Shown here in pieces: positions 1 through 64,000 of a DNA stretch of 64,000 bases. The first letter of the stretch is position 1, and every line of letters begins with the position of its first letter. A program made the position numbers and the translations under genes. The DNA comes from Corynebacterium jeikeium. Its GTDB lineage: Bacteria; Actinomycetota; Actinomycetes; Mycobacteriales; Mycobacteriaceae. The notes beneath the pieces were generated by a model. It had not been told where the DNA came from. It saw only the letters and a program-made list of their open reading frames with translations, and ran no database searches. The stretch covers positions 62,001-126,000 of the forward strand of contig NZ_JFCH01000054.1 in NCBI RefSeq assembly GCF_000738175.1. Direction: 5' to 3'.

Positions 1-734
1 GGCCCGCCGACGTACTCCATCACAATGAAGCCGCCGGGGGAGCGCGGGTCGTCGATGAAGTTGAAGATCTTCACGATTCCGGGGTGCGTGATGTCCGCCA
101 GGAACGCCCGCTCGGATTCCGCGACCGCGCGCTCTTGTTCGTTTTCCGTGGCCATCATGCCCTTGAGCACCACGTAACGGTCGGCGACGTTGTGGTCGAT
201 GGCGATGTACACCCAGCCCAAACCGCCGTGCGCGATGGGGCCCAGGATCTCGTACTGGCCTGCGATGATGTCGCCGGATTTCAGCGTCGGCGCTTCCACG
301 CCTTTCTCGATCGCCGAGCTGGGGTCGATCACTGCGTCTTCCGGGTTCGTCGGCGCGATAAACGGCAGTTGCACCATGCCGTCGGCTACGGAGGCACCGG
401 AGCGGTACGTGCCCCGCCTCTTACGGAACGTCGATAGTGCTTCGATGCGCGAGCGTTCGCCGGAGTCCACGGCATTCGCCGGGCTGCCCACGGGGTCGGT
501 GTGCTGCACCGTCGCGTCTGTGTCTTCGTCGTCAGCGAAGGGGTCGAAGGCGACGGCTTCGGTGCGCTCTTCTGGTTCGCTGTCGGCGAAGGGGTCGAAT
601 TCTACGGCTTCGGTGCGCTCTTCTGGTTCGCTGTCGGCGAAGGGGTCGAACTCGACGGCCTCGGTGCGCTCCTCCGGTTCACTGCCAGCGCTGCTGTCTC
701 TGCTGGCGTTGAGCTCGCGGTCGTTACTCTGCAT
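1..734 (-). CDS. pknG: Serine/threonine protein kinase PknG, N-terminal part (3' end beyond window)
   Basis: Soluble Ser/Thr kinase that in corynebacteria phosphorylates OdhI, the FHA-domain inhibitor of 2-oxoglutarate dehydrogenase. I translated the first 244 codons by hand from the ATG at 734, which overlaps the glnH stop. An acidic N-terminal tail carries three copies of SEPEERTEAVEFDPFAD (third copy EAVAF). The kinase glycine loop follows (GPIAHGGLGWVYIAID), then the ATP-binding lysine (YVVLKG) and the hinge region (FIVMEYVGG). M. tuberculosis PknG has a CxxC rubredoxin-like module just before the kinase; no cysteine is present there in this protein. Third gene of glnX-glnH-pknG. The C-terminal TPR region and catalytic loop lie outside the window. 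Confidence 0.95.
   Translation of the reverse strand, partial: MQSNDRELNASRDSSAGSEPEERTEAVEFDPFADSEPEERTEAVEFDPFADSEPEERTEAVAFDPFADDEDTDATVQHTDPVGSPANAVDSGERSRIEALSTFRKRRGTYRSGASVADGMVQLPFIAPTNPEDAVIDPSSAIEKGVEAPTLKSGDIIAGQYEILGPIAHGGLGWVYIAIDHNVADRYVVLKGMMATENEQERAVAESERAFLADITHPGIVKIFNFIDDPRSPGGFIVMEYVGG
531..683. repeat. Three tandem 51-bp repeats inside pknG
   Basis: Units at 531-581, 582-632 and 633-683, nearly identical and an exact multiple of three, so the reading frame is kept. Each encodes a 17-residue acidic block with the threonine motif R-T-E-A-V followed by D-P-F-A-D. Confidence 0.95.
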
Positions 735-1809
735 CGCCGTTCGCCACCCTTCGCCGGATCTTGTTGAGTTCCTTCGTTTCTTCCTCGGTGCGGTATTTAA
801 GCGGTAGTGATGACGCCGGCCCTAAGTAGTCCGCCAGCCACTTGTCATAGAGGTTCTTCCACGTTCCGTCGCGCCGAATCCTCTCCATGGTGGAGTTCAC
901 TTGCATCACCAGTCCGGTCGTTTTCTTTGGGAAGCCCGGTGGGGAGATAGCCACCGAGTAGTAGCTGGTCTCCGGCGCGTCAGCGACCAGGGTCGTGTAG
1001 GGGTCCTGAGCCCGCAGGCCGGTGAGGATAGCGTCATCCGTGTAGATCGCATCGGCCTGGAAGCGCTGCATGGCCATCAGGCAATCAGTCCACGCCTGGG
1101 CCAGCAGCAGCCGCCCCACGTCGTATTGCTTGATTTGCACCGCGGAGGTCGAGTCGCGCGTCACGCACACCGTCTTGTTGTGCAGATCGTCGAAGCTTTG
1201 GATCTGTGAGTCGCTCAAAACCAACAGCCGCGAGTGAGCCCGCAGGTAGGGGATGGAAAACTCCAGCTTCGCTTGGCGGGAAAGCGTCGGCGACATAGTG
1301 CGCACCACAATGTCTACGTCGCCGCTCTTCAGAGCCTCGGCGCGCTCGCGGCTTTCCACGTAGCGGAATTCGATTCTGTTCGGGTCGCCGAAAATGTCGC
1401 GTGCGATCTCGCGCGCCAGGTCCACCTCGAAGCCAGCGACGTCGCCAGAGACCGGGTCGCGGAACCCCAGCCGGTTCAGGGACTGGGCCACGCCAACCAC
1501 CAGACGACCCCGGCGCATGATTTGCGGCACGCGCTCCTTCGGCTCGCGGGTATCCGGCTTGATAGAGCCAAACGGTTCTTCATCGCCAGTATTGTCGATG
1601 TCTGCGCTCGAATCCGACGCGGCGTCAACATCGTTAGGAACCTCGTCCGGCTGCATATACGCTGCGCCGTAGGGCAGATCGTCACTGGAATTGTGCTGTA
1701 CGGATGGCCATTCCGGCAGGTCGGGGCTTTCCGTGGCGCAGGCCGAGGTGAGGGCGATAGCCGCGACCGTCAGGGCGGCGACTACAGGCTTGAACGCTTG
1801 CTTTCTCAT
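724..1809 (-). CDS. glnH: GlnH, lipoprotein substrate-binding protein for glutamine/glutamate-type ligands
   Basis: Extracytoplasmic solute-binding protein of the SBP_bac_3 family, 361 residues. A hydrophobic leader ends in the lipobox LTSAC (Cys about residue 24), so it should be lipid-anchored on the outer face of the membrane. The ligand domain begins near residue 95 (RGRLVVGVAQSLNRLGFRDP). The ATG at 1809 overlaps the glnX stop by one base (TAATG). No permease or ATPase is adjacent. As in other actinobacteria the protein is therefore inferred to sense an amino acid and signal through GlnX to PknG rather than to import it. Confidence 0.92.
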   Translation of the reverse strand: MRKQAFKPVVAALTVAAIALTSACATESPDLPEWPSVQHNSSDDLPYGAAYMQPDEVPNDVDAASDSSADIDNTGDEEPFGSIKPDTREPKERVPQIMRRGRLVVGVAQSLNRLGFRDPVSGDVAGFEVDLAREIARDIFGDPNRIEFRYVESRERAEALKSGDVDIVVRTMSPTLSRQAKLEFSIPYLRAHSRLLVLSDSQIQSFDDLHNKTVCVTRDSTSAVQIKQYDVGRLLLAQAWTDCLMAMQRFQADAIYTDDAILTGLRAQDPYTTLVADAPETSYYSVAISPPGFPKKTTGLVMQVNSTMERIRRDGTWKNLYDKWLADYLGPASSLPLKYRTEEETKELNKIRRRVANGDAE

Positions 1810-3221
1810 TAGAGGAACTCCTGCAGTCGGGGCCTAGTGCCAAAGAAGACGCACAGCGCGGAAAGCGCTGTCAGGGTTAGTACAAGGTTGGTCACGCGGC
1901 TGGCGGCAGTGCGGCCTTCCACCAGAATGTCGCGCAGTTCTTCGCGGGTGCTGCTGATGAGCTCCTGCATTTCGTTGTCCACGACGGTGTAGTCGGACGT
2001 ATCCTCATCGGCGGCGCGTAGGTCTTTCTTTCCGTCCTGCTTTTCTTCTTTGACCTTCGTATCCAGGGCCGCGGCCAGCGCCTCGGTGTAACGGCCATTT
2101 TGCAGTTCGGAGACCATCTTCGCGTGCGATTCATCCCACGAGCGCAGCGCTTCCCGGGCGGTATCGATACGCTCGGGTTGGCTCACTTGGCTGCGGAGGC
2201 CTTCCAGCTTGCTGTCGATGTCCGCCATGGCATCCGAGAATTCCTGCTGGCGATCCTCGCCGTAGTCGCGCTGAATCAGCCCCAGCGCCTCCTGGGTGCG
2301 CGATTGCTGCACCGAGATGCGCACTGCCGTGAGCTGCTCGAGCGGTCGCACGGTGCCCTGCACGTCTTGGTTACCCGCGTGCCACGTCAGGGCAGCGCTT
2401 ATTGACGCCCATACGAGGGCGAATAGCATAAGCCCAGTAGCCGCCACATATCCCAGGTTGAGGCGCCTATTGGTCAATGCCGCGAGCCAGAACTGGGCTA
2501 TCACCAGCATGATGATTGCCGCCACGATGCCGGACAGTGGGAACCACAGGGGAGCGGAGAGCTTCGCCTGCTGAGTGGAGACTTCCTCCGATGTGCGGGA
2601 GTAGAGCTCCTGGGCGGCCGGCAGCATTGTCTCCTGCATCAGCGTGGAGGCCTGGGCCAGATAGGAGGCGCCGACGGGGTTGCGCATGCGGTCGTGCGTC
2701 TGCGCGTTGGACATCAGCTTCAGGTAGTCCGGCATGGAGTTCTGGATCTGCAGCACCAGCTCCATTTCTCGGGACTCGATGTTGTCAATGCCGCTGGTGG
2801 CGCGGATCAGGGAGGTCGAGGCGCTGGACATTGCCGCGTCGTAGTCCCGGGTGGCGGCGTCGGTGGTGGACTTGCGCAGGAAGCTGGTGGTGGCGACGGA
2901 ATCTGCCACTGAGAGGGAGTTGAAGAGTTCCTGCGCCGCGTCCGACAGGGGCTCGGTTTGGTTCACCAACGCATTCAGCTGTGCCTGGCGGTTCTGCGAG
3001 CTGTAGACCATGGCCCCGCCGGCGGCGAGAATGGCCAAGACCAGGATCGTCGAGACGATGGTGAGAAGGCCGGGGGAGGTGGAGGCGAACTTGAGGAACC
3101 GGCGCGGGGCTTCGAGCGCCGGGTTCACAAACCCCTTGAACGAGCTGCCTCGACCGGTGGGGTGCTCATCGCTGTCCATCCACCGGTCTGCCTCGAACGC
3201 AGTCACTGGGGGCATAGCCAT
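1809..3221 (-). CDS. glnX: GlnX, membrane protein of the PknG signalling operon
   Basis: 470 residues with about four membrane helices (roughly 51-73, 225-250, 257-280 and 444-463) and a large extracytoplasmic loop between the first two, resembling a chemoreceptor-like sensory module. In C. glutamicum GlnX works with GlnH and PknG to control OdhI phosphorylation. First gene of the operon. A TATACT box at 3226-3231 (minus strand) sits only two bases before the ATG at 3221. The second ATG (3215, reading MPPVTAF) is therefore a good candidate for a leaderless start, which would shorten the protein by two residues. Confidence 0.9.
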   Translation of the reverse strand: MAMPPVTAFEADRWMDSDEHPTGRGSSFKGFVNPALEAPRRFLKFASTSPGLLTIVSTILVLAILAAGGAMVYSSQNRQAQLNALVNQTEPLSDAAQELFNSLSVADSVATTSFLRKSTTDAATRDYDAAMSSASTSLIRATSGIDNIESREMELVLQIQNSMPDYLKLMSNAQTHDRMRNPVGASYLAQASTLMQETMLPAAQELYSRTSEEVSTQQAKLSAPLWFPLSGIVAAIIMLVIAQFWLAALTNRRLNLGYVAATGLMLFALVWASISAALTWHAGNQDVQGTVRPLEQLTAVRISVQQSRTQEALGLIQRDYGEDRQQEFSDAMADIDSKLEGLRSQVSQPERIDTAREALRSWDESHAKMVSELQNGRYTEALAAALDTKVKEEKQDGKKDLRAADEDTSDYTVVDNEMQELISSTREELRDILVEGRTAASRVTNLVLTLTALSALCVFFGTRPRLQEFL

Positions 3222-3297
3222 AAAGTATATACAGCCTAAGTAAACCTCTGCCCATAAACTCTGCTTAAACTACCCACATTGTGGCAGACTAGAACGC

Positions 3298-4446
3298 ATG
3301 ATTACGGTCAGTTCCCTAACCAAAGCCTATAAAGGCAATACGGTAGTCAACGATTTGAATTTTGAGGTCTCACCCGGAATCGTCACCGGATTCTTGGGAC
3401 CCAACGGTGCCGGCAAGTCCACCACGATGCGAATGATCGTGGGACTGGATGAGCCGACCAAGGGAACTGCCCGCATCGATGGCAAGGCGTATGCCGAGTA
3501 CAAGCGCCCGTTGGAGAAGGTTGGCACGCTGCTGGACGCCAAGTGGGTACACCCCAACCGCAGCGCCGCAGCACACCTGCGCTGGGTCGCCGCCGCCAAC
3601 GGCTTTTCCAAGAAGCGCGTGGATGAAGTCCTGGGCATCGTGGGCCTGAGCGATGTGGCGGGCCGCAAGGCAGGCAAGTTCTCGCTGGGCATGGGTCAGC
3701 GTCTGGGCCTGGCCTGCGCGCTGCTGGGCGACCCGGAGGTGCTGATCCTGGATGAGCCCGTCAACGGCCTGGACCCGGAGGGCATCCGCTGGGTGCGAGA
3801 TTTCGTCCGCGCCCTGGCACGGGAGGGCCGCACGGTGCTGATCAGTTCGCACCTGCTCAGCGAGATGGCGCAGACTGCCGACCACCTGATCGTCATCGGT
3901 AAGGGGCGCCTGGTGGCAAACCAGAGCACCCACGAGTTCATCAAGTCCACCTCCGAGGTATCCACCGTTGTGCGCACCGACCACATCGCGGAGATGAAGG
4001 CCGCGCTGACGGAGGAGTCGGTTCCGTTCCAGGAGGGTAAGGACCTGGATGGCCGCCCGACGCTCACCATCCCGCAGCAGGAAAGCGACTGGATCGGTGC
4101 CCTGGCTTATAGCTACGGGCTGCGCCTGCGCGAGCTATCGGAGAAGCGCCCGAGCCTGGAGGACGCATACCTGCGTATGACCCAGGAACACGTCGAGTAC
4201 CACGCCAGCGTGGAGGCGGATAAGGCCGACAAGACCGACGAGGCCGACAAGGCTGAAAAGTCCGGCGAGACTGGCGAGCCCAGCAAGCCCGAGGCGGCGG
4301 AAAAGGCCGCGCCCAAGGTGGCGCCGGAAGATGCTGAGTCCGCAGGTGGGCGTCATAAAGAAAAGAGCGCCCCAGAAAAGAGCGCTAAAGAAAGCAGCGA
4401 GGCAACCGGCAACGCCGTGCGCGTGCAGAAGGAAGGGGACAAGTAA
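3298..4446 (+). CDS. ABC-2 type exporter, ATP-binding subunit
   Basis: Cytoplasmic ATPase of an ABC exporter, 382 residues. Visible motifs are Walker A (GPNGAGKST, near residue 36), signature (SLGMGQRLGLA), Walker B with D-loop (VLILDEPVNGLDPEG) and H-loop (SSHLLSEM). The typical domain ends near residue 300. The last ~80 residues are a low-complexity Lys/Ala/Glu tail (KADKTDEADKAEKSGETG and similar) that the family does not usually carry. It overlaps the permease gene by one base. The substrate is unknown; bacitracin/bleomycin-type or peptide exporters are the nearest classes. Divergent from glnX. Confidence 0.9.
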   Translation: MITVSSLTKAYKGNTVVNDLNFEVSPGIVTGFLGPNGAGKSTTMRMIVGLDEPTKGTARIDGKAYAEYKRPLEKVGTLLDAKWVHPNRSAAAHLRWVAAANGFSKKRVDEVLGIVGLSDVAGRKAGKFSLGMGQRLGLACALLGDPEVLILDEPVNGLDPEGIRWVRDFVRALAREGRTVLISSHLLSEMAQTADHLIVIGKGRLVANQSTHEFIKSTSEVSTVVRTDHIAEMKAALTEESVPFQEGKDLDGRPTLTIPQQESDWIGALAYSYGLRLRELSEKRPSLEDAYLRMTQEHVEYHASVEADKADKTDEADKAEKSGETGEPSKPEAAEKAAPKVAPEDAESAGGRHKEKSAPEKSAKESSEATGNAVRVQKEGDK

Positions 4447-5258
4447 TGGTGAACCTGATCAAATCGGAGCTGATTAAGCTCCGCAGCACCAAAGCCCTGT
4501 GGTGGACCTCCGGGCTGATCCTGTTCTTCTCGCTCGGCTTCGCACTGCTCAACGGCGGTATGACCGGCTCGCTGCTGACCAGCGACGAGGCGAAGAATGA
4601 TCCGGAGCTGTACATGTCCGTCGTCGCGGGCATCGGCTCTGACATGGGCCTCAGCGGGTTCCTTTCCTTCGGCATGATGATCGTGATGATCCAGGCCGTG
4701 ATGCTCGTGACCACCGAGTACGGCGCGAACACCAGTAAGACCACCCTGCTGGCCACGCCGACGCGCTGGCAGGTGCCGATCGCAAAGTTCCTGGTATACG
4801 GCGTGATCGCCTCGGTGCTTGCGTTCATTTCCAACGTTGTAGGCACGATTCTCGCCAAGTGGTCGCTTGGCTGGAATCTGGAGGATGAAGAGCTGCTGGG
4901 CAAGGTCGGCCTCGACGCTGATGGCCTGTGGGAGCAGATCGGACGCATCGAGCTATACCTGCTGCTGACCATCGCCGCCGCCATCGGCGTGGGCTACCTG
5001 GTGCGCAACACCGCCGGCGGCATCGCAATCATGCTGCTGTGGAACCTGGTGATCGAGGGCACGCTGGTGCAGCTGGTGCCGAAGATCCGCGACTGGCTGC
5101 CACCGTACATGCCGTTCACCAACGCCGAGGCGTACACCGGCATGCGGGATCTCGACGGGGCGCCATGGGGTCAAACCGGCTCGATCCTGTACTTCGCCGC
5201 CTGGTGTGTGGTGCTCTTCATCGTCGGCGTAGTGACGCTAAAGAAGCGGGACGCTTAA
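4446..5258 (+). CDS. ABC-2 type exporter, permease subunit
   Basis: 270-residue integral membrane protein with about six hydrophobic segments, starting with the usual short amphipathic leader (MVNLIKSELIKLRSTKALWW) of ABC-2 permeases. It follows the ATPase gene directly, so the two should form a homodimeric exporter with homodimeric ATPase. A strong hairpin terminator follows 28 bases after the stop. Substrate not deducible from sequence. Confidence 0.88.
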   Translation: MVNLIKSELIKLRSTKALWWTSGLILFFSLGFALLNGGMTGSLLTSDEAKNDPELYMSVVAGIGSDMGLSGFLSFGMMIVMIQAVMLVTTEYGANTSKTTLLATPTRWQVPIAKFLVYGVIASVLAFISNVVGTILAKWSLGWNLEDEELLGKVGLDADGLWEQIGRIELYLLLTIAAAIGVGYLVRNTAGGIAIMLLWNLVIEGTLVQLVPKIRDWLPPYMPFTNAEAYTGMRDLDGAPWGQTGSILYFAAWCVVLFIVGVVTLKKRDA

Positions 5259-5285
5259 ACGCTTTTTCTTAGTGACGCCCCCTTC

Positions 5286-5321
5286 GCCCCACCGGCCTTG
5301 AGATGCCAGGTGGGGCTTTTT
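5286..5321 (+). terminator. Rho-independent terminator of the ABC exporter operon
   Basis: Perfect 8-bp stem GCCCCACC (5286-5293) / GGTGGGGC (5309-5316) followed by five T residues. Confidence 0.88.
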
Positions 5322-5351
5322 AGCTTTGGGGATGGCTTGCGTTTTCCGGGG

Positions 5352-5894
5352 CTAGTCCGGGTTGCGCTGCAGGTCGTCGACGAGGGACTCCGCAGCTAGG
5401 GAGAGGTTCCGCAGGGCGGGCACGCCGCGGCGCAGTTTCGCGATGTCGCGCGCGTCCATCCGGTCGGTGGCCTTAGTGATAATGAGCGCCCACTCGTCGG
5501 TAATGGAGTTCATCATGTCCACGCCCTCGTCCGTGAGATAAAGATTCTGGGCGCGCTTATCCTCTGGGTTGGCCTGGCGGCGGATCAGTCCCGCGTTGAT
5601 GAGGCGGCGCACGGTCGCCGAAACGTTAGAGGCGCGGAGGAAGCGCAGGCGGGCGACATCCGACACACCGCAGCCCGGGTGCTGGGAAATAAACTGCAGT
5701 ACCTCGATCTCCGACTGGGAGATCTCCAGCGACTGGTTGGGGCGTTCCATCAAGCGGCGGGTGGCGGAAAGAAAGTCATACACTGCCGTGGCGATCTCTG
5801 CGACGTCGATCTCCGGCAGAATCTCGGGTGCCTTGCGGCCGCGTACCGGGGGGTAGGAAGGCGTCTGCGGCGACTTCTGGGGTGACGGGGTCAT
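5352..5894 (-). CDS. MarR-family transcriptional regulator
   Basis: 180 residues with a winged helix-turn-helix in the middle (QSEIEVLQFISQHPGCGVSD, then LRASNVSATVRRLINAGLI and the wing EDKRAQNLYLTDEG). A proline-rich N-terminal extension of about 35 residues precedes the domain. Transcribed alone toward the ABC exporter. The upstream 120 bases contain the short dyad AAGTAACTT (5926-5934), a plausible autoregulatory operator. Target genes unknown; the convergent exporter and cls are candidates by position. Confidence 0.85.
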   Translation of the reverse strand: MTPSPQKSPQTPSYPPVRGRKAPEILPEIDVAEIATAVYDFLSATRRLMERPNQSLEISQSEIEVLQFISQHPGCGVSDVARLRFLRASNVSATVRRLINAGLIRRQANPEDKRAQNLYLTDEGVDMMNSITDEWALIITKATDRMDARDIAKLRRGVPALRNLSLAAESLVDDLQRNPD

Positions 5895-6015
5895 CGGGCG
5901 AAACTTTCTTTTGGTGTGCGTATGTAAGTAACTTGTGATTCACCCTATATGACGGCAAAAGTGCTATTGCACTAATCGGCGATAATGAAAACAATGAATT
6001 CGCCAACACGGCGCG

Positions 6016-7527
6016 CTACTGCAGCGCGCTCGTCAGGCGCGCGACATTATCCACGTACTGCTTGTACAGCGGGCGGGTGCTCCACTGCTCGGCGGTCAAT
6101 AGGGCGGAGCGGCCTCGGTACTCCTCCGTCAGAGCTCGCAGGGCCTCCAGCAAATCGCCCTTGCCGACCATCAGCGAAATCTCATAGTTCAGGCCGAAGC
6201 TGCGCATATCCATATTGGAGCTGCCCATTACGGCTACCTCACCATCGGCGATGGCGAACTTAGAGTGCAAAACCTTGGGGTAGGGGTACAGGTACATGTG
6301 CACCCCGGCCTTCAGCAGCTCTGAGTAATAGGAGGCCTGCGCGTGTCCCACCATCGGCTGGTCGGACTTCTCGGAGACATACAGTTCCACCCGAACTCCC
6401 CGGTAGCAGGCGGTGGTCACGGCTTCCATGAGGGACTCGTCGGGGATGAAGTACGGGCTAATCAGCTTGAGCGTGTGCTTGGCGTGGTGGGCCATGGAGG
6501 TAAACAGGCGCAGGTTCGGCTCCGTGGTGAAGCCGGGGCCGGAGGGAATGATCTGCATGATGTCCGCGCCAGTATCTTGGTCGTGCGTATCTAGCCACTG
6601 CTTGGCGTCCGTGGGGTTGATGAGGTCTAGTTCCTCGTCGGTTTCGGTGTACCAGTCCACGGCGAACACCGAGTTGATGGTGCTGACGATCGGGCCGGTG
6701 AGTTCCGCCATCACATCTACCCATTCGCGGCCGATCTTGTGGTTCTTCGGCTTTTGGTAGGGGGCCTCGATCATGTTTTGTGAGCCCATGAAGGCCACCC
6801 GGCCGTCCACGACCACCAGCTTGCGGTGGTTGCGCAGATCGGGGCGGCGGAAGCGCCACTTAAGAGGCTGCAGGGGCAGCATGACCTGCCAGTCCACGCC
6901 CATGGCCTGTAGCCTCTTGCCCAGCTTCTTGTTGCCCTTGTACTTGTGTGCGCCGATGTGATCCCACAGCACGCGCACGGTGACTCCGCGTTGCGCGGCC
7001 CGCCCGAGCGCTTCGAAGAAGGGTTCGGTCGTATCGTCCCAGGCCATGATGTAGACTTCGACGTTCACATAGTCTTTGGCCGAGTCAATCGCACGGGTCA
7101 TCGCGGCGATCGATTCCTCGTAGTCCGAATGCAGGGCCTGCATGGTGCCGTTCACGGCGGGCAGTGCCGTGAGCTCCCGGTTGAGCCGCACCAGCGAACG
7201 CAGCTCGTCGCTGAGCTCGCTGCCCTCGGGAACGTCAGGCTCGTCGGCGCTCATCGTGCGGATCAGTTCGTTCGCCTGGTTCTGGATGCGGTGGCGCCGC
7301 CGGTTGATCGCTGGCGATCCCATCAGCAGGAATAGAAAGATGCCAATGAAGGGGATCAGGAAGATGGCGAGTAGCCAGGCCATGGCGGACGTGGGGCGTC
7401 GTTCCTTAGGAACCCAGCCCAGCGCAAAGATCTTCAGCGCGTAGTCCAGAACGACCAGCGTGATCTGCCACCACTGCAGGTCGTCCGTGAACTCGCTAAA
7501 CAGGCCGAGGAGGTCGGGGAAGGGCAT
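6016..7527 (-). CDS. cls: Cardiolipin synthase, phospholipase D type
   Basis: 503-residue membrane enzyme that makes cardiolipin from phosphatidylglycerol. Two N-terminal membrane helices (about residues 20-75) are followed by two HKD phosphodiesterase motifs: HRKLVVVDGRVAFMGSQN near residue 235 and HSKFAIADGEVAVMGSSN near residue 415. The length is normal for the family. Last gene of def-GNAT-xth-cls, three bases after the xth stop. Confidence 0.93.
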   Translation of the reverse strand: MPFPDLLGLFSEFTDDLQWWQITLVVLDYALKIFALGWVPKERRPTSAMAWLLAIFLIPFIGIFLFLLMGSPAINRRRHRIQNQANELIRTMSADEPDVPEGSELSDELRSLVRLNRELTALPAVNGTMQALHSDYEESIAAMTRAIDSAKDYVNVEVYIMAWDDTTEPFFEALGRAAQRGVTVRVLWDHIGAHKYKGNKKLGKRLQAMGVDWQVMLPLQPLKWRFRRPDLRNHRKLVVVDGRVAFMGSQNMIEAPYQKPKNHKIGREWVDVMAELTGPIVSTINSVFAVDWYTETDEELDLINPTDAKQWLDTHDQDTGADIMQIIPSGPGFTTEPNLRLFTSMAHHAKHTLKLISPYFIPDESLMEAVTTACYRGVRVELYVSEKSDQPMVGHAQASYYSELLKAGVHMYLYPYPKVLHSKFAIADGEVAVMGSSNMDMRSFGLNYEISLMVGKGDLLEALRALTEEYRGRSALLTAEQWSTRPLYKQYVDNVARLTSALQ

Positions 7528-7530
7528 GGT

Positions 7531-8331
7531 TTAAGCCTCACCGTCAACGTTGTAATCCACGATCACCGGCGCGTGGTCGGAGGCACCCTTGCCCTTGCGC
7601 TCATCGCGGTCCACCCGCGCGGTGGTGGGGGTGATTCCGCGGGCATACTGCAAGTCGATGCGCATACCTTCGCCCTTCTGGAAGCGCATCGCCTGGTAAT
7701 CCCAGTAGGTGTATTCGTCGGCGATCAGGTCCGTAGCGGCGGTCATCCCCGCGTCCTCCAGGGCGCGCAGCCGAGCGCGCTCGTTGGGGGTCACGTGCGT
7801 GCGCCCATCGAAGAAGCTGCGATCCCACACGTCCTCGTCGCGCGGGGCGATGTTGTAGTCGCCGACCAGGCACAGCTTCTCGCTGCTCTTTTCTTGGGAC
7901 GCCCCCACGCCCGAACCCGCCGCATATGCCGCGAGGGCGTCCAGCCACCGCAGCTTGTAGGAGTAGTGCGGATCCGCGATCTCGCGGCCGTTCGGAACGT
8001 ACAGGCTCCATACCTCCACGCCGCCGCAGGTTGCGCCGATTGCGCGTGCCTCCAGCGCCTGTTCGGCATCCAGGTCCTTGTTGAAGCCGGGCTGGCCGAA
8101 GTCGGTCTGCACGCCTGCAATCCCCACGCGCGACAGGATGGCCACGCCATTGAAGCTGTGTAGCCCGAAGTGGGCCTGCTCGTAGCCCGTGTCAGTGAAG
8201 TCGGGGAACTGCTTGTCTGTGCATTTGGTCTCCTGCAGGCACAGCACGTCCACGTCGCTGCGCTGCAGAAACTCGCGCACCCGCTCCTCGCGGGTGCGTA
8301 CGGAGTTGATGTTCCAGGTGGCGATGCGCAT
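7531..8331 (-). CDS. xthA: Exodeoxyribonuclease III (AP endonuclease family)
   Basis: 266-residue Mg-dependent nuclease of base excision repair. Family motifs are all present: ATWNINSVRTR at the N terminus, LCLQETKC (metal-binding Glu), YVPNGR, GDYNIAPRDEDVWD and the C-terminal SDHAPVIVDY with the catalytic Asp-His. Same neighbours as M. tuberculosis Rv0427c. Eleven bases separate it from the acetyltransferase gene. Confidence 0.95.
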   Translation of the reverse strand: MRIATWNINSVRTREERVREFLQRSDVDVLCLQETKCTDKQFPDFTDTGYEQAHFGLHSFNGVAILSRVGIAGVQTDFGQPGFNKDLDAEQALEARAIGATCGGVEVWSLYVPNGREIADPHYSYKLRWLDALAAYAAGSGVGASQEKSSEKLCLVGDYNIAPRDEDVWDRSFFDGRTHVTPNERARLRALEDAGMTAATDLIADEYTYWDYQAMRFQKGEGMRIDLQYARGITPTTARVDRDERKGKGASDHAPVIVDYNVDGEA

Positions 8332-8342
8332 GGTTAAGCATT

Positions 8343-9431
8343 CTAGCGCGTGCGCAGACTACGGCTGCGGTGGTGTTCGCTGAATCCCAGCTTGTGGTAC
8401 AGCGCCTTGCCGGCGGTGTTGGAATCGATAACGTCCAGGTAGGCGCGCTCGGCGCCGTTGTCCGCACCCCAGCTAAGCAGGTGTTGGCACAGGAGGGTGC
8501 CCAGGCCGCGGCGGCGAAAGTCCGGCGCCACCGCCACGGCGGAGTAGCCCAGCCAGCCGTCGGTGATGGTGGCGCGCGTGATGGCCGCGAGTTGGTCGTC
8601 GACGGTGAGGTGGGCGAAGCCCAGCTGGCCGTCGATGCGGTGGCACAGCAGGTCCAGGGCCTTCTTCGGCAGGGGTTGGCCGCGGAACTTGTACATGGAG
8701 AACCAGTCGGCATCCGGGGTGTCGTCGACGGCCAGCTCGATCCGTGCGTCGGCAAGGGACGGATCCAGCGCGTCGGTCAGGGGCGAGTCCAAAGTCGGAG
8801 CAGAAGCCTGCGGCGAGTCTTGCCCCGAGAGCTGTGCCGAGTCGCCGAGCTCCTTGCTCATCACCAGGATCTCCGGGCCGCGTTCGCCCGGTAGGTGCTC
8901 GGCGGGGCGGCCGATCCGGTCGGGGATCATCAGTTGGCAGGGCAGATTGTGGGAGCGGTAGAACTCCTCCAGCTGCGCCAGCGGAACCTCCTGCAACCCG
9001 GCGCTGGGGCCGATGGGCACGGCGGAGTTACTGCGCTCGGTAATGCCATCGCCCGCGCGTGCCAGCCATCCGCCGATCATCTGGTTTTCGATGCCGGGGA
9101 AGGCCGCGGCTTTGGCGGCTTCGAGGGCGCGGATGTCGCTATTGCGCACTGGCTTGGCACTGAGGGTCTTCAGCACCACAACGTCCTTGTCGGCGATCAC
9201 CAGGTCGTCCACCTGCAGCGGACTTATGCTGCGCAGCACGCCGATTGCGTCGGTGACGGCGCTGCCCGCCCCGTGGCCGGATGCGGCATCGTCCGGCACA
9301 CGGTAGCGCACGACCACCCGCGTGCCCGGGCGGATGCTCACCGGGTCGGTGCGGCGGCTGATGGGGAAACCGAAGCCCTCCACGCGCCGCGCACCTGCGT
9401 GGGCGGCGGAGAACGTCGTGTCTTTATTCAT
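8343..9431 (-). CDS. GNAT-family acetyltransferase (Rv0428c-like)
   Basis: 362 residues in two parts. The N-terminal ~100 residues look like a beta-rich SH3-like module ([27 protein letters not shown]). The C-terminal half is a GNAT domain with the acetyl-CoA loop [18 protein letters not shown] and the closing motif [19 protein letters not shown]. Its start overlaps the def stop by eight bases, so the two are translationally coupled. The gene order def-GNAT-xth matches mycobacteria. Acceptor substrate unknown. Confidence 0.85.
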
Positions 9432-10005
9432 GCCCGAACGGGTCCTCGTCCACGCCCGGGGTCCAGGTGTTGCCTGCGTGGTCCCAGCCCTCGGACTTGA
9501 TGGCCTTCTTGGACTTGCGCTTCCATCGGCCGATCAGGGTGTCGGTGTACAGGAAGCCATCCAGGTGGCCGACCTCGTGCTGCAGGCAGCGGGCGAAAAA
9601 GCCGGTGCCCTCGACGGTGACCTGCTCACCGTTTTCGTCCAGGCCGGTTACCCGTGCCCAGTCCGCGCGTCCGGTGGGGAAGGAGTAGCCGGGGACGGAC
9701 AGGCAGCCTTCCTCGTCTTCCTCCTCGTCCGGCATGGTCTCCGGGATCTCGCTGGTCTCGAGCACGGGGTTGATCACGCAGCCGCGGCGCATCTCACCGC
9801 GCTCGGTATCGGGGCAGTCGTAGACGAAGAAGCGCTTGTTTACGCCCACCTGGTTGGCTGCCAGCCCCACGCCGTTGGCGGCGGAGAGCGTTTCGTACAT
9901 GTCCGCGATCAGTGGGGCGAGGTCAGCGATCTCGCTGGGGTCCACCTTGGTGGTGGGGTTGTGCAGTACAGGGTCGCCACAGATGACGATAGGCATGATG
10001 GTCAT
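9424..10005 (-). CDS. def: Peptide deformylase
   Basis: Removes the N-formyl group from nascent proteins. All three signature motifs are visible: motif 1 [10 protein letters not shown], motif 2 EGCLSVPG (metal Cys) and motif 3 QHEVGHLDG (two metal His and the catalytic Glu). I start it at the ATG at 10005 ([15 protein letters not shown], 193 residues); 9996 is also possible. A longer frame back to 10110 exists but would run through the divergent DUF3263 gene. First gene of the def-GNAT-xth-cls operon. Confidence 0.93.
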
Positions 10006-10015
10006 AACAGACAGT

Positions 10016-10026
10016 CTAGAATCTAG
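10016..10026. promoter_or_regulatory. Palindromic shared -10 region between def and the DUF3263 gene
   Basis: CTAGAATCTAG lies in the 25-bp gap between the divergent starts at 10005 and 10031. It offers TAGAAT on the plus strand (10017-10022, eight bases before the ATG, so leaderless) and TAGATT on the minus strand. No ribosome binding site is visible on either side. Confidence 0.5.
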
Positions 10027-10030
10027 TTCC

Positions 10031-10243
10031 ATGTTGTCAGACCGAGAGATCGCCATTTTGGAGTTCGAGCGCCGCTGGTGGCTGGATGCCAGCGCGAAGA
10101 ATGAGCACATCCGCGGCGAGTTTGGGGTGGATCCGGTCCGCTACTTCCAGCAGCTCAACCGTCTGATCGAGCGCCCGGAGGCCCTGGATTTCGACCCCGT
10201 CCTAGTGCGGATGCTACTGCGCCGCCGTGATGAAGATCTCTGA
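10031..10243 (+). CDS. DUF3263 protein
   Basis: 70-residue cytoplasmic protein starting [17 protein letters not shown], with conserved W, Q and R residues typical of the DUF3263 family found next to def and virR in actinobacteria (position of Rv0430). Predicted all-helical and possibly nucleic-acid binding, but no function is established that I know of. No Shine-Dalgarno sequence; probably leaderless. Confidence 0.85.
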
Positions 10244-10337
10244 TGCAGCGTGCTGACTTAGTGCGGGGATGAAGGTTAATGGCAAAGAGCTCTAGTGAAG
10301 CGTGGTGACGAAGAATAAGGCACAGCGCGTGTCAGAC

Positions 10338-10365
10338 TTGTTACTAATGTTGCAAAAGTTAAAAT
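10338..10365 (+). promoter_or_regulatory. SigA-type promoter of the VirR-like gene
   Basis: TTGTTA (10338-10343), 16-base spacer, TAAAAT (10360-10365). The GTG start at 10373 lies eight bases downstream, which predicts a leaderless transcript. Confidence 0.55.
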
Positions 10366-10372
10366 TTGTGGC

Positions 10373-11089
10373 GTGACTGAACCGAATCGACCACGCCATG
10401 CACTCGACGACGACGCGGACAATGAGAACCTCGGCCTCCCGCTGCGCGGCCTGGCCATGATCCTGATTGCCGTAGCCGTTCTGCTGATCGGCTGGGGCGT
10501 ATTCTCGCTGTCTGGCAATGATTCCGATGAATCCGAGCAGGCCAGCCAGACCCAGCAGACGCAAGGTCAGCAGGGCCAGCAGGGTGAGCAAGCTAAGCAG
10601 GATGAGAAGGCTTCCGCCCCCGAGGGCGAAGATCCCAAGCGCCCGGACGCGGAAGACTCCGAGAAGCCGAAGCCGGAAGGCGAGCGTGAAAACCAGGAGG
10701 GTGACCGCGCTGACGAGCGTCGCGATGGTGATGCGGCAGCGGCGGAAGGCGGCGTCAATAAAGAAGACACCTACGTAGCCGTACTCAATAACAGTCCCAT
10801 CAACGGCCTCGCCGGCGACGTCGCCAACAAGATGCGCGACCAGCAGTGGAACAAGACCGGCGTGGGCAACCTGCCGGACGAGTCGGGTGTCTTCCCGACG
10901 TCTGTGGTGCTCTACCCGAAGGGTAATGACGCCGAGCGTCAGCTGGCCGAGCAGCTCGCCAAGGATCTAGGGATCCAGGCGCGCGAACGTGACGAGGCCA
11001 CCGACCGGGCTATCGACGGTGTAGAGATGCTGGAGGGGGAGCGCCCCGCGGGTGTTGTGGTTGTGACAACAAATGACATGCCCCGCTAA
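10373..11089 (+). CDS. LytR_C-domain membrane protein, VirR (Rv0431)-like
   Basis: 238 residues. A short cytoplasmic head precedes one membrane helix (about 25-47) and a long Gln/Glu/Lys-rich spacer (about 48-130). The C-terminal LytR_C domain begins at TYVAVLNNSPINGLAG and ends VVVVTTNDMPR. In M. tuberculosis the homologue in the same gene order, VirR, affects cell-envelope integrity and vesicle release. A comparable role in the corynebacterial mycolate envelope is inference. GTG start, no ribosome binding site. Confidence 0.85.
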   Translation: MTEPNRPRHALDDDADNENLGLPLRGLAMILIAVAVLLIGWGVFSLSGNDSDESEQASQTQQTQGQQGQQGEQAKQDEKASAPEGEDPKRPDAEDSEKPKPEGERENQEGDRADERRDGDAAAAEGGVNKEDTYVAVLNNSPINGLAGDVANKMRDQQWNKTGVGNLPDESGVFPTSVVLYPKGNDAERQLAEQLAKDLGIQARERDEATDRAIDGVEMLEGERPAGVVVVTTNDMPR

Positions 11090-11139
11090 AGTAAAAGCGT
11101 TCTTCTAACTTCTGTCTACATATCTTCTAAGGGGCCACA

Positions 11140-12318
11140 ATGGACTTCCCGGGTTCCGCACCTTCCGTCGGTATTGAGTGGGAAGTCGCCCTCGTCGACC
11201 CCGAAACCCGCGACCTGGTTCCACGCGCCGCCGAACTGATAGAGCGGATGGACGAGGTGCACCCCGGCCACAAGGTCGTCCGCGAATTCCTGGCCAACAC
11301 CGTGGAGATGGTCTCCAGCGTGCACGACACGATCCCGGAGGCGGTCGAGGATCTGCACGTCCAGGCGAAGCAGCTGCTGGAATGCGCGGACGACATCGGC
11401 GTGAACCTGTTTTCCGCGGGCACGCACCCTTTCGCGCACTGGGGGGACCAGAAACTCAGCGAAAAGAGCAGCTACCAGGAGATCATCGAGCGCACCCAGT
11501 ACTGGGGCCGCCAGATGCTGATTTGGGGGATTCACGTGCACGTGGGCGTGGGCTCCAAGGAAAAAGTGTGGCCGATCATCAATGCGTTGATGACGCACTA
11601 CCCGCACATCCTGGCCATGTCCGCCAGCTCGCCCGCCTGGGAGGGGCTGGATACCGGCTACTCCTCTAACCGCACCCTGCTGTACCAACAGCTGCCGACC
11701 GCGGGCATGCCATACCAGTTTGAAAACTGGGAGCAGTGGGAGGAATTCAACCGGGATCAGGATCTATCGGGAGTGATCAACCACACCGGCTCTATGCACT
11801 TCGACGTGCGCCCCACCAAGTACGGCACGGTGGAAACCCGTTTTGCGGACGCCACGATGGAGCTATGGGAGCTCGCCGCCATCGCCGCCTACACCCACTG
11901 CCTGGTGGTGTACTTCGAGCGTCGCCTGGACGCCGGCCACGAGCTGCCTACCCTGCAGCCCTGGCACGTCGCGGAGAACAAGTGGCGCGCGGCCCGCTAC
12001 GGCCTGGACGCGCTGATCATCACCGACCGGGAGACCAACGAGGCGCTGGTCACTGACGAGCTGGATGCCTGGGTGGATAGGCTTGCTCCGTTGTCTGAGG
12101 AGCTGGGATGCGCAGCGGAGCTGCAGGATGTGCGCAGGCTGATCGCCCGCGGTGGGGATTACGCTCTGCAGCGCGCCGCGGCCCGCGAGCACGGTGCCGC
12201 GCCGGAGCCCGGCACCCGCACCCGCGGAGACGATGGGGTAGAGGGCGGCTTCACGCAGCCGGAGGCGTGGATCGCCGCGGTGGACCTGACAGTCGAGTCC
12301 CTGCGGAAGTCGCTGTAG
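11140..12318 (+). CDS. Carboxylate-amine ligase, YbdK / glutamate-cysteine ligase type 2 family (Rv0433-like)
   Basis: 392-residue ATP-grasp-like GCS2-family enzyme joining an amino acid gamma-carboxyl to an amine. Motifs: [16 protein letters not shown] at the N terminus (metal-binding Glu), [23 protein letters not shown] and [17 protein letters not shown]. The homologue in the same neighbourhood in mycobacteria is Rv0433. Family members have weak glutamate-cysteine ligase activity in vitro; the true substrate here is unknown. ATG with upstream AAGGGG as ribosome binding site. Confidence 0.88.
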
Positions 12319-12325
12319 CTTCGCG

Positions 12326-12946
12326 CTAGAAGTGCAGGCGGGCAGCCGCGTTGCACAGGGCGCTAGCGATGGAGGTATCGCGGTCCGCGCCGAAGCCAAC
12401 TGCCCACACACGCTTGGACTTGTGCACCGCGTAGATGAAGGTCACGGTGGCCTCGAAGATGTCGTACTGGTGGAACTCTGCGACTTCCACGGGGAAGCCG
12501 TGGTCTGCCAGGGTTTCCGTCATTGCCGAGGATGCGCCCATCGCGGTGATCTCCACGCGGGTGGACTGTCCATCGGCGCGCAGGCCACTGACCTGCATGT
12601 CGAAGTCGTGGCGGCCCAGAGAAAGGCGGGTGGCCTTCAGGTAGTCCACGCGGATCGCGCCGGGCGCGTAGGTGCGGATGAACTCTTTCCACTCCATGCC
12701 GCGTGCTTCCTGGCGCATGCCCACCGGCAGGCGCTGGCCGAAGCGGGCGCGGAACGGATCCTCCGCGAAGGTGCGGGTGCGCTTGCGGCGCTTCTCGATG
12801 CGGGTGTGCACCGGCTCGCTGTACGTCTTCGCGGTGGAACGGCGACCGCTGGGTAGCGGGGTGTACACAGGCGCGTCTAGATCGAGGTTCTGGTCCGAGC
12901 TGGCGAAGCGGATCAAGGTCGTGGTGTTCGTAGAGGAAACGTTCAT
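12326..12946 (-). CDS. Stand-alone LeuA-type allosteric (dimerization) domain protein
   Basis: About 206 residues from the ATG at 12946 (MNVSSTNTTTL); a TTG at 13009 would add 21 residues. From about residue 110 the sequence resembles the C-terminal leucine-sensing domain of 2-isopropylmalate synthase: a glycine/alanine-rich turn with MTETLADHGFPVEVAEFHQ, then the strand and helix RVWAVGFGADRDTSIASALCNAA. The TIM-barrel catalytic domain is absent. It may bind a branched-chain amino acid or act as a regulatory partner. Function unproven. A TATATA box at 13025-13030 (minus strand) probably starts transcription. Confidence 0.65.
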   Translation of the reverse strand: MNVSSTNTTTLIRFASSDQNLDLDAPVYTPLPSGRRSTAKTYSEPVHTRIEKRRKRTRTFAEDPFRARFGQRLPVGMRQEARGMEWKEFIRTYAPGAIRVDYLKATRLSLGRHDFDMQVSGLRADGQSTRVEITAMGASSAMTETLADHGFPVEVAEFHQYDIFEATVTFIYAVHKSKRVWAVGFGADRDTSIASALCNAAARLHF

Positions 12947-13115
12947 GATGGCTCGATTTTCTGGAACAAGATCTAGTTGGCCTTGGGCACCCGCTGAATG
13001 GGTGCTCAAATAAAGTTGGGTACCTATATAAAGTACTGCTAGTTAAATAATGTAATCCGTCTCACTCTGAGAATCAAACTGTTGTCTTTATCTCATTAGG
13101 TGAGATTCTGGGCGG

Positions 13116-14543
13116 CTAGCTGTGCTCCTCCGCGGTGCGCAGCAGGAACAGCAGCTCGGCCGTCGCGATGGCCTCAATCTCGCCCGGATCCACGGACTCG
13201 TCCGCGGAGTGGATGGCGCACTTCGGCTCCTCGATGCCGTACAGCGCGAGCTCCGCCTGCGGGTACGCGCCCAGCAGCTTGTTGGTCAGCGGAATCGACC
13301 CGCCGGAGGCGACCTCCATCGTCTCCTTGCCGTACACCTCGCCCAGCGCCTCGCCGAGTCGCTGCAGCGCCGGGCCGGAGGTATCCGCCTGGAATGCCTC
13401 GGCCAGGGAGCCGCGCTCGATCTCCACCTGCGCGTTCGTCTTTTGGCTCTCCAGGTGCTTGACCAGCAGATCCTGGCACTCCTGCGGCTCGCGTCCCGGC
13501 GGCACGCGCAGGCTCACCACGGCCGCGGCGGTCGCGGGCACGGAGTTCACCGAATCCGCCACCGACAGCGCATCCAGGCCTGTGATCGTGATGGACGGAT
13601 TCATCACCGTCAGGTCGTTCGGCTGCCACTCGCCGGCGCCGTACAGCTCCACGCCGTCGGTTACCCCGGCGTTGTCGCGGAATTCCTGTTCTGTTGGTCC
13701 GACGCCACCCCAGCGCTCCTTCGGCTCCAATCCCGGAACGGCCACCAAACCGTTTTCGTCGTGGAGAGTGGAAAGAAGCTGCACCAGCTCGACCAGTGCA
13801 TCCGGAGCCGAGCCGCCGAACTGGCCGGAGTGCATCGGCTGTGCCAGCGTGCGGGTGCGCACCGTGACCGGCGCGGAGCCGCGCAGCGCGGTGCACAGGC
13901 TCGGCTCGCCCAGGGCGTCATTGCCGGAATCGGCAATGAGGAAGGTGTCGGCGGCGAAAAGCTCCGGCTTTTCGGCCAGCAGGTCCTCCAGGCCATAACC
14001 GCCGCGCTCCTCCGAGCCCTCGACGACGATCCGGATGCCGAGATTTTTGGCGGCGGGGAAGTGGGCGTCCGAAAGAATAGAAAGAGCACGCAGCACAGCA
14101 ACGTGCATGGCCACGTGACCCTTGCAGTCGGCGGTGCCACGGCCATACCAGCGGCCATCGCGTTCGGTCAGGGTCCACGGGTCATCGGTCCACGCCTCGA
14201 TGTCGCCGGCGGGCTGCACGTCGAAGTGGGAATACAGGAGGATGGTGGGGTAGCCCTCAGCGGGCTCGCGCAGGCCGATGACGGAGGTGGAGCCGTCGGT
14301 GGTGACGTGGCCTTCGACAGGGATGCCCACGCTGGTGAATGCGTCGATGACCCACTGCGCGGCGGCGGCATTGGCCTCCTCCAGACCCGGGGTGGAGTGG
14401 ACCGACTCGAAGGAGACGAGGGTGGTGAGGTCTTCCTTGAGTTGGGGCATCTGCTCCGCAATGGCGGTGCGGGCGAGGTCTAGCTGTGAGGTGTTGGATG
14501 CGCTGTTGGATTCACGGTTGGATTCACTGTTGGTATCGCTCAT
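13116..14543 (-). CDS. M20-family dipeptidase / metallopeptidase
   Basis: 475 residues, cytoplasmic. Zinc ligand motifs of the M20 family are clear: LLYSHFDVQPAGD, GRGTADCKGHVAMH, EGSEERGGYGL (catalytic Glu-Glu), LIADSGN and, near the C terminus, the metal-binding histidine in KCAIHSADESVDPGE. It probably cleaves dipeptides with broad specificity, as annotated for corynebacterial paralogues; DapE or ArgE activity is less likely given the length. The serine/asparagine-rich start (SNRESNSASNTS) looks unstructured. Confidence 0.88.
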   Translation of the reverse strand: MSDTNSESNRESNSASNTSQLDLARTAIAEQMPQLKEDLTTLVSFESVHSTPGLEEANAAAAQWVIDAFTSVGIPVEGHVTTDGSTSVIGLREPAEGYPTILLYSHFDVQPAGDIEAWTDDPWTLTERDGRWYGRGTADCKGHVAMHVAVLRALSILSDAHFPAAKNLGIRIVVEGSEERGGYGLEDLLAEKPELFAADTFLIADSGNDALGEPSLCTALRGSAPVTVRTRTLAQPMHSGQFGGSAPDALVELVQLLSTLHDENGLVAVPGLEPKERWGGVGPTEQEFRDNAGVTDGVELYGAGEWQPNDLTVMNPSITITGLDALSVADSVNSVPATAAAVVSLRVPPGREPQECQDLLVKHLESQKTNAQVEIERGSLAEAFQADTSGPALQRLGEALGEVYGKETMEVASGGSIPLTNKLLGAYPQAELALYGIEEPKCAIHSADESVDPGEIEAIATAELLFLLRTAEEHS

Positions 14544-14612
14544 AGGTAACTACTGTAGCGACCGGACGGGACAGCCGATGTGCATGCACGGCACCTTGCA
14601 GACGATGGGGGA

Positions 14613-14656
14613 GAGTGCTAAAAACGGGTTTAGCACTTGAACTAAGGGAGTGCCAG
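14613..14656 (+). promoter_or_regulatory. CIRCE-like HrcA operator cluster upstream of groEL2
   Basis: TTAGCACTT (14630-14638), nine bases, GAGTGCCAG (14648-14656): 15 of 18 matches to the CIRCE consensus TTAGCACTC-N9-GAGTGCTAA. A further perfect half site GAGTGCTAA lies at 14613-14621. With 14629-14637 it forms the palindrome AGTGCTAAA-N6-TTTAGCACT. HrcA repression of groEL2 is the expected reading. Confidence 0.8.
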
Positions 14657-14682
14657 AAAATAATCGTCAGATGAAGTGAGGG

Positions 14683-14700
14683 TGAATGTCGCGACATTCA
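14683..14700. promoter_or_regulatory. 18-bp perfect palindrome in the groEL2 leader
   Basis: TGAATGTCGCGACATTCA is self-complementary over its full length and lies 75 bases before the groEL2 ATG. It could be a second operator or an mRNA hairpin. The function is not known. Confidence 0.6.
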
Positions 14701-14727
14701 TTCACCCGTGCCGTCGCGGGCGCTTGA

Positions 14728-16419
<1,692 letters not shown>

Positions 16420-16684
16420 GCGCCCGTGTAAACACAACTGAAAGTAGCTAGTTTCCCTAGATTTAACCTAGGTAGACTCGCCGTAAAAACAACCCCTGAG
16501 CTGGATCTTTACCAAATCGTTACCCCCTGGTGGGGGTGGATTTAAAGAAGGTCTCGCCCAGGGGTTGTAGCTTTTCGCAGATTCGCTACTCTATTCACAG
16601 ACGGCCTAGAGGGGGCGTCACTACCACAAGAAAGTTTTGGGCCCAGGGAACCTGGCGCCCCCGATCTCTTAAGAGGAGAACACA
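16420..16684 (+). promoter_or_regulatory. Structured leader and promoter region of the porin gene
   Basis: Contains a perfect 10-bp inverted repeat ACAACCCCTG (16491-16500) / CAGGGGTTGT (16559-16568) that encloses the hairpin ACCCCC-TGGT-GGGGGT (16524-16539), possibly the groEL2 terminator. Further down GGGGGCG (16611-16617) pairs with CGCCCCC (16656-16662) around the hairpin CCAGG-GAA-CCTGG (16643-16655). TTGTAG (16565) and TACTCT (16587) may form a promoter. The ribosome binding site AAGAGGAG is at 16671-16678. Confidence 0.5.
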
Positions 16685-16807
16685 ATGATCGATCAGATTA
16701 CCGAGATCTTCGGCCAGCTGGGCACCTTCCTGGGCGGCTTCGGCAACATCTTCAAGGGTCTGAAGGACGTTATCGAGACCATCGTTAAGTGGACCGCTGC
16801 TAAGTAA
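16685..16807 (+). CDS. porA: Cell-wall channel-forming peptide, CjPorA-like
   Basis: Only 40 residues: starts MIDQITEIFGQLGTFLGG and ends IETIVKWTAAK. No signal peptide; the whole peptide can form one amphipathic helix rich in Gly, Phe, Ile and Lys. Corynebacterial PorA/PorH-type porins are such short peptides that oligomerise in the mycolic-acid outer membrane. In C. jeikeium the channel CjPorA is a 40-residue peptide encoded between groEL2 and a polyphosphate kinase gene, exactly this context. Export occurs without a cleaved leader. Strong ribosome binding site and own terminator suggest high expression. Confidence 0.9.
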   Translation: MIDQITEIFGQLGTFLGGFGNIFKGLKDVIETIVKWTAAK

Positions 16808-16824
16808 GCTTCCGCTTAAAAGTT

Positions 16825-16852
16825 AAAACCCCGGCTTCGGCCGGGGTTTTTT
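16825..16852 (+). terminator. Rho-independent terminator of the porin gene
   Basis: CCCCGGC-TTCG-GCCGGGG (16829-16846), extended by A/T pairs and followed by six T residues. The TTCG tetraloop makes it very stable. Confidence 0.93.
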
Positions 16853-16968
16853 CATTCCCTTCCTAACCCCGTATGGTTCCGGCACATCTGTATAGCCGGG
16901 CTAAAAGCACTAGAATGGGAAGTGCTAATACAGTTTAGAAATCTTCAGGCGAAGGAGAACCCAGGCAC

Positions 16969-17859
16969 ATGGCCGAAGAAGAATTCCACATGGTTGATCT
17001 TGCCGCTACCGAGGGCTACTTGGTGGACGACTCGGATGAAGACGATCCGGTACTGATCACTCCGGACGGCCATCGGGTTGATACCTGGCGCGACCAGTAC
17101 CCCTACGACGAGCGCATGAGTCGCGACGAGTATGAGACCACCAAGCGCGCCCTGCAGATCGAGCTGCTGAAGTTCCAGAACTGGACCAAGGACACCGGCC
17201 AGAAGCACATCATTATTTTCGAGGGTCGTGATGCTGCCGGTAAGGGCGGCACCATCAAGCGCTTCAACGAGCACCTGAACCCCCGTGGTGCCCGCACTGT
17301 GGCCCTGGAGAAGCCCTCCGAGCGCGAGTCCACCTCCTGGTACTTCCAGCGCTACGTCCAGCACTTCCCATGCGGCGGCGAGATCGTCTTCTTCGACCGC
17401 TCCTGGTACAACCGCTCTGGCGTGGAGCGCGTGATGGGCTTCTGCACGAACGATCAGCACGCAGAGTTCCTGCGTGAGGTTCCGATGCTGGAGAACATGA
17501 TCATGGGTTCGGGCATCTCCCTGACGAAGCTGTGGTTCTCCGTCACTCAGAAGGAGCAGCGCACCCGTTTCGCCATCCGCCAGGTGGACCCGGTCCGCCA
17601 GTGGAAGCTCTCCCCGATGGACCTGGCCTCCCTGGACAAGTGGGATGACTACACCCGCGCCAAGGAAGAGCAGTTCCGCTACACGGATACCAACGAGTCC
17701 CCGTGGATCACCATTAAGTCCAACGACAAGAAGCGCGCCCGCATCAACGCGATGCGCTACGTCCTGTCCAAGTTCGAGTACGCGGACAAGGACCACGAGG
17801 TCGTCGGCGAGCCGGATCCGAAGATCGTTAAGCGCGGCCGCGACCAGATCGGCGACTAA
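16969..17859 (+). CDS. ppk2: Polyphosphate kinase 2
   Basis: 296-residue PPK2-family enzyme that transfers phosphate between polyphosphate and nucleoside diphosphates, usually making GTP or ATP from polyP. Motifs: Walker A GRDAAGKGG (near residue 85), the lid region ESTSWYFQRYVQHFPCGGE and Walker B IVFFDRSWYNRSGVERVMG. ATG preceded by GAAGGAG. Monocistronic, downstream of the porin and convergent with the peptide synthetase. Confidence 0.95.
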   Translation: MAEEEFHMVDLAATEGYLVDDSDEDDPVLITPDGHRVDTWRDQYPYDERMSRDEYETTKRALQIELLKFQNWTKDTGQKHIIIFEGRDAAGKGGTIKRFNEHLNPRGARTVALEKPSERESTSWYFQRYVQHFPCGGEIVFFDRSWYNRSGVERVMGFCTNDQHAEFLREVPMLENMIMGSGISLTKLWFSVTQKEQRTRFAIRQVDPVRQWKLSPMDLASLDKWDDYTRAKEEQFRYTDTNESPWITIKSNDKKRARINAMRYVLSKFEYADKDHEVVGEPDPKIVKRGRDQIGD

Positions 17860-17900
17860 TAGCGCCCATCCGGGCTGGCCGGATCGAGTCAGTACGCGAA

Positions 17901-17940
17901 CAAGCCCCGGCTGCCCTACACAGGGCGGCCGGGGTTTGTG
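17901..17940. terminator. Terminator between ppk2 and the convergent peptide synthetase gene
   Basis: GCCCCGGCTGCCCT and AGGGCGGCCGGGGTTT form a long GC-rich hairpin around ACAC, followed on the plus strand by TTTGTGTTT. The minus strand side is only weakly T-rich. Confidence 0.8.
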
Positions 17941-17950
17941 TTTGTGGAGG

Positions 17951-20900
17951 TTAACCTTCCACGATCTCGATCGGGTTGCCTTGCCACCTCGTTGCTGCGG
18001 GCACGTGGTCGCCGCGCATAACTAGTGACGCCGGGCCGACCGTCGCCGCTTGTTCGATCGCTGCGGCGGGCAGAGCCACGCTGTGCGATCCCATCGTTGC
18101 GCCGTCACCCAGGGTGACGGTATCTAGACTCATCACGCGGTCCTGGAACAGGTGCGTCTGCACCACACAACCCGGGCCCACGCTGGCACCCCGGCCAATG
18201 CTGACCAGGTCCGCCTCGGGCAGCCAGTAGGAATCCAGCCAAGCGCCCCGGCCGATCTTCGCGCCCAGCGCGCGCAGGAAGATGTTCAGGCTGCCGGTGC
18301 CCATCGTGTGCGCCAGGAACCATGGGCCGGCTACGGTCTCCACAAACTGATCCTGCAGCTCGTTGAGCCACACGAAGGCCGACCACAGCTCGTGCTCGCC
18401 CGGCTTGATGCGCTGCACGCACAGCCACTTCATCAGCACCGTTACCGCCGCTGCCACGAAACCAGCGCCGACCAGAACCAGGCCGGAGACCGCGAAGGCC
18501 TGCCAAATGCCCTGGTTCACCAGCACCCACTGCAGCGCCAGCACCACGCCCGCCGCAATCATGGCGGAGGTCATCGGCGCCAACAAGCGCAGGGTCTCCA
18601 CGATGCCGCGGGCCACCTTCAGGCCGAAGCCCGGGTTGTAGGTGCGGGATTCGCCACCGGCCTCCACGGCCACGCGGCGCAGACGCTCCGGCGGGGAGCC
18701 CAGCCAGTTACTGCCAGACTTTGTCTTCACCGGGGTAGAGGAGAGCACGGCTACCAGAGAGTTCTTCTTCAGCGTGCGATCCGGGCCGGCGATACCGGAG
18801 TTACCCAGGAAGGAACGCTTACCCACCTTCGTGTTACCGGTGAGCATCCAGCCGCCACCGCCGAGCTCGTAGCCGCCGACCATCGTGTCATCCGCCAGGA
18901 ACGCGCCCTCGCGCACCTCGGCGAAGCGCGGCACCATCACGGCGGTGGAGATCTCCGCATCCTTGCCCACCTTGGCGCCCAGACTGCGGAACCACAGCGG
19001 GGTGAGCTGTGCCGCATACATCGGGAACAGTTGCGTCCGGGCGCTATCCATCAGGCGCTCGACCGCCCAGACACGCCAGCCGCTGAGGCTGCGCACAGCC
19101 ACCACGCCCGGCTTCAGGCCTGCGGACAGAAGACGGACGGACAGCCACGTCAGCGCTGCGTACGTTGCGAATGCCACCAGGCCACCGACTGCGGCAATGG
19201 GAAGTGCTAGCAAGGGGGCGTCAACAGGAACGAGCCACAGCACAAACGCCGCAGCGACGAACACAGCCACCAGGGGCAGGAAAGACATCGCGATGGCGCT
19301 CAGCGCGTAGAGCCAGAACCACATGGTACGGCGCGGGGCGACCTGCTCCGGGAAACGATTGCGGGCCTTGCCGACCTTCACCGCTGGCGAGCCCGCCCAC
19401 TGCGAACCGGCCTTGACCTTCTTTGCTCCCGTGACGGCCGAGCCGGGCTCGATGTGAGCACGGGCGCCGATGTGGGCACCGGGGAACAGGGTGGAGCGGG
19501 CGCCGACGGAGGCGTCCTTGCCGACCTCGATGCGTCCGACATGCAGCACATCGCCCTCCAGCCAGTAGCCGGAAAGGTCCACCTCTTGCTCGATGGAACA
19601 GTGCTTGCCCAGGGTCAGCAGGCCAGTGACGGGCGGCAGGGTGTGCATCTGAGCGCCCTTCCCGACCTTCGCGCCCAGCCAACGGGCATAAGTAGTGATC
19701 CATGCAGCACCCGAGACATCGCGCGCGCCGGAGGAATCCGCCACGCGCTCCGCAGCCCAAATACGCAGGTGAACAGAGCCGCCGCGCTTATAGTCGCCCT
19801 CTCCGATGCCTGCCGTAATCAGGCGGATCAACAGCGCGGACAGCGGCAGACGGCCCAACGGGGTGGCGAAAACGATCACCGCGGCGATGACCACGGCCCA
19901 CGGCACGTCTACCATCCACGGCAGGTCATCCGCCCACGAGGAACCGTGGAACAGGATGGCGTTGAATACCAGGATCCAGGTGACCCACTGCGCGCCCGCG
20001 AGAGTGAGCGCCGGAACCTGGATCAGGGCCTGCGCAAGGCGGGTGCCGATGCCCACCGGCTTGGCAGGCTTGACGTCCTTGGCCTGTGCGGCCTGGCCAG
20101 TGCCCGCGCTGCCGGTCTTCTCACGTAGAGAGTCGATGTGTTCGGCCAGTGCGCCCAGGCGGGAGTGATCGTAGAGATCGCGCACGCTGACGGTCGGAAC
20201 CTCCTGGCGCACGCGGCTGATCAACGTGGCCGCGCCCAGAGAGGTGCCGCCGAGGTTGAAGAAATCTGCATCCGGGCTGGTCACTGCCGTGCCGAGCGCA
20301 TCGGCGAATAGCCCCGCCAGCCACTGCTGGGTGGGGTTGTCGAACTCCGCGTTGCCACTGGAAGGCAGCGGCCACGGCAGAGCCTTCTTGTCCACCTTGC
20401 CGGAGGTCGTCACCGGCAGCTCGTCCAGCGCGCACAGGCGCGGAACCATGGCAGCGGGCATGGAGTCGCGCAGCTGGTCTAGCGCCTGCTGCTGGTCGAA
20501 GTCCTCGACATTGCCCTCGGTGGAGACGTAGCCCACCAGCACCTTGTCGCCGCCGCCGGTGGTCTGCACCACGACGGTGGAGCTGCGCACTCCGGGGAGG
20601 GCGGACAGTGCGGCGTCTACCTCACCGAGTTCGATTCGACGCCCACCGATCTTCACCTGGTCGTCGATACGACCGACGAAGTACAGGCCATCTTCCTCGA
20701 GGCGCACATGGTCACCGGAGCGGTAGGCACGTTCCCAGTCGAGCTCCGGCATGGGCGCGAACTTCTCCGCATCCTTCTCCGGATCCAGGTAGCGGGCCAG
20801 GCCGACGCCGCCGATGATCAGCTCGCCGGTCTCACCCCAGCCCACCGGCTGGTTGTTTTCGTCAACGACTGCCAGATCCCAGCCGCGCAGGGGAGTGCCA

Positions 20901-21850
20901 ATAGAAACCGGGCGCACCCCGTCCATGGTGGTGCCGCAGGCCACGACAGTGGCCTCGGTCGGGCCATAGGTGTTCCACAGCTCGCGGGAATCGGTGGCCA
21001 GGCGGGCGGCCAACTCCGGCGGACAGGCCTCGCCGCCGAAGATCAGCAGACGCACGGCATCCAGGGCCTCATCGGGCCAGAGACCGGCCAGGGTCGGCAC
21101 GGTGGACACGGCCGTGACGCTGCGGGAAACCAGCCAAGGGCCCAAGTCCACACCAGAGCGGACCAGGGCGCGCGGGGCCGGCACCAGGCAGGCGCCGTGG
21201 CGCCAAGCCAGCCACATCTCCTCGCAGGAAGCGTCGAAGGCCACGGAAAGCCCAGCCAGCACGCGGTCGCCCGGGGCTAGCGGCTCGTCCTGCAGGAACA
21301 TCTCCGCCTCCGCGTCTACGAAGGCAGCTGCATTGCGGTGGGTAACCGCCACGCCCTTCGGCTTGCCGGTGGAACCGGAGGTGAAAATGATCCACGCATC
21401 GGTCTCCAGGTCCGGGCCGAATGCCTTCTTGGAGGCTGCCCCGGGATCTGCCTGCAGGTTTTCGTCGACTAGCTGTAGCCCGTCAGCGCCGTAGATCGCG
21501 GCCACACCGGCCTCGCCGAAGACGAGGGAAGCTCGTTCCTCGGGGTCGTCGGCGTCAACAGGTACATAGGCAGCACCGACGGCCAGGGTGGACAGAATAG
21601 CGATGTAGAGCGAGCGATCACCGCTGGGCATACGAATACCGATGCGGTCGCCGCGCCCGAGGCCACGGCTGTGCAGCCCCTCGGCGGTTTCGTTGATCTC
21701 GTCGAGCAGTTCGGAATAGGTAATAACCCCCTTGCCGTCGTCGATGGCGGGGGCTTCAGGGGACGCCGAAGCCGTCGCACGCACAATGTCGATGAGCGTG
21801 CGAGGCTCCGGTGCCTCGTGGGAACGGAGGTACCGGGAAGGGATCTGCAC
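17951..21850 (-). CDS. Pls/PosA-family nonribosomal peptide synthetase (A-T-TM/C-like), predicted homopoly(amino acid) synthetase
   Basis: 1299 residues, close to the ~1319 of Streptomyces epsilon-poly-lysine synthetase Pls and with the same order of parts. The adenylation domain spans about 1-495 (FTSGSTGKPKG at 156-166, FDASCEEMW at 205-213, YGPTEA at 295-300, IDDQVKIGGRRIE, GKVDKKAL with Lys485). The carrier domain has LGGTS with the phosphopantetheine Ser537. From about 600 come three membrane-helix pairs, each followed by a left-handed hexapeptide-like C-type domain (roughly 690-830, 930-1080, 1180-1299). There is no classical condensation (HHxxxDG) or thioesterase domain. The selectivity residues read D206 A207 E210 S249 I270 G272 T294 V302 V303 K485, close to the lysine code. 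GTG start seven bases after the MarR stop. The product is inferred, not known. Confidence 0.88.
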   Translation of the reverse strand: MQIPSRYLRSHEAPEPRTLIDIVRATASASPEAPAIDDGKGVITYSELLDEINETAEGLHSRGLGRGDRIGIRMPSGDRSLYIAILSTLAVGAAYVPVDADDPEERASLVFGEAGVAAIYGADGLQLVDENLQADPGAASKKAFGPDLETDAWIIFTSGSTGKPKGVAVTHRNAAAFVDAEAEMFLQDEPLAPGDRVLAGLSVAFDASCEEMWLAWRHGACLVPAPRALVRSGVDLGPWLVSRSVTAVSTVPTLAGLWPDEALDAVRLLIFGGEACPPELAARLATDSRELWNTYGPTEATVVACGTTMDGVRPVSIGTPLRGWDLAVVDENNQPVGWGETGELIIGGVGLARYLDPEKDAEKFAPMPELDWERAYRSGDHVRLEEDGLYFVGRIDDQVKIGGRRIELGEVDAALSALPGVRSSTVVVQTTGGGDKVLVGYVSTEGNVEDFDQQQALDQLRDSMPAAMVPRLCALDELPVTTSGKVDKKALPWPLPSSGNAEFDNPTQQWLAGLFADALGTAVTSPDADFFNLGGTSLGAATLISRVRQEVPTVSVRDLYDHSRLGALAEHIDSLREKTGSAGTGQAAQAKDVKPAKPVGIGTRLAQALIQVPALTLAGAQWVTWILVFNAILFHGSSWADDLPWMVDVPWAVVIAAVIVFATPLGRLPLSALLIRLITAGIGEGDYKRGGSVHLRIWAAERVADSSGARDVSGAAWITTYARWLGAKVGKGAQMHTLPPVTGLLTLGKHCSIEQEVDLSGYWLEGDVLHVGRIEVGKDASVGARSTLFPGAHIGARAHIEPGSAVTGAKKVKAGSQWAGSPAVKVGKARNRFPEQVAPRRTMWFWLYALSAIAMSFLPLVAVFVAAAFVLWLVPVDAPLLALPIAAVGGLVAFATYAALTWLSVRLLSAGLKPGVVAVRSLSGWRVWAVERLMDSARTQLFPMYAAQLTPLWFRSLGAKVGKDAEISTAVMVPRFAEVREGAFLADDTMVGGYELGGGGWMLTGNTKVGKRSFLGNSGIAGPDRTLKKNSLVAVLSSTPVKTKSGSNWLGSPPERLRRVAVEAGGESRTYNPGFGLKVARGIVETLRLLAPMTSAMIAAGVVLALQWVLVNQGIWQAFAVSGLVLVGAGFVAAAVTVLMKWLCVQRIKPGEHELWSAFVWLNELQDQFVETVAGPWFLAHTMGTGSLNIFLRALGAKIGRGAWLDSYWLPEADLVSIGRGASVGPGCVVQTHLFQDRVMSLDTVTLGDGATMGSHSVALPAAAIEQAATVGPASLVMRGDHVPAATRWQGNPIEIVEG

Positions 21851-21857
21851 TTTTCGC

Positions 21858-22304
21858 CTAGGCCTCCTCGGTAGAGATGATGGCCTTGGCCAGCTTGCTC
21901 AAGTGCTTCAGCTGCTTGGAAGTGGATTCGTCCAGCGCCTTATCCTCTGCGGAGGCGACCAGAGGGGAGAGGCTGGTGTAGGTCTTAGTGCCCTTCTTGG
22001 TCACCGAGATGATTTGGCGGCGACGATCCTTGGGATCCTTAACCCTCTTAGCGAGGGAGCGCTTTTCCAGGGAGTCAACCAGGCGAACCATGTCGGAGCG
22101 GTCCACTCCGAGGATTTCGCCTAGCGTGGCCTGGCTTGCTGCATCGCCATCGACGAGGCAGGCAAGAACCCAGAATTCGCGCAGGTTGAAGCCCTTTTCC
22201 GCGAGCGCGGTCTCTACGAAGTCGCGGGTGCGGCGGCGTAGGCGCTCAAGCTGGAATGAGGGCGAAGACAACAAGTCAGCGGGTAGCGGCGTGTTTTCGG
22301 ACAT
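21858..22304 (-). CDS. MarR-family regulator upstream of the peptide synthetase
   Basis: 148 residues with a winged helix-turn-helix (QATLGEILGVDRSDMVRLVDSLEKRSL and wing KDPKDRRRQIISVTKKG). It lies seven bases before the synthetase start on the same strand, so the two are almost certainly one transcript and this protein is the likely local regulator. A TATATT box six bases before the ATG suggests a leaderless promoter. Ligand unknown. Confidence 0.87.
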   Translation of the reverse strand: MSENTPLPADLLSSPSFQLERLRRRTRDFVETALAEKGFNLREFWVLACLVDGDAASQATLGEILGVDRSDMVRLVDSLEKRSLAKRVKDPKDRRRQIISVTKKGTKTYTSLSPLVASAEDKALDESTSKQLKHLSKLAKAIISTEEA

Positions 22305-22336
22305 GCCACAAATATAACGCCGACCATGGGTCTTGT

Positions 22337-22648
22337 CTAATTGTGGGGTTGCCCCACGATAGGGAGTCCGGCGTCTCGCCAGCCGGCCGTGCCGTTAGCA
22401 ACGTTGATTGCGTCGATGCCATTCTGCTCCAGCCACTGGCAGGCGCGTGCGGAGCGGCCGCCGGACAGGCAGATCAGGTAAATATCCTCGTTCAGATCTA
22501 GCTCGCCGTAGCGAGCCTGCAGCTCGGAGAGAGGCAGGTTGGTCGCGCCCTCGGCGTGCCACTGGTTGTATTCATCCACCTCACGGATGTCGATTAGCTG
22601 GGCGCCAGCAGGAACATCGGTGGGCTGTACTGTTTCGAATTCACTCAT
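22337..22648 (-). CDS. Rhodanese-like sulfurtransferase domain protein
   Basis: 103-residue single rhodanese domain: LIDIREVDEYNQWHAEGATNL, then the active-site loop ICLSGGRSARAC with the catalytic Cys, and GTAGWRDAGLPI at the end. Cytoplasmic. It lies 32 bases upstream of the MarR gene on the same strand. It may belong to the same unit, although a separate promoter for MarR is likely. Sulfur donor and acceptor unknown. Confidence 0.9.
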   Translation of the reverse strand: MSEFETVQPTDVPAGAQLIDIREVDEYNQWHAEGATNLPLSELQARYGELDLNEDIYLICLSGGRSARACQWLEQNGIDAINVANGTAGWRDAGLPIVGQPHN

Positions 22649-22789
22649 GGCGCCCCATTGTAGGCAAGGGGGCAAAGGTGTGGGCAACCAGTGAGGTGGA
22701 GTCGAATGGCGTGCAGTTAAACAGCGTGGAGTTAAATGGATGGGGCACCCCGGTGGAATGCCGCCGGGCCATCTACGCAGGAGGTTGAA

Positions 22790-25249
22790 TTGGCGCACGC
22801 CAGCGAGCAAGCCGGTGCCGAAGAGCAGGCTGACCTTTCGCGGGGTCTTACGGCCGCCGAAGTAGAGGAGCGCACGCAGCGCGGCGAAGTGAATACGCAG
22901 AGCCGCGGAACCGGCCGGAGCGTGGCGCAGATCCTGCGCGCCAACATCTTCACCCGCGTCAATGCCATCCTCGGTGTGCTGTGTGCGATCGTTCTGTCTA
23001 CCGGCTCGGTCATCAACGCCGCCTTCGGTTTGCTCATCATTGCCAACTCCGCGGTGGGCGTGATCCAGGAGCTGCGCGCGAAGAAAACCCTCGACAAATT
23101 GCGCATCGTCGGCGAATCGGAACCCACCGTCATCCGCGATGGCGAGGAAAAGACCATCCCGCAGCACGAAGTCGTCCTCGGGGACATCATCAAGCTGCGC
23201 AGTGGGGACGAGGTCGTGGTGGACGGTACGGTGGTGGCCGGTTCGCTGCGCGTTGACGAGTCCCAGCTCACCGGCGAAGCCGATGCCGTGACTAAGGGCG
23301 AGGGCGACGAGATTCTCTCCGGGTCCTTCGTCAACGAAGGCTCCGCAGTTTTCCGCGCAGATAAGGTCGGCGACGAGGCCTACGCCGCACGCCTGGCCTC
23401 GCAGGCCAGTGAGTTTTCGCTGACCGACTCTGTGCTTATGAATGGCATCAACAGCATCCTCAAGGTAATCACCTGGCTGCTTATCCCCACCGGCATCCTT
23501 ACGATCTGGACCCAGCTGGTTCGCTCCGATACGGGTCTGCGTGAATCCATCCTTTCCATGGCCGCGGCGATCGTCCCGATGGTGCCGGAGGGTCTGGTGC
23601 TCATGACCTCCATCGCCTTCGCCGCGGGCGTGATTCGCCTCGGCAAGTACAAAGCCCTGGTCAACGAGCTCGTCGCTATTGAAGGTCTCGCGCGCGTCGA
23701 TACGGTATGCACCGATAAAACCGGCACCCTCACCACCAATGAAATGGAGCTGGATTCCATCGTCGCCGCGGACGGCAGCCCCGCGGACGGTAGCGACGCG
23801 GACGCAGCCTGGGCGCGCAACCTCGCCTCCATGCTGAACGCTCAGGACGACCTGAACGACACCGCCCGCTCCATCGCGGCCGGGCTGCGCGAGCGCGGTG
23901 TGGAGCCCGACCAGTGGCAGGGCCACGAAATCCCCTTTAACTCGCGCTACAAGTTCTCCGGGTTCGCCTGCTCTGACGCCACCGCTTGGATCATGGGCGC
24001 TCCCGATGTGCTTCTGCGCGAAGGTGGCCGCAGCGCAGAAACGGCCGCAGATACCGCCAAGCAGCTGGGCGATCAGGGGCTGCGCGTCCTCGTGTTCGGC
24101 AAGCTCGAAGGCGCCGATGGTGCCGGTGGCGATGCCTGGTCCAACACGGAGAACCTCAGCATGGATTCCGCCCCGCAGCTGACCGAACCGGTGCTCGTGG
24201 TGTTGCGCCAGCAACTGCGGTCCGACGCCCGCGAAACGCTCGCGTACTTCGACGAGCAGAACGTGGACATCAAGGTGATCTCCGGCGATAACTCGGACTC
24301 CGTGGCGGCGGTCGCGCGCAAGGCGACCGACCGGGAGCTCGTGGCGGTGGATGCCCGCACGTTAAACGGCCTGGACGATGAAGCCTTCGATGCCGAGATC
24401 AAACGCGGAAACGTCTTCGGGCGGGTCAGCCCGGAGCAAAAACAGCAGATGGTGGAATCGCTGCACCGCCAAAACCGCACGGTGGCCATGACCGGCGACG
24501 GCGTCAACGACGTGCTGGCGCTGAAGAAGGCGGACATTGGGGTGGCCATGGGTTCGGGCGCACCCGCAACGCGCAGCGTGGCGCAGCTAGTGCTGCTGAC
24601 GAATAAGTTCTCCGCATTGCCCCGTGTGGTGGCCGAGGGGCGCCGCGTGATCGGCAACATCGAGCGCGTGGCACACCTGTTTCTGACGAAAACGGTCTAC
24701 TCCGTGGTGCTGGCGCTGGTGGTGGCGGTGTTGGGGATCTCTTTCCCATTCCAGCCGATTCACGTGACGATCACCGGCTGGTTCACCATCGGCATCCCGG
24801 CGTTCATTCTTTCGCTGGCTCCGAACACGGAACGTCCGCGGGACGGTTTCGTCAGGCGTGTGCTGTCTTTGGCGATTCCCTCTGGCGTGCTCATCGGCGG
24901 CATCTGCGTGACGATGTGGATCATCATCTACCCCGGTGCGGAGGTGCCGGAAATTCAGCGACAACAGGCCGGTACTGCCGTGCTGTTGGCGCTGATCGTC
25001 ATGGGTTTGTGGGTGCTGGGTATTGTGGCGCGGCCGTTGAATTGGTGGAAGGTGCTTTTGCTGGCCGGCTGCGTGGGTGGTTACCTGGTGATCTTCCTGG
25101 TGCCGCCGCTACGCGAGTTGTTGATTCTGCACACGGGCAACCTCAAGCTGATGTTCACGGGGTTGGCCGTGGGTGCAGGCGGGGCGGCGCTCATTGAGGT
25201 TGTGCACCAGATCGCCGCCCGACGGCAAGCGGCTCTGCGTGAGCCCTAG
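22790..25249 (+). CDS. P-type cation-transporting ATPase, CtpE-like
   Basis: About 819 residues. I start it at the TTG at 22790 (reading AHASEQAGAEEQ) because AGGAGG lies five bases upstream; an ATG at 22736 in frame has no such site. P-type hallmarks: LTGEADAV (actuator), DKTGTLTTNE with the phosphorylated Asp, and TGDGVNDVLALKKADIGVAMG (hinge). The helix-4 motif is PEGL rather than the CPC or DPPR of heavy-metal or K pumps. This is the class of M. tuberculosis CtpE, reported to move calcium. Calcium is thus the best guess for the ion. Confidence 0.88.
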   Translation: MAHASEQAGAEEQADLSRGLTAAEVEERTQRGEVNTQSRGTGRSVAQILRANIFTRVNAILGVLCAIVLSTGSVINAAFGLLIIANSAVGVIQELRAKKTLDKLRIVGESEPTVIRDGEEKTIPQHEVVLGDIIKLRSGDEVVVDGTVVAGSLRVDESQLTGEADAVTKGEGDEILSGSFVNEGSAVFRADKVGDEAYAARLASQASEFSLTDSVLMNGINSILKVITWLLIPTGILTIWTQLVRSDTGLRESILSMAAAIVPMVPEGLVLMTSIAFAAGVIRLGKYKALVNELVAIEGLARVDTVCTDKTGTLTTNEMELDSIVAADGSPADGSDADAAWARNLASMLNAQDDLNDTARSIAAGLRERGVEPDQWQGHEIPFNSRYKFSGFACSDATAWIMGAPDVLLREGGRSAETAADTAKQLGDQGLRVLVFGKLEGADGAGGDAWSNTENLSMDSAPQLTEPVLVVLRQQLRSDARETLAYFDEQNVDIKVISGDNSDSVAAVARKATDRELVAVDARTLNGLDDEAFDAEIKRGNVFGRVSPEQKQQMVESLHRQNRTVAMTGDGVNDVLALKKADIGVAMGSGAPATRSVAQLVLLTNKFSALPRVVAEGRRVIGNIERVAHLFLTKTVYSVVLALVVAVLGISFPFQPIHVTITGWFTIGIPAFILSLAPNTERPRDGFVRRVLSLAIPSGVLIGGICVTMWIIIYPGAEVPEIQRQQAGTAVLLALIVMGLWVLGIVARPLNWWKVLLLAGCVGGYLVIFLVPPLRELLILHTGNLKLMFTGLAVGAGGAALIEVVHQIAARRQAALREP

Positions 25250-25269
25250 CTTGCCGGAGCTAGTCCGAA

Positions 25270-25752
25270 CTAGCCCTTGTAGCGCTCGATGGCCTCGTCG
25301 AGGATCTTTACTGCTTCCTCGGCGTTGCCCCAACCGGAGCCGTTGACTTCCTTGCCCGGCTCCAGATCCTTGTAGTGGACGAAGAAGTGCTCGATCTCGT
25401 TCTTGGTGAACTGGTCGATGTCCTCGATGTCCTGGAACTGGTCGAAGCGGACGTCGTCCAGCACGCACAGCAGCTTGTCGTCGCCGCCGGCCTCGTCGGT
25501 CATCTTGAACACGCCAACCGGGCGGGCCTCAACGATCACGCCGGGGAAGACCGGCTCCGGCAGGATCACCAGTGCGTCCAGCGGGTCGCCGTCCTCGCCC
25601 AGGGTGTGGTCGATGAAGCCGTAGTCGGCCGGGTATGCCATCGGGGTGAACAGGTAGCGGTCGAGGTGGACCTTGCCGGTCTCGTGGTCGATTTCGTACT
25701 TGTTGCGGGAACCCTTCGGGATTTCAACAGTTACTTCGATTTTTTTGCTCAT
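25270..25752 (-). CDS. ppa: Inorganic pyrophosphatase
   Basis: 160-residue family I enzyme hydrolysing pyrophosphate to drive biosynthesis. Motifs: [21 protein letters not shown], the metal-binding signature DGDPLDALV and VNGSGWG near the end. Start ATG at 25752 ([14 protein letters not shown]); an in-frame extension to 25839 overlaps the divergent PBP gene and is rejected. Convergent with the P-type ATPase gene, 20 bases between stops. Confidence 0.96.
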
Positions 25753-25798
25753 GCGCACCATTCTAACCGAGCGTCTTTTTTCGGCTAGGGTGAAACGA

Positions 25799-27133
25799 GT
25801 GAGTGAGCAGAAGTCCCTGAAAGTATGGCTGTGGAGCATCCTCGCCTTCGTGGTCGTCGTTGCGGTCGTGGTGGGGGCTGCTGTGGTGTGGTCGCTAAAC
25901 GGTCGCTACGAGGTGCAGGCCGCCGAGCAGCTGGCTGAGCCCACGCCGGTGATGCACGCGCCCGAGGGGGATGTGCCCGATGTTGAGGCCGCGGTGCGCC
26001 GAGCCGCTGCGGATCCGGCGCTCGGCATGCTGTCTGCCTCTGTCACCGACGCGAAGACTGGCGAGGTGCTGTGGGCCAGGGATGAGAACCGGAAGCTTAC
26101 CCCGGCTTCTGCCACCAAGCTGGCTACTGCTGCTGCCGCGCTGCTGGCGCTAGACGGTGCCGCTACGTGGAAGACCGAGGTCCTGCAGGATCCTTCCGAC
26201 CCCGGCACGCTGTATCTGCGCAGCGATGGCGATGTCACTCTTTCCCGCGACGGCAATGGCTTTTTTAACGACGCTGCCTCGATCGCCACGCTGGCCGAGG
26301 ACGTAAAGAAGGAGCTGGGGGGTCAGCCCGTCAACAAGATTGTCGTGGACAACTCCATTCGTTCCGAAGACCTTTTCAACAAGTCGTGGGATCGCGCGGA
26401 TATCGATGGCGGTAACGTCGCGAACCTCGATGCTGTGATGTTGGACTCCGGCCGGCTCAACCCTGGGGAGTCCTATTCTGCCCGCTCCCACACCCCTGGT
26501 GAGGATGTGGGGCGCGCCCTAGCCGATGCGCTCGGCGCTAATGCGGAGGTCGGTGTTTCTTCGGAAATGACGCCAGATCTCAGCAACCAAAGCCCTATTG
26601 CACAGGTCGAGTCTGCACCGCTGAAGGTTCGCCTGCGCGACATGCTGGTGCACAGCGACAACATGCTGGCCGAGGCCGTTGGCCGGGAGATTGCTAAGGC
26701 GAAAGGCGCACCACAGACTTTTGAGGGCGCCACGAAGGCGACTCTGGACGTGCTGAAGGAACACGGCATCGATACCGAGGACGCGGTGCTTTTCGACAAC
26801 TCGGGTATGAGCGACAAGAACCGCCTGACCGCCCACGAACTGGATGCCCTGCTGGCCAATGAGCAGCTGCGGCCTTTGCTGGACATGCTGCCGGTCTCCA
26901 GTGTGGAGGGAACCCTGGCGGAGCGCTACGGTGCTGGTTCGGGGGCGGAACAATCCGCAGGCTGGGTGCGCGCCAAGACGGGCACCCTGTCCGGGGTTAA
27001 TACTCTGGCGGGCACCGTCATGACCTCCTCCGGGCGTTCCCTCACTTTCGCCTTCCTGTCCAACGACTCTTCGCCGGACGCCGCCCGCCCGGCGTTGGAT
27101 CGGCTGGCCGATGCGGTGCGTTCCGCAAAGTAG
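25799..27133 (+). CDS. dacB: D-alanyl-D-alanine carboxypeptidase / PBP4 (peptidase S13)
   Basis: About 444 residues from the GTG at 25799 ([13 protein letters not shown]); TAGGGT at 25786-25791 would make this a leaderless start. An N-terminal membrane helix (about 9-32) anchors it outside the membrane. Penicillin-binding motifs in order: [15 protein letters not shown] (SxxK), [13 protein letters not shown] (SxN) and [15 protein letters not shown] (KTG). It trims stem peptides of peptidoglycan. Followed 38 bases later by tilS, an arrangement common in actinobacteria. Confidence 0.92.
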
Positions 27134-27171
27134 TAGCCCAGCAGAGTAGTAACCCAACCGAGTAGCAGCTA

Positions 27172-28230
27172 ATGAGTGTGCAGTCGCAGATCCGAGCCTG
27201 GCTGCAGGCACTGGATAACAGCGAAGCGGGCGCAGCACGAACCGGCGCAGCACGGGCGGAGCAGGTTCGCGCCGGGGCAGTAGTGGGACTGTCTGGCGGC
27301 GCGGACTCATTGGCGCTCGTCCATGGGCTGCTGCGCTGCGGAGTACCCGTGCACGCGGTGGTGGTTGACCACCAGCTGCAGGCGGGCTCGGTGCAGGTGG
27401 CGGCGGAAGCTGCGGCCACCGCACGCTCGTTGGGCGCCACAGTGGAAGTTCGTACGGTTGAGGTCGCAGGGGCGGGCGAAGGCCCGGCGCGTGCAGCTCG
27501 CTACCGCGCCCTGGGCAATGCTGCCGCCGGGCGCCCCCTGTTGGTCGCCCATACTGCGGACGACGATGCCGAAGGGCTGCTAATTGGGCTGACCCGCGGA
27601 TCTGGGGCGGAGGCCATCGCCGGGATGCGCGGTGTACACACCGACCACGTCGCCGTGGCTGCGGGGGCGGCCTGGCTCGGTCGGCCACTACTGCGCTGCA
27701 CGCGGGCGGAGACGGAAGCGGAATGCCTCAACGCGGGGCTTTCCTGGTGGGAGGACCCGCACAATTCCAGCGATGCTTACCTGCGCAGCCGCATTCGCAC
27801 CCAGGTGCTGCCATATCTGCGGGATCAACTCGGGGAACATATCGGCTCTAACATGGCGCGCACCGCGCGGATGCTGCGGGAAGATGCCGAGCTACTGGAC
27901 GAGCTCGCGGCACGGGGACTGCGGGTGGCGGAGCAGGGGGCGTCATTAAAATGCGCCGAACTACAACAACAACCAGCGGCACTACGGCGCAGAATCGTTA
28001 AGCAATGGCTGGCCGAACGCACCGGACCGCTCACCAGCGCGCACCTGCACGCCATAGACACGCTGGTCGTGGCATGGAAAGGACAGGGAGGTGTGGCGGT
28101 ACCCTGGCCGCAGGGCTCGCCTACAATTGGCGAGGTAACCGCCCAGGCGAACACCGACCTGCGGCGCACGCATCGACTAGTGGTGCAGCGCCGCGACGGG
28201 TATCTGCAGCTAGCGACTGTCCCCAGGTAG
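27172..28230 (+). CDS. tilS: tRNA(Ile)-lysidine synthase
   Basis: 352 residues, PP-loop ATPase that converts the wobble C34 of the AUA-reading tRNA-Ile to lysidine. The N-terminal motif VVGLSGGADSLALVHGL is the ATP-binding SGGxDS loop, followed by VVVDHQLQAGS and VAHTADDDAEGLLI. ATG at 27172; the GTG two codons later is an alternative. The C-terminal part is shorter and less conserved, as usual for actinobacterial TilS. Confidence 0.93.
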   Translation: MSVQSQIRAWLQALDNSEAGAARTGAARAEQVRAGAVVGLSGGADSLALVHGLLRCGVPVHAVVVDHQLQAGSVQVAAEAAATARSLGATVEVRTVEVAGAGEGPARAARYRALGNAAAGRPLLVAHTADDDAEGLLIGLTRGSGAEAIAGMRGVHTDHVAVAAGAAWLGRPLLRCTRAETEAECLNAGLSWWEDPHNSSDAYLRSRIRTQVLPYLRDQLGEHIGSNMARTARMLREDAELLDELAARGLRVAEQGASLKCAELQQQPAALRRRIVKQWLAERTGPLTSAHLHAIDTLVVAWKGQGGVAVPWPQGSPTIGEVTAQANTDLRRTHRLVVQRRDGYLQLATVPR

Positions 28231-28320
28231 TAGCTGCGCGCTAGAATGCCAGGCAGGCATAAACGGCGGAGAAAACCGACGGAAACCACAGCGAAACAAC
28301 ACGACGAGACGAGGTCTGCG

Positions 28321-28902
28321 ATGCACAGCGAGAAGAACTTCAACGTCCCGGAAAACCCATACGGCGACGATCTGGAAAGTATCCTCATCGATGAGGAAAC
28401 GCTGCACGCCCGCATTAACGAGCTGGCCAAAGCCACCGCTGACCGCTTCCGCGACGAGGAAGACGACCTCATCCTGATCTGCGTGCTGAAGGGCGCGGTG
28501 TTCTTCATCACCGACTTCGCGCGGGCGATCGACATTCCGACGCAGCTGGAGTTCATGGCCGTGAGCTCCTACGGAAACTCCACCAGCTCCTCCGGCGTGG
28601 TGCGCATCCTGAAGGACCTGGACCGCGACATCGAGGGCCGCAACGTGGTGATCGTCGAGGACATCATCGACTCCGGCCTGACCCTTTCCTGGCTGCTGAA
28701 GAACCTGCGCAACCGCAACCCGAAGTCCCTGTCCGTCGTTACGCTGCTGCGCAAGCCGGAGGCGCAGAAGGTGCAGATCGACCTGGCCGAGGTCGGCTTT
28801 GACATCCCCAACGAGTTCGTTGTGGGCTATGGCCTGGACTTTGCCGAGCGCTACCGCGACCTGCCCTACGTGGGCACCCTGCACCCGCGCGTTTACCAGT
28901 AA
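28321..28902 (+). CDS. hpt: Hypoxanthine phosphoribosyltransferase
   Basis: 193 residues, purine salvage (hypoxanthine or guanine plus PRPP). Start at the ATG at 28321 ([17 protein letters not shown]); an in-frame ATG at 28246 would add a basic 25-residue tail without support. Motifs: [13 protein letters not shown], the flexible loop region [12 protein letters not shown] and the PRPP-binding signature [14 protein letters not shown]. Gene order tilS-hpt-ftsH is conserved in actinobacteria. Confidence 0.95.
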
Positions 28903-28970
28903 AGCGCTAGATTTAAGCGACATAGAGAGCTGTTCGCACGGCATTTAGAACCAACAACACTCTAGGAAAT

Positions 28971-31388
28971 ATGGAAAAGAAGAAGGTACTGAGGATCGCG
29001 GGCATTGTCGCTGTGATCCTCATCGCGATCTATGCGTTCGGTGTTTTAACTGATGACGCCCGCGGCTACGACGAGGTCGAGACCTCAATAGCCCTGAAGC
29101 AGCTGGAAGACAAGAACGTCAAGGAAGCTCAGATCAACGATCGTGAGCAACAGGTACAGCTGAAGCTGAAGGACTCTATCGAGGTCGAAGGCAAGAAGGA
29201 CATCGAGCAGGTCATCGCGAAGTATCCAGGCCGGGCGGCGCCCGAGATCTTCGACGCGGTAAAGAAATCCGAGGCGGAGAAGTACAACACCAAGGTCACC
29301 GAGGATAGCTTCCTGGGCAGCCTGCTGGTGATGCTGCTGCCGATGCTGCTGATCTTCGGCCTGCTGATGTTCATGCTGTCCCGTATGCAGGGCGGCAGCG
29401 GCATGGGCGCCTTCGGCTTTGGTAAGTCCACTGCCAAGCAGCTGAATAAGGACAACCCGGACACGACCTTCGACGACGTCGCTGGTGCTGACGAGGCTGT
29501 GGAGGAACTGGACGAGATCCGCGACTTCCTGACCGACCCGAGCCGCTACGAGGCGCTGGGGGCGAAGATCCCGCGCGGCGTGCTGCTGTACGGTCCGCCC
29601 GGTACGGGTAAGACGCTGCTGGCGCGCGCAGTGGCCGGCGAGGCAGGCGTGCCCTTCTTTACCATCTCCGGTTCCGACTTCGTAGAGATGTTCGTCGGTG
29701 TAGGTGCCTCCCGCGTGCGCGACCTATTTAAGCAGGCGAAGGAGAATTCGCCGTGCATCATCTTCGTCGACGAGATCGACGCGGTCGGCCGTCAGCGTGG
29801 CGCCGGCATGGGTGGCGGCCACGACGAGCGTGAGCAGACCCTGAACCAGCTGCTGGTGGAAATGGACGGCTTCGGCGACCGCGACGGAGTGATCCTGATG
29901 GCCGCCACCAACCGTCCGGACATCCTGGACCCGGCGCTGCTACGCCCGGGCCGCTTCGACCGCCAGATCCCGGTGACCAACCCGGACCTGGCGGGCCGCG
30001 AACAGATCCTGAACGTGCACGCGAAGGACAAGCCGCTGGCCAAGGACGTGGACCTGAAGTCGCTGGCCAAGCGCACCGCGGGCATGTCCGGTGCGGACCT
30101 GGAGAACGTGCTGAACGAGGCCGCCCTGCTGACCGCCCGCGTGGAAGGCAACGTGATTACCGCCGACGCGCTGGAAGAGGCCACCGACCGCGTGGTGGGT
30201 GGCCCGCGCCGCAGCTCGAAGATTATCTCTGAGCACGAGAAGAAGGTCACCGCCTACCACGAGGGCGGCCACACGCTGGCTGCCTGGGCGATGAAGGACA
30301 TCGACCGCGTTTACAAGGTGACGATCCTCGCGCGTGGCCGTACCGGTGGCCATGCCATGACCGCCCCCGAGGACGACAAGGGCATGTACAACCGCTCCGA
30401 GCTGTTCGCCCGCCTGGTCTTCGCCATGGGCGGCCGCGCAGCCGAGGAGCTGGTCTTTGGTAACCCGACCACTGGCGCTTCTGCGGATATTGAGATGGCC
30501 ACGAACATCGCCCGCGCGATGGTGGTGGAGTACGGCATGAGCCCGGTTGTGGGTGCCGTGAAGTACGGCCAGGACGACGGAGACCCGTTCGTCGGCCGCG
30601 GCGGCCAGGGCGGCAACCAGCCGTCCCAGAACGTGGCCAACCAGATCGACGAACAGGTGCGCATGCTGATGAACAAGGCCCAGCAGGTGGCCTACGACGT
30701 GCTGCGTGAGAACCGGGACTACCTGGACACCCTGGCTTCCAAGCTGCTGGAGAAGGAAACTCTGCGCCGCCCGGACCTGGAGGCCATCTTCGAGGGCATC
30801 GATACTCGCGAGGTGTCGGACATCTTCCCGATGCAGGATCTGGACCGCCCGTGCGATCACCGCGATCCGGTGAAGACCCCGGTAGAGCTGGCCCGCGAGC
30901 GTGGCGAGGAGCCGCCGGAGAAGACCAACTTCTTCTCCGCCGCCCGCCGTGCCCGTATGGAAAAGCGCAAGGCGCAGAACGAGCAGCGCCAGGCCGAGCG
31001 CCTGCAGCAGGGTCAGCAGCAGTTCCCGCAGACCCAGCAGGCTCAGCACGCCCAGCAGGGTCAGCAGAGGCAGCACGCCCAGCAGGGTCAGCAGAGGCAG
31101 CAGGGTCAAGGCTTCGCCCGCCCGGTGCCGCCAGAGGAGGAGCGCGGATTCCGCCTGCCCGAGAACGAGCAGCCGGATCACCAGCCGGAGAAGCCCGCGC
31201 AGCAGAAGCAAGCTGTGCAGCCCGAGCAGCAGCCGCAACCTGAACAGCAGCGCTCGCAAGACTCGCAAGAACCGCAGGCGCGTTATCGTCGCGGCGAGAT
31301 GCCGGAGCAGACGTTCCCTTGGGATAAGCACAACGGTGGCTACAACGGCAACGAGTCCGGTGGCCAGCACAGGCAGGAAGACAAGTAG
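28971..31388 (+). CDS. ftsH: ATP-dependent zinc metalloprotease FtsH
   Basis: 805-residue membrane-anchored AAA protease degrading damaged membrane proteins and short-lived regulators. Two membrane helices (about 7-25 and 115-137) flank a small extracytoplasmic domain. Walker A GPPGTGKT near 205, Walker [12 protein letters not shown] region [21 protein letters not shown] and zinc motif HEGGH near 425 are intact. After about residue 650 there is a ~150-residue tail rich in Gln, Glu and Pro with perfect repeats, which FtsH does not need for catalysis. Its stop overlaps folE. Confidence 0.96.
31044..31097. repeat. Two perfect tandem 27-bp repeats in the ftsH tail
   Basis: Units 31044-31070 and 31071-31097 encode QHAQQGQQR twice, followed by a partial third copy. 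Confidence 0.92.
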
Positions 31389-31984
31389 TGAATAACCCAC
31401 AGCAGCCGCTCGACCCCGGCTCCTTCGACCAGGAGCGGGCAGAGGCGGCCATCCGTGAACTCCTTTTCGCCATTGGCGAAGACCCCGACCGCGAGGGTCT
31501 GCAGGAAACCCCGGCCCGTGTGGCCCGCGCCTACCGCGAGACGTGCGCCGGGCTATACGAGGATCCCACGGAGGTTCTCAACAAGACCTTCAGCGAGGAT
31601 CACCGCGAGCTGGTGCTCGTGCGCGACATCACCTTCTACTCCATGTGTGAGCACCACCTGGTGCCCTTCTTCGGCAAGGCGCACATCGGATACATCCCCG
31701 GTGAATCCGGCAAGGTCACAGGCCTGTCCAAACTGGCCCGCCTGATCGACGGCCTGGCGAAGCGCCCGCAGGTCCAGGAACGCCTGACCTCGCAGGTGGC
31801 CGACGCGCTGGTGGACAAGCTGGACCCCTCCGCAGTGATCGTTGTCCTGGAGGCCGAGCACCTGTGCATGGCGATGCGCGGCATCCGCAAGCCCGGTGCC
31901 AACACGGTGACCTCCGCGGTCCGTGGCGGATTCCAGAAGAACGCGGCCTCCCGCGCAGAGGCAATGGCGCTGATTCGGCCGTGA
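31388..31984 (+). CDS. folE: GTP cyclohydrolase I
   Basis: 198 residues; converts GTP to dihydroneopterin triphosphate, the first step of folate synthesis. GTG start overlaps the ftsH stop (TAGTG). Zinc and active-site motifs: [20 protein letters not shown] and [16 protein letters not shown]. The stop overlaps folP (TGATG), so the fol genes are translationally coupled. Confidence 0.96.
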
Positions 31985-32889
31985 TGGGCTCTGCTGTGAC
32001 TGGCACCAACGCGAACGACCCCCAGCGCACCCTCGTGATGGGCAGCCTCAACGTCACCGAGGATTCCTTCTCCGACGGCGGGGATTACCCAGACACCGCG
32101 GCCGCGCTGGCACACGCCGAGGCGATGGTCGCTGACGGTGCGGACATCATCGACGTCGGCGGGGAATCCACCCGCCCGGGCGCCACTCGCGTTGCCCCGG
32201 AGGTCGAGGCCGCCCGCGTCACCCCCGTCATCGAGGAGCTATCCCGCCGGGGAATCGCCACCAGCATCGACACGATGCGGGCATCCACGGCGCGGGCCGC
32301 CTGGAAAGCGGGCGTCACCTACCTCAACGACGTCTCCGGCGGCCTGGCGGACCCCGACATGCTTCCGCTGGCCGCGGAATCCGGCCTGCCGATCATTCTG
32401 ATGCACTGGAACAAGGGAAACGCCGCGGACTTCGCCGGAGCTGAGGGCTACCACGACCACGGCGAGGACATCGTCGGCCACGTCATCGGTTGGCTCGAGC
32501 AGAGGATCGAAGCGGCGGAGGCGGTAGGCGTCACAAAGAAACAGATCTACCTGGACCCCGGCATCGGGTTCGCGAAGACTCCGCAGGAAAACTGGCAGCT
32601 CCTCGGAGCGACCGAACGGCTGGTGCAGATGGGATATCCGGTGCTGGTGGGGGCCTCGCGCAAGCGCTTCCTCACCGCGCTGCGCCCCGCGAGCGACGGC
32701 AACCCCGGCACCCCGGAATCGGCGGACGATGCGACGGCGGCCACCTCCGCGCTGGCGGCGGCAGTTGGCGCATGGGCCGTCCGGGTGCATAAAGTAGCCC
32801 CGACACGGGCCGCAGTGGACGTCGCACACGCAATGGCCACCGGACGCGGCCCCGACATCGACGAGCAATGGAGGGCGCGACGTGGCTGA
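31984..32889 (+). CDS. folP: Dihydropteroate synthase
   Basis: 301 residues, TIM-barrel enzyme joining p-aminobenzoate to the pterin; the sulfonamide target. Start at ATG 31984 overlapping the folE stop. Motifs: MGSLNVTEDSFSDGG, VDVGGESTRPGA, the SIDTMRAS loop, YLDPGIGFAKT and LVGASRKRFL. The usual PYWGM-like segment reads ILMHWNKG. The 3' end overlaps folB by eight bases. Confidence 0.95.
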   Translation: MGSAVTGTNANDPQRTLVMGSLNVTEDSFSDGGDYPDTAAALAHAEAMVADGADIIDVGGESTRPGATRVAPEVEAARVTPVIEELSRRGIATSIDTMRASTARAAWKAGVTYLNDVSGGLADPDMLPLAAESGLPIILMHWNKGNAADFAGAEGYHDHGEDIVGHVIGWLEQRIEAAEAVGVTKKQIYLDPGIGFAKTPQENWQLLGATERLVQMGYPVLVGASRKRFLTALRPASDGNPGTPESADDATAATSALAAAVGAWAVRVHKVAPTRAAVDVAHAMATGRGPDIDEQWRARRG

Positions 32890-33247
32890 CCGCATCGAGC
32901 TCATCGGCGTGGAGGCTTTCGGCCACCACGGCGTGTTTTCGGACGAAAAGAACACCGGCCAGAAGTTCATCGTGGACATGGTGGTGTGGACGGACTTCCG
33001 CGCCGCGGCAGATTCGGACTCGTTGGAAGACACGATCAACTACGTGCAGCTGGCTGACATCGCCGTGAACGCGGTCGAGGTGCAGGAAGGCCACGACCTG
33101 ATCGAAACCCTGGCCTCGAAGATTGCCGACCAGATTGCGGAGCTGGGCGGGGTGTACGCCGTGGAGGTCACGGTGCATAAGCCGCAAGCGCCGATCGCCC
33201 ACCCGTTCGGCGACGTGCGGGTGGTGGCTCGGAGGTCCAAGCGATGA
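32882..33247 (+). CDS. folB: Dihydroneopterin aldolase
   Basis: 121 residues; splits 7,8-dihydroneopterin to 6-hydroxymethyl-dihydropterin. GTG start at 32882 inside the folP end. Motifs: IELIGVEAFGHHGVFSDE at the N terminus, DTINYVQLADIA and VTVHKPQAPI with the catalytic lysine region. Overlaps folK by four bases. Confidence 0.95.
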   Translation: MADRIELIGVEAFGHHGVFSDEKNTGQKFIVDMVVWTDFRAAADSDSLEDTINYVQLADIAVNAVEVQEGHDLIETLASKIADQIAELGGVYAVEVTVHKPQAPIAHPFGDVRVVARRSKR

Positions 33248-33846
33248 TCACAGCCTTCCTGGGAATTGGCTCGAACATGCCCGGCGACGTGGGCAGCCCC
33301 ACCGCACAGATCGAACGCGCCTACGAGCTGCTGGCGATGCACCCGGCCATCGAGATTGTGGAGAAGTCGCGGATCTTCGTCACCCCGCCATGGGGTGGGG
33401 TGGAGCAGCAGGAGTTCCGCAACTCCGTGGTGGCCGTGCGCACGTCGCTGGACCCGCTCGCGCTGCTGCACCACTGCCAATTTGCCGAGGCCGTCGCGGG
33501 GCGGGAGCGCGAGGTCCGGTGGGGCCCGCGCACCGTCGATGTGGACATTCTTTTTTGTTTTGACGCCCAGTCCCAGCCCCTGCAGTCCCAGGGAAAGTGG
33601 GGGTTTGAGCTGGTTATTCCGCACCCCTACGCCCACGAGCGGGCGTTTGTGCTGGTGCCGCTGAGCGACCTGCAGCTGGCCCGGGAACCCTGGTGTACCT
33701 TGGGCGGGCGAGGCATCCTGGAGTGGCTAGAAGAGGTTGATCCGGCCGAGCGGAAGGCTATCGTCCCGGCGGATCGGTCCGAACTATCGGTCCCTGGCGA
33801 GGGCCAAAGCCTAGGAACAAAGACTAGGACCAAAGACGAGGGATAA
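33244..33846 (+). CDS. folK: HPPK, 2-amino-4-hydroxy-6-hydroxymethyldihydropteridine pyrophosphokinase
   Basis: 200 residues; activates the pterin for FolP. HPPK signature: LGIGSNMPGD, RIFVTPPWGG, EFRNSVVAV and WGPRTVDVDILF with the magnesium-binding aspartates, then IPHPYAHERAFVLVPL. Last enzyme of folE-folP-folB-folK. A 40-residue hydrophilic tail beyond the HPPK core is unremarkable. Confidence 0.95.
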   Translation: MITAFLGIGSNMPGDVGSPTAQIERAYELLAMHPAIEIVEKSRIFVTPPWGGVEQQEFRNSVVAVRTSLDPLALLHHCQFAEAVAGREREVRWGPRTVDVDILFCFDAQSQPLQSQGKWGFELVIPHPYAHERAFVLVPLSDLQLAREPWCTLGGRGILEWLEEVDPAERKAIVPADRSELSVPGEGQSLGTKTRTKDEG

Positions 33847-33857
33847 AGAGGCAGCAC

Positions 33858-34352
33858 ATGAGCCCGCTGAAGCGCACGAAGATCTCCACGCTGGCTGTCG
33901 TGGCGATCGTGTGCGCCCTCATCGCCTGGGTTAGCACGCTGAGTTTCTATGGAAGCTTCCCGCCAATTAAGACCACCGGCTCCGTGCTGCTGTGGATTTT
34001 CGCAATCGTGTGCGCCGTGGCGGGCTGGATGATCCGCAAGCGCATCGGCAGCAGCAGCGGGGTGGGGATGGATCGCACACAGATGCAACCGACGACGGTG
34101 GTTCAGTGGCTGGCGCTCGGCCAGGCCACGGCATGGGCCGGGTCGGTGTTCCTGGGAGTGTTCGTCGGGGTGGGACTTTATGTTCTGCCGAACGCGGGGC
34201 ACCTTATGGCCGCGGAGGCCGATGTGCCGGGCGTGATCGCCGGGGCTCTGGGGGCTTTGGCAGCCGTAGTGGCTGGGGTTTGGCTGGAACGCAGCTGCGA
34301 AGCGCCACCGCCGGATGCGCCATTAACGCCCAACGGGCTCGACGTTGGGTAG
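33858..34352 (+). CDS. DUF3180 membrane protein
   Basis: 164 residues with four predicted membrane helices (about 11-33, 39-59, 77-100, 112-140). Position directly after folK is typical of the actinobacterial DUF3180 family. Function unknown; the conserved location may reflect chromosomal context rather than a folate role. Twelve bases after folK. Confidence 0.8.
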   Translation: MSPLKRTKISTLAVVAIVCALIAWVSTLSFYGSFPPIKTTGSVLLWIFAIVCAVAGWMIRKRIGSSSGVGMDRTQMQPTTVVQWLALGQATAWAGSVFLGVFVGVGLYVLPNAGHLMAAEADVPGVIAGALGALAAVVAGVWLERSCEAPPPDAPLTPNGLDVG

Positions 34353-34362
34353 TGTGTTGTCC

Positions 34363-35511
34363 ATGAGCTTCCAGCAGTCTCCTAAGCCACAACAGTCTCA
34401 CCAGCCGCAGTCGCAGCCTTTCGATGGGCACCAGTCCCCGGAATCCCTGGGATACGATGACGACTCCGCCCGTCAGGGCTCCGACTTCCAGGGCTCCGAC
34501 TTCCAGGGCTCCGACTTCCAGGGATCTTCCGTGGCTTCCAACGAGCCTTCGGGACTCTCCCGCTTCCTTATGTATGGCCTGGTGGTCCTGGCGCTGCTGG
34601 CCAGCGTGCTGATGCTGTTCATGGATTCCGATGGCTGGCTGAAGGTAGCGCTTATCGCTGCCCTCTGGGCTGCCTTCTTCGGCGTGGTGTTGGTGCTGCG
34701 ATACTCGGGTGCTTTGAAGCTGGCGCGCGAGCAGGCCGAGAACCAGGAGAGCTACTTCCAGTCGCAGCTGGAGCATGAGCGTGCTCAGCTGGAAAAGCGC
34801 GAGGCTGCGACGCAGGCAAAGTACGCGGCGGAGGCCAAGAAGTCCCAGGATCAGCGAGATAAGCACCTGGCGGAGCTGCGTGCGGAGCTGGCTCACATGC
34901 GTAAGCAGCTCTCGGAGCTGACCGGCGAGGACTTCGACGAGGGCGAGCAGCGCGCGGTGCGTGCGACCGCCGAGCGAGTCCGCGAGCTGGGACACAGCGT
35001 CGGCGGACAGGCGCCCCAAGCTACAGGCCGCCCGGCGCCCCAGTCGGCAGGCCAGCAGCAGCCGGGCCAACAAGCACAGCAACACAAGGCACAGCACCGC
35101 AATAAGCCGAAGTTCAACACTGGCACTTTCGCTGCCGTGAACTGGACCGGCCAGGATTCCGAGGAGACCTCCCAGCTGCCGCTGGTCGTGGACACTACCG
35201 CGATGGACGAGGCCAAGCGCGCTAAGGCCGCAGGGGCCAAGGTTGCCCAGCCGAAGCCCGCGCAGAAGCGCCGCGCCCAGATGCCGAGCGCGGAGGCTGT
35301 TCGCCCCGGCCGCGTTCGCACTGGCGCCGCCCCGGAAGCTGGCGCCCAGGATGCTGACGCGAAGCAGGCTGGGCAGTCGAAGCAGGCTGGGCAGGCTGAG
35401 GAGCATGCTGGGGCGACGGGAACCACCCACGGTCGTCGTCGCGCAGACGAGGTAGAAAACGGCCTCACGGTCGCAGAGCTGATGCAGCGCTTCAAGAATC
35501 GAGAGAAGTAA
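34363..35511 (+). CDS. DUF6779-type membrane protein with coiled coil
   Basis: About 382 residues from the ATG at 34363 (MSFQQSPKPQQ); TAGTGT at 34350-34355 suggests a leaderless start. The N-terminal ~55 residues are Gln/Ser-rich and contain GSDFQ three times. Two membrane helices follow (about 65-85 and 93-113). Then comes a charged coiled coil (AREQAENQESYFQSQLEHE to LRAELAHMRKQL) and a disordered Gln/Ala-rich tail. The shape resembles a membrane-tethered scaffold, but no function is known. Lies between the folate genes and the DUF2520-panC pair. Confidence 0.7.
   Translation: MSFQQSPKPQQSHQPQSQPFDGHQSPESLGYDDDSARQGSDFQGSDFQGSDFQGSSVASNEPSGLSRFLMYGLVVLALLASVLMLFMDSDGWLKVALIAALWAAFFGVVLVLRYSGALKLAREQAENQESYFQSQLEHERAQLEKREAATQAKYAAEAKKSQDQRDKHLAELRAELAHMRKQLSELTGEDFDEGEQRAVRATAERVRELGHSVGGQAPQATGRPAPQSAGQQQPGQQAQQHKAQHRNKPKFNTGTFAAVNWTGQDSEETSQLPLVVDTTAMDEAKRAKAAGAKVAQPKPAQKRRAQMPSAEAVRPGRVRTGAAPEAGAQDADAKQAGQSKQAGQAEEHAGATGTTHGRRRADEVENGLTVAELMQRFKNREK
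34474..34518. repeat. Three tandem 15-bp repeats in the DUF6779-type gene
   Basis: Unit CAGGGCTCCGACTTC at 34474, 34489 and 34504, identical, in frame, encoding QGSDF. Confidence 0.93.
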
Positions 35512-35520
35512 AAACCACCT

Positions 35521-36411
35521 GTGACGGGCCCGGACACTAACTCGGACATTCAACAGCCACGCCTCTCTGTCGGCATCATCTCCGCCGGGAAAGTAGGCGT
35601 GGCTCTGGCGGAGGCCTTCGCACGCGCCGGTCACCACGTGCATGGCATCTATGCACATTCGGCACGTTCGGAAGAGTTGGCGTCCCAAAGAATCCCTAAC
35701 ATCCCCCGCATCAACCTAGACAGCACCGCCCATGCCGCGCTCGTGGTGCTGGCGGTGCCGGATCCGAAGCTTCCCGAAGTCGTAGAAGAAGTTGCGCAGC
35801 ACACGCGCGACGGGCAGATCGTGGCGCACGTCTCCGGGGCGTTTGGTTGCGAGATCCTGCAGCCAATCACCGATACCGGCGCGCTGCCGCTGGCCCTGCA
35901 CCCGGCGATGACCTTCACCGGAACCCCCGTCGATAGCGAGCGGCTGGACGGCTGTGCGTGGGGAGTAACCAGCGATTCCGAGGTCGGCGACGTGGTTGCG
36001 CAAACACTCGTGGCCAGCCTGGGAGGTGTCCCCGTTGTCATCCCCGAACACCACCGGGCGGCCTATCACGCGGCGATGGCGCACGCGGCCAACCACCCGG
36101 TGACCCTTCTGACGGACGCCCAAGAGATCCTGGACCGCGTGATGGAAGCGCCAGGGGAGAGCCCCGACAGCGCCCTGCTGCTGCGTCGCATCGCCCACGC
36201 CGCGGTGGATAACGCGCTGGAAAAGCGGATGGACGGGCTGACCGGTCCGGTGGCCCGTGACGACGCAGAGGCCGTGATGCGCCACCGCGCCGCGCTGCGA
36301 GAACTGGGGGACGGGGCAGGCGCAGCCGAGGCCGCCTACACCGCGATGGCTCGCCGCACCGCACTTAAAGCGGGGGCTATTGAGGTCGAAAGACTGCTGG
36401 ATCTAGAGTAA
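35521..36411 (+). CDS. DUF2520 / Rossmann-like NAD(P)-binding oxidoreductase
   Basis: 296 residues. N-terminal Rossmann motif VGIISAGKVGVALAEAFARAGH and VVLAVPDPKLPEVV; the C-terminal half is the helical DUF2520 domain (PEHHRAAYHAAMAHAANHPVTLL). Shape resembles ketopantoate or 6-phosphogluconate dehydrogenases. GTG start, five bases before panC, so the two are likely co-translated. A role in pantothenate synthesis is suggested by position only. Confidence 0.82.
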   Translation: MTGPDTNSDIQQPRLSVGIISAGKVGVALAEAFARAGHHVHGIYAHSARSEELASQRIPNIPRINLDSTAHAALVVLAVPDPKLPEVVEEVAQHTRDGQIVAHVSGAFGCEILQPITDTGALPLALHPAMTFTGTPVDSERLDGCAWGVTSDSEVGDVVAQTLVASLGGVPVVIPEHHRAAYHAAMAHAANHPVTLLTDAQEILDRVMEAPGESPDSALLLRRIAHAAVDNALEKRMDGLTGPVARDDAEAVMRHRAALRELGDGAGAAEAAYTAMARRTALKAGAIEVERLLDLE

Positions 36412-36416
36412 GAGCC

Positions 36417-37337
36417 ATGACGTTCACACCTGGCCAAGCAGAGGTTTTCACCGAGATCGAGAAGATCGGGCAGCTCACCCGCGCCATGCGTAAGGCGGGC
36501 CGCCCCGTGGCGCTGGTGCCCACGATGGGCGCGCTGCACGAGGGGCACCTCTCGCTGGTGCAGGCCGCCCAGCAGATTCCGGGTGCGCTGGTTGTGGTCA
36601 GCATTTTCGTGAACCCTCTGCAGTTCGCCGAGGGAGAGGACCTGGATGCCTACCCGCGCACCCTCGACGAGGACGTCGCGAAGCTAAAGGCCGCGGGCGT
36701 GGACGCGGTATTCGCCCCCAGCCCCCGCGAGATGTACCCCAACGGGCCGCGCACGACTATCCACCCGGGCGAGGCCGGCCGCATTCTGGAGGGAGCCCAC
36801 CGCCCGACCCACTTCGCGGGCGTGCTGACGGTCGTGAACAAGCTCTTCACCATCACGCATTGCGATCACGCCTTCTTCGGGGAGAAGGACTATCAGCAGC
36901 TGTTGCTGATCCAGCAAATGGTGACGGACCTGAACATGGAGGTACAGGTCCACGGCGTGCCGATCGTGCGCGAGGCCGATGGTCTGGCGAAGTCCTCCCG
37001 CAACGTCTACCTTTCCGACGAGGAGCGCGAGCTTGCCCTCACCCTGTCCGCGGCCCTGACCGCCGGCGCTTTCGTAGCCGAGCAGGGCTCTGCGGCGGTG
37101 CTGCAGACTGCTGGATCTATTCTGGACGCCGCCTCGGGCGTGGACGTCGACTATCTTGAGCTGCGCGGTACGGACCTTTCCGACACCCCGGAGGACGGCG
37201 AGGCCCGCCTGTTGGTGGCGGCGCGCGTTGGAACCACGCGCCTGATCGACAACGTGGGCGTCCCTCTGGGCACCGGCTTCAAGGGCCTGGATGACAGCGG
37301 TGAAGGCAGTGAGCCTGCCGACAACGCTGGCGAGTAG
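36417..37337 (+). CDS. panC: Pantothenate synthetase
   Basis: 306 residues; ATP-dependent condensation of pantoate and beta-alanine. Motifs: VPTMGALHEGHLSLV (ATP HIGH-type), VSIFVNPLQF, RPTHFAGVLTVVNKLF, FFGEKDYQQLLLIQQMV and the KMSKS-like GLAKSSRNVYLS. No panB is adjacent, unlike the C. glutamicum panBC operon; panD lies at 43114. About 20 residues of acidic tail follow the usual end. Confidence 0.95.
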   Translation: MTFTPGQAEVFTEIEKIGQLTRAMRKAGRPVALVPTMGALHEGHLSLVQAAQQIPGALVVVSIFVNPLQFAEGEDLDAYPRTLDEDVAKLKAAGVDAVFAPSPREMYPNGPRTTIHPGEAGRILEGAHRPTHFAGVLTVVNKLFTITHCDHAFFGEKDYQQLLLIQQMVTDLNMEVQVHGVPIVREADGLAKSSRNVYLSDEERELALTLSAALTAGAFVAEQGSAAVLQTAGSILDAASGVDVDYLELRGTDLSDTPEDGEARLLVAARVGTTRLIDNVGVPLGTGFKGLDDSGEGSEPADNAGE

Positions 37338-37361
37338 AGCTGAGTAGAGCTGAGTAGAGCC
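37332..37361. repeat. Three tandem 10-bp repeats between panC and the epimerase gene
   Basis: GAGTAGAGCT repeated at 37332, 37342 and 37352 (last base C). The panC stop codon lies in the first copy and the next ATG follows the third. Confidence 0.9.
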
Positions 37362-38342
37362 ATGAGCGACGATCTAGACACCCTGCAGCGACACTCGCAC
37401 CCTTTCGTGGACATTTCAGCTGGGGAGTACCGCGCCAGCATCTCCACCTTCGGTGGCGGGCTGCGCAGCCTGGAGTACGCGGGCAAGCCCCTGGTGGTTT
37501 CCTACCCAGAGGGCGCCTACCCGCCGCTATCCTCCGGAATTGTGCTGGCCCCATGGCCGAACCGCACTGCCGACGGGGTCTTCGCCCACGACGGCGTGCT
37601 GCACCGTCTGGACATCACAGAGCCGGGCCGCGCCACCGCGATCCACGGATTCGTGGGGCAAATGGCCTGGCACGTTGCCGACCAAGGTGAAGACTTCGTG
37701 GCGCTGGAGCTGTCCACCGGCCTGCGCCAGGGGTGGCCGTGGCCGCTGCGTATGCGGGTGACGTGGTCGCTCGATGCGGCTGAGGGACTGCGTGCCACTT
37801 TCGACGTCCGCAACGAGGCCGATGCTTCCTGCCCCTTCGGCCTGGGGTGGCACCCATACCTGAGCGCCCTGGGAGCACCGCTGGATGACTGCGTGCTGCA
37901 TCTGCCTGTCGGCACGAACCTGCCCCTGGATTCGGTGCGCAACCTTCCCGCCGGGCCGGAGTTTTCGGCTCGCCGGGTGCTTCCGGACCTGGATACCGGC
38001 CAGCGCATGGCCGGGGTGTGGCTGGACCACTGCTTCGGCGGTATCAGTGCGCAGGAGGATGCGCCGTCCGAGGCGCGCCTGCTCAACCCGGACGGCGAGG
38101 GTGTGCGTCTATGGGTAGGCGAGGGCTTCAACTGGTTTCAGGTGTTCACTGCCGACCCAGCCCGCCGCGAGGGTTACCCCGGTGTGGGGCGGGCCCTGGC
38201 CGTCGAACCGATGACGTGCCCGCCGGACGCACTGCGCTCCGGCCGAGACCTCATTCGCCTGAATGCAGGGGAGGAGTTCAGCTTCGAATGTGGGGTCTCT
38301 TTCGCGCCGCGTGATGGCGTCACAACCCAAGAACCGAAGTAG
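37362..38342 (+). CDS. Aldose 1-epimerase (galactose mutarotase family)
   Basis: 326 residues. Family features: LAPWPNRTADGVF, IHGFVGQMAWHV, FGLGWHPYL (catalytic His in the GxGxHPY context) and VEPMTCPPDALRSG near the end. It interconverts alpha- and beta-hexoses. Placed immediately before the symporter, galT and galK, so a mutarotase role in galactose use is likely. Only 24 bases after panC. Confidence 0.88.
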   Translation: MSDDLDTLQRHSHPFVDISAGEYRASISTFGGGLRSLEYAGKPLVVSYPEGAYPPLSSGIVLAPWPNRTADGVFAHDGVLHRLDITEPGRATAIHGFVGQMAWHVADQGEDFVALELSTGLRQGWPWPLRMRVTWSLDAAEGLRATFDVRNEADASCPFGLGWHPYLSALGAPLDDCVLHLPVGTNLPLDSVRNLPAGPEFSARRVLPDLDTGQRMAGVWLDHCFGGISAQEDAPSEARLLNPDGEGVRLWVGEGFNWFQVFTADPARREGYPGVGRALAVEPMTCPPDALRSGRDLIRLNAGEEFSFECGVSFAPRDGVTTQEPK

Positions 38343-38415
38343 TTCCAGAAATAGAAAAGAATTTCCTTAAGTGCACCCCGCGGCGTTAAAATTGGTACCG
38401 CATATATATCCAATA

Positions 38416-38468
38416 GTTCCCGTCGCTGGTAATTGGAAAACATAACCGTTGGCGCCTGGGACGGGAAC
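38416..38468 (+). promoter_or_regulatory. Inverted repeat in the leader of the galactose symporter gene
   Basis: Perfect 9-bp arms GTTCCCGTC (38416-38424) and GACGGGAAC (38460-38468), 26 bases before the ATG. An AT-rich TATATATC stretch just upstream (38403-38410) may be a -10 region, so the repeat would lie at the 5' end of the mRNA. It is either an operator or a leader hairpin. Confidence 0.45.
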
Positions 38469-38493
38469 ATGACGTTCCTGGAGGTTCGCAGCT

Positions 38494-40149
38494 ATGACAG
38501 CTGAAGGACTACGCCTGGACGCAAGCTGGGTAGACTACGCGCTGGTCGCCCTATACTTCGCGTTCGTCCTGGGCATCGGTTGGGCCGCAAAGTCCAAAGT
38601 GTCCAGCTCAATCGACTTCTTCCTCTCCGGCCGCTCGCTACCCGCATGGGTGACGGGCCTGGCCTTCATCTCCGCCAACCTGGGCGCCGTAGAAATCGTG
38701 GGCCACTCGGCCAACGGCGTGCAGTACGGCTTCGAAACCATGCACTATTTCTGGATCGGCGCGATCCCAGCAATGGTGTTCCTCGGCATCGTGATGATGC
38801 CTTTCTACTATGGCTCCAAGGTGCGTTCCGTGCCGGAGTTCATGCTCCGCCGCTTCGGCAAGGGCGCACACCTGGTCAACGGCCTCTCCTTCGCCGTAGC
38901 CCAGCTGCTGATCGCCGGCGTGAACCTGCTGCTGCTGGCCAAGGTGGTTAACTCCCTGCTCGGCTGGCCGCTATGGGTCACGCTGGTGGTGGCCGCAGCA
39001 ATCGTGCTGTCGTACATCACCCTCGGTGGCCTTTCCGCCGCCATTTACAACGAGGTGCTGCAGTTCTTCGTGATCATCGCGGCCCTGCTGCCGCTGACGA
39101 TGATCGGCCTGCACCAGGTCGGCGGTTGGTCCGGCCTGCAGGAGAAGGTCGCGGACCCGTCGCACTTCCACACCTGGCCGGGTACTGAAATCTCGGGCTT
39201 CGACAACCCGATCGTCTCCGCCATTGGCCTGGTCTTCGGCCTGGGCTTCGTGCTGTCCTTCGGTTACTGGACCACCAACTTCGTGGAGGTGCAGCGCTCC
39301 ATGGCAGCCGATTCGCTGTCGTCTGCACGCAAGACCCCGATCATCGGTGCGTTCCCGAAGATGTTCATCCCGTTCCTGGTGGTCATCCCGGGCATGGTTG
39401 CAGGTGCAACCGTCACCCCGATCATGGATGGTTCCGCCGAGCCGAACGACGCGATCTTGTACCTGATGCGTGACCTGCTGCCGAACGGCCTGCTGGGCGT
39501 GGCTATCGCGGGTCTGCTGGCCGCGTTCATGGCCGGCATGGCGGCTAACATTTCCGCCTTCAACACCGTGTTCTCCTACGACATTTGGGAGTCCTACATC
39601 GTCAAGGATCGCGACGACGAGTACTACCTCAAGGTCGGCCGTATCGCGACCGTCGGCGCCACCGTCATTGCCGTGTTCACCGCCCTGCTGGCATCCAACT
39701 TCGGCAACATCATGGACTACCTGCAGACGCTGTTCGGCTTCTTCAACGCGCCGCTGTTCGCCACCTTCATCCTGGGTATGTTCTGGAAGCGCATGACGCC
39801 CACCGCAGGTTGGGTGGGCCTCGTTTCCGGTACGGGTGTGGCAATCGTCTACTGGGCTGTGGCCACCTTCGGCAGCACCGACGCAACCTTCTTCAACCTG
39901 CCGGGTCAGGGTACGGCCTTCGTTGCCGCCTCCCTGGCGTTCGTCACGGACATCATCGTCTCCGTCCTGGTCTCCCTGGTCACCGAGCCGAAGCCGGACG
40001 AGGAGCTGGTGGGCTTCGTCAAGTCCGTCACCCCGAAGGAAAACCTCACGGACGCCGCCGAGGCCACCCTGCCGTGGTACCGCCGCACCGTCCCGCTGGG
40101 CATCCTCTGTCTGGCAATGGTGCTCGTCCTCAACATCGTGTTCGCCTAA
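38494..40149 (+). CDS. Sodium:solute symporter (SSS family), probable galactose/glucose transporter
   Basis: 551 residues with 13-14 predicted membrane helices, the size of the sugar-type symporter vSGLT. It begins DYALVALYFAFVLGIGWAAK, with the SSS core FFLSGRSLPAWVTGLAFISA and GFETMHYFWIGAIPAM. ATG preceded by GGAGG. Flanked by a mutarotase and by galT-galK, so galactose is the likely cargo with sodium as the coupling ion. Other SSS substrates (proline, pantothenate, acetate) fit the context less well. Confidence 0.87.
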   Translation: MTAEGLRLDASWVDYALVALYFAFVLGIGWAAKSKVSSSIDFFLSGRSLPAWVTGLAFISANLGAVEIVGHSANGVQYGFETMHYFWIGAIPAMVFLGIVMMPFYYGSKVRSVPEFMLRRFGKGAHLVNGLSFAVAQLLIAGVNLLLLAKVVNSLLGWPLWVTLVVAAAIVLSYITLGGLSAAIYNEVLQFFVIIAALLPLTMIGLHQVGGWSGLQEKVADPSHFHTWPGTEISGFDNPIVSAIGLVFGLGFVLSFGYWTTNFVEVQRSMAADSLSSARKTPIIGAFPKMFIPFLVVIPGMVAGATVTPIMDGSAEPNDAILYLMRDLLPNGLLGVAIAGLLAAFMAGMAANISAFNTVFSYDIWESYIVKDRDDEYYLKVGRIATVGATVIAVFTALLASNFGNIMDYLQTLFGFFNAPLFATFILGMFWKRMTPTAGWVGLVSGTGVAIVYWAVATFGSTDATFFNLPGQGTAFVAASLAFVTDIIVSVLVSLVTEPKPDEELVGFVKSVTPKENLTDAAEATLPWYRRTVPLGILCLAMVLVLNIVFA

Positions 40150-40186
40150 GAGCGCTTAAACTTTCAGAAAGGAGTGAACGGACACA

Positions 40187-40525
40187 ATGGCTAACAACAC
40201 GGCTAAGAACACGGCTAAGAAAACCAAGCGTTCCCACATGGCCGGTGCTTTCGACATCCGCAACGTCATCGGCTCCCTCATGGGGCTGTACGGACTTGTG
40301 CTTTTGATCAGTTACTTCCTGCTGGACCCGGGCATGGATGTGACCACCGGCGAGCCGAAGAACGAAACGTATAACCTGGTCTGCGGGCTTGCCATGGTCG
40401 TCGTGGCGGCGGTCTTCTTCCTGTGGACCAAGCTGGATCCGATCAAGATTGACGAAACAGTTGAAACTGCCGAGTCTGCAGATCCCGCCGACTCCGCCGA
40501 CTCACCGGCCTCGCAATCTAAGTAA
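40187..40525 (+). CDS. Small two-helix membrane protein following the symporter
   Basis: 112 residues. A Lys/Asn/Thr-rich head (ANNTAKNTAKKTKR) precedes two membrane helices (about 27-47 and 64-85) and an acidic tail rich in Asp, Ser and Pro. It starts 37 bases after the symporter stop behind AAGGAG. No known family recognised. The tight pairing suggests an accessory or stability subunit of the symporter; this is inference. Confidence 0.78.
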   Translation: MANNTAKNTAKKTKRSHMAGAFDIRNVIGSLMGLYGLVLLISYFLLDPGMDVTTGEPKNETYNLVCGLAMVVVAAVFFLWTKLDPIKIDETVETAESADPADSADSPASQSK

Positions 40526-40533
40526 CCACACTT

Positions 40534-40562
40534 GCCCGCCCCACCTGGAGGCGGGCATTTTT
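40534..40562 (+). terminator. Terminator or attenuator between the symporter unit and galT
   Basis: GCCCGCC (40534-40540) / GGCGGGC (40550-40556) followed by ATTTTT. It lies inside the gene cluster, about 50 bases before galT. Confidence 0.85.
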
Positions 40563-40612
40563 AAACTAAGCACCATCCCCACCCAAGGACCTTTTAGGAA
40601 GTGATCCACGCT

Positions 40613-41752
40613 GTGCAGCACGAATTTAAAGTAACCCGAACCACGCTGGCGGACGGCCGCGAGCTGCTGTACTTCGACGACGAACCGGCTTATGTTGGGG
40701 GGGAGAAACAGCGCGAGCTGCACGATTCCCGCGACCTGCCGCAGGCCACCACGGAATCCGAGATGCGCCAGGATCCCCTGACGGGCCAGTGGTACGTCTA
40801 CGCTGCGCACCGCATGAACCGCACGTTCATGCCCCCGGCCAACGAGAACCCACTGGCTCCCACCAAGCCCGGCGAGCTGCCCACCGAGGTGCCCGCCGAC
40901 GACTACGACGTGGTGGTCTTCGAGAACCGCTTCCCGTCCCTGTCGGTCCACATGGAGGTGTCGGAGGACTTCGCCACCAACGTCGACGGCCAGGAGCTAT
41001 TTCCCCGCAAGCCCGCCATCGGCCGCTGCGAGGTCGTGTGCTTCACCCCGGACGTGAACTCCTCGTTTAGGGATCTGCCATACGAACGCGCCCGCACGGT
41101 CGTTGAGGCCTGGGCGCACCGCACCGCCGAGCTTTCCGCCATTGAGGGCATTCGCTACGTTTTCCCCTTCGAAAACCGCGGTAAGGAGATCGGCGTGACC
41201 CTGCAGCACCCGCACGGCCAGATCTACTCTTATCCTTTCGTCCCACCGCGCGCCGCCGAGGTGGCTGCACGCGCTCGGGCGTTTAGGGAGCAAACCGGAA
41301 AGGATCTTTTTGACGCCACCTTGTCCGCCGAAAAGGCATCCGGCACCCGCGTACTCTTGGCCGGTGAGCACTTCACGGCCTATGTTCCGGCGGCAGCGAA
41401 GTGGCCGGTGGAGGTCATCCTCATGGCTAACCGGGCGGTCCCGGATTTCGCGGCGCTGAGTGACGAGGAGAAGGACGAGCTGACCCGCTTCTACCTAGAT
41501 CTGCTGGGCCGCATGGATCGCTTCTTCGAGGGCGTGGAGCGCACCCCCTACATCGCCGCCTGGAACCAGGCGCCGGTGGGGGAGGACCGGGAGAACGGTC
41601 GCCTGTACTTGCAGCTGTATTCGATGATGCGCTCCCCAGGCCGCATGAAGTTCTTGGCCGGTAGCGAGTCGGGCCAGGAGGCCTGGATCTCCGACACCAC
41701 CCCGGAGAGGATCGCGGAGCGCTTCCGGGAGGTCGCCGACAATGCCAACTAA
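40613..41752 (+). CDS. galT: Galactose-1-phosphate uridylyltransferase
   Basis: About 379 residues. I prefer the GTG at 40613 (MQHEFKVTRTTL) because AGGAAG lies 11 bases upstream; a GTG at 40601 is also in frame. Leloir enzyme exchanging UMP between UDP-glucose and galactose-1-phosphate. Active-site histidine triad motif QHPHGQIYSYPF near residue 200; substrate-binding FENRFPSL and AAWNQAPVG are also seen. Its end overlaps galK by 11 bases. Confidence 0.95.
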   Translation: MQHEFKVTRTTLADGRELLYFDDEPAYVGGEKQRELHDSRDLPQATTESEMRQDPLTGQWYVYAAHRMNRTFMPPANENPLAPTKPGELPTEVPADDYDVVVFENRFPSLSVHMEVSEDFATNVDGQELFPRKPAIGRCEVVCFTPDVNSSFRDLPYERARTVVEAWAHRTAELSAIEGIRYVFPFENRGKEIGVTLQHPHGQIYSYPFVPPRAAEVAARARAFREQTGKDLFDATLSAEKASGTRVLLAGEHFTAYVPAAAKWPVEVILMANRAVPDFAALSDEEKDELTRFYLDLLGRMDRFFEGVERTPYIAAWNQAPVGEDRENGRLYLQLYSMMRSPGRMKFLAGSESGQEAWISDTTPERIAERFREVADNAN

Positions 41753-43016
41753 CGAAACCCCAACTAACCAAACCAACGCAGCACAAAACGCCGCTACTCG
41801 ACACTGGCTGCAGACCCGCTCCGAGGAGCAGGGCACTGCCGACGCACAGTCCCTGTTCCAGCAGGTCTACGGCTACGAACCGGCGGGCGTGTGGTCCGCG
41901 CCGGGGCGCGTGAACCTGATCGGCGAACACGTCGACTACGCCGATGGCATCAGCCTGCCCTTCGCGCTTTCCCAGCGCACCTACGTGGCAGCCGCCAAGA
42001 ACGACGATGGCGTGTACCGCGTGGCCTCCCGCTTCGGCGACCCCGCGGAGGTTGTCCACTTTGAGATTCCCGTCGCCGAGGTCGGCCCCGGTAACCCCGC
42101 CAACTGGGCGGGGTACGCCGTCGGCGCCATCTGGGCCGCTACCGAGGCTGGTCTGATGCCCGCCGGAGGACTGGACCTCGCCATCGAGTCCGACGTTCCC
42201 GTCGGCGCGGGGCTCTCCAGTTCCGCTGCACTGGAATGCTCGGCGGCCCTCGCGGCCTTCGACCTATACGGCGGCGCGCACCTCGATGATGCGGCTCGCA
42301 ACGGGCTCATGGGGGCGTCCATAAGAGCAGAGAACGAGGTAGTCGGCGCCTCGACGGGCGGGCTTGACCAGCGTATTTCGCTGTTCGGCCAGGCTGGCCA
42401 CGCGCTGGCCATCGACTTCGCCGAAGACAGTGCCACCCAGGTGCCTTTCGACATCGCGGCGCGGGGGCTGGCGATCCTCATCATGAATACGAATGCCCCG
42501 CACCAGCTGAACGATGGGCAATACGCTGCGCGGCGCGCCGTGATCGACGGGGTGACCGCCGACCTGGGCGTCAGCAGCCTGCGCTTCGCCGAGGAGGCCG
42601 AGGACGCCTCCGTGGGCTGGGCCAAGTCCAACGACATGGATCCGGTGGTGGTGGCCGCCCGCGTGCGCCACGTGGTCAGCGAGATCGACCGCACGGCCGA
42701 GGCGATCCGCCAGGTCAGTGCCGGGGACATGGAGGCCTTCGGACGGTCGATGCAGGGCAGCCACGCCTCCCTGCGCGATGACTACGAGGTCACCGTTCCG
42801 GAGCTGGATACTGCTGTGGACGTTGCGATGGCCGAGGGCGCGCTGGGTGCCCGCATGACCGGTGGCGGCTTCGGCGGCTCCGCGATTGCGCTGCTGCGCG
42901 AGGATCAGGTGGAGGCCACGGCCGCAGCGGTGGCCAGGGCCTTCGCGGAGAAGGGATTCAACGAGCCCGAGTTCGTGGTCGCCCTGCCGAGCGACGGCGC
43001 GCACCGGAACGCTTAA
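41742..43016 (+). CDS. galK: Galactokinase
   Basis: 424 residues, GHMP kinase phosphorylating galactose at C1. Motifs: APGRVNLIGEHVDYADG (galactokinase signature), VPVGAGLSSSAALECSAAL (ATP-binding) and GARMTGGGFGGSAIAL. A 50-residue N-terminal extension with an Asn/Thr/Gln-rich start comes before the core. Translationally coupled to galT. No galE is present in the window. Confidence 0.96.
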   Translation: MPTNETPTNQTNAAQNAATRHWLQTRSEEQGTADAQSLFQQVYGYEPAGVWSAPGRVNLIGEHVDYADGISLPFALSQRTYVAAAKNDDGVYRVASRFGDPAEVVHFEIPVAEVGPGNPANWAGYAVGAIWAATEAGLMPAGGLDLAIESDVPVGAGLSSSAALECSAALAAFDLYGGAHLDDAARNGLMGASIRAENEVVGASTGGLDQRISLFGQAGHALAIDFAEDSATQVPFDIAARGLAILIMNTNAPHQLNDGQYAARRAVIDGVTADLGVSSLRFAEEAEDASVGWAKSNDMDPVVVAARVRHVVSEIDRTAEAIRQVSAGDMEAFGRSMQGSHASLRDDYEVTVPELDTAVDVAMAEGALGARMTGGGFGGSAIALLREDQVEATAAAVARAFAEKGFNEPEFVVALPSDGAHRNA

Positions 43017-43113
43017 GCGGCTAACTTTGAGCAACGCTTGCGCGCTGCCTGGGCGCCGAGCAAAGTAACAGCTAAATAGCTTATTTGGTTAGCCCCGAGT
43101 AAGGTGTTCACCC

Positions 43114-43530
43114 GTGTTGCGAACCATGCTGAAATCAAAGATCCACCGTGCAACGGTCACTCAGGCCGACCTGCACTACGTCGGCTCGTGCACCATCGAC
43201 GCTGATCTGATGGAAGCTGCCGACATCCTCGAAGGCGAGCAGATCGATATCGTCGATATCGATAACGGCAATCGCCTGACGACCTACGCCATCACCGGCG
43301 ACCGGGGCACCGGCGTGATCGGCATCAACGGTGCCGCCGCGCGTCTGATCAGCCCCGGCGACCTCGTCATCATCATCGGCTACGCCCAGTACAGCGAGGA
43401 AGACCTGAAGAACTACGCCTCGCGCGTGGTCTTCGTGGACGAAAACAACAAGCAGGTGGAGCTCGGCGGAGACCCGGCCCACGTGCCGGACGGCTCGGGG
43501 CTAAAGAACCCGCGCCACCCGGAGGCCTAG
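43114..43530 (+). CDS. panD: Aspartate 1-decarboxylase
   Basis: 138 residues, pyruvoyl enzyme making beta-alanine for pantothenate. The self-cleavage site Gly24-Ser25 is in [12 protein letters not shown]; Tyr58-type motif [12 protein letters not shown] and [18 protein letters not shown] also match. GTG start ([20 protein letters not shown]). It ends four bases inside the convergent lipoprotein gene. The beta-alanine would feed PanC at 36417. Confidence 0.96.
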
Positions 43531-44738
43531 CTGATCTCGTAGTTCCCGTCGTCGTTGCGCTCTACGTGGAGGCGCCACAGCGGGATTCCTTCTTTCTCTA
43601 GAGCTTCTTTAGTCGCCGAGAGCGTCTTCAGACCGGTAACTACGAAGTCGGTGTTGCCGAATCGTAGGCCAACCTCCGAGCAGTAACGCTGGCTGCCTTT
43701 GCCTTCATCGGACAAGGCTTGCAGAGTGCCTTCCGCCCTCAACACCTCGAACTCACCGTTGGGAGCCTGTACGCCGATCTCGGTCGGGGGAACGAGCGGT
43801 GCCCTGTCCTCGTAGTCATACTCCACCTCGACACAGAGCTTGCTGTAGTCCCGCGGATTGTCGATGAGGACCTCAGAATCTTTCAGCTTCATCTCCACCT
43901 TGCCGATTCCCATCTCTTCAGTGGTCGACTCGTCCTTGCCCTTGGCCTTGTCGCGGGCTTCGCGGAAGCTATCGTCCACGAGATCCATCTCGACGCGATC
44001 ACCGATCTCCAGCGGACCGTCAGCTTCGCCGATGTTCGCTTCCTTACCTTCGAGCTCCTGGTAGCGGTTTGCCAGGTTTGTCAATGAACGCAGCAGGGGT
44101 TTGACGGAATCACAGGTGAAGGTGGAGATAACCTCCGCGTATTCCAGTGGAGTGCCCTCCGGGCCGGCAAGCACGCACATATCTTGCATCTCGATGGATT
44201 GCCACCCCTTAAGGCCCTCATCGGATAGATCGTTCCATTCGGCATCGTTGGGGGCCATGTTGTCGAGGTTGGAGCCGTGCTTAGTGGCGGATAGTCCGGC
44301 ATAAATCGACGTATCTTTGAGCTCTTCTGGCTGGTCGCCGCTTACCTGTGGCTTTACATAACCAGAACAAGTCTCCTCGTTGACGTAGACATCGGCCGAA
44401 TCTAGCGGAATCATCTTCGCGCCATCCACGTAGGCGCTGTCGTAAAACTTCTGGTCCAGCTTGCAGTCGCTGAACTTGCCATCGGCGAAGATCTCTCGCA
44501 GCTGGTCGTCGCTGATCTCCGTGGAAACCTCCGAGTAGCTGCTCGGAGCGGGCTGCCCTTCGTTACCACCGGAGTCGCCGTTCTGGCCCCCGTAGGAGAT
44601 CTCTTCACTGGCGCCCTCTGGGCGCTGGAAAGCAGAGCAGCTGGCGGTGAAAGTCAAAGCGCCCGCAGCTAGACAGGCCGTCAGAGCGCGGGCATAAGCA
44701 CGAGCGTGGCTGCGGGTAGTGGGGCGTGAAGAAGACAT
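43527..44738 (-). CDS. Putative lipoprotein of unknown function
   Basis: 403 residues. An Arg-rich N terminus, a hydrophobic stretch and the lipobox TFTASC (Cys about residue 34) predict a lipoprotein on the outer membrane face. The mature part is acidic, with paired cysteines ([28 protein letters not shown]) that could form disulfides. I do not recognise a named family. The start may lie a few residues in; ATG at 44738 has GGAAG upstream. Convergent with panD (4-base overlap) and divergent from lysS. Confidence 0.75.
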
Positions 44739-44912
44739 GTCGAGTGCTTCCTTTATTTTCTGGTTGCGACTATTTCCGGTTATGGCTGGTGAAACTTACT
44801 GACTGGTGGAAGTTACCTAGGAGTAAGGGGAACAAAACGTCTTATGTTCCCTAAAGCTAACACCCCCGGGCGACCTGCATGCCTCAATCGATTACCTGTC
44901 CGCCCCATGCGC

Positions 44913-44918
44913 TAGGCT
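44913..44918 (+). promoter_or_regulatory. -10 element of lysS
   Basis: TAGGCT ends eight bases before the GTG at 44927 and no ribosome binding site is visible, which points to a leaderless mRNA and supports the downstream start. Confidence 0.45.
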
Positions 44919-44926
44919 TTGTAAGC

Positions 44927-46534
44927 GTGACTGACGCAGCAAATACCCCCGCACAAGACCTGCCCGAACAGCTACGCATCCGCCGTGAAAAGCGGCAGCG
45001 CATCCTCGAATCCGGCAAGGACGCTTACCCGGTAGAGGTGCCACGCACCCACTCCCTGGCCGAGGTGCGCGCAAAGTGGGCAGTGAAGAAGACTGACGGT
45101 GAAACTGAAGAGCAGCCGGTTGAGGCAGAGGGCGTCACTTACCTCGCCGCAGGCGACGAAACCCAGGACGTAGTGAGCGTGACCGGGCGCCTGATCTTCA
45201 TGCGCAACACCGGCAAGCTGTGCTTCGCCACCCTGCAGGATGGCGACGGGACGCAGCTGCAGGCCATGCTCTCCCTGGCGGAGGTCGGCGAGGACGCACT
45301 CGCGGCCTGGAAGGCCGACGTGGATCTCGGCGACTTCATCGGTGTGACCGGTCGCGTGATCGCCTCCCGCCGCGGCGAGCTATCCGTCATGGCCAGCGAG
45401 TGGGTCATGGCTGCCAAGGCCCTGCGCCCGCTGCCCGTGGCGTTCGCAGAAATGAACGAAGAAACCCGCGTGCGTCAGCGCTACAACGACCTGATCGTGC
45501 GCGAGGAGGCCCGCAAGAATGCAATGACGCGCGTGAAGGTCATCCGCGCGCTGCGCGACTACATGGAGGGCGAGGGCTTCGTAGAGATCGAAACCCCAAT
45601 GCTGCAGACTCTGCACGGTGGCGCGGCGGCTCGACCGTTCGTCACGCACTCCAACGCGCTGGACATCGACCTGTACCTGCGAATCGCGCCGGAGCTGTTC
45701 CTGAAGCGCGCCGTGGTGGGCGGCATCGACCGCGTCTTCGAGATCAACCGCAACTTCCGTAACGAGGGCGTGGACAAGTCCCACTCCCCGGAGTTCGCAA
45801 TGCTGGAGACCTACGCTGCATGGGGCGACTACGACGACTGCGCCCGCACCACTCGCGAATCCATCCAGTACATCGTGGACCAGCTGACCAAGGGCACCGA
45901 CCTGGAGGGCACCGGCAAGGTGCGCCTCGCCGACGGCACCGAGTTCGACTTCGGCGGGGAGTGGAAGGAAATCGAGATGTACCCCTCGCTGAACGAGGCG
46001 CTTGCGCGCAAGTACCCCGGCCAGCCAGAGGTGACGATCGACTCCACCGTTGAGGAACTGCAGAAAATCGCCAAGGTCATCGGCCTGGACGTTCCCGCGA
46101 AGGGCGGCTGGGGTCACGGAAAACTGGTGGAGGAGATCTGGGAAGTCCTGTGCGAGGATCAGCTGGAAGGCCCCATCTTCGTGCGTAACTTCCCCGTGGA
46201 GACCTCCCCGCTGACCCGCCAGCACCGCAGCAAGCCGGGTGTCACTGAGAAGTGGGACCTGTACGTCCGCGGATTCGAGCTGGCCACCGGCTACTCTGAG
46301 CTAGTCGACCCGGTTATTCAGCGCGAGCGCTTCGAGGATCAGGCACGCCTGGCGGCCAATGGCGACGATGAAGCCATGCGCCTGGACGAGGACTTCCTGG
46401 CTGCCATGGAGCAGGGCATGCCACCGACAGCTGGCACCGGCATGGGCATCGACCGACTGCTGATGGCCCTGACCGGCCTGGGCATCCGCGAGACCGTGCT
46501 GTTCCCGATCGTGAAGCCGGAGCGCGAGAACTAG
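44927..46534 (+). CDS. lysS: Lysyl-tRNA synthetase (class II)
   Basis: About 535 residues from the GTG at 44927 ([20 protein letters not shown]); the ATG 16 codons upstream would lie before the predicted transcript start. OB-fold anticodon-binding domain at about 60-180, then the class II catalytic core: motif 1 FVEIETPML, motif 2 [20 protein letters not shown] and motif 3 [13 protein letters not shown]. Charges tRNA-Lys. Confidence 0.96.
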
Positions 46535-46847
46535 CGGCCAAACACCGACAGTCGACTGGCCACGAGGGCTGGCCGACTGGCCACGAGGGGGAGGGGCGCA
46601 GGAGTAGGGGCGCAGGAGTAGGGGCGCAGGAGTAGGGGGGGCTGCGCGCCTGCGAAAAGCGGGCGCAGGCAGCTCGAAAACTAGGGGAGTAGCTGGCGTG
46701 CAGCTCGCCCGTGTGGGTGTAATTCAATCTATATTTTGGCCCAAAGTGTGATGCGCGCCATTATCCTGGTTTATGCTACGTACATAATTATCCGCACATG
46801 CAGATATGAGATTTGCGCTGACAACCAGTGAAAGGTGGCCGCACGAA
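46535..46847. other. Intergenic region with short direct repeats between lysS and the acyl-CoA dehydrogenases
   Basis: Contains two copies of CGACTGGCCACGAGGG (46553 and 46574), three tandem 14-bp units GGGGCGCAGGAGTA (46593-46634), and the imperfect hairpin GCCTGCG/CGCAGGC (46648-46670), perhaps the lysS terminator although it lacks a T run. The AT-rich part 46730-46800 should hold the promoter of the next operon (TTATGCT, ATAATTAT). No gene seen. Confidence 0.75.
46593..46634. repeat. Three tandem 14-bp repeats downstream of lysS
   Basis: GGGGCGCAGGAGTA at 46593, 46607 and 46621, identical. Confidence 0.92.
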
Positions 46848-48266
46848 ATGAGCGACCGAAGCAAGCGTGCCGATTCAACTCCTGGCCTGAACAACATCAA
46901 GCGAGACGCAATCGGTACCGTCATGGGAGTCCTGACGAAGTTCACCGGCTCCGACCTGGCAGAGAAGTACGGTCTGAGCAAGAAGGTGGACCGCGTTGCC
47001 TACCAGTCCACCAAGACCGGCATGCGCACCCTCGGTGCCGTGAACCGCCAGTTCAAGAAGATCAAGGGCTCCGGCAAGCCGGTACGCCTGGCCAACCAGA
47101 CCACCGACGAGAACAACCAGCCCGTCCCGACCGAAGCACCGGCACCGGGCAAGGCACCGTTCGACCTGACCCCGACCGAGGATCAGGAAATGATCGTCGC
47201 CGCCGTGCGCGAGTTCGCTGAAGAGCGCCTGCGCCCGACCGGCCACGACCAGAACGAGGCATCCGAGCCGGCAGAAGGCCTGCTGGAAGCTGCCGCCGAG
47301 CTGGGCGTTGCCCTGATCAACCTGCCGGAAGAGTACGAGGGCATTGCCTCCGCCTCCGGCGCTACCACCAACGCTCTGATCGCCGAGGCCCTGGCATTCG
47401 GCGACATGGGCCAGGCCGTCGCCATCCTGGCACCGGCCGGTGTGGCCAACGTCATCACCAACTACGGTGACGACTCCCAGCAGAAGACCTACCTGCCGGA
47501 GTTCGCGGGCGAGTCCGTCCCGGCTTCCGCAGTGGTCGTCTCCGAGTCCCGCCCGCTGTTCGACCCGTTCACCCTGCAGACCACCGCCGTCCGCGAGGGC
47601 GACGACATCGTCATCAACGGCGTGAAGACCATGGTTCCGAACGCAGGCAAGGCTGAGCTGTTCGTCATTGCAGTAAACCTCGACGGCGAAAACACCTTCG
47701 TTATCGTCGAGTCCGACACCGAGGGCTTGGTCGTCGAGGCTGACCCGTCCATGGGGCTGCGCGCCGCTGCTCTGGGTCGCGTCCTGCTGAAGGACGTCCG
47801 CGTCCCGGCCAGCCAGCTGCTGGGTGGCAAGGACCTACCCGCCGACGAGCGCAAGGAAAACTACGCGGAGATCATCCGCCGCTCCCGCCTGGGCTGGGCC
47901 GCTCTGGCAGCCGGCACCGGCGAGGCAATCCTCGAGTACACCAAGAAGTACGTCAACGAGCGCGAAGCATTCGGCGAGCCGATCTCGCACCGCCAGGCAG
48001 TGGCCTTCATGGTCGCCAACCTGCGCATCGAGCTCGATGGCCTGCGCCTGATCCTGCTGCGCGGTGTTTCCCGCCTGGATCAGGGCCTGTCCTTCAACCG
48101 CGAAGCTGGCCTTGCCCGCCGCTACGCATCCGACAAGGGCATGGTTATGGGCCTCGACGGCGTGCAGCTGCTCGGTGGCCACGGCTTCACCAAGGAGCAC
48201 CCGGTCGAGCGCTGGTACCGCGACATGCGCGCCATCGGCATCGCCGAGGGCGTAGTCGTCGTCTAA
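46848..48266 (+). CDS. Acyl-CoA dehydrogenase with N-terminal extension
   Basis: About 472 residues from the ATG at 46848 (MSDRSKRADSTPG), with AAAGGTGG upstream. The first ~104 residues are a basic extension not found in ordinary family members. The dehydrogenase core starts at FDLTPTEDQEM, with flavin-binding and substrate regions (INGVKTMVPNAGKAE, SRLGWAALAAGTGEAILEY) and LLGGHGFTKEHPVERWYRD. The protein ends just after the catalytic-Glu position (IAEGVVVV), lacking the usual last ~15 residues. Probably a beta-oxidation enzyme, perhaps partnered with the next gene. Confidence 0.87.
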   Translation: MSDRSKRADSTPGLNNIKRDAIGTVMGVLTKFTGSDLAEKYGLSKKVDRVAYQSTKTGMRTLGAVNRQFKKIKGSGKPVRLANQTTDENNQPVPTEAPAPGKAPFDLTPTEDQEMIVAAVREFAEERLRPTGHDQNEASEPAEGLLEAAAELGVALINLPEEYEGIASASGATTNALIAEALAFGDMGQAVAILAPAGVANVITNYGDDSQQKTYLPEFAGESVPASAVVVSESRPLFDPFTLQTTAVREGDDIVINGVKTMVPNAGKAELFVIAVNLDGENTFVIVESDTEGLVVEADPSMGLRAAALGRVLLKDVRVPASQLLGGKDLPADERKENYAEIIRRSRLGWAALAAGTGEAILEYTKKYVNEREAFGEPISHRQAVAFMVANLRIELDGLRLILLRGVSRLDQGLSFNREAGLARRYASDKGMVMGLDGVQLLGGHGFTKEHPVERWYRDMRAIGIAEGVVVV

Positions 48267-48324
48267 CCCCGCCACAATTCGAATCCATATCGAATAAGCA
48301 CAAGGAACTTCAAGGAACCACATC

Positions 48325-49533
48325 ATGATTAATCTGGAACTCCCCAAGCGTTTGAAGGCGGGCCAGAACCAAGCGCACCAGGCCGCCGCCGAAATCTTCC
48401 GCCCCATCTCCCGCAAGTACGACCTCGCGGAGCACGAGCGCCCCGTCGAGCTGGACACCATGGCCAGCCTGGTCGAAGGCATGGCAGACGCCGGCCAGGC
48501 AATGGCTGGCGCCTCCGGTGGCCGCGGCGATGACAAGAAGAAGACTGAGGGCGTCAAGAATGGCGGCAACATGGCCTCCATCCTCAACGTCCTCGAGACC
48601 TGCTGGGGCGACGTGGGACTCACCCTGTCCATCCCCTACCAGGGTCTGGGCAACGCAGCCGTAGCGGCCGTCGCCGACGACGAGCAGCTCGAGCGCTTCG
48701 GCAAGATCTGGGCCGCCATGGCCATCACCGAGCCGCAGTTCGGCTCCGACTCCGCAGCCGTCGCCGCCACCGCCAAGCTGGATGGCGACGAGTACGTCCT
48801 GAATGGTGAGAAGATCTTCGTCACCGCCGGCGAGCGCTGCACCCACGTTGTCGTCTGGGCATCCGTCGACAAGTCCGCTGGCCGTGCAGCCATCAAGTCC
48901 TTCGTCGTCCCGCGCGACACCCCGGGCTTCGAGCTGGTCCGCCTAGAGCACAAGCTGGGTATCCGCTCCTCCGACACCGCGCACTTCATCCTGGACAACG
49001 TCCGCATCCCGAAGGAGAACCTGCTGGGTTCCCCGGAGGTGGACACCAAGAAGGGCTTCGGTGGCGTGATGGCCACCTTCGACAACACCCGCCCGATGGT
49101 TGCCGCCATGGCCGTTGGTGTCGCCCGCGCTTCCCTGGAGAAGCTGCGCGAGATCCTCACTGACGCAGGTGTAGAGATCGATTATGACGCCCCCGCGTGG
49201 AACCAGCCCGCAGCTGCCAGCGAGTACATTCGCCTGGAGAGCGACTGGGAAGCTGCATACCTGATGACCCTGCGCGCAGGCTGGATGGCCGACAACAAGC
49301 AGCCGAACAGCAAGGAAGCCTCCGAGTGCAAGGCGAAGGCCGGCCGCATGGCTACTGACCTGACCCTGCGTGCGGTTGAGATCGCCGGCGCTTATGGCTA
49401 CTCCGAGCGTGACCTGCTGGAGAAGTGGGCTCGTGACTCCAAGATCCTGGACATCTTCGAGGGTACCCAGCAGATTCAGCAGCTGGTTGTTGCTCGTCGC
49501 GAGCTGGGTCTTTCCTCCAAGGAGCTCAAGTAG
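48325..49533 (+). CDS. Acyl-CoA dehydrogenase
   Basis: 402 residues, FAD-dependent first step of fatty-acid beta-oxidation. Family motifs: MAITEPQFGSDSAA (flavin loop), YVLNGEKIFVTAGERCTH and the C-terminal DIFEGTQQIQQLVVARREL with the catalytic Glu. An unusual Gly/Lys insert (AGASGGRGDDKKKTEG) sits near residue 65. Fifty-eight bases after the first dehydrogenase; the pair may form a heteromer as in mycobacterial FadE pairs. Convergent with thiD. Confidence 0.9.
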   Translation: MINLELPKRLKAGQNQAHQAAAEIFRPISRKYDLAEHERPVELDTMASLVEGMADAGQAMAGASGGRGDDKKKTEGVKNGGNMASILNVLETCWGDVGLTLSIPYQGLGNAAVAAVADDEQLERFGKIWAAMAITEPQFGSDSAAVAATAKLDGDEYVLNGEKIFVTAGERCTHVVVWASVDKSAGRAAIKSFVVPRDTPGFELVRLEHKLGIRSSDTAHFILDNVRIPKENLLGSPEVDTKKGFGGVMATFDNTRPMVAAMAVGVARASLEKLREILTDAGVEIDYDAPAWNQPAAASEYIRLESDWEAAYLMTLRAGWMADNKQPNSKEASECKAKAGRMATDLTLRAVEIAGAYGYSERDLLEKWARDSKILDIFEGTQQIQQLVVARRELGLSSKELK

Positions 49534-49559
49534 TAGCTGGCTGCGCGAGAGCGCGGGCA

Positions 49560-49579
49560 GCGGCTACTTTGCTAGCCGC
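49560..49579. terminator. Hairpin between the convergent acyl-CoA dehydrogenase and thiD genes
   Basis: GCGGCTA (49560-49566) / TAGCCGC (49573-49579) with a six-base loop. There is no T run on either side, so termination is uncertain. Confidence 0.35.
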
Positions 49580-49641
49580 CGCTCGTGCCTGCGCCTAGCT
49601 GCCTAGCGTCGAGTCGCGCGCTTGCACCCGCGCTTAGCTGC

Positions 49642-50532
49642 CTAGAACAGGCGCACCGAGTGATCAACGGGGCCATGGCCTTTACCGACTAGCAAACGGT
49701 CGGCATTGGCGATGGCCTCGTTGAGCCATTTAGTAGACCAATCCAGCGCATCCTCCAGTGAATCACCCGCGCCCAGCCGAGTGGCCAGCGCAGAAGACAA
49801 AGAACACCCCGTGCCGTGGGTGTTTTTTGTTTCCACGCGCGGGGAGCTGACCTTATGCGTCTTCCCGGCAGGGGATACTGCAATGTTGCCGGCCTCCGGC
49901 CCGGCCAGGTGACCCAGCTTCACGATGACGGTGGTGTCGGTTTCCTGCGCCCACTTTGCGGCAACCTCCACGGCCTCCTGCTCGCTGGTGGCCAGTTCGG
50001 TCTTGGTCAGGAGTGAGAGTTCGGGGAGGTTCGGCGTCACAACTGAAGAAGCGGCAGCGAAGTCCCGCAGTGCGTCCTCGGCGTCCGCAGTGAGCAGCCG
50101 GTCGCCCGAGGAAGCCACCGCCACCGGATCCAGCACCGTCGTGACCTGGTGGTTCTGCAGGTAATCGCGGATGGTCTGGATGGTCTCCGTGTCGCCGAGC
50201 ATGCCGATCTTCACGGCATCGACGGTGACGTCGTCGAAGACAGAGTCCAGCTGCGCGCGAAGGAAATCCAGCGGGGGAGTGTGGATCTCGCGCACGCCCT
50301 GCGTGTTCTGCGCGACCAGGGCGGTGATGACGGACATGCCGTAGCCGCCCGCCGCCATGAAGGACTTCAGGTCTGCCTGCGCGCCCGCTCCGCCTGTTGG
50401 GTCGGTGCCGGCGATGGACAGGACGCGCGGGCGGAGGGGGCTGGGTTCGCTGGGGGTTGGGCTGCTAGAGCTGGCTGGATTGGCCGAGCCACTGGGGTTG
50501 CTGGGGTTGATGTCGGAGCTGTTGTTGGTCAT
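49642..50532 (-). CDS. thiD: Hydroxymethylpyrimidine/phosphomethylpyrimidine kinase
   Basis: About 296 residues from the ATG at 50532 (MTNNSSDINPSNPSG). The first ~45 residues are Ser/Pro/Asn-rich and look disordered. The ribokinase-fold core starts RVLSIAGTDPTGGAGAQADLK and has the anion-hole motif NTHGTGCSLSSALAT with the catalytic Asp-equivalent region. Phosphorylates HMP and HMP-P for thiamine synthesis. No other thi gene is nearby. Confidence 0.93.
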   Translation of the reverse strand: MTNNSSDINPSNPSGSANPASSSSPTPSEPSPLRPRVLSIAGTDPTGGAGAQADLKSFMAAGGYGMSVITALVAQNTQGVREIHTPPLDFLRAQLDSVFDDVTVDAVKIGMLGDTETIQTIRDYLQNHQVTTVLDPVAVASSGDRLLTADAEDALRDFAAASSVVTPNLPELSLLTKTELATSEQEAVEVAAKWAQETDTTVIVKLGHLAGPEAGNIAVSPAGKTHKVSSPRVETKNTHGTGCSLSSALATRLGAGDSLEDALDWSTKWLNEAIANADRLLVGKGHGPVDHSVRLF

Positions 50533-50590
50533 GCCCCTCATTATGGCGCATTTGCTTGCGCCCACCGCCTCGGTTGGCTTTACGCAGCGC

Positions 50591-50718
50591 TAAATGTCGT
50601 TAGAACGAGAAAGTGTCACATTTGCTACCTGTGTAGCCCTGACGGCAACGCTCTGACCAGCAGTTTTGCTAAAACGAAAAACGTTTCCGATAACGTATTC
50701 TCGTTCTAACGACATTTA
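50591..50718. repeat. 128-bp element with perfect 21-bp terminal inverted repeats (MITE-like)
   Basis: The left end 50591-50611 starts TAAATGTCGTTAGAACG; the right end 50698-50718 is its exact reverse complement. The 86 bases between hold no gene. Each arm carries the near-palindrome CGTTAGAACG. No clear target-site duplication is visible. Located between thiD and the acyl-CoA synthetase gene. Confidence 0.85.
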
Positions 50719-50803
50719 AGCCTTTTTGGATGGGCTGCGGGGTGGCTACAGGCCTAGGGGCGAGGCCGTGACTGGTGGGCGGTCACGGCTGTGGCCGGGA
50801 GGG

Positions 50804-52567
50804 CTAAGGCTGTGGCAGCTCGCGCGGGACCACCTTGCCCACCGCGTTGCGGGGGAGCTTGTCCAGGTAGACGAAGTAGCGCGGCACACTGTGGCGAGCC
50901 AGGTGAGCCTTGACCTCCGTCTTTACCTTTTCCTCGAACTCCGCCTTCTCTTCGTCGGTCAGCTCGGCCGCACTCTTGCCCTCCGGCACAACCCACGTGC
51001 ACAGTGCCTGGCCAAACTCTGGGTCATCCACACCACGCACGGCGGACTCGGCGACGCAGTCCATGGAGTTAACCACGTCCTCGGTCTCCTGCGGGAAGAC
51101 ATTCTCGCCACCGGAGACGATCATGTCGTCACTACGGCCAGAGATGAACAGCAGGCCTTCGTCGTTGTAGTAGCCCAGGTCTCCGGTGGCGACCATGCCG
51201 TCGATGATCTCCTTGTCGGAGCCGGGGCGGGTGTAGCCCTCGAACAGCATGTCATTCTTCACGAAGATGCGTCCGATTTCGCCATTCGGCAGCTCCTTGC
51301 CGTTATCGTCCAGAACCTTCAGCGTCGTTGCCATCGGCGGCTTACCTGCCGTGTTGATGTGTTTGCGCAGCTCCTCCGGGGTGGCGATGGAGGCCCAGCT
51401 GACCTCCGTCGAACCGTAGAGGTTGTAAAGCACGTCGCCGAACTTCTCCTGCGTCTCGCGCACTACCTTTGGTGGCAGCGCCTCGCCGGAGGTGGCGATG
51501 ATCTTCGTGCCAGAGTTGAAGTTCTCCGGCACGACCTCCAGCATGCGGCGCAGCATCGTCGGCACCATTGCGATGGTGTAGGGGCGGTTCTTCTCGATCA
51601 GCTTCACGGCAGCTTCGGGGGAGAAGCGGCGCTGCATGATCATGGTGTTGCGCAGCGCGAGCGCCAGCTGGATCTGCGCGAAGCCCCAGGTGTGGAACAT
51701 CGGCGCGGAGAGGAATGATGGCCGGTGGTGGCGCATCGGGATGCGGCTCATGATGGAGGAGGCCGGCATGTACGTCTTCGGCTCTGGTCGGCGCGCGCCC
51801 TTCGGGGTGCCGGTGGTTCCGGAGGTCAGGATGATGGTGCGCCCCTGACGCGGGCGGGCGGGGATGGAGAGGTTCTCTGGGGTGGTGCTCAGCACCTCGT
51901 GCAGAGAGGGCCAGTCTTCGCTGCGGGTGGCGTAGTCGCCACTGTCGATCGCATCCCGAACATTGGAGGCCTTCTTTAGGGCTTCCTCTGCGTCGCGGGT
52001 GAGTCCCAGCGTGTCGCCGTTCTCCCAGGCCACGACGACTGGGCAGGCGTCGAAGTCCTTCGGCAGAAGCGGCAGGAACTCCTCGTCGATGAACAGGATG
52101 TCGATCTTTTGTTCCTGCAGCACGGCTTGGGTCTGCTTTGCTGACGCCCCAGTGTTGAATAGCACAATGTCCGTACCCAACCGACCGTGTGCGCACAGGG
52201 TGAGGATGAATCCGCGGTGGTTGCGGCATAGCACGCCGATGCGGTCACGCTCGCGGATGCCGGTGCGGAAGAGGGCTTGCGCCAGGGCGGTGGACTGCTC
52301 GTGCAGTTCTTGGTAGGTCATCGAGCCGGCGTCGTCGATGATGGCCGTGTGGTACGGGTCGCGCGCGGCGCCGATGGCTAGCAGGCCGGCGGGCAGGAAG
52401 CTCCACTGGATGATTCCCTTGAGGGCCTTGCCAGCTGCGACGGGGCCCATAGACCCCAGGACGCCCGATTTGAACAGGGGCAGTGTGCCTTTAAGAAGTG
52501 TGCCTGCGGTCCCGATCTGGTCAGTAAGGGAGGGCTTGGGCAACTGGGCGGCTGCTGCTGCGTTCAT
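50804..52567 (-). CDS. Acyl-CoA synthetase (AMP-binding, FadD family)
   Basis: About 587 residues from the ATG at 52567 (MNAAAAAQLPKPS), chosen because AAGGAGAG lies ten bases upstream; a 27-residue longer frame runs into repeats. ANL superfamily motifs: TIILTSGTTGTPKGARRPEP, the YGSTEVSWAS segment, ISGRSDDMIVSGGENVFPQE and the C-terminal lysine motif PRNAVGKVVPRELPQ. Activates a fatty acid to its CoA or adenylate. Fits a lipophilic organism; chain length not deducible. Confidence 0.9.
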   Translation of the reverse strand: MNAAAAAQLPKPSLTDQIGTAGTLLKGTLPLFKSGVLGSMGPVAAGKALKGIIQWSFLPAGLLAIGAARDPYHTAIIDDAGSMTYQELHEQSTALAQALFRTGIRERDRIGVLCRNHRGFILTLCAHGRLGTDIVLFNTGASAKQTQAVLQEQKIDILFIDEEFLPLLPKDFDACPVVVAWENGDTLGLTRDAEEALKKASNVRDAIDSGDYATRSEDWPSLHEVLSTTPENLSIPARPRQGRTIILTSGTTGTPKGARRPEPKTYMPASSIMSRIPMRHHRPSFLSAPMFHTWGFAQIQLALALRNTMIMQRRFSPEAAVKLIEKNRPYTIAMVPTMLRRMLEVVPENFNSGTKIIATSGEALPPKVVRETQEKFGDVLYNLYGSTEVSWASIATPEELRKHINTAGKPPMATTLKVLDDNGKELPNGEIGRIFVKNDMLFEGYTRPGSDKEIIDGMVATGDLGYYNDEGLLFISGRSDDMIVSGGENVFPQETEDVVNSMDCVAESAVRGVDDPEFGQALCTWVVPEGKSAAELTDEEKAEFEEKVKTEVKAHLARHSVPRYFVYLDKLPRNAVGKVVPRELPQP

Positions 52568-52813
52568 TTCTGGGTGACTCTCCTTGGGTTGGTCGCTCTG
52601 GGTCGGTTTCTCTGGGTTGGTCTTCTGGGTTAGTTTTCTGGGGTGCAATCCCTGGGATGGTTCCTTTGGGAAGGGATCCCTTGTTTACCACTGCCCCGAG
52701 TTTTAGTGGTGCACATCACTTTAATGTTTCTGTATTAAAAAGTTCTCGGTTTGAAAAAATAACTATGAAGGGACAGGTTGTGGGGGAGCTGGGGAATAGG
52801 GGTTTAAAGGGCG

Positions 52814-52831
52814 CGTTCGCTGACGGCGTAC
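52814..52831 (+). promoter_or_regulatory. ClgR-like binding site upstream of clpC
   Basis: CGTTCGCTGACGGCGTAC matches the corynebacterial ClgR consensus (core CGCYNANRGCG) at all but the first position. ClgR activates clpC and clpP1P2 in C. glutamicum. Confidence 0.65.
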
Positions 52832-52902
52832 AGCGTGAAAATGTAGGTCCTGAAAGTCTTTTGACCTGCTGATATGGGTGTAGTTGGGGTCGAGGTGGCG
52901 TC

Positions 52903-52929
52903 GGAATATAGCTACAGCAACACAGTGTT
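52903..52929 (+). promoter_or_regulatory. SigH-type promoter of clpC
   Basis: GGAATA (52903-52908), 17-base spacer, TGTT (52926-52929), fitting the SigH pattern GGAATA-N16-20-YGTT. The clpC ATG is about 95 bases downstream. Confidence 0.6.
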
Positions 52930-53023
52930 GTGTGAAAGGCGATATGAGTTGTCCACACTCACGGCTAAGGTGGGCAACATTGGCGAATACGCAAGCTACA
53001 TCTTTTGATAAAGGGAGCACACC

Positions 53024-55681
53024 ATGTTCGAGAGGTTCACGGATCGCGCGCGCCGCGTCGTTGTGTTGGCGCAGGAGGAAGCACGCGCGCTGAATCACAA
53101 CTACATCGGCACCGAGCACATCCTGCTCGGCCTGATCCAAGAGGGCGAAGGTGTCGCGGCGAAGGCCCTGGAGTCCATGGGCATCTCCCTGGATGCCGTG
53201 CGCACCGAGGTCAAGGACATCATCGGCACCGGTGGCCACCCGCCGAGCGGCTACATCCCGTTCACCCCGCGCGCCAAGAAGGTGCTGGAACTCGCGCTGC
53301 GCGAGGCACTGCAGCTGGGCCACAAGTACATCGGCACCGAGCACATCCTGCTGGGCCTCATCCGCGAGGGTGAAGGCGTGGCGGCGCAGGTGCTGGTCAA
53401 GCTGGGTGCGGACCTGTCCCGCGTGCGCCAGCAGGTAATTCAGCTGCTCAGCGGCTACGAGGGGAACGATGAAGAAAGCGGTGGCGGCGAGCCCGCTACC
53501 GCCGGTGTGGGCAGCAGCCCGGAGGGTGCACCGAGCCGCCCGGGCCAGAAGTCCAACTCCCTGGTACTGGACCAGTTTGGCCGTAACCTCACCCAGGCAG
53601 CGAAGGATGGCAAGCTGGATCCTGTCGTGGGTCGCGAGAACGAGATCGAGCGCGTAATGCAGGTGCTGTCCCGCCGCACCAAGAACAACCCGGTACTGAT
53701 CGGCGAGCCCGGTGTGGGTAAGACCGCCGTGGTCGAGGGGCTGGCGCTGGACATCGTCAACGGCAAGGTGCCGGAGACTCTGAAGGATAAGCAGCTGTAC
53801 TCCCTGGACTTGGGCTCCCTGGTGGCGGGTTCCCGCTACCGCGGTGACTTTGAGGAGCGTCTGAAGAAGGTGCTGAAGGAGATCAACCAGCGCGGTGACA
53901 TCATTCTGTTTATCGACGAGATCCACACCCTCGTCGGCGCAGGTGCCGCCGAGGGCGCGATCGACGCTGCCAGCATCCTGAAGCCGAAGCTAGCCCGCGG
54001 CGAGCTGCAGACCATTGGTGCAACCACCCTGGACGAGTACCGCAAGCACATCGAGAAGGACGCCGCGCTGGAGCGCCGCTTCCAGCCTGTGCAGGTTCCG
54101 GAGCCTTCCGTGGAGCTGACCGTGGAGATCCTGAAGGGCCTGCGCGACCGCTACGAGGCGCACCACCGCGTATCCATCACCGACGGAGCGCTGAAGGCCG
54201 CAGCCCAGCTGGCAGATCGCTACATCAACGACCGCTTCCTGCCGGATAAGGCCGTGGACCTGATCGACGAGGCCGGCGCCCGCATGCGCATCAAGCGCAT
54301 GACCGCCCCGAAGGCCATCCAGGACATCGACGACAAGATCGCCGAGGTGCGCCGTAAGAAGGAAGCTGCCATCGACGACCAGGACTTCGAGAAGGCAGCA
54401 GCCCTGCGTGACGACGAGCGCAAGCTGGGCGAAGAGCGCGCGGAGAAGGAAAAGGCCTGGCGTGCCGGCGAGCTGGACGAAGTCGCCGAGGTGGGCGAGG
54501 AGCAGATCGCCGAGGTTATGGGCACCTGGACCGGCATCCCCGTGTTCAAGCTCACCGAGGAAGAGTCCACCCGCCTGCTGCACATGGAAGACGAGCTGCA
54601 CAAGCGCATCATCGGCCAGGACGATGCCGTCAAGGCCGTCTCCCGCGCCATCCGCCGCACCCGCGCCGGCCTGAAGGACCCGAAGCGCCCGTCCGGTTCG
54701 TTCATCTTCGCCGGCCCGTCCGGTGTGGGTAAGACTGAGCTGTCGAAGGCACTGGCCGAGTTCCTGTTCGGCGACGATGACGCGCTGATCCAGATCGACA
54801 TGGGCGAGTTCCACGACAAGTTCACGGCATCCCGCCTGTTCGGTGCGCCTCCGGGATACGTCGGCTACGACGAGGGTGGGCAGCTGACCGAGAAGGTTCG
54901 CCGCAAGCCATTCTCTGTGGTGCTGTTCGACGAGATCGAGAAGGCCCACACGGAGATCTACAACACCCTGCTGCAGGTGTTGGAAGACGGTCGCCTGACC
55001 GACGGCCAGGGCCGCATGGTGGACTTCAAGAACACCGTCCTGATCTTCACCTCCAACCTGGGCACCAGGGACATCTCCAAGGCTGTGGGCATGGGCTTCA
55101 GCGCCTCCGGCGAAGCCGACGAGGACACGCAGTACGAGCGGATGAAGCAGAAGGTCGACGATGAGCTGAAGAAGCACTTCCGCCCGGAGTTCCTGAACCG
55201 TATCGACGACATCGTGGTCTTCCACCAGCTGACCCGCGAGCAGATCGTGCAGATGGTGGATCTGCTGCTGGGCCGCGTGCGCACCGCCCTGCAGGCGAAG
55301 GACATGGACCTGGAGCTCACCGAGCAGGCGAAGTCCCTGCTGGCCAAGCGTGGTTTCGATCCGGTGCTGGGCGCCCGCCCGCTGCGCCGCACGATCCAGC
55401 GCGAGATCGAGGATCACCTGTCCGAGAAGATCCTGTTCGGCGAGATCGGCGCCGGCGAGATCGTCACCGTCGACGTCGAAAACTGGGACGGCGAGTCCAA
55501 GGGCGACGATGCGAAGTTCGTCTTCGACACCAAGCCCAAGCCGCTGCCGGAGGTCGGCGAGGATGACTTCTCCGCCGACGAGGCTCAGGAAGCTGTGTCT
55601 GTCGCCGCCGAGGGCAACGTGCCGGAGGATAAGGGTTTTGACGCCGCAGATTCCAGCGACGACTGGAATCAGAAAGGCTAA
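53024..55681 (+). CDS. clpC: ATP-dependent Clp protease ATPase subunit ClpC
   Basis: 885-residue class I Clp/Hsp100 unfoldase that feeds ClpP. Two N-domain repeats ([38 protein letters not shown]), first AAA domain with Walker [15 protein letters not shown] near 228, a UVR-type middle region ([18 protein letters not shown]), and second AAA domain with Walker [15 protein letters not shown] near 570. The last ~60 residues form a longer acidic tail. ATG with AAAGGGA upstream. Confidence 0.97.
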
Positions 55682-55709
55682 CTAAGCCTTTTGGGCTGGA
55701 CCTTGTTGA

Positions 55710-57092
55710 TTAGGCCTTGTTGAACTGCACTGGGCGATCGTGGATCACGTTATCCACCCAGTCCAGCGCAGGCAGCAGGTGCGTGATCATCGGCACCATG
55801 TGATCGCCCAGTGGGAACGTGTGCGGGATATTGTGCTCCGCGTAGTTCACCTTGGTGCCGCCCTCCGCCCACTGACGGGCCATGCGGCGGCTCTGCTCCA
55901 CTGGGATCGTGTCATCGTTAGTGCCATGGCCGACGTACACAGGAACCTGGGGTGGGCGGCTGCCGATGCGTTGGGCGTCAACAAGCTTCTTGAACGGCTC
56001 CTGCTCCAACAGCTCCGTGAGTGACTCGCCGTTCTTCGTCAGTGTGCGCGTATCCGTATAAGCGTGCCGCGCGAGGGATTCGGGGATGCACTCGCTGGCG
56101 GTTTGGCGGACGAACTCCTTGCCCTTGTCGTTCATCTTCTCCTCCACGGCATCGCGGATCTCCGGGTTCGAAACGAGGAAACCATTCAATGTGTAGCCCA
56201 GGGCGGCGGCCAGCGGGCCGTTGTCGATGGCGGTGGCAGTCATAGCCAAATCCGCCGGCACTCCGCCTGCGTAGCCCGCCTTCAGATTGATCTCCGGGGC
56301 GTAGGTGTGAGCCAGCTCCAGGGCTGCAGCGGAGGAACCGCCGCCCTGGGAGTAACCCCACACCGCGACCGGTGCGGCCTTCGGCACTCGAGGCATGTTC
56401 TTCGCCGCGCGGGCCATGTCCAACGTGGCGTTGCCCTGGTCCACGCGGTTCATGTACGTGTGCTGCGCCGGGGTGCCCAGGCCGTTCAGGTCGGTTAGCG
56501 CCACGGCCCAGCCGCGGGAGAGGGCGGCGGCGACGGGCGCAGCCTCATACTCCAAGCCCATCGGCAGTAGCTTGCCCGGAGCGCAGGCATCGCCGCTGCC
56601 CTGGGTGCCCGGAGCTACCACCAGCAGTGGGCGCTCCCCGCCACCGGTGTAGGGAGCGCGGGGAACCAGCACCGTGCCAGTGACGGGCACGGTCTCGCCG
56701 CGGGAGTTGGTGGAAACGTAGGCCACGCGCTGGGCCTCGCTGTTCGTCCAGTCGACGAAGGGGATCCCCAGGGCAAAGTTGCTGGGAGCCGTTTTGATGA
56801 TTTCCCCTGGCTTGCCCTTTACCTGCAAGGGCAGGGAAGAATAGAAGCCATCCGGGTCGTAGTTGGGCAGGGAGCCCACTACGGATTTGCCGCTGCCGGT
56901 GGCGGCGGCCTTGGAGGCAGATCCCTCGACGGAACCATAGAAGCCGCCGGGTGCAGCGGCGGCTGGGGCCATTCCGGAGGCGGCGATGGCTGCGGGCAGC
57001 AGTACTGCGAAGGTGGCGGTTAGGGTCCGGGAGCGGAGGGATCGGGAGCGGTCAGAGGGGGAGTGGTTGGAACTTCTACGAGAAAACGTCAT
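55710..57092 (-). CDS. Secreted lipase (LIP family, alpha/beta hydrolase)
   Basis: 460 residues with an Arg/Ser-rich start, a hydrophobic leader and a cleavage site around AAAA-PGGFYG (about residue 48), so exported by Sec. Nucleophile elbow GYSQG in VAVWGYSQGGGSSAA; the likely acid is in GHGTNDDTIPVEQ and the histidine in NIPHTFPLGDH. The family hydrolyses triacylglycerols. For a fatty-acid-requiring skin corynebacterium this would release host fatty acids; the role is inferred. Confidence 0.87.
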   Translation of the reverse strand: MTFSRRSSNHSPSDRSRSLRSRTLTATFAVLLPAAIAASGMAPAAAAPGGFYGSVEGSASKAAATGSGKSVVGSLPNYDPDGFYSSLPLQVKGKPGEIIKTAPSNFALGIPFVDWTNSEAQRVAYVSTNSRGETVPVTGTVLVPRAPYTGGGERPLLVVAPGTQGSGDACAPGKLLPMGLEYEAAPVAAALSRGWAVALTDLNGLGTPAQHTYMNRVDQGNATLDMARAAKNMPRVPKAAPVAVWGYSQGGGSSAAALELAHTYAPEINLKAGYAGGVPADLAMTATAIDNGPLAAALGYTLNGFLVSNPEIRDAVEEKMNDKGKEFVRQTASECIPESLARHAYTDTRTLTKNGESLTELLEQEPFKKLVDAQRIGSRPPQVPVYVGHGTNDDTIPVEQSRRMARQWAEGGTKVNYAEHNIPHTFPLGDHMVPMITHLLPALDWVDNVIHDRPVQFNKA

Positions 57093-57140
57093 AGGGGAAT
57101 CCTAAGCGTTTTCTCCGCTAGAAGTATTAGGTATCGCTAA

Positions 57141-58604
57141 TTAGCTCTGCGAAACGGGGGCATCCGTTGCGCTGTCGGTATCTTCGGCGCTGTCTTCTGA
57201 GCCTTCGGCGTCCACGTTTGCCGTGAACGGGTCCAGCGCCTCCAGGTCAACTTCCTTGTCCTCGTCATTCGGCACCTTGCGGTTGAGGTCGATGGCCAGT
57301 CCAATGGCGATGAAGAAAACAGTGGGCAGCAGCCAACCCATGCCTGCATCCATCAGCGGGATCCAGCTCAGGGCGTTCTGCAGTGAGTCGACCGGCACGT
57401 TCAGGGCGGCCAGGAAGTCGATGAAGGAAAACAGGAAGGCTACGGCTACACCGATGCGGTAAGAAAACACCAGCTTGTATTGGCGGAACAGCAGGTGCAC
57501 GTAGGAAAGCGTGATGAGCACGATCGCCGGCGGATAGATCAGGCCGATCACCGGGCCAGAGACACTCAGAATCTTCTCCAAGCCCAGGTTGGCGATAGCA
57601 AGGCCTACGAGCGTCAGGATGGTGGCCCACCAGCGGTAGCTGATGGCCGGAACCAGCTCGTGGAAGAACGTGGATGTCGCCGCGGTTAGGCCAACGACAG
57701 TGGTGATGCAGGCCAACAGCACGATCAGCGAGAACACGATTTCACCCGTGTTGCCCATCGTGAGGTGTGCTGCGGAGCTCAGGATTGCCGCGCCATCGCT
57801 GTAGCTTTCCTTGTCCGGCATGCGGGCGCCGACTAGGCCGAGACCCAGGTAGACCAGCATCAGGAAGAATCCCGCGGTGAAGGCTGCCACACCGGAGAGT
57901 TTGACGATGCGCTTGTGGTCGGTCTCGCCCTTTTGGCTAAAAGCGCTCACGACGATCAGCGCGAAGGCTAGCGCGCCGATGGAGTCCATTGTGAAGTAGC
58001 CCTGGGAGATGCCGCTGACCAGCGGGTTGGAGGTGTACTCCTCGGTGGCGGGAATGCTGGGGGAGTTCAGTTTCTGAAGGCCGACGATAGCCAGCACGCC
58101 CAGCAGGATCAGCAGCACTGGGGTGAGGGCCTTGCCCAGGGTGTCGACGACCTTGCCGGGCCAGAGTGTCAGCAGGAAGCATACAAGGAAGAAGGCGAAC
58201 GTTCCCGCCAGGCGCCACCAGCCGCCGGAGAGGTCAAAGGTGGATTCGATGCCCAGCTCGTAGCCAATCGCTGCGGCGCGCGGTACGGCGTAGAGTGCGC
58301 CGATGGAAAGGTAGGCAACGATGGCAAAGATTAGGCCAAACAGCGCGCCCGCGCGGGATGCCAGGTCGCGCACACCGTTGCCGGAGATTGCGATGGCGAT
58401 GACCGTCAGTACCGGCATGAGCACTCCGGTTAGGAGGAAGCCGATCATGGCGGGGGAGAAATTTTCACCGGATTCCACGCCGAGCATGGGAGGGAAAATG
58501 AGGTTGCCGGCGCCGAAGAACATAGAGAACAGCATGAGGCCAACAGCCGCCACGGTGGTGGTTGTGTTTGGCTGCTTAGCGGTCGAGGAGGGTGAGGTCG
58601 ACAT
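57141..58604 (-). CDS. brnQ: Branched-chain amino acid transporter BrnQ (LIVCS family)
   Basis: 487 residues with about 12 membrane helices; the opening GLMLFSMFFGAGNLIFPPMLG is characteristic of the family. Sodium- or proton-coupled uptake of Leu, Ile and Val. An acidic tail of about 50 residues (DPFTANVDAEGSEDSAEDTD) extends into the cytoplasm. Transcribed alone, 48 bases downstream of the lipase start on the same strand. Confidence 0.93.
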   Translation of the reverse strand: MSTSPSSTAKQPNTTTTVAAVGLMLFSMFFGAGNLIFPPMLGVESGENFSPAMIGFLLTGVLMPVLTVIAIAISGNGVRDLASRAGALFGLIFAIVAYLSIGALYAVPRAAAIGYELGIESTFDLSGGWWRLAGTFAFFLVCFLLTLWPGKVVDTLGKALTPVLLILLGVLAIVGLQKLNSPSIPATEEYTSNPLVSGISQGYFTMDSIGALAFALIVVSAFSQKGETDHKRIVKLSGVAAFTAGFFLMLVYLGLGLVGARMPDKESYSDGAAILSSAAHLTMGNTGEIVFSLIVLLACITTVVGLTAATSTFFHELVPAISYRWWATILTLVGLAIANLGLEKILSVSGPVIGLIYPPAIVLITLSYVHLLFRQYKLVFSYRIGVAVAFLFSFIDFLAALNVPVDSLQNALSWIPLMDAGMGWLLPTVFFIAIGLAIDLNRKVPNDEDKEVDLEALDPFTANVDAEGSEDSAEDTDSATDAPVSQS

Positions 58605-58761
58605 AAATCATTCCTAATGTGATCTGGGTAACGTTTATCACTCTAATGCACGTATCCCCGTAGAGCCTAAGCCGGTCAAAACTATTTGCGTTGTGCCCCT
58701 ATTTCGGGCGGAGATTTTGCGGGGTTTTCGTGCTGATTCCGTGCTGATTTCGCGAAGATTT

Positions 58762-59817
58762 TTAGTGCGGTAGCTGGTACGTCGCGCCGTCGCTGGTTAA
58801 CAGCCCGTCGTCTAACAGTGATTGCAGGGCCCGCTCGAGCTGCTCGGTTGCGGGCCACAGCAGGTCTATCTCTTTCTTTGTGACGCCACCTTCTCCCGCT
58901 TCCCGCAGTAGCCCCATAATCTTTCCACGGACTTGGCGATCGGTTCCCGCGAATTTCTGCACGCGCTGGGCCGCGGCCTGCGCCTCCGCCTCTGTCGGCT
59001 GCGGCTTGCCCGCCTGCACCCACGCGCAGTCGTCGATTACGGGGCACTGGTCGCATGCTGGGCTTTTTGCGGTGCAGATCAAAGCGCCGAGTTCCATGAG
59101 TGCGGCGCACATCAGATTCGCGGCGTCTCGGTCTGCGCCGCTGGTGGTATCTGTGCTTGCACCAGCGCTACTGCCCGCGCCTGAGCCGGTGCCCGCGTCA
59201 GTGGGCTGAGGCTGGGGCGGTGGAGGCAGTTGGCGTCCAACCAAACGAGGATCCGGATCGACGTGGGGCAGCAACGAGGCCACATCCGCCAGATCACGCG
59301 CACGAGCGGGCCCCTGCAAGTAGCGGCCGTCGACGAGGCGGCGGTAGACGCGGCGCACATTCGTATCCACAACCGGCACGGCCTGACCAAAGGCGAAGGC
59401 CGCGACGGCGCGGGCGGTGTAGTGACCGATCCCCGGCAGGGCCTCGAGCTCGGCAATATCGCTCGGCACCTCGCCGCCGTGGCGTTCCATGCAGGCGATC
59501 GCGCACTCCTTTAGCCTCAGCGCGCGCCGGGGATAGCCCAGGTTGGCCCACATTTTTAAGATTTCGGAACGCGGCGCCTCGGCCAGATCCGCCGGGGTGG
59601 GCCAGCGCTTCAGCCAGGCTTGCCAGAGGGGAATCACGCGGGCGACGGGCGTTTGCTGGCTCATGACCTCGCTCAGCAGAATCGCCCACGGGGTGGTGTC
59701 CGGGTGGCGCCACGGCAGATCGCGGGCGTTGCGGGCGTACCAGGAATTCAGCTTGGTGGGCAGGCTGCTGTGCGAGCCGGTGGGCGGGTTGGGGGAGACG
59801 GCGGAAGGGGAGTTCAT
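58762..59817 (-). CDS. mutY: A/G-specific adenine DNA glycosylase MutY
   Basis: About 351 residues from the ATG at 59817 (MNSPSAVSPNPPTG). Removes adenine opposite 8-oxoguanine. Catalytic Glu in WAILLSEVMSQQT, helix-hairpin-helix LEALPGIGHYTA and catalytic Asp in VPVVDTNVRRV; the iron-sulfur cluster cysteines follow C-X6-C-X2-C-X5-C (ICTAKSPACDQCPVIDDC). A Pro/Gln/Ser-rich insert lies between the helix-hairpin-helix and the cluster. TACAGT ten bases before the ATG suggests a leaderless start. Divergent from the carbonic anhydrase gene. Confidence 0.92.
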   Translation of the reverse strand: MNSPSAVSPNPPTGSHSSLPTKLNSWYARNARDLPWRHPDTTPWAILLSEVMSQQTPVARVIPLWQAWLKRWPTPADLAEAPRSEILKMWANLGYPRRALRLKECAIACMERHGGEVPSDIAELEALPGIGHYTARAVAAFAFGQAVPVVDTNVRRVYRRLVDGRYLQGPARARDLADVASLLPHVDPDPRLVGRQLPPPPQPQPTDAGTGSGAGSSAGASTDTTSGADRDAANLMCAALMELGALICTAKSPACDQCPVIDDCAWVQAGKPQPTEAEAQAAAQRVQKFAGTDRQVRGKIMGLLREAGEGGVTKKEIDLLWPATEQLERALQSLLDDGLLTSDGATYQLPH

Positions 59818-59853
59818 TGCACGAATCACTGTAGCGCGGTGCACAATGGAACC

Positions 59854-60498
59854 ATGACTTCCAGCCAACATCAGACCCCGCAGCAGGCTTGGGATAGCCT
59901 GCGCGAAGGCAATGAACGTTTCATGCGCGGCGATTCCGACCACCCGCACCAGGACCTGAGCCGCCGCATTTCCCTGCAGGAGGGGCAGAAGCCCCAGGCC
60001 GTGGTGTTGGCGTGTTCCGATTCCCGCGCGCCGGTGGAGATCCTCTTCGACCAGGGCCTCGGCGATGTCTTCGTTATCCGCACCGCCGGCGAGATCACCG
60101 ACCTGTCCGTTCTGGCCTCCTTGGAATTCGCGGTGGACTCCCTGGAAGTACCGCTGGTTGTGGTGCTGGGGCACGAGAAGTGCGGCGCGGTTGCCGCTGC
60201 CTCCCAGGCGTTGAACGGTGGCGACATGCCCGCGGGATTCCAGCGCGTGCTCGTGGAGAAGGTCACACCCTCGTTGCTGTCCGCGAAGAAGCGCGGCATG
60301 GAAAGTAGTGACGCCTTCGAACGCAACCACGTGGCGGAGATCGCCGACCATATTGTGGATCGTTCGCCGGAGATTCAGGCGCGTCTGGCAGACAACCGTT
60401 GTGCCGTTGTGGGGCTGCGCTACCGCCTGTCCGATGGTCTGGCCGAGCCGCTGGTCAGCTACGGCCTGGATATTGAGGGTGCGCAGCGCGTTCATTAG
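59854..60498 (+). CDS. Beta-class carbonic anhydrase
   Basis: 214 residues; interconverts CO2 and bicarbonate, supplying bicarbonate to carboxylases. Zinc ligands and dyad: ACSDSRAP (Cys, Asp, Arg) and VVVLGHEKCGAVAAA (His, Cys). ATG at 59854, 36 bases from the divergent mutY start; a longer upstream frame is overlap with mutY and is rejected. No ribosome binding site is obvious. Confidence 0.94.
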   Translation: MTSSQHQTPQQAWDSLREGNERFMRGDSDHPHQDLSRRISLQEGQKPQAVVLACSDSRAPVEILFDQGLGDVFVIRTAGEITDLSVLASLEFAVDSLEVPLVVVLGHEKCGAVAAASQALNGGDMPAGFQRVLVEKVTPSLLSAKKRGMESSDAFERNHVAEIADHIVDRSPEIQARLADNRCAVVGLRYRLSDGLAEPLVSYGLDIEGAQRVH

Positions 60499-60565
60499 GA
60501 GTTTTGCGGTGTTCACCCCGTGTCTATGCGCTGTCTTTTAGCGGGCAGCCTTTAGCATTAGTTGC

Positions 60566-61279
60566 GTGACTGATGAAGACAACAGGCGCCCGTTGCCACG
60601 CGAAGTGTATATCCGCCGCCGCATTGCTGCGGTGGTGATCTTGGTCGTTGTTATCGGTGTGATCTGGGCTTTGATCAGCCTGGTCAGTGGGGGAGGGGAC
60701 TCCGAGAACACGGCGTCCACCGAGACTGCCATCACTACTTCCGAGCAGCAGGATATGACTAGCTCGCCGGAACCGCCGAAGGGTACGGAACCGAGCGACT
60801 CGGAGGACGAGAAGGCGTCCGAAGAAAAGGACAAAGATAAAGACAAGGACGACGAGGGCGACGAGAACAAGGGCGAGAAGAAAGACTCTTGCTCGCTCGC
60901 CGACCTGCGGGTAATTGCTCGACCGGGTGCTCCGACGTTCAACGCGGAGCAGCAGCCTAACTTCTTCGTGAAGATCGAGAACCCGACGAACGCGGATTGC
61001 GACATCAACTTCGATGATTCCCCGCTGAAGTTCGAGGTCTTCACCATGGGCAACTATGAGCGCGTGTGGGGCGACATCGACTGCAACGAGCCGGAGGTTG
61101 TCGGCGATACGAAGATCAAGGCCGGCGAGTCCGTGAACTACGAGATGGCCGCCTGGTCCCGTACCACCTCCGCGCCGGGCAAGTGCGAAGACCGCAAACC
61201 GGTCGATCCGGGCAGCTACCTGCTGTACGCCCACGTGGGCGACAATACTTCCCAGCCGGCCTCGTTTAACTTGCAGTAG
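60566..61279 (+). CDS. Membrane-anchored protein of unknown function
   Basis: 237 residues from a GTG (MTDEDNRRPLPREVYIRRR). One membrane helix at about 20-42, then a Glu/Lys/Asp-rich linker to about 108. The extracytoplasmic domain (CSLADLRVIARPGAPTF to SQPASFNLQ) contains four cysteines and looks immunoglobulin-like or beta-sandwich. I do not recognise the family. Convergent with radA. Confidence 0.72.
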   Translation: MTDEDNRRPLPREVYIRRRIAAVVILVVVIGVIWALISLVSGGGDSENTASTETAITTSEQQDMTSSPEPPKGTEPSDSEDEKASEEKDKDKDKDDEGDENKGEKKDSCSLADLRVIARPGAPTFNAEQQPNFFVKIENPTNADCDINFDDSPLKFEVFTMGNYERVWGDIDCNEPEVVGDTKIKAGESVNYEMAAWSRTTSAPGKCEDRKPVDPGSYLLYAHVGDNTSQPASFNLQ

Positions 61280-61291
61280 CCAGTAAATGGC

Positions 61292-62728
61292 CTAGTCAGT
61301 AGCCAGGCAGTAGTTGACGGCCTGGCAGAGTGTGGAGACCTCCTTTACCTTCATGCCCTTGGGAGCCTCATAGTGGCAGTTCTTTGGCACCAGTGCGGTG
61401 TGGAATCCCAGCCGGTGGGCCTCCGCCAGCCTTTGGGTGAGCTGCGGAATGCGGCGCACCTCCCCGCCTAAGCCCACCTCGCCGAGAGCAATCAGGCCAA
61501 GGGGGAGCGGGCTACGTTTTGCGGTGGAGGCCAGCGCAAGCCCGGTCGCGAGGTCCGCGGAGGGTTCTAAGATCTTCATCCCGCCGACCGTGGCGGCGTA
61601 GACTTCCTTATCTGCCAGTGGCAACCCGCAGCGTTCGGAGAGCACAGCCAGCACCATCGATACACGCGAGGCATCCATGCCCGTCATGTAGCGCTTCGGA
61701 TTCTTAAACTCGCTGTTAAGGGCCAAAGTTTGCAGCTCGCCGACCATGGCACGGCGCCCGTCCATCACGACGGTTACTGCCGTGCCGGTCACGGATTCGG
61801 TGCGATGGTGCAGGAACAAGCCGCTGGGGTCCGCGACCTCCTGAATGCCGTGGGCGGTCTGCTCGAAGCAGCCGACTTCGTCCGTGGCACCGAAGCGATT
61901 CTTGATGCCGCGCAGAAAGCGCATGGAGGAGTGTTTGTCGCCCTCGAAGTTCAGCACAACGTCCACGAGGTGTTCGATCGTGCGGGGACCTGCGACGGTG
62001 CCTTCCTTCGTCACGTGTCCCACCGCGATGACGGGCGTGCCCGACATCTTCGCCAGGGTTGTCAGTGTACTGGTGACCGCCCGGGTTTGGGCCACGCCAC
62101 CGGCAACGCCTTCCACCCCAGTGGCCTGCATGGTCTGCAGGGAATCTACGATGATCAGCTCCGGGTTTAGTGCATCGACCTGTGCCAGGCCATTCTCCAG
62201 GTCGTTCTCGCTGGCCAGATAGAGCTTGTCGTGCAGTGCGCCGGTGCGTTCCGCGCGGTGGCGCACCTGCCCCACGGACTCCTCTGCGGTGAGGATCAGC
62301 ACCGTATGCCCCTTCTTGGCCCACGCCGCAGCAACCTCTAGCAGCAAGGTGGACTTACCCACGCCGGGTTCGCCCGCCAGCAGCACCGCGCTGCCTGGGA
62401 CAATGCCGCCGCCCAGCACGCGGTCTAGCTCCCCGATGCCCGTGGGGCGGTGTTTGGCGATGGTCGGATCCACCTGGGTGACGGGTTGGGCGCTGGCCCC
62501 TGGAACTAGGCCGCCGGATCCGCGTCCCCCACCGCGGCGCCCCGCACTACCGCCAGCACCCGCAACTCCGGCGAGCCCCATTGCGCCCAAGCCTAAGGAG
62601 CGCGTGTCCCGCTCCTCCAGAGATCCCCATTCCCCACACTGCGGGCAGCGCCCCATCCACTTCGACAGCTGGTGGTCGCAGGAGGTGCAGACGAAAACCC
62701 GGCTTGCTTTGCTCGACTTACTTGCCAT
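61292..62728 (-). CDS. radA: DNA repair protein RadA
   Basis: 478 residues from the ATG at 62728 (MASKSSKASRVFVCTSC). RecA-like helicase promoting branch migration. Zinc finger CTSC...CPQC at the N terminus, Walker A GEPGVGKSTLLLE, Walker B region LIIVDSLQTM, the RadA-specific KNRFG motif and a C-terminal Lon-like domain. Gene order radA-lipoprotein-carD is typical of corynebacteria. Confidence 0.95.
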   Translation of the reverse strand: MASKSSKASRVFVCTSCDHQLSKWMGRCPQCGEWGSLEERDTRSLGLGAMGLAGVAGAGGSAGRRGGGRGSGGLVPGASAQPVTQVDPTIAKHRPTGIGELDRVLGGGIVPGSAVLLAGEPGVGKSTLLLEVAAAWAKKGHTVLILTAEESVGQVRHRAERTGALHDKLYLASENDLENGLAQVDALNPELIIVDSLQTMQATGVEGVAGGVAQTRAVTSTLTTLAKMSGTPVIAVGHVTKEGTVAGPRTIEHLVDVVLNFEGDKHSSMRFLRGIKNRFGATDEVGCFEQTAHGIQEVADPSGLFLHHRTESVTGTAVTVVMDGRRAMVGELQTLALNSEFKNPKRYMTGMDASRVSMVLAVLSERCGLPLADKEVYAATVGGMKILEPSADLATGLALASTAKRSPLPLGLIALGEVGLGGEVRRIPQLTQRLAEAHRLGFHTALVPKNCHYEAPKGMKVKEVSTLCQAVNYCLATD

Positions 62729-62742
62729 GCCCACAACAATAA

Positions 62743-62783
62743 ACGCCGCCCCGGACAACCAATGTCCGGCGGCGGCTTTTGTT
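62743..62783 (-). terminator. Terminator of the lipoprotein gene, upstream of radA
   Basis: Long hairpin GCCGCC-CCGGACA / TGTCCGG-C-GGCGGC (62745-62776, one bulged C). On the minus strand it is followed by a T-rich GTTTATTGTTG, which separates the lipoprotein transcript from radA. On the plus strand it also has TTTT. Confidence 0.7.
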
Positions 62784-62824
62784 CGATTTTGAGGAAGTCT
62801 ACGCTGAAGCTTACTTCTTGGGGC

Positions 62825-63397
62825 TTACTTGTCGGTCAGGCTGCCGTCCTCGTCACGGTGCAGCTGGCCTGCCTCCGGAACGTAAGCGGAAACCGGTGCG
62901 CTCAGCTCAACCTCGCCGACATCCAGCTTGAAGGTGACCTTCTTGTGGCCACCGACGTAAACGTCATCCAGACCCTTGATGGAGGTGGTGGCGTACTGCA
63001 GCTGCTTCTGCTCCTTGGCCTCGATGTCTTCCATAGCGAACTTGCCATCGGCAATCAGGGAGCCGCCAGCCGGAATCTCGGTCTTCTCCAGTCCGGAGAT
63101 CTCCTTGCCCTCCACCTTCACGGACTCAACCTTGACCGGCTTACCGTGGGTGTCCTCGTTGGTGATAGTGAACTTCAGAGCCAGAGCGTTATCCGGGCCG
63201 ACAACCACGGTGACGTCCTGCACGTCAGCGTGCTCAGCGGTGCCGCTAGCACCGTTGACTGCGGCAACCTGGCTGGAAGTCTGGGAAATCTGACCTGCAC
63301 CACACGCGGACAGCGCGAGTGCGGAACCTGCTGCGACCAGCGCCAGCGCACCACGGGCAAAGGTCGTCTTCAGCGGCTGGGCCTTGAGGGTCTTCAC
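62825..63397 (-). CDS. Putative lipoprotein of unknown function
   Basis: 190 residues from a GTG at 63397 (MKTLKAQPLKTTFARG), chosen because GGAGG lies eight bases upstream; the longer frame starting 63421 would put that site inside the gene. Signal peptide ends in lipobox ALSAC (Cys about 32). The mature part is a probable beta-sandwich (LKFTITNEDTHGKPVKVES) similar in style to actinobacterial DUF4352/DUF461-like lipoproteins, though the family is not certain. Confidence 0.8.
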   Translation of the reverse strand: MKTLKAQPLKTTFARGALALVAAGSALALSACGAGQISQTSSQVAAVNGASGTAEHADVQDVTVVVGPDNALALKFTITNEDTHGKPVKVESVKVEGKEISGLEKTEIPAGGSLIADGKFAMEDIEAKEQKQLQYATTSIKGLDDVYVGGHKKVTFKLDVGEVELSAPVSAYVPEAGQLHRDEDGSLTDK

Positions 63398-63644
63398 GAT
63401 GCGTTCCTCCATCTGAGGCATGTCTTAAAAGCAGTTGAATAAAAACGTCTGCACCCAGCCTAGCTTGTAGGGGGCCGGTACACCTAGCCAAGGAGGCCTT
63501 TAAGGTTAATTAGTGCCCCCTAGTGCGCGCTTGCTGGGGGTTTTATGCCCCAAATGCGGGTAGCGCGGTCGATTACGGTAGAATCTAACGGGTATTTACG
63601 CAGTGCCTGTCACAGCCTTTCGGAAGGACGTTAGAGGAACACTT

Positions 63645-64000
63645 ATGGAGTTCGCAGTCGGAGATACCGTCGTTTATCCGCACCACGGCGCCGCTGTCAT
63701 CGAGGGCATCGAGCAACGGGAATTCAAGGGGGAAACCGTCGATTACCTGGTGCTGCGCATCAACCAGGGCGACCTTTCTGTCCGTGTGCCGGCCGCAAAC
63801 GCCGAGAAGGTCGGCGTGCGTGACGTGGTGGGTGAAGAAGGCCTGCGCAAGGTTTTCTCCGTGCTGCGCGAGACCGATGTCGAAGAGGCTGGAAACTGGT
63901 CCCGCCGATACAAGGCCAACCAGGAGCGCCTGACCAGTGGCGATGTGAACAAGGTGGCCGAGGTTGTGCGCGACCTGTGGCGCCGCGATCAGGACCGCGG
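63645..64000 (+). CDS. carD: CarD-family transcriptional regulator (3' end beyond window)
   Basis: First ~118 residues of CarD, the RNA polymerase-binding protein that stabilises open complexes, notably at rRNA promoters. RNAP-interaction domain at the N terminus ([37 protein letters not shown]) and start of the helical DNA-binding domain ([31 protein letters not shown]). ATG preceded by AGAGGA. TAGAAT at 63579-63584 is the likely -10. Confidence 0.96.

Follow-up and report, generated by a model that had tools for sequence, protein, structure and literature searches.

The element at the thiD locus

The spacer between two genes in a 64,000-nucleotide stretch of Corynebacterium jeikeium DNA (the window) holds a 128-bp element with inverted ends, and the question raised by this locus is what kind of element it is. 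A reading of the sequence alone had taken it for a miniature transposable element or a pair of recombinase or regulator sites. A check of positions 50400-50900 bore out the perfect terminal repeats described in that reading, which are 21 nt long, 100% complementary, and separated by 86 nt. A script applied to the whole window found a single 21-bp inverted repeat at a gap of at most 300 bp. Inverted repeats of 14 bp and 16 bp numbered nine and six in the window and zero in base-composition shuffles (five tries each), and a perfect 21-bp inverted repeat is far beyond chance. The spacer does lie between two genes on the same strand, both minus: the element is located just upstream of a thiD-like gene (ORF 49642-50565, Pfam Phos_pyr_kin) and downstream of a gene for an AMP-binding, acyl-CoA-synthetase-like enzyme (ORF 50804-52648). 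The features of the element are listed in Table 1.

Table 1. Coordinates and properties of the element and its parts in the window
Feature	Position	Strand	Description
Whole type-A unit	50594..50715	+	122 bp (50591-50718 including the AAA/TTT outer bases); family layout from an alignment of 47 copies
Left arm, type A	50591..50611	+	Perfect inverted repeat; family consensus ATGTCGYTAGAWCGRGAAT
Right arm, type A, inward facing	50698..50718	-	Perfect inverted repeat; 47-copy alignment; like arm labels in 165 of 173 units
Variable stretch, unit positions 25-52	50618..50645	+	Constant length, weak conservation (0.22 bits/position over 26-52)
Core with CTCTGACC[TA]GC	50646..50668	+	1.18 bits/position; found with arm types A-D; sets the direction of the unit
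Partly conserved right half	50669..50691	+	A/T-rich tracts ahead of the right arm; 0.67 bits/position over 76-97

Family size and unit anatomy

The statement that the element occurs once was correct for the window, where no further arm was found elsewhere in the 64 kb at up to three mismatches, and incorrect for the genome. The 17-bp arm had 28 sites at up to two mismatches in the genome of the window (G000), a reversed-pattern control had none, and these further copies ruled out a unique element. At least 34 related units were counted in G000, and six genomes of the C. jeikeium group together yielded at least 173 in the parts that were examined. This set, reduced from 198 loose candidates to 177 by a filter and then to the 173 with both arms at 70% or more, is a lower bound for the examined stretches, and further units with type-B arms lie outside them (for example G000:C26:274-393).

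Each unit is about 122 bp long and consists of two inward-facing arms, 104 bp apart, around a shared core. The dimensions are nearly invariant: 165 of the 173 units are 122 bp long, seven are 123 bp, and one is 121 bp, while the inner arm distance in 174 pairs was 104 bp in 166, 105 bp in seven, and 103 bp in one. Besides type A, three arm types were found with the same core, each following ATGTCG: type B (GAAAAGTTGCAAAAC), type C (YTAAAGTGGGAAT and relatives), and type D, which is A-like (CTGAATCGGGAAT). Every arm type starts with ATG, which in the window opens a frame at 50594-50656. The two arms of a unit carried the same label in 165 of the 173 units (A/A 92, B/B 65, C/C 8), and the rest were D/A (5) or C/B (3); the combination A/B was absent.

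Conservation was concentrated in the arms, with 1.55 and 1.71 bits/position in 34 non-redundant type-A copies, from which the values of the other parts in Table 1 were also derived. Identity between G000 and G099 over 32 orthologous units was 97.0% in the arms, 92.0% in the core, 89.7% in the right half, 83.9% in the variable stretch, and 87.9% in the flanks, as calculated from same-type pairs of equal length at 60% identity or more, so that indels inside units are invisible, and with gapped flank columns omitted. In each of the four species comparisons, identity was higher in arms and core, and lower in the variable stretch, than in the flanks; the right half failed to exceed the flanks in two of these.

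The two arms of a unit are not always exact complements. Among 37 copies, the arms disagreed at position 7 in 24 and at position 12 in 12, and position 15 leaned to agreement (G/G in 29, A/A in 3, and A/G or G/A in 5). Differences at single positions such as 7 and 12 argue against a hairpin, and the arm pair is read as two copies of a putative binding site and not as partners in base pairing.

Distribution among genomes

The family appears to be confined to a narrow lineage. The exact 14-bp arm was present in G000 alone among 61 genomes, and DNA similarity at E < 1e-4 was found in six of 242 genomes of the genus (G000, G099, G131, G146, G204, and G206), which a sequence-only model confirmed as the element-bearing genomes. 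Some match at E up to 1 occurred in 99 of the 242, and these matches are taken as mostly chance. A two-arm scan of about 85,000 species, performed with type-A arms only, returned 44 stretches, which came from C. jeikeium Cj37130, Corynebacterium sp. HMSC08A12, ACRPH, and ACRQK, together with one contig of Brevibacterium sp. HMSC07C04. A generic pattern of ends and core with any arm matched 13 of the 242 genus genomes: the six, one genome (G132) with a real unit, and six with single matches that are taken as chance since their arms do not fit. No match was found in plasmids searched with one A and one B unit, in phages searched with one A unit only, or in IMG/VR viral contigs searched with a single two-arm pattern per type (A and B).

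The unit of G132 (L247:5545-5666) and that of the Brevibacterium contig (L094:557-678) are single type-A units with near-identical flanks, and both precede a gene that matches a periplasmic-binding protein in L169. This shared neighborhood points to probable horizontal transfer of that stretch among skin actinobacteria. Within the group, end-pattern matches over the whole genome numbered only 8 in G204 (ACRQK) and 21-38 in the other five, so the system would be dispensable or in the course of being lost there, and the family seems to be decaying in that genome. At the G204 loci L262, L263, and L266, units are missing at several positions, and one at L263 has altered arms.

No description of the family was found in the literature, where an earlier mention in the K411 genome paper or in other subscription papers is possible. 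C. jeikeium K411 is mentioned for its CRISPR motif pairs in the accessible part of PMC5217627, and Corynebacterium is not named in the accessible part of PMC3733652. On this distribution and anatomy, the element of the window is probably one copy of a lineage-restricted family of composite putative protein-binding sites.

Orthologous loci and genomic setting

The units were assigned to 30 orthologous groups, a figure that is approximate because the first group merges several positions; 28 of the 30 were present in at least two genomes. Units of type A or D and of type B were both present in some species in 19 of the 30 groups, and a mixed neighboring pair occurred in 18. All 46 pairs of neighboring units within 700 bp were co-oriented, and 42 of these were of mixed type.

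At the thiD spacer, G000 and G099 carry an A unit, G131 and G206 a B unit, and G146 a B plus an A unit; G204 has none. Neither a single copy nor identical presence in all relatives, which the sequence-only reading had associated with a fixed regulatory structure, was therefore found, as copies exist and this spacer differs between genomes. The variable stretches of the A and B units at the thiD locus shared 39-61% identity, where the background is 26% (s.d. 9), and by this likeness the A and B units there seem to share an ancestor; either the two arms switched type jointly or a tandem pair formed and was later reduced. A common origin of A and B units at every locus was considered and rejected, variable-stretch identity being 0.291 within loci (n = 210) versus 0.252 between them (n = 5208).

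With one vote per group and genes called by a codon-usage script, the setting of the units was convergent in 15, tandem in 14, and divergent in one of the 30 groups; for element-free spacers longer than 150 bp in nearby DNA, the counts were 5 convergent, 28 tandem, and 22 divergent of 55. No functional theme was detected among 60 neighbor proteins (all 57 distinct listed neighbors and three others). Many of these are housekeeping proteins, including L9, L17, S17, SecE, isocitrate dehydrogenase, fumarase, and GreA, and the set also includes one TetR-type regulator and one Mutator transposase. The gene for this Mutator-family transposase (L051:6923-8167) adjoins A/B units of G000:C22. The G131 sequence starts with dnaA and dnaN, as read from translations, and its GC skew flips sign between 1.2 and 1.3 Mb (12 samples); its 25 loci lean toward the origin with a weak bias (KS p = 0.02).

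Helical phasing of arms and units

In addition to the inner pair, 151 other distances between neighboring arms were collected, and these clustered at 31, 41, 62, 72, 82-85, 93 bp and so on. When periods of 8-14 bp were tested, the best was 10.40 bp (R = 0.84, orthologous copies included); the 44 distinct distances alone gave R = 0.56, which was reached in 0 of 5000 uniform simulations, and G146 alone had a best period of 10.25 bp. A second test, on data that overlap those of the first, applied weight matrices to 93 flanks, with each orthologous group represented by a single unit of each type. R was 0.88 for 25 type-A hits and 0.94 for 16 type-B hits, values that none of 10000 simulations reached in either case; the hits beyond about 180 bp are arms of neighboring units. 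By spacing counts and weight matrices alike, paired arms in the family of the window are in fixed helical phase.

Extra arms were located at 62 bp in 11 groups, at 31 bp in eight, and at 41 bp in five. Flank identity was 0.58 (outer) for the 62-bp extra arms and 0.27 for those at 41 bp; some of the former arose by local duplication of a 62-bp stretch that included flank, and a habit of duplication could therefore account for part of the spacing. Three tandem type-A units at 228-bp steps, with extra arms spaced 62 bp, were observed in G131 (L174:1528-2105).

Spacers between A and B units, with those of 300 bp or more left out, followed the same rule less strictly. Their 27 distinct values gave R = 0.51 (p = 0.0006), and draws of one spacer per group (17 groups) gave a median p of 0.009 and a maximum of 0.045 over 200 draws; some spacers (120 and 171 bp) are far from a whole turn. 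Differences between orthologous A-B spacers were 20, 20, 21, 23, 30, 40, 41, 41, 42, and 65 bp. Most of these ten values are close to whole turns, with a mean cosine of 0.72 (p = 0.0003), and a control of 164 differences of 3-150 bp, measured from unit to flanking match and taken out of 273 comparisons, had a mean cosine of 0.07. One A-B spacer in G000 and G206 was seen by eye to be partly filled by decayed arm-like repeats. The pattern of distances indicates a putative selection for helical phase, strong between arms and weaker between neighboring units up to about 200 bp apart.

Alternative explanations

One possible but doubtful explanation is that the units are old, non-autonomous mobile elements of the MITE kind. 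The arms would then be transposase-binding ends, the arrays and their phasing would derive from the transposition complex, and new copies would have landed beside old ones in the same direction. The units are short, have terminal inverted repeats, and are repeated in the genome, as MITEs are, and their approximately 30 dispersed positions require some spreading process. Divergent promoters are avoided, as expected for surviving insertions. Inverted ends, 5'-TGT..ACA-3' termini, and arrayed sites resemble the ends of transposons of the Tn7, Tn402, and Mu kind, in which transposase sites of about 20 bp form same-direction arrays on each side. Some B-arm sites also stand alone (G000, 5 of 36; G146, 4 of 56), and among them an imperfect, inward-facing pair was found 16 kb apart in G146 (C12:81304 and 97319). 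However, all 32 exact A-arm sites of G000 lie within the clusters, and the two lone B-arm sites among 26 in G131 are weak (two mismatches) and 2.2 Mb apart. A transposase with matching ends, which the sequence-only reading had suggested as a check, was found neither for the A arms (G000) nor for the B arms (G131), and the single transposase among the 60 neighbor proteins, of Mutator type, is at one position. No target duplication or shared direct repeat was seen by eye beside the units. As for empty sites, the thiD spacer of G204 is without a unit, and the absences in G204 look like deletions of varying size. The core is common to several arm types, the arms are conserved above the flanks, and orthologous spacers change mostly by whole turns, all of which weigh against this explanation. 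Of the earlier interpretation, a repeated element whose arms appear to behave as a pair of protein-binding sites is supported, and a miniature transposable element of the present day is not. An old mobile origin may account for the dispersal, though by itself not for the constraints on arms and spacing.

A transcribed hairpin acting in RNA stability, as a terminator, or as a REPIN-like single-strand hairpin is improbable. The arms do pair in an alignment fold, across types too, and many units lie at gene 3' ends, but arm mismatch at positions 7 and 12 is frequent and no RNA structure was predicted for the interior. No Rfam family was matched at threshold (one hit of 8.4 bits, against a gathering value of 70, is chance), and no RAYT was found in 10 genomes. 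There is equally little probability that the units are operators or promoters of a neighboring gene, here thiD. The element of the window is directly upstream of thiD, and the inner dyad of its arms, CGTTAGAACG, is operator-like; against this, only one of the 30 groups is divergent and 15 are convergent, the neighbors are without a common function, and the thiD spacer of G204 lacks a unit. A 20-codon peptide (MSLERE.../MSEKLQN...) ending at the TGA in CTCTGACC is the least credible proposal, since although the frame stops there in 31 of 34 type-A copies, with earlier stops in 3 of 34, reverse frame 1 is equally open (3 of 34) and the middle is not conserved.

Comparison with known systems

BIME/RIP elements, the REP-based mosaic elements of enterobacteria, prefer gene 3' ends. 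They have in common with the present family dispersed intergenic copies and inverted arms; binding of gyrase, IHF, or Pol I is known for BIME/RIP, and protein binding would be expected here. In the portion of PMC2817692 that is accessible, REPs are described as regularly spaced in alternating orientations and bound by protein. The family differs from BIME/RIP in the lack of a GTAG/CGTC tag (the arm consensus starts with ATGTCG), in its near-constant 122-bp length, in its several arm types with like arms within a unit, in whole-turn spacing, and in having no RAYT. REPIN/RAYT systems, as presented in the accessible part of PMC3116915, likewise comprise inverted doublets, several sequence groups per genome, and dispersed copies; here, unlike in those systems, the arms are not kept fully complementary, although the rest of the arm still pairs, and positions are common to several species. 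A RAYT (Y1_Tnp, PF01797) was found in 0 of 10 genomes, and the control matched in 5 of 14. Correia/NEMIS and other bacterial MITEs are also short, intergenic, and bounded by terminal inverted repeats, and one Correia class contains an IHF site, according to the accessible part of PMC2229807. The family differs from them in that no target duplication was seen and no donor insertion sequence was found, and in its conserved core, conserved spacing, and directional arrays.

With respect to the Tn7, Tn402, and Mu transposons, the differences are that no transposase or cargo was found, that the inner pair is short and near-invariant, and that extra arms lie outside the pair. P1-type parS sites consist of inverted arms around a central bend, with arm boxes that set specificity, and need a fixed helical phase; the likeness is in this layout of inverted arms around a core and in the helical phase. 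The family differs from parS in its approximately 30 chromosomal positions and in the absence of a plasmid match and of a group-special ParB_N paralog: one strong ParB_N hit was found in each of 14 genomes, with weak extras in G131 and G015, none was special to the group, and no ParB occurred among the 60 neighbor proteins. The ParB_N open frames of the six element-bearing genomes are longer (444-513 aa; L267, L268, L269, L274) than the main hits of the eight others (348-427 aa), an extension that was not confirmed by a gene caller. Judged by analogy, the layout resembles BIME/RIP or parS-type complexes. Because the family fails the defining test for REPINs, having no RAYT, and neither a parent transposon nor a dedicated ParB was found, it was filed as a variant of dispersed intergenic repeats.

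A putative protein-assembly site

The reading preferred here is that the unit is a stereospecific protein-assembly site, which is probable on the arrangement of its sequences. A directional core is enclosed by two inward arms of like type at a distance of ten helical turns, with further arms on either side near whole turns, and neighboring units of the other type obey the whole-turn rule more loosely. Each arm would be bound by a sequence-specific protein, and the core would be bent or occupied by a second factor, so that the proteins could meet on one face of the DNA in a looped or wrapped complex. Proteins of different specificity would read types A and B, and the A and B complexes may touch each other. 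The copies would have spread in an ancestor by some process, and many positions would have been retained since. An assembly of this kind, made of arm-binding proteins, would explain the like arms, their inward direction, the near-fixed length, the whole-turn spacing, and the conservation. Weighing against it are the scarcity of end-pattern matches in G204, the neighbor proteins with no functional theme, the local duplications behind some extra arms, the looser phase of the A-B spacers, the different best period in G146, the lean to agreement at arm position 15, the identity of the right half and variable stretch relative to the flanks, the weak origin bias in G131, and the absence of a group-special ParB_N paralog.

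Most of the sites are located behind or between genes, and hardly any between divergent promoters, which would favor a role in chromosome organization or topology rather than the control of a single neighboring gene; such a role is offered as a guess, and a tentative one. More speculative still is a chromosome-wide anchoring system of two specificities, in which A and B units at about 30 positions would seed same-face assemblies in mutual contact, like a dispersed centromere or nucleoid organizer peculiar to the C. jeikeium group.

Hairpins or dead transposons are the usual explanation for repeats dispersed between genes; the helical phase in this family points to a higher-order DNA-protein complex. 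With two arm specificities side by side and the arms of each unit alike, the family may allow a binding specificity and its site to be traced together in evolution.
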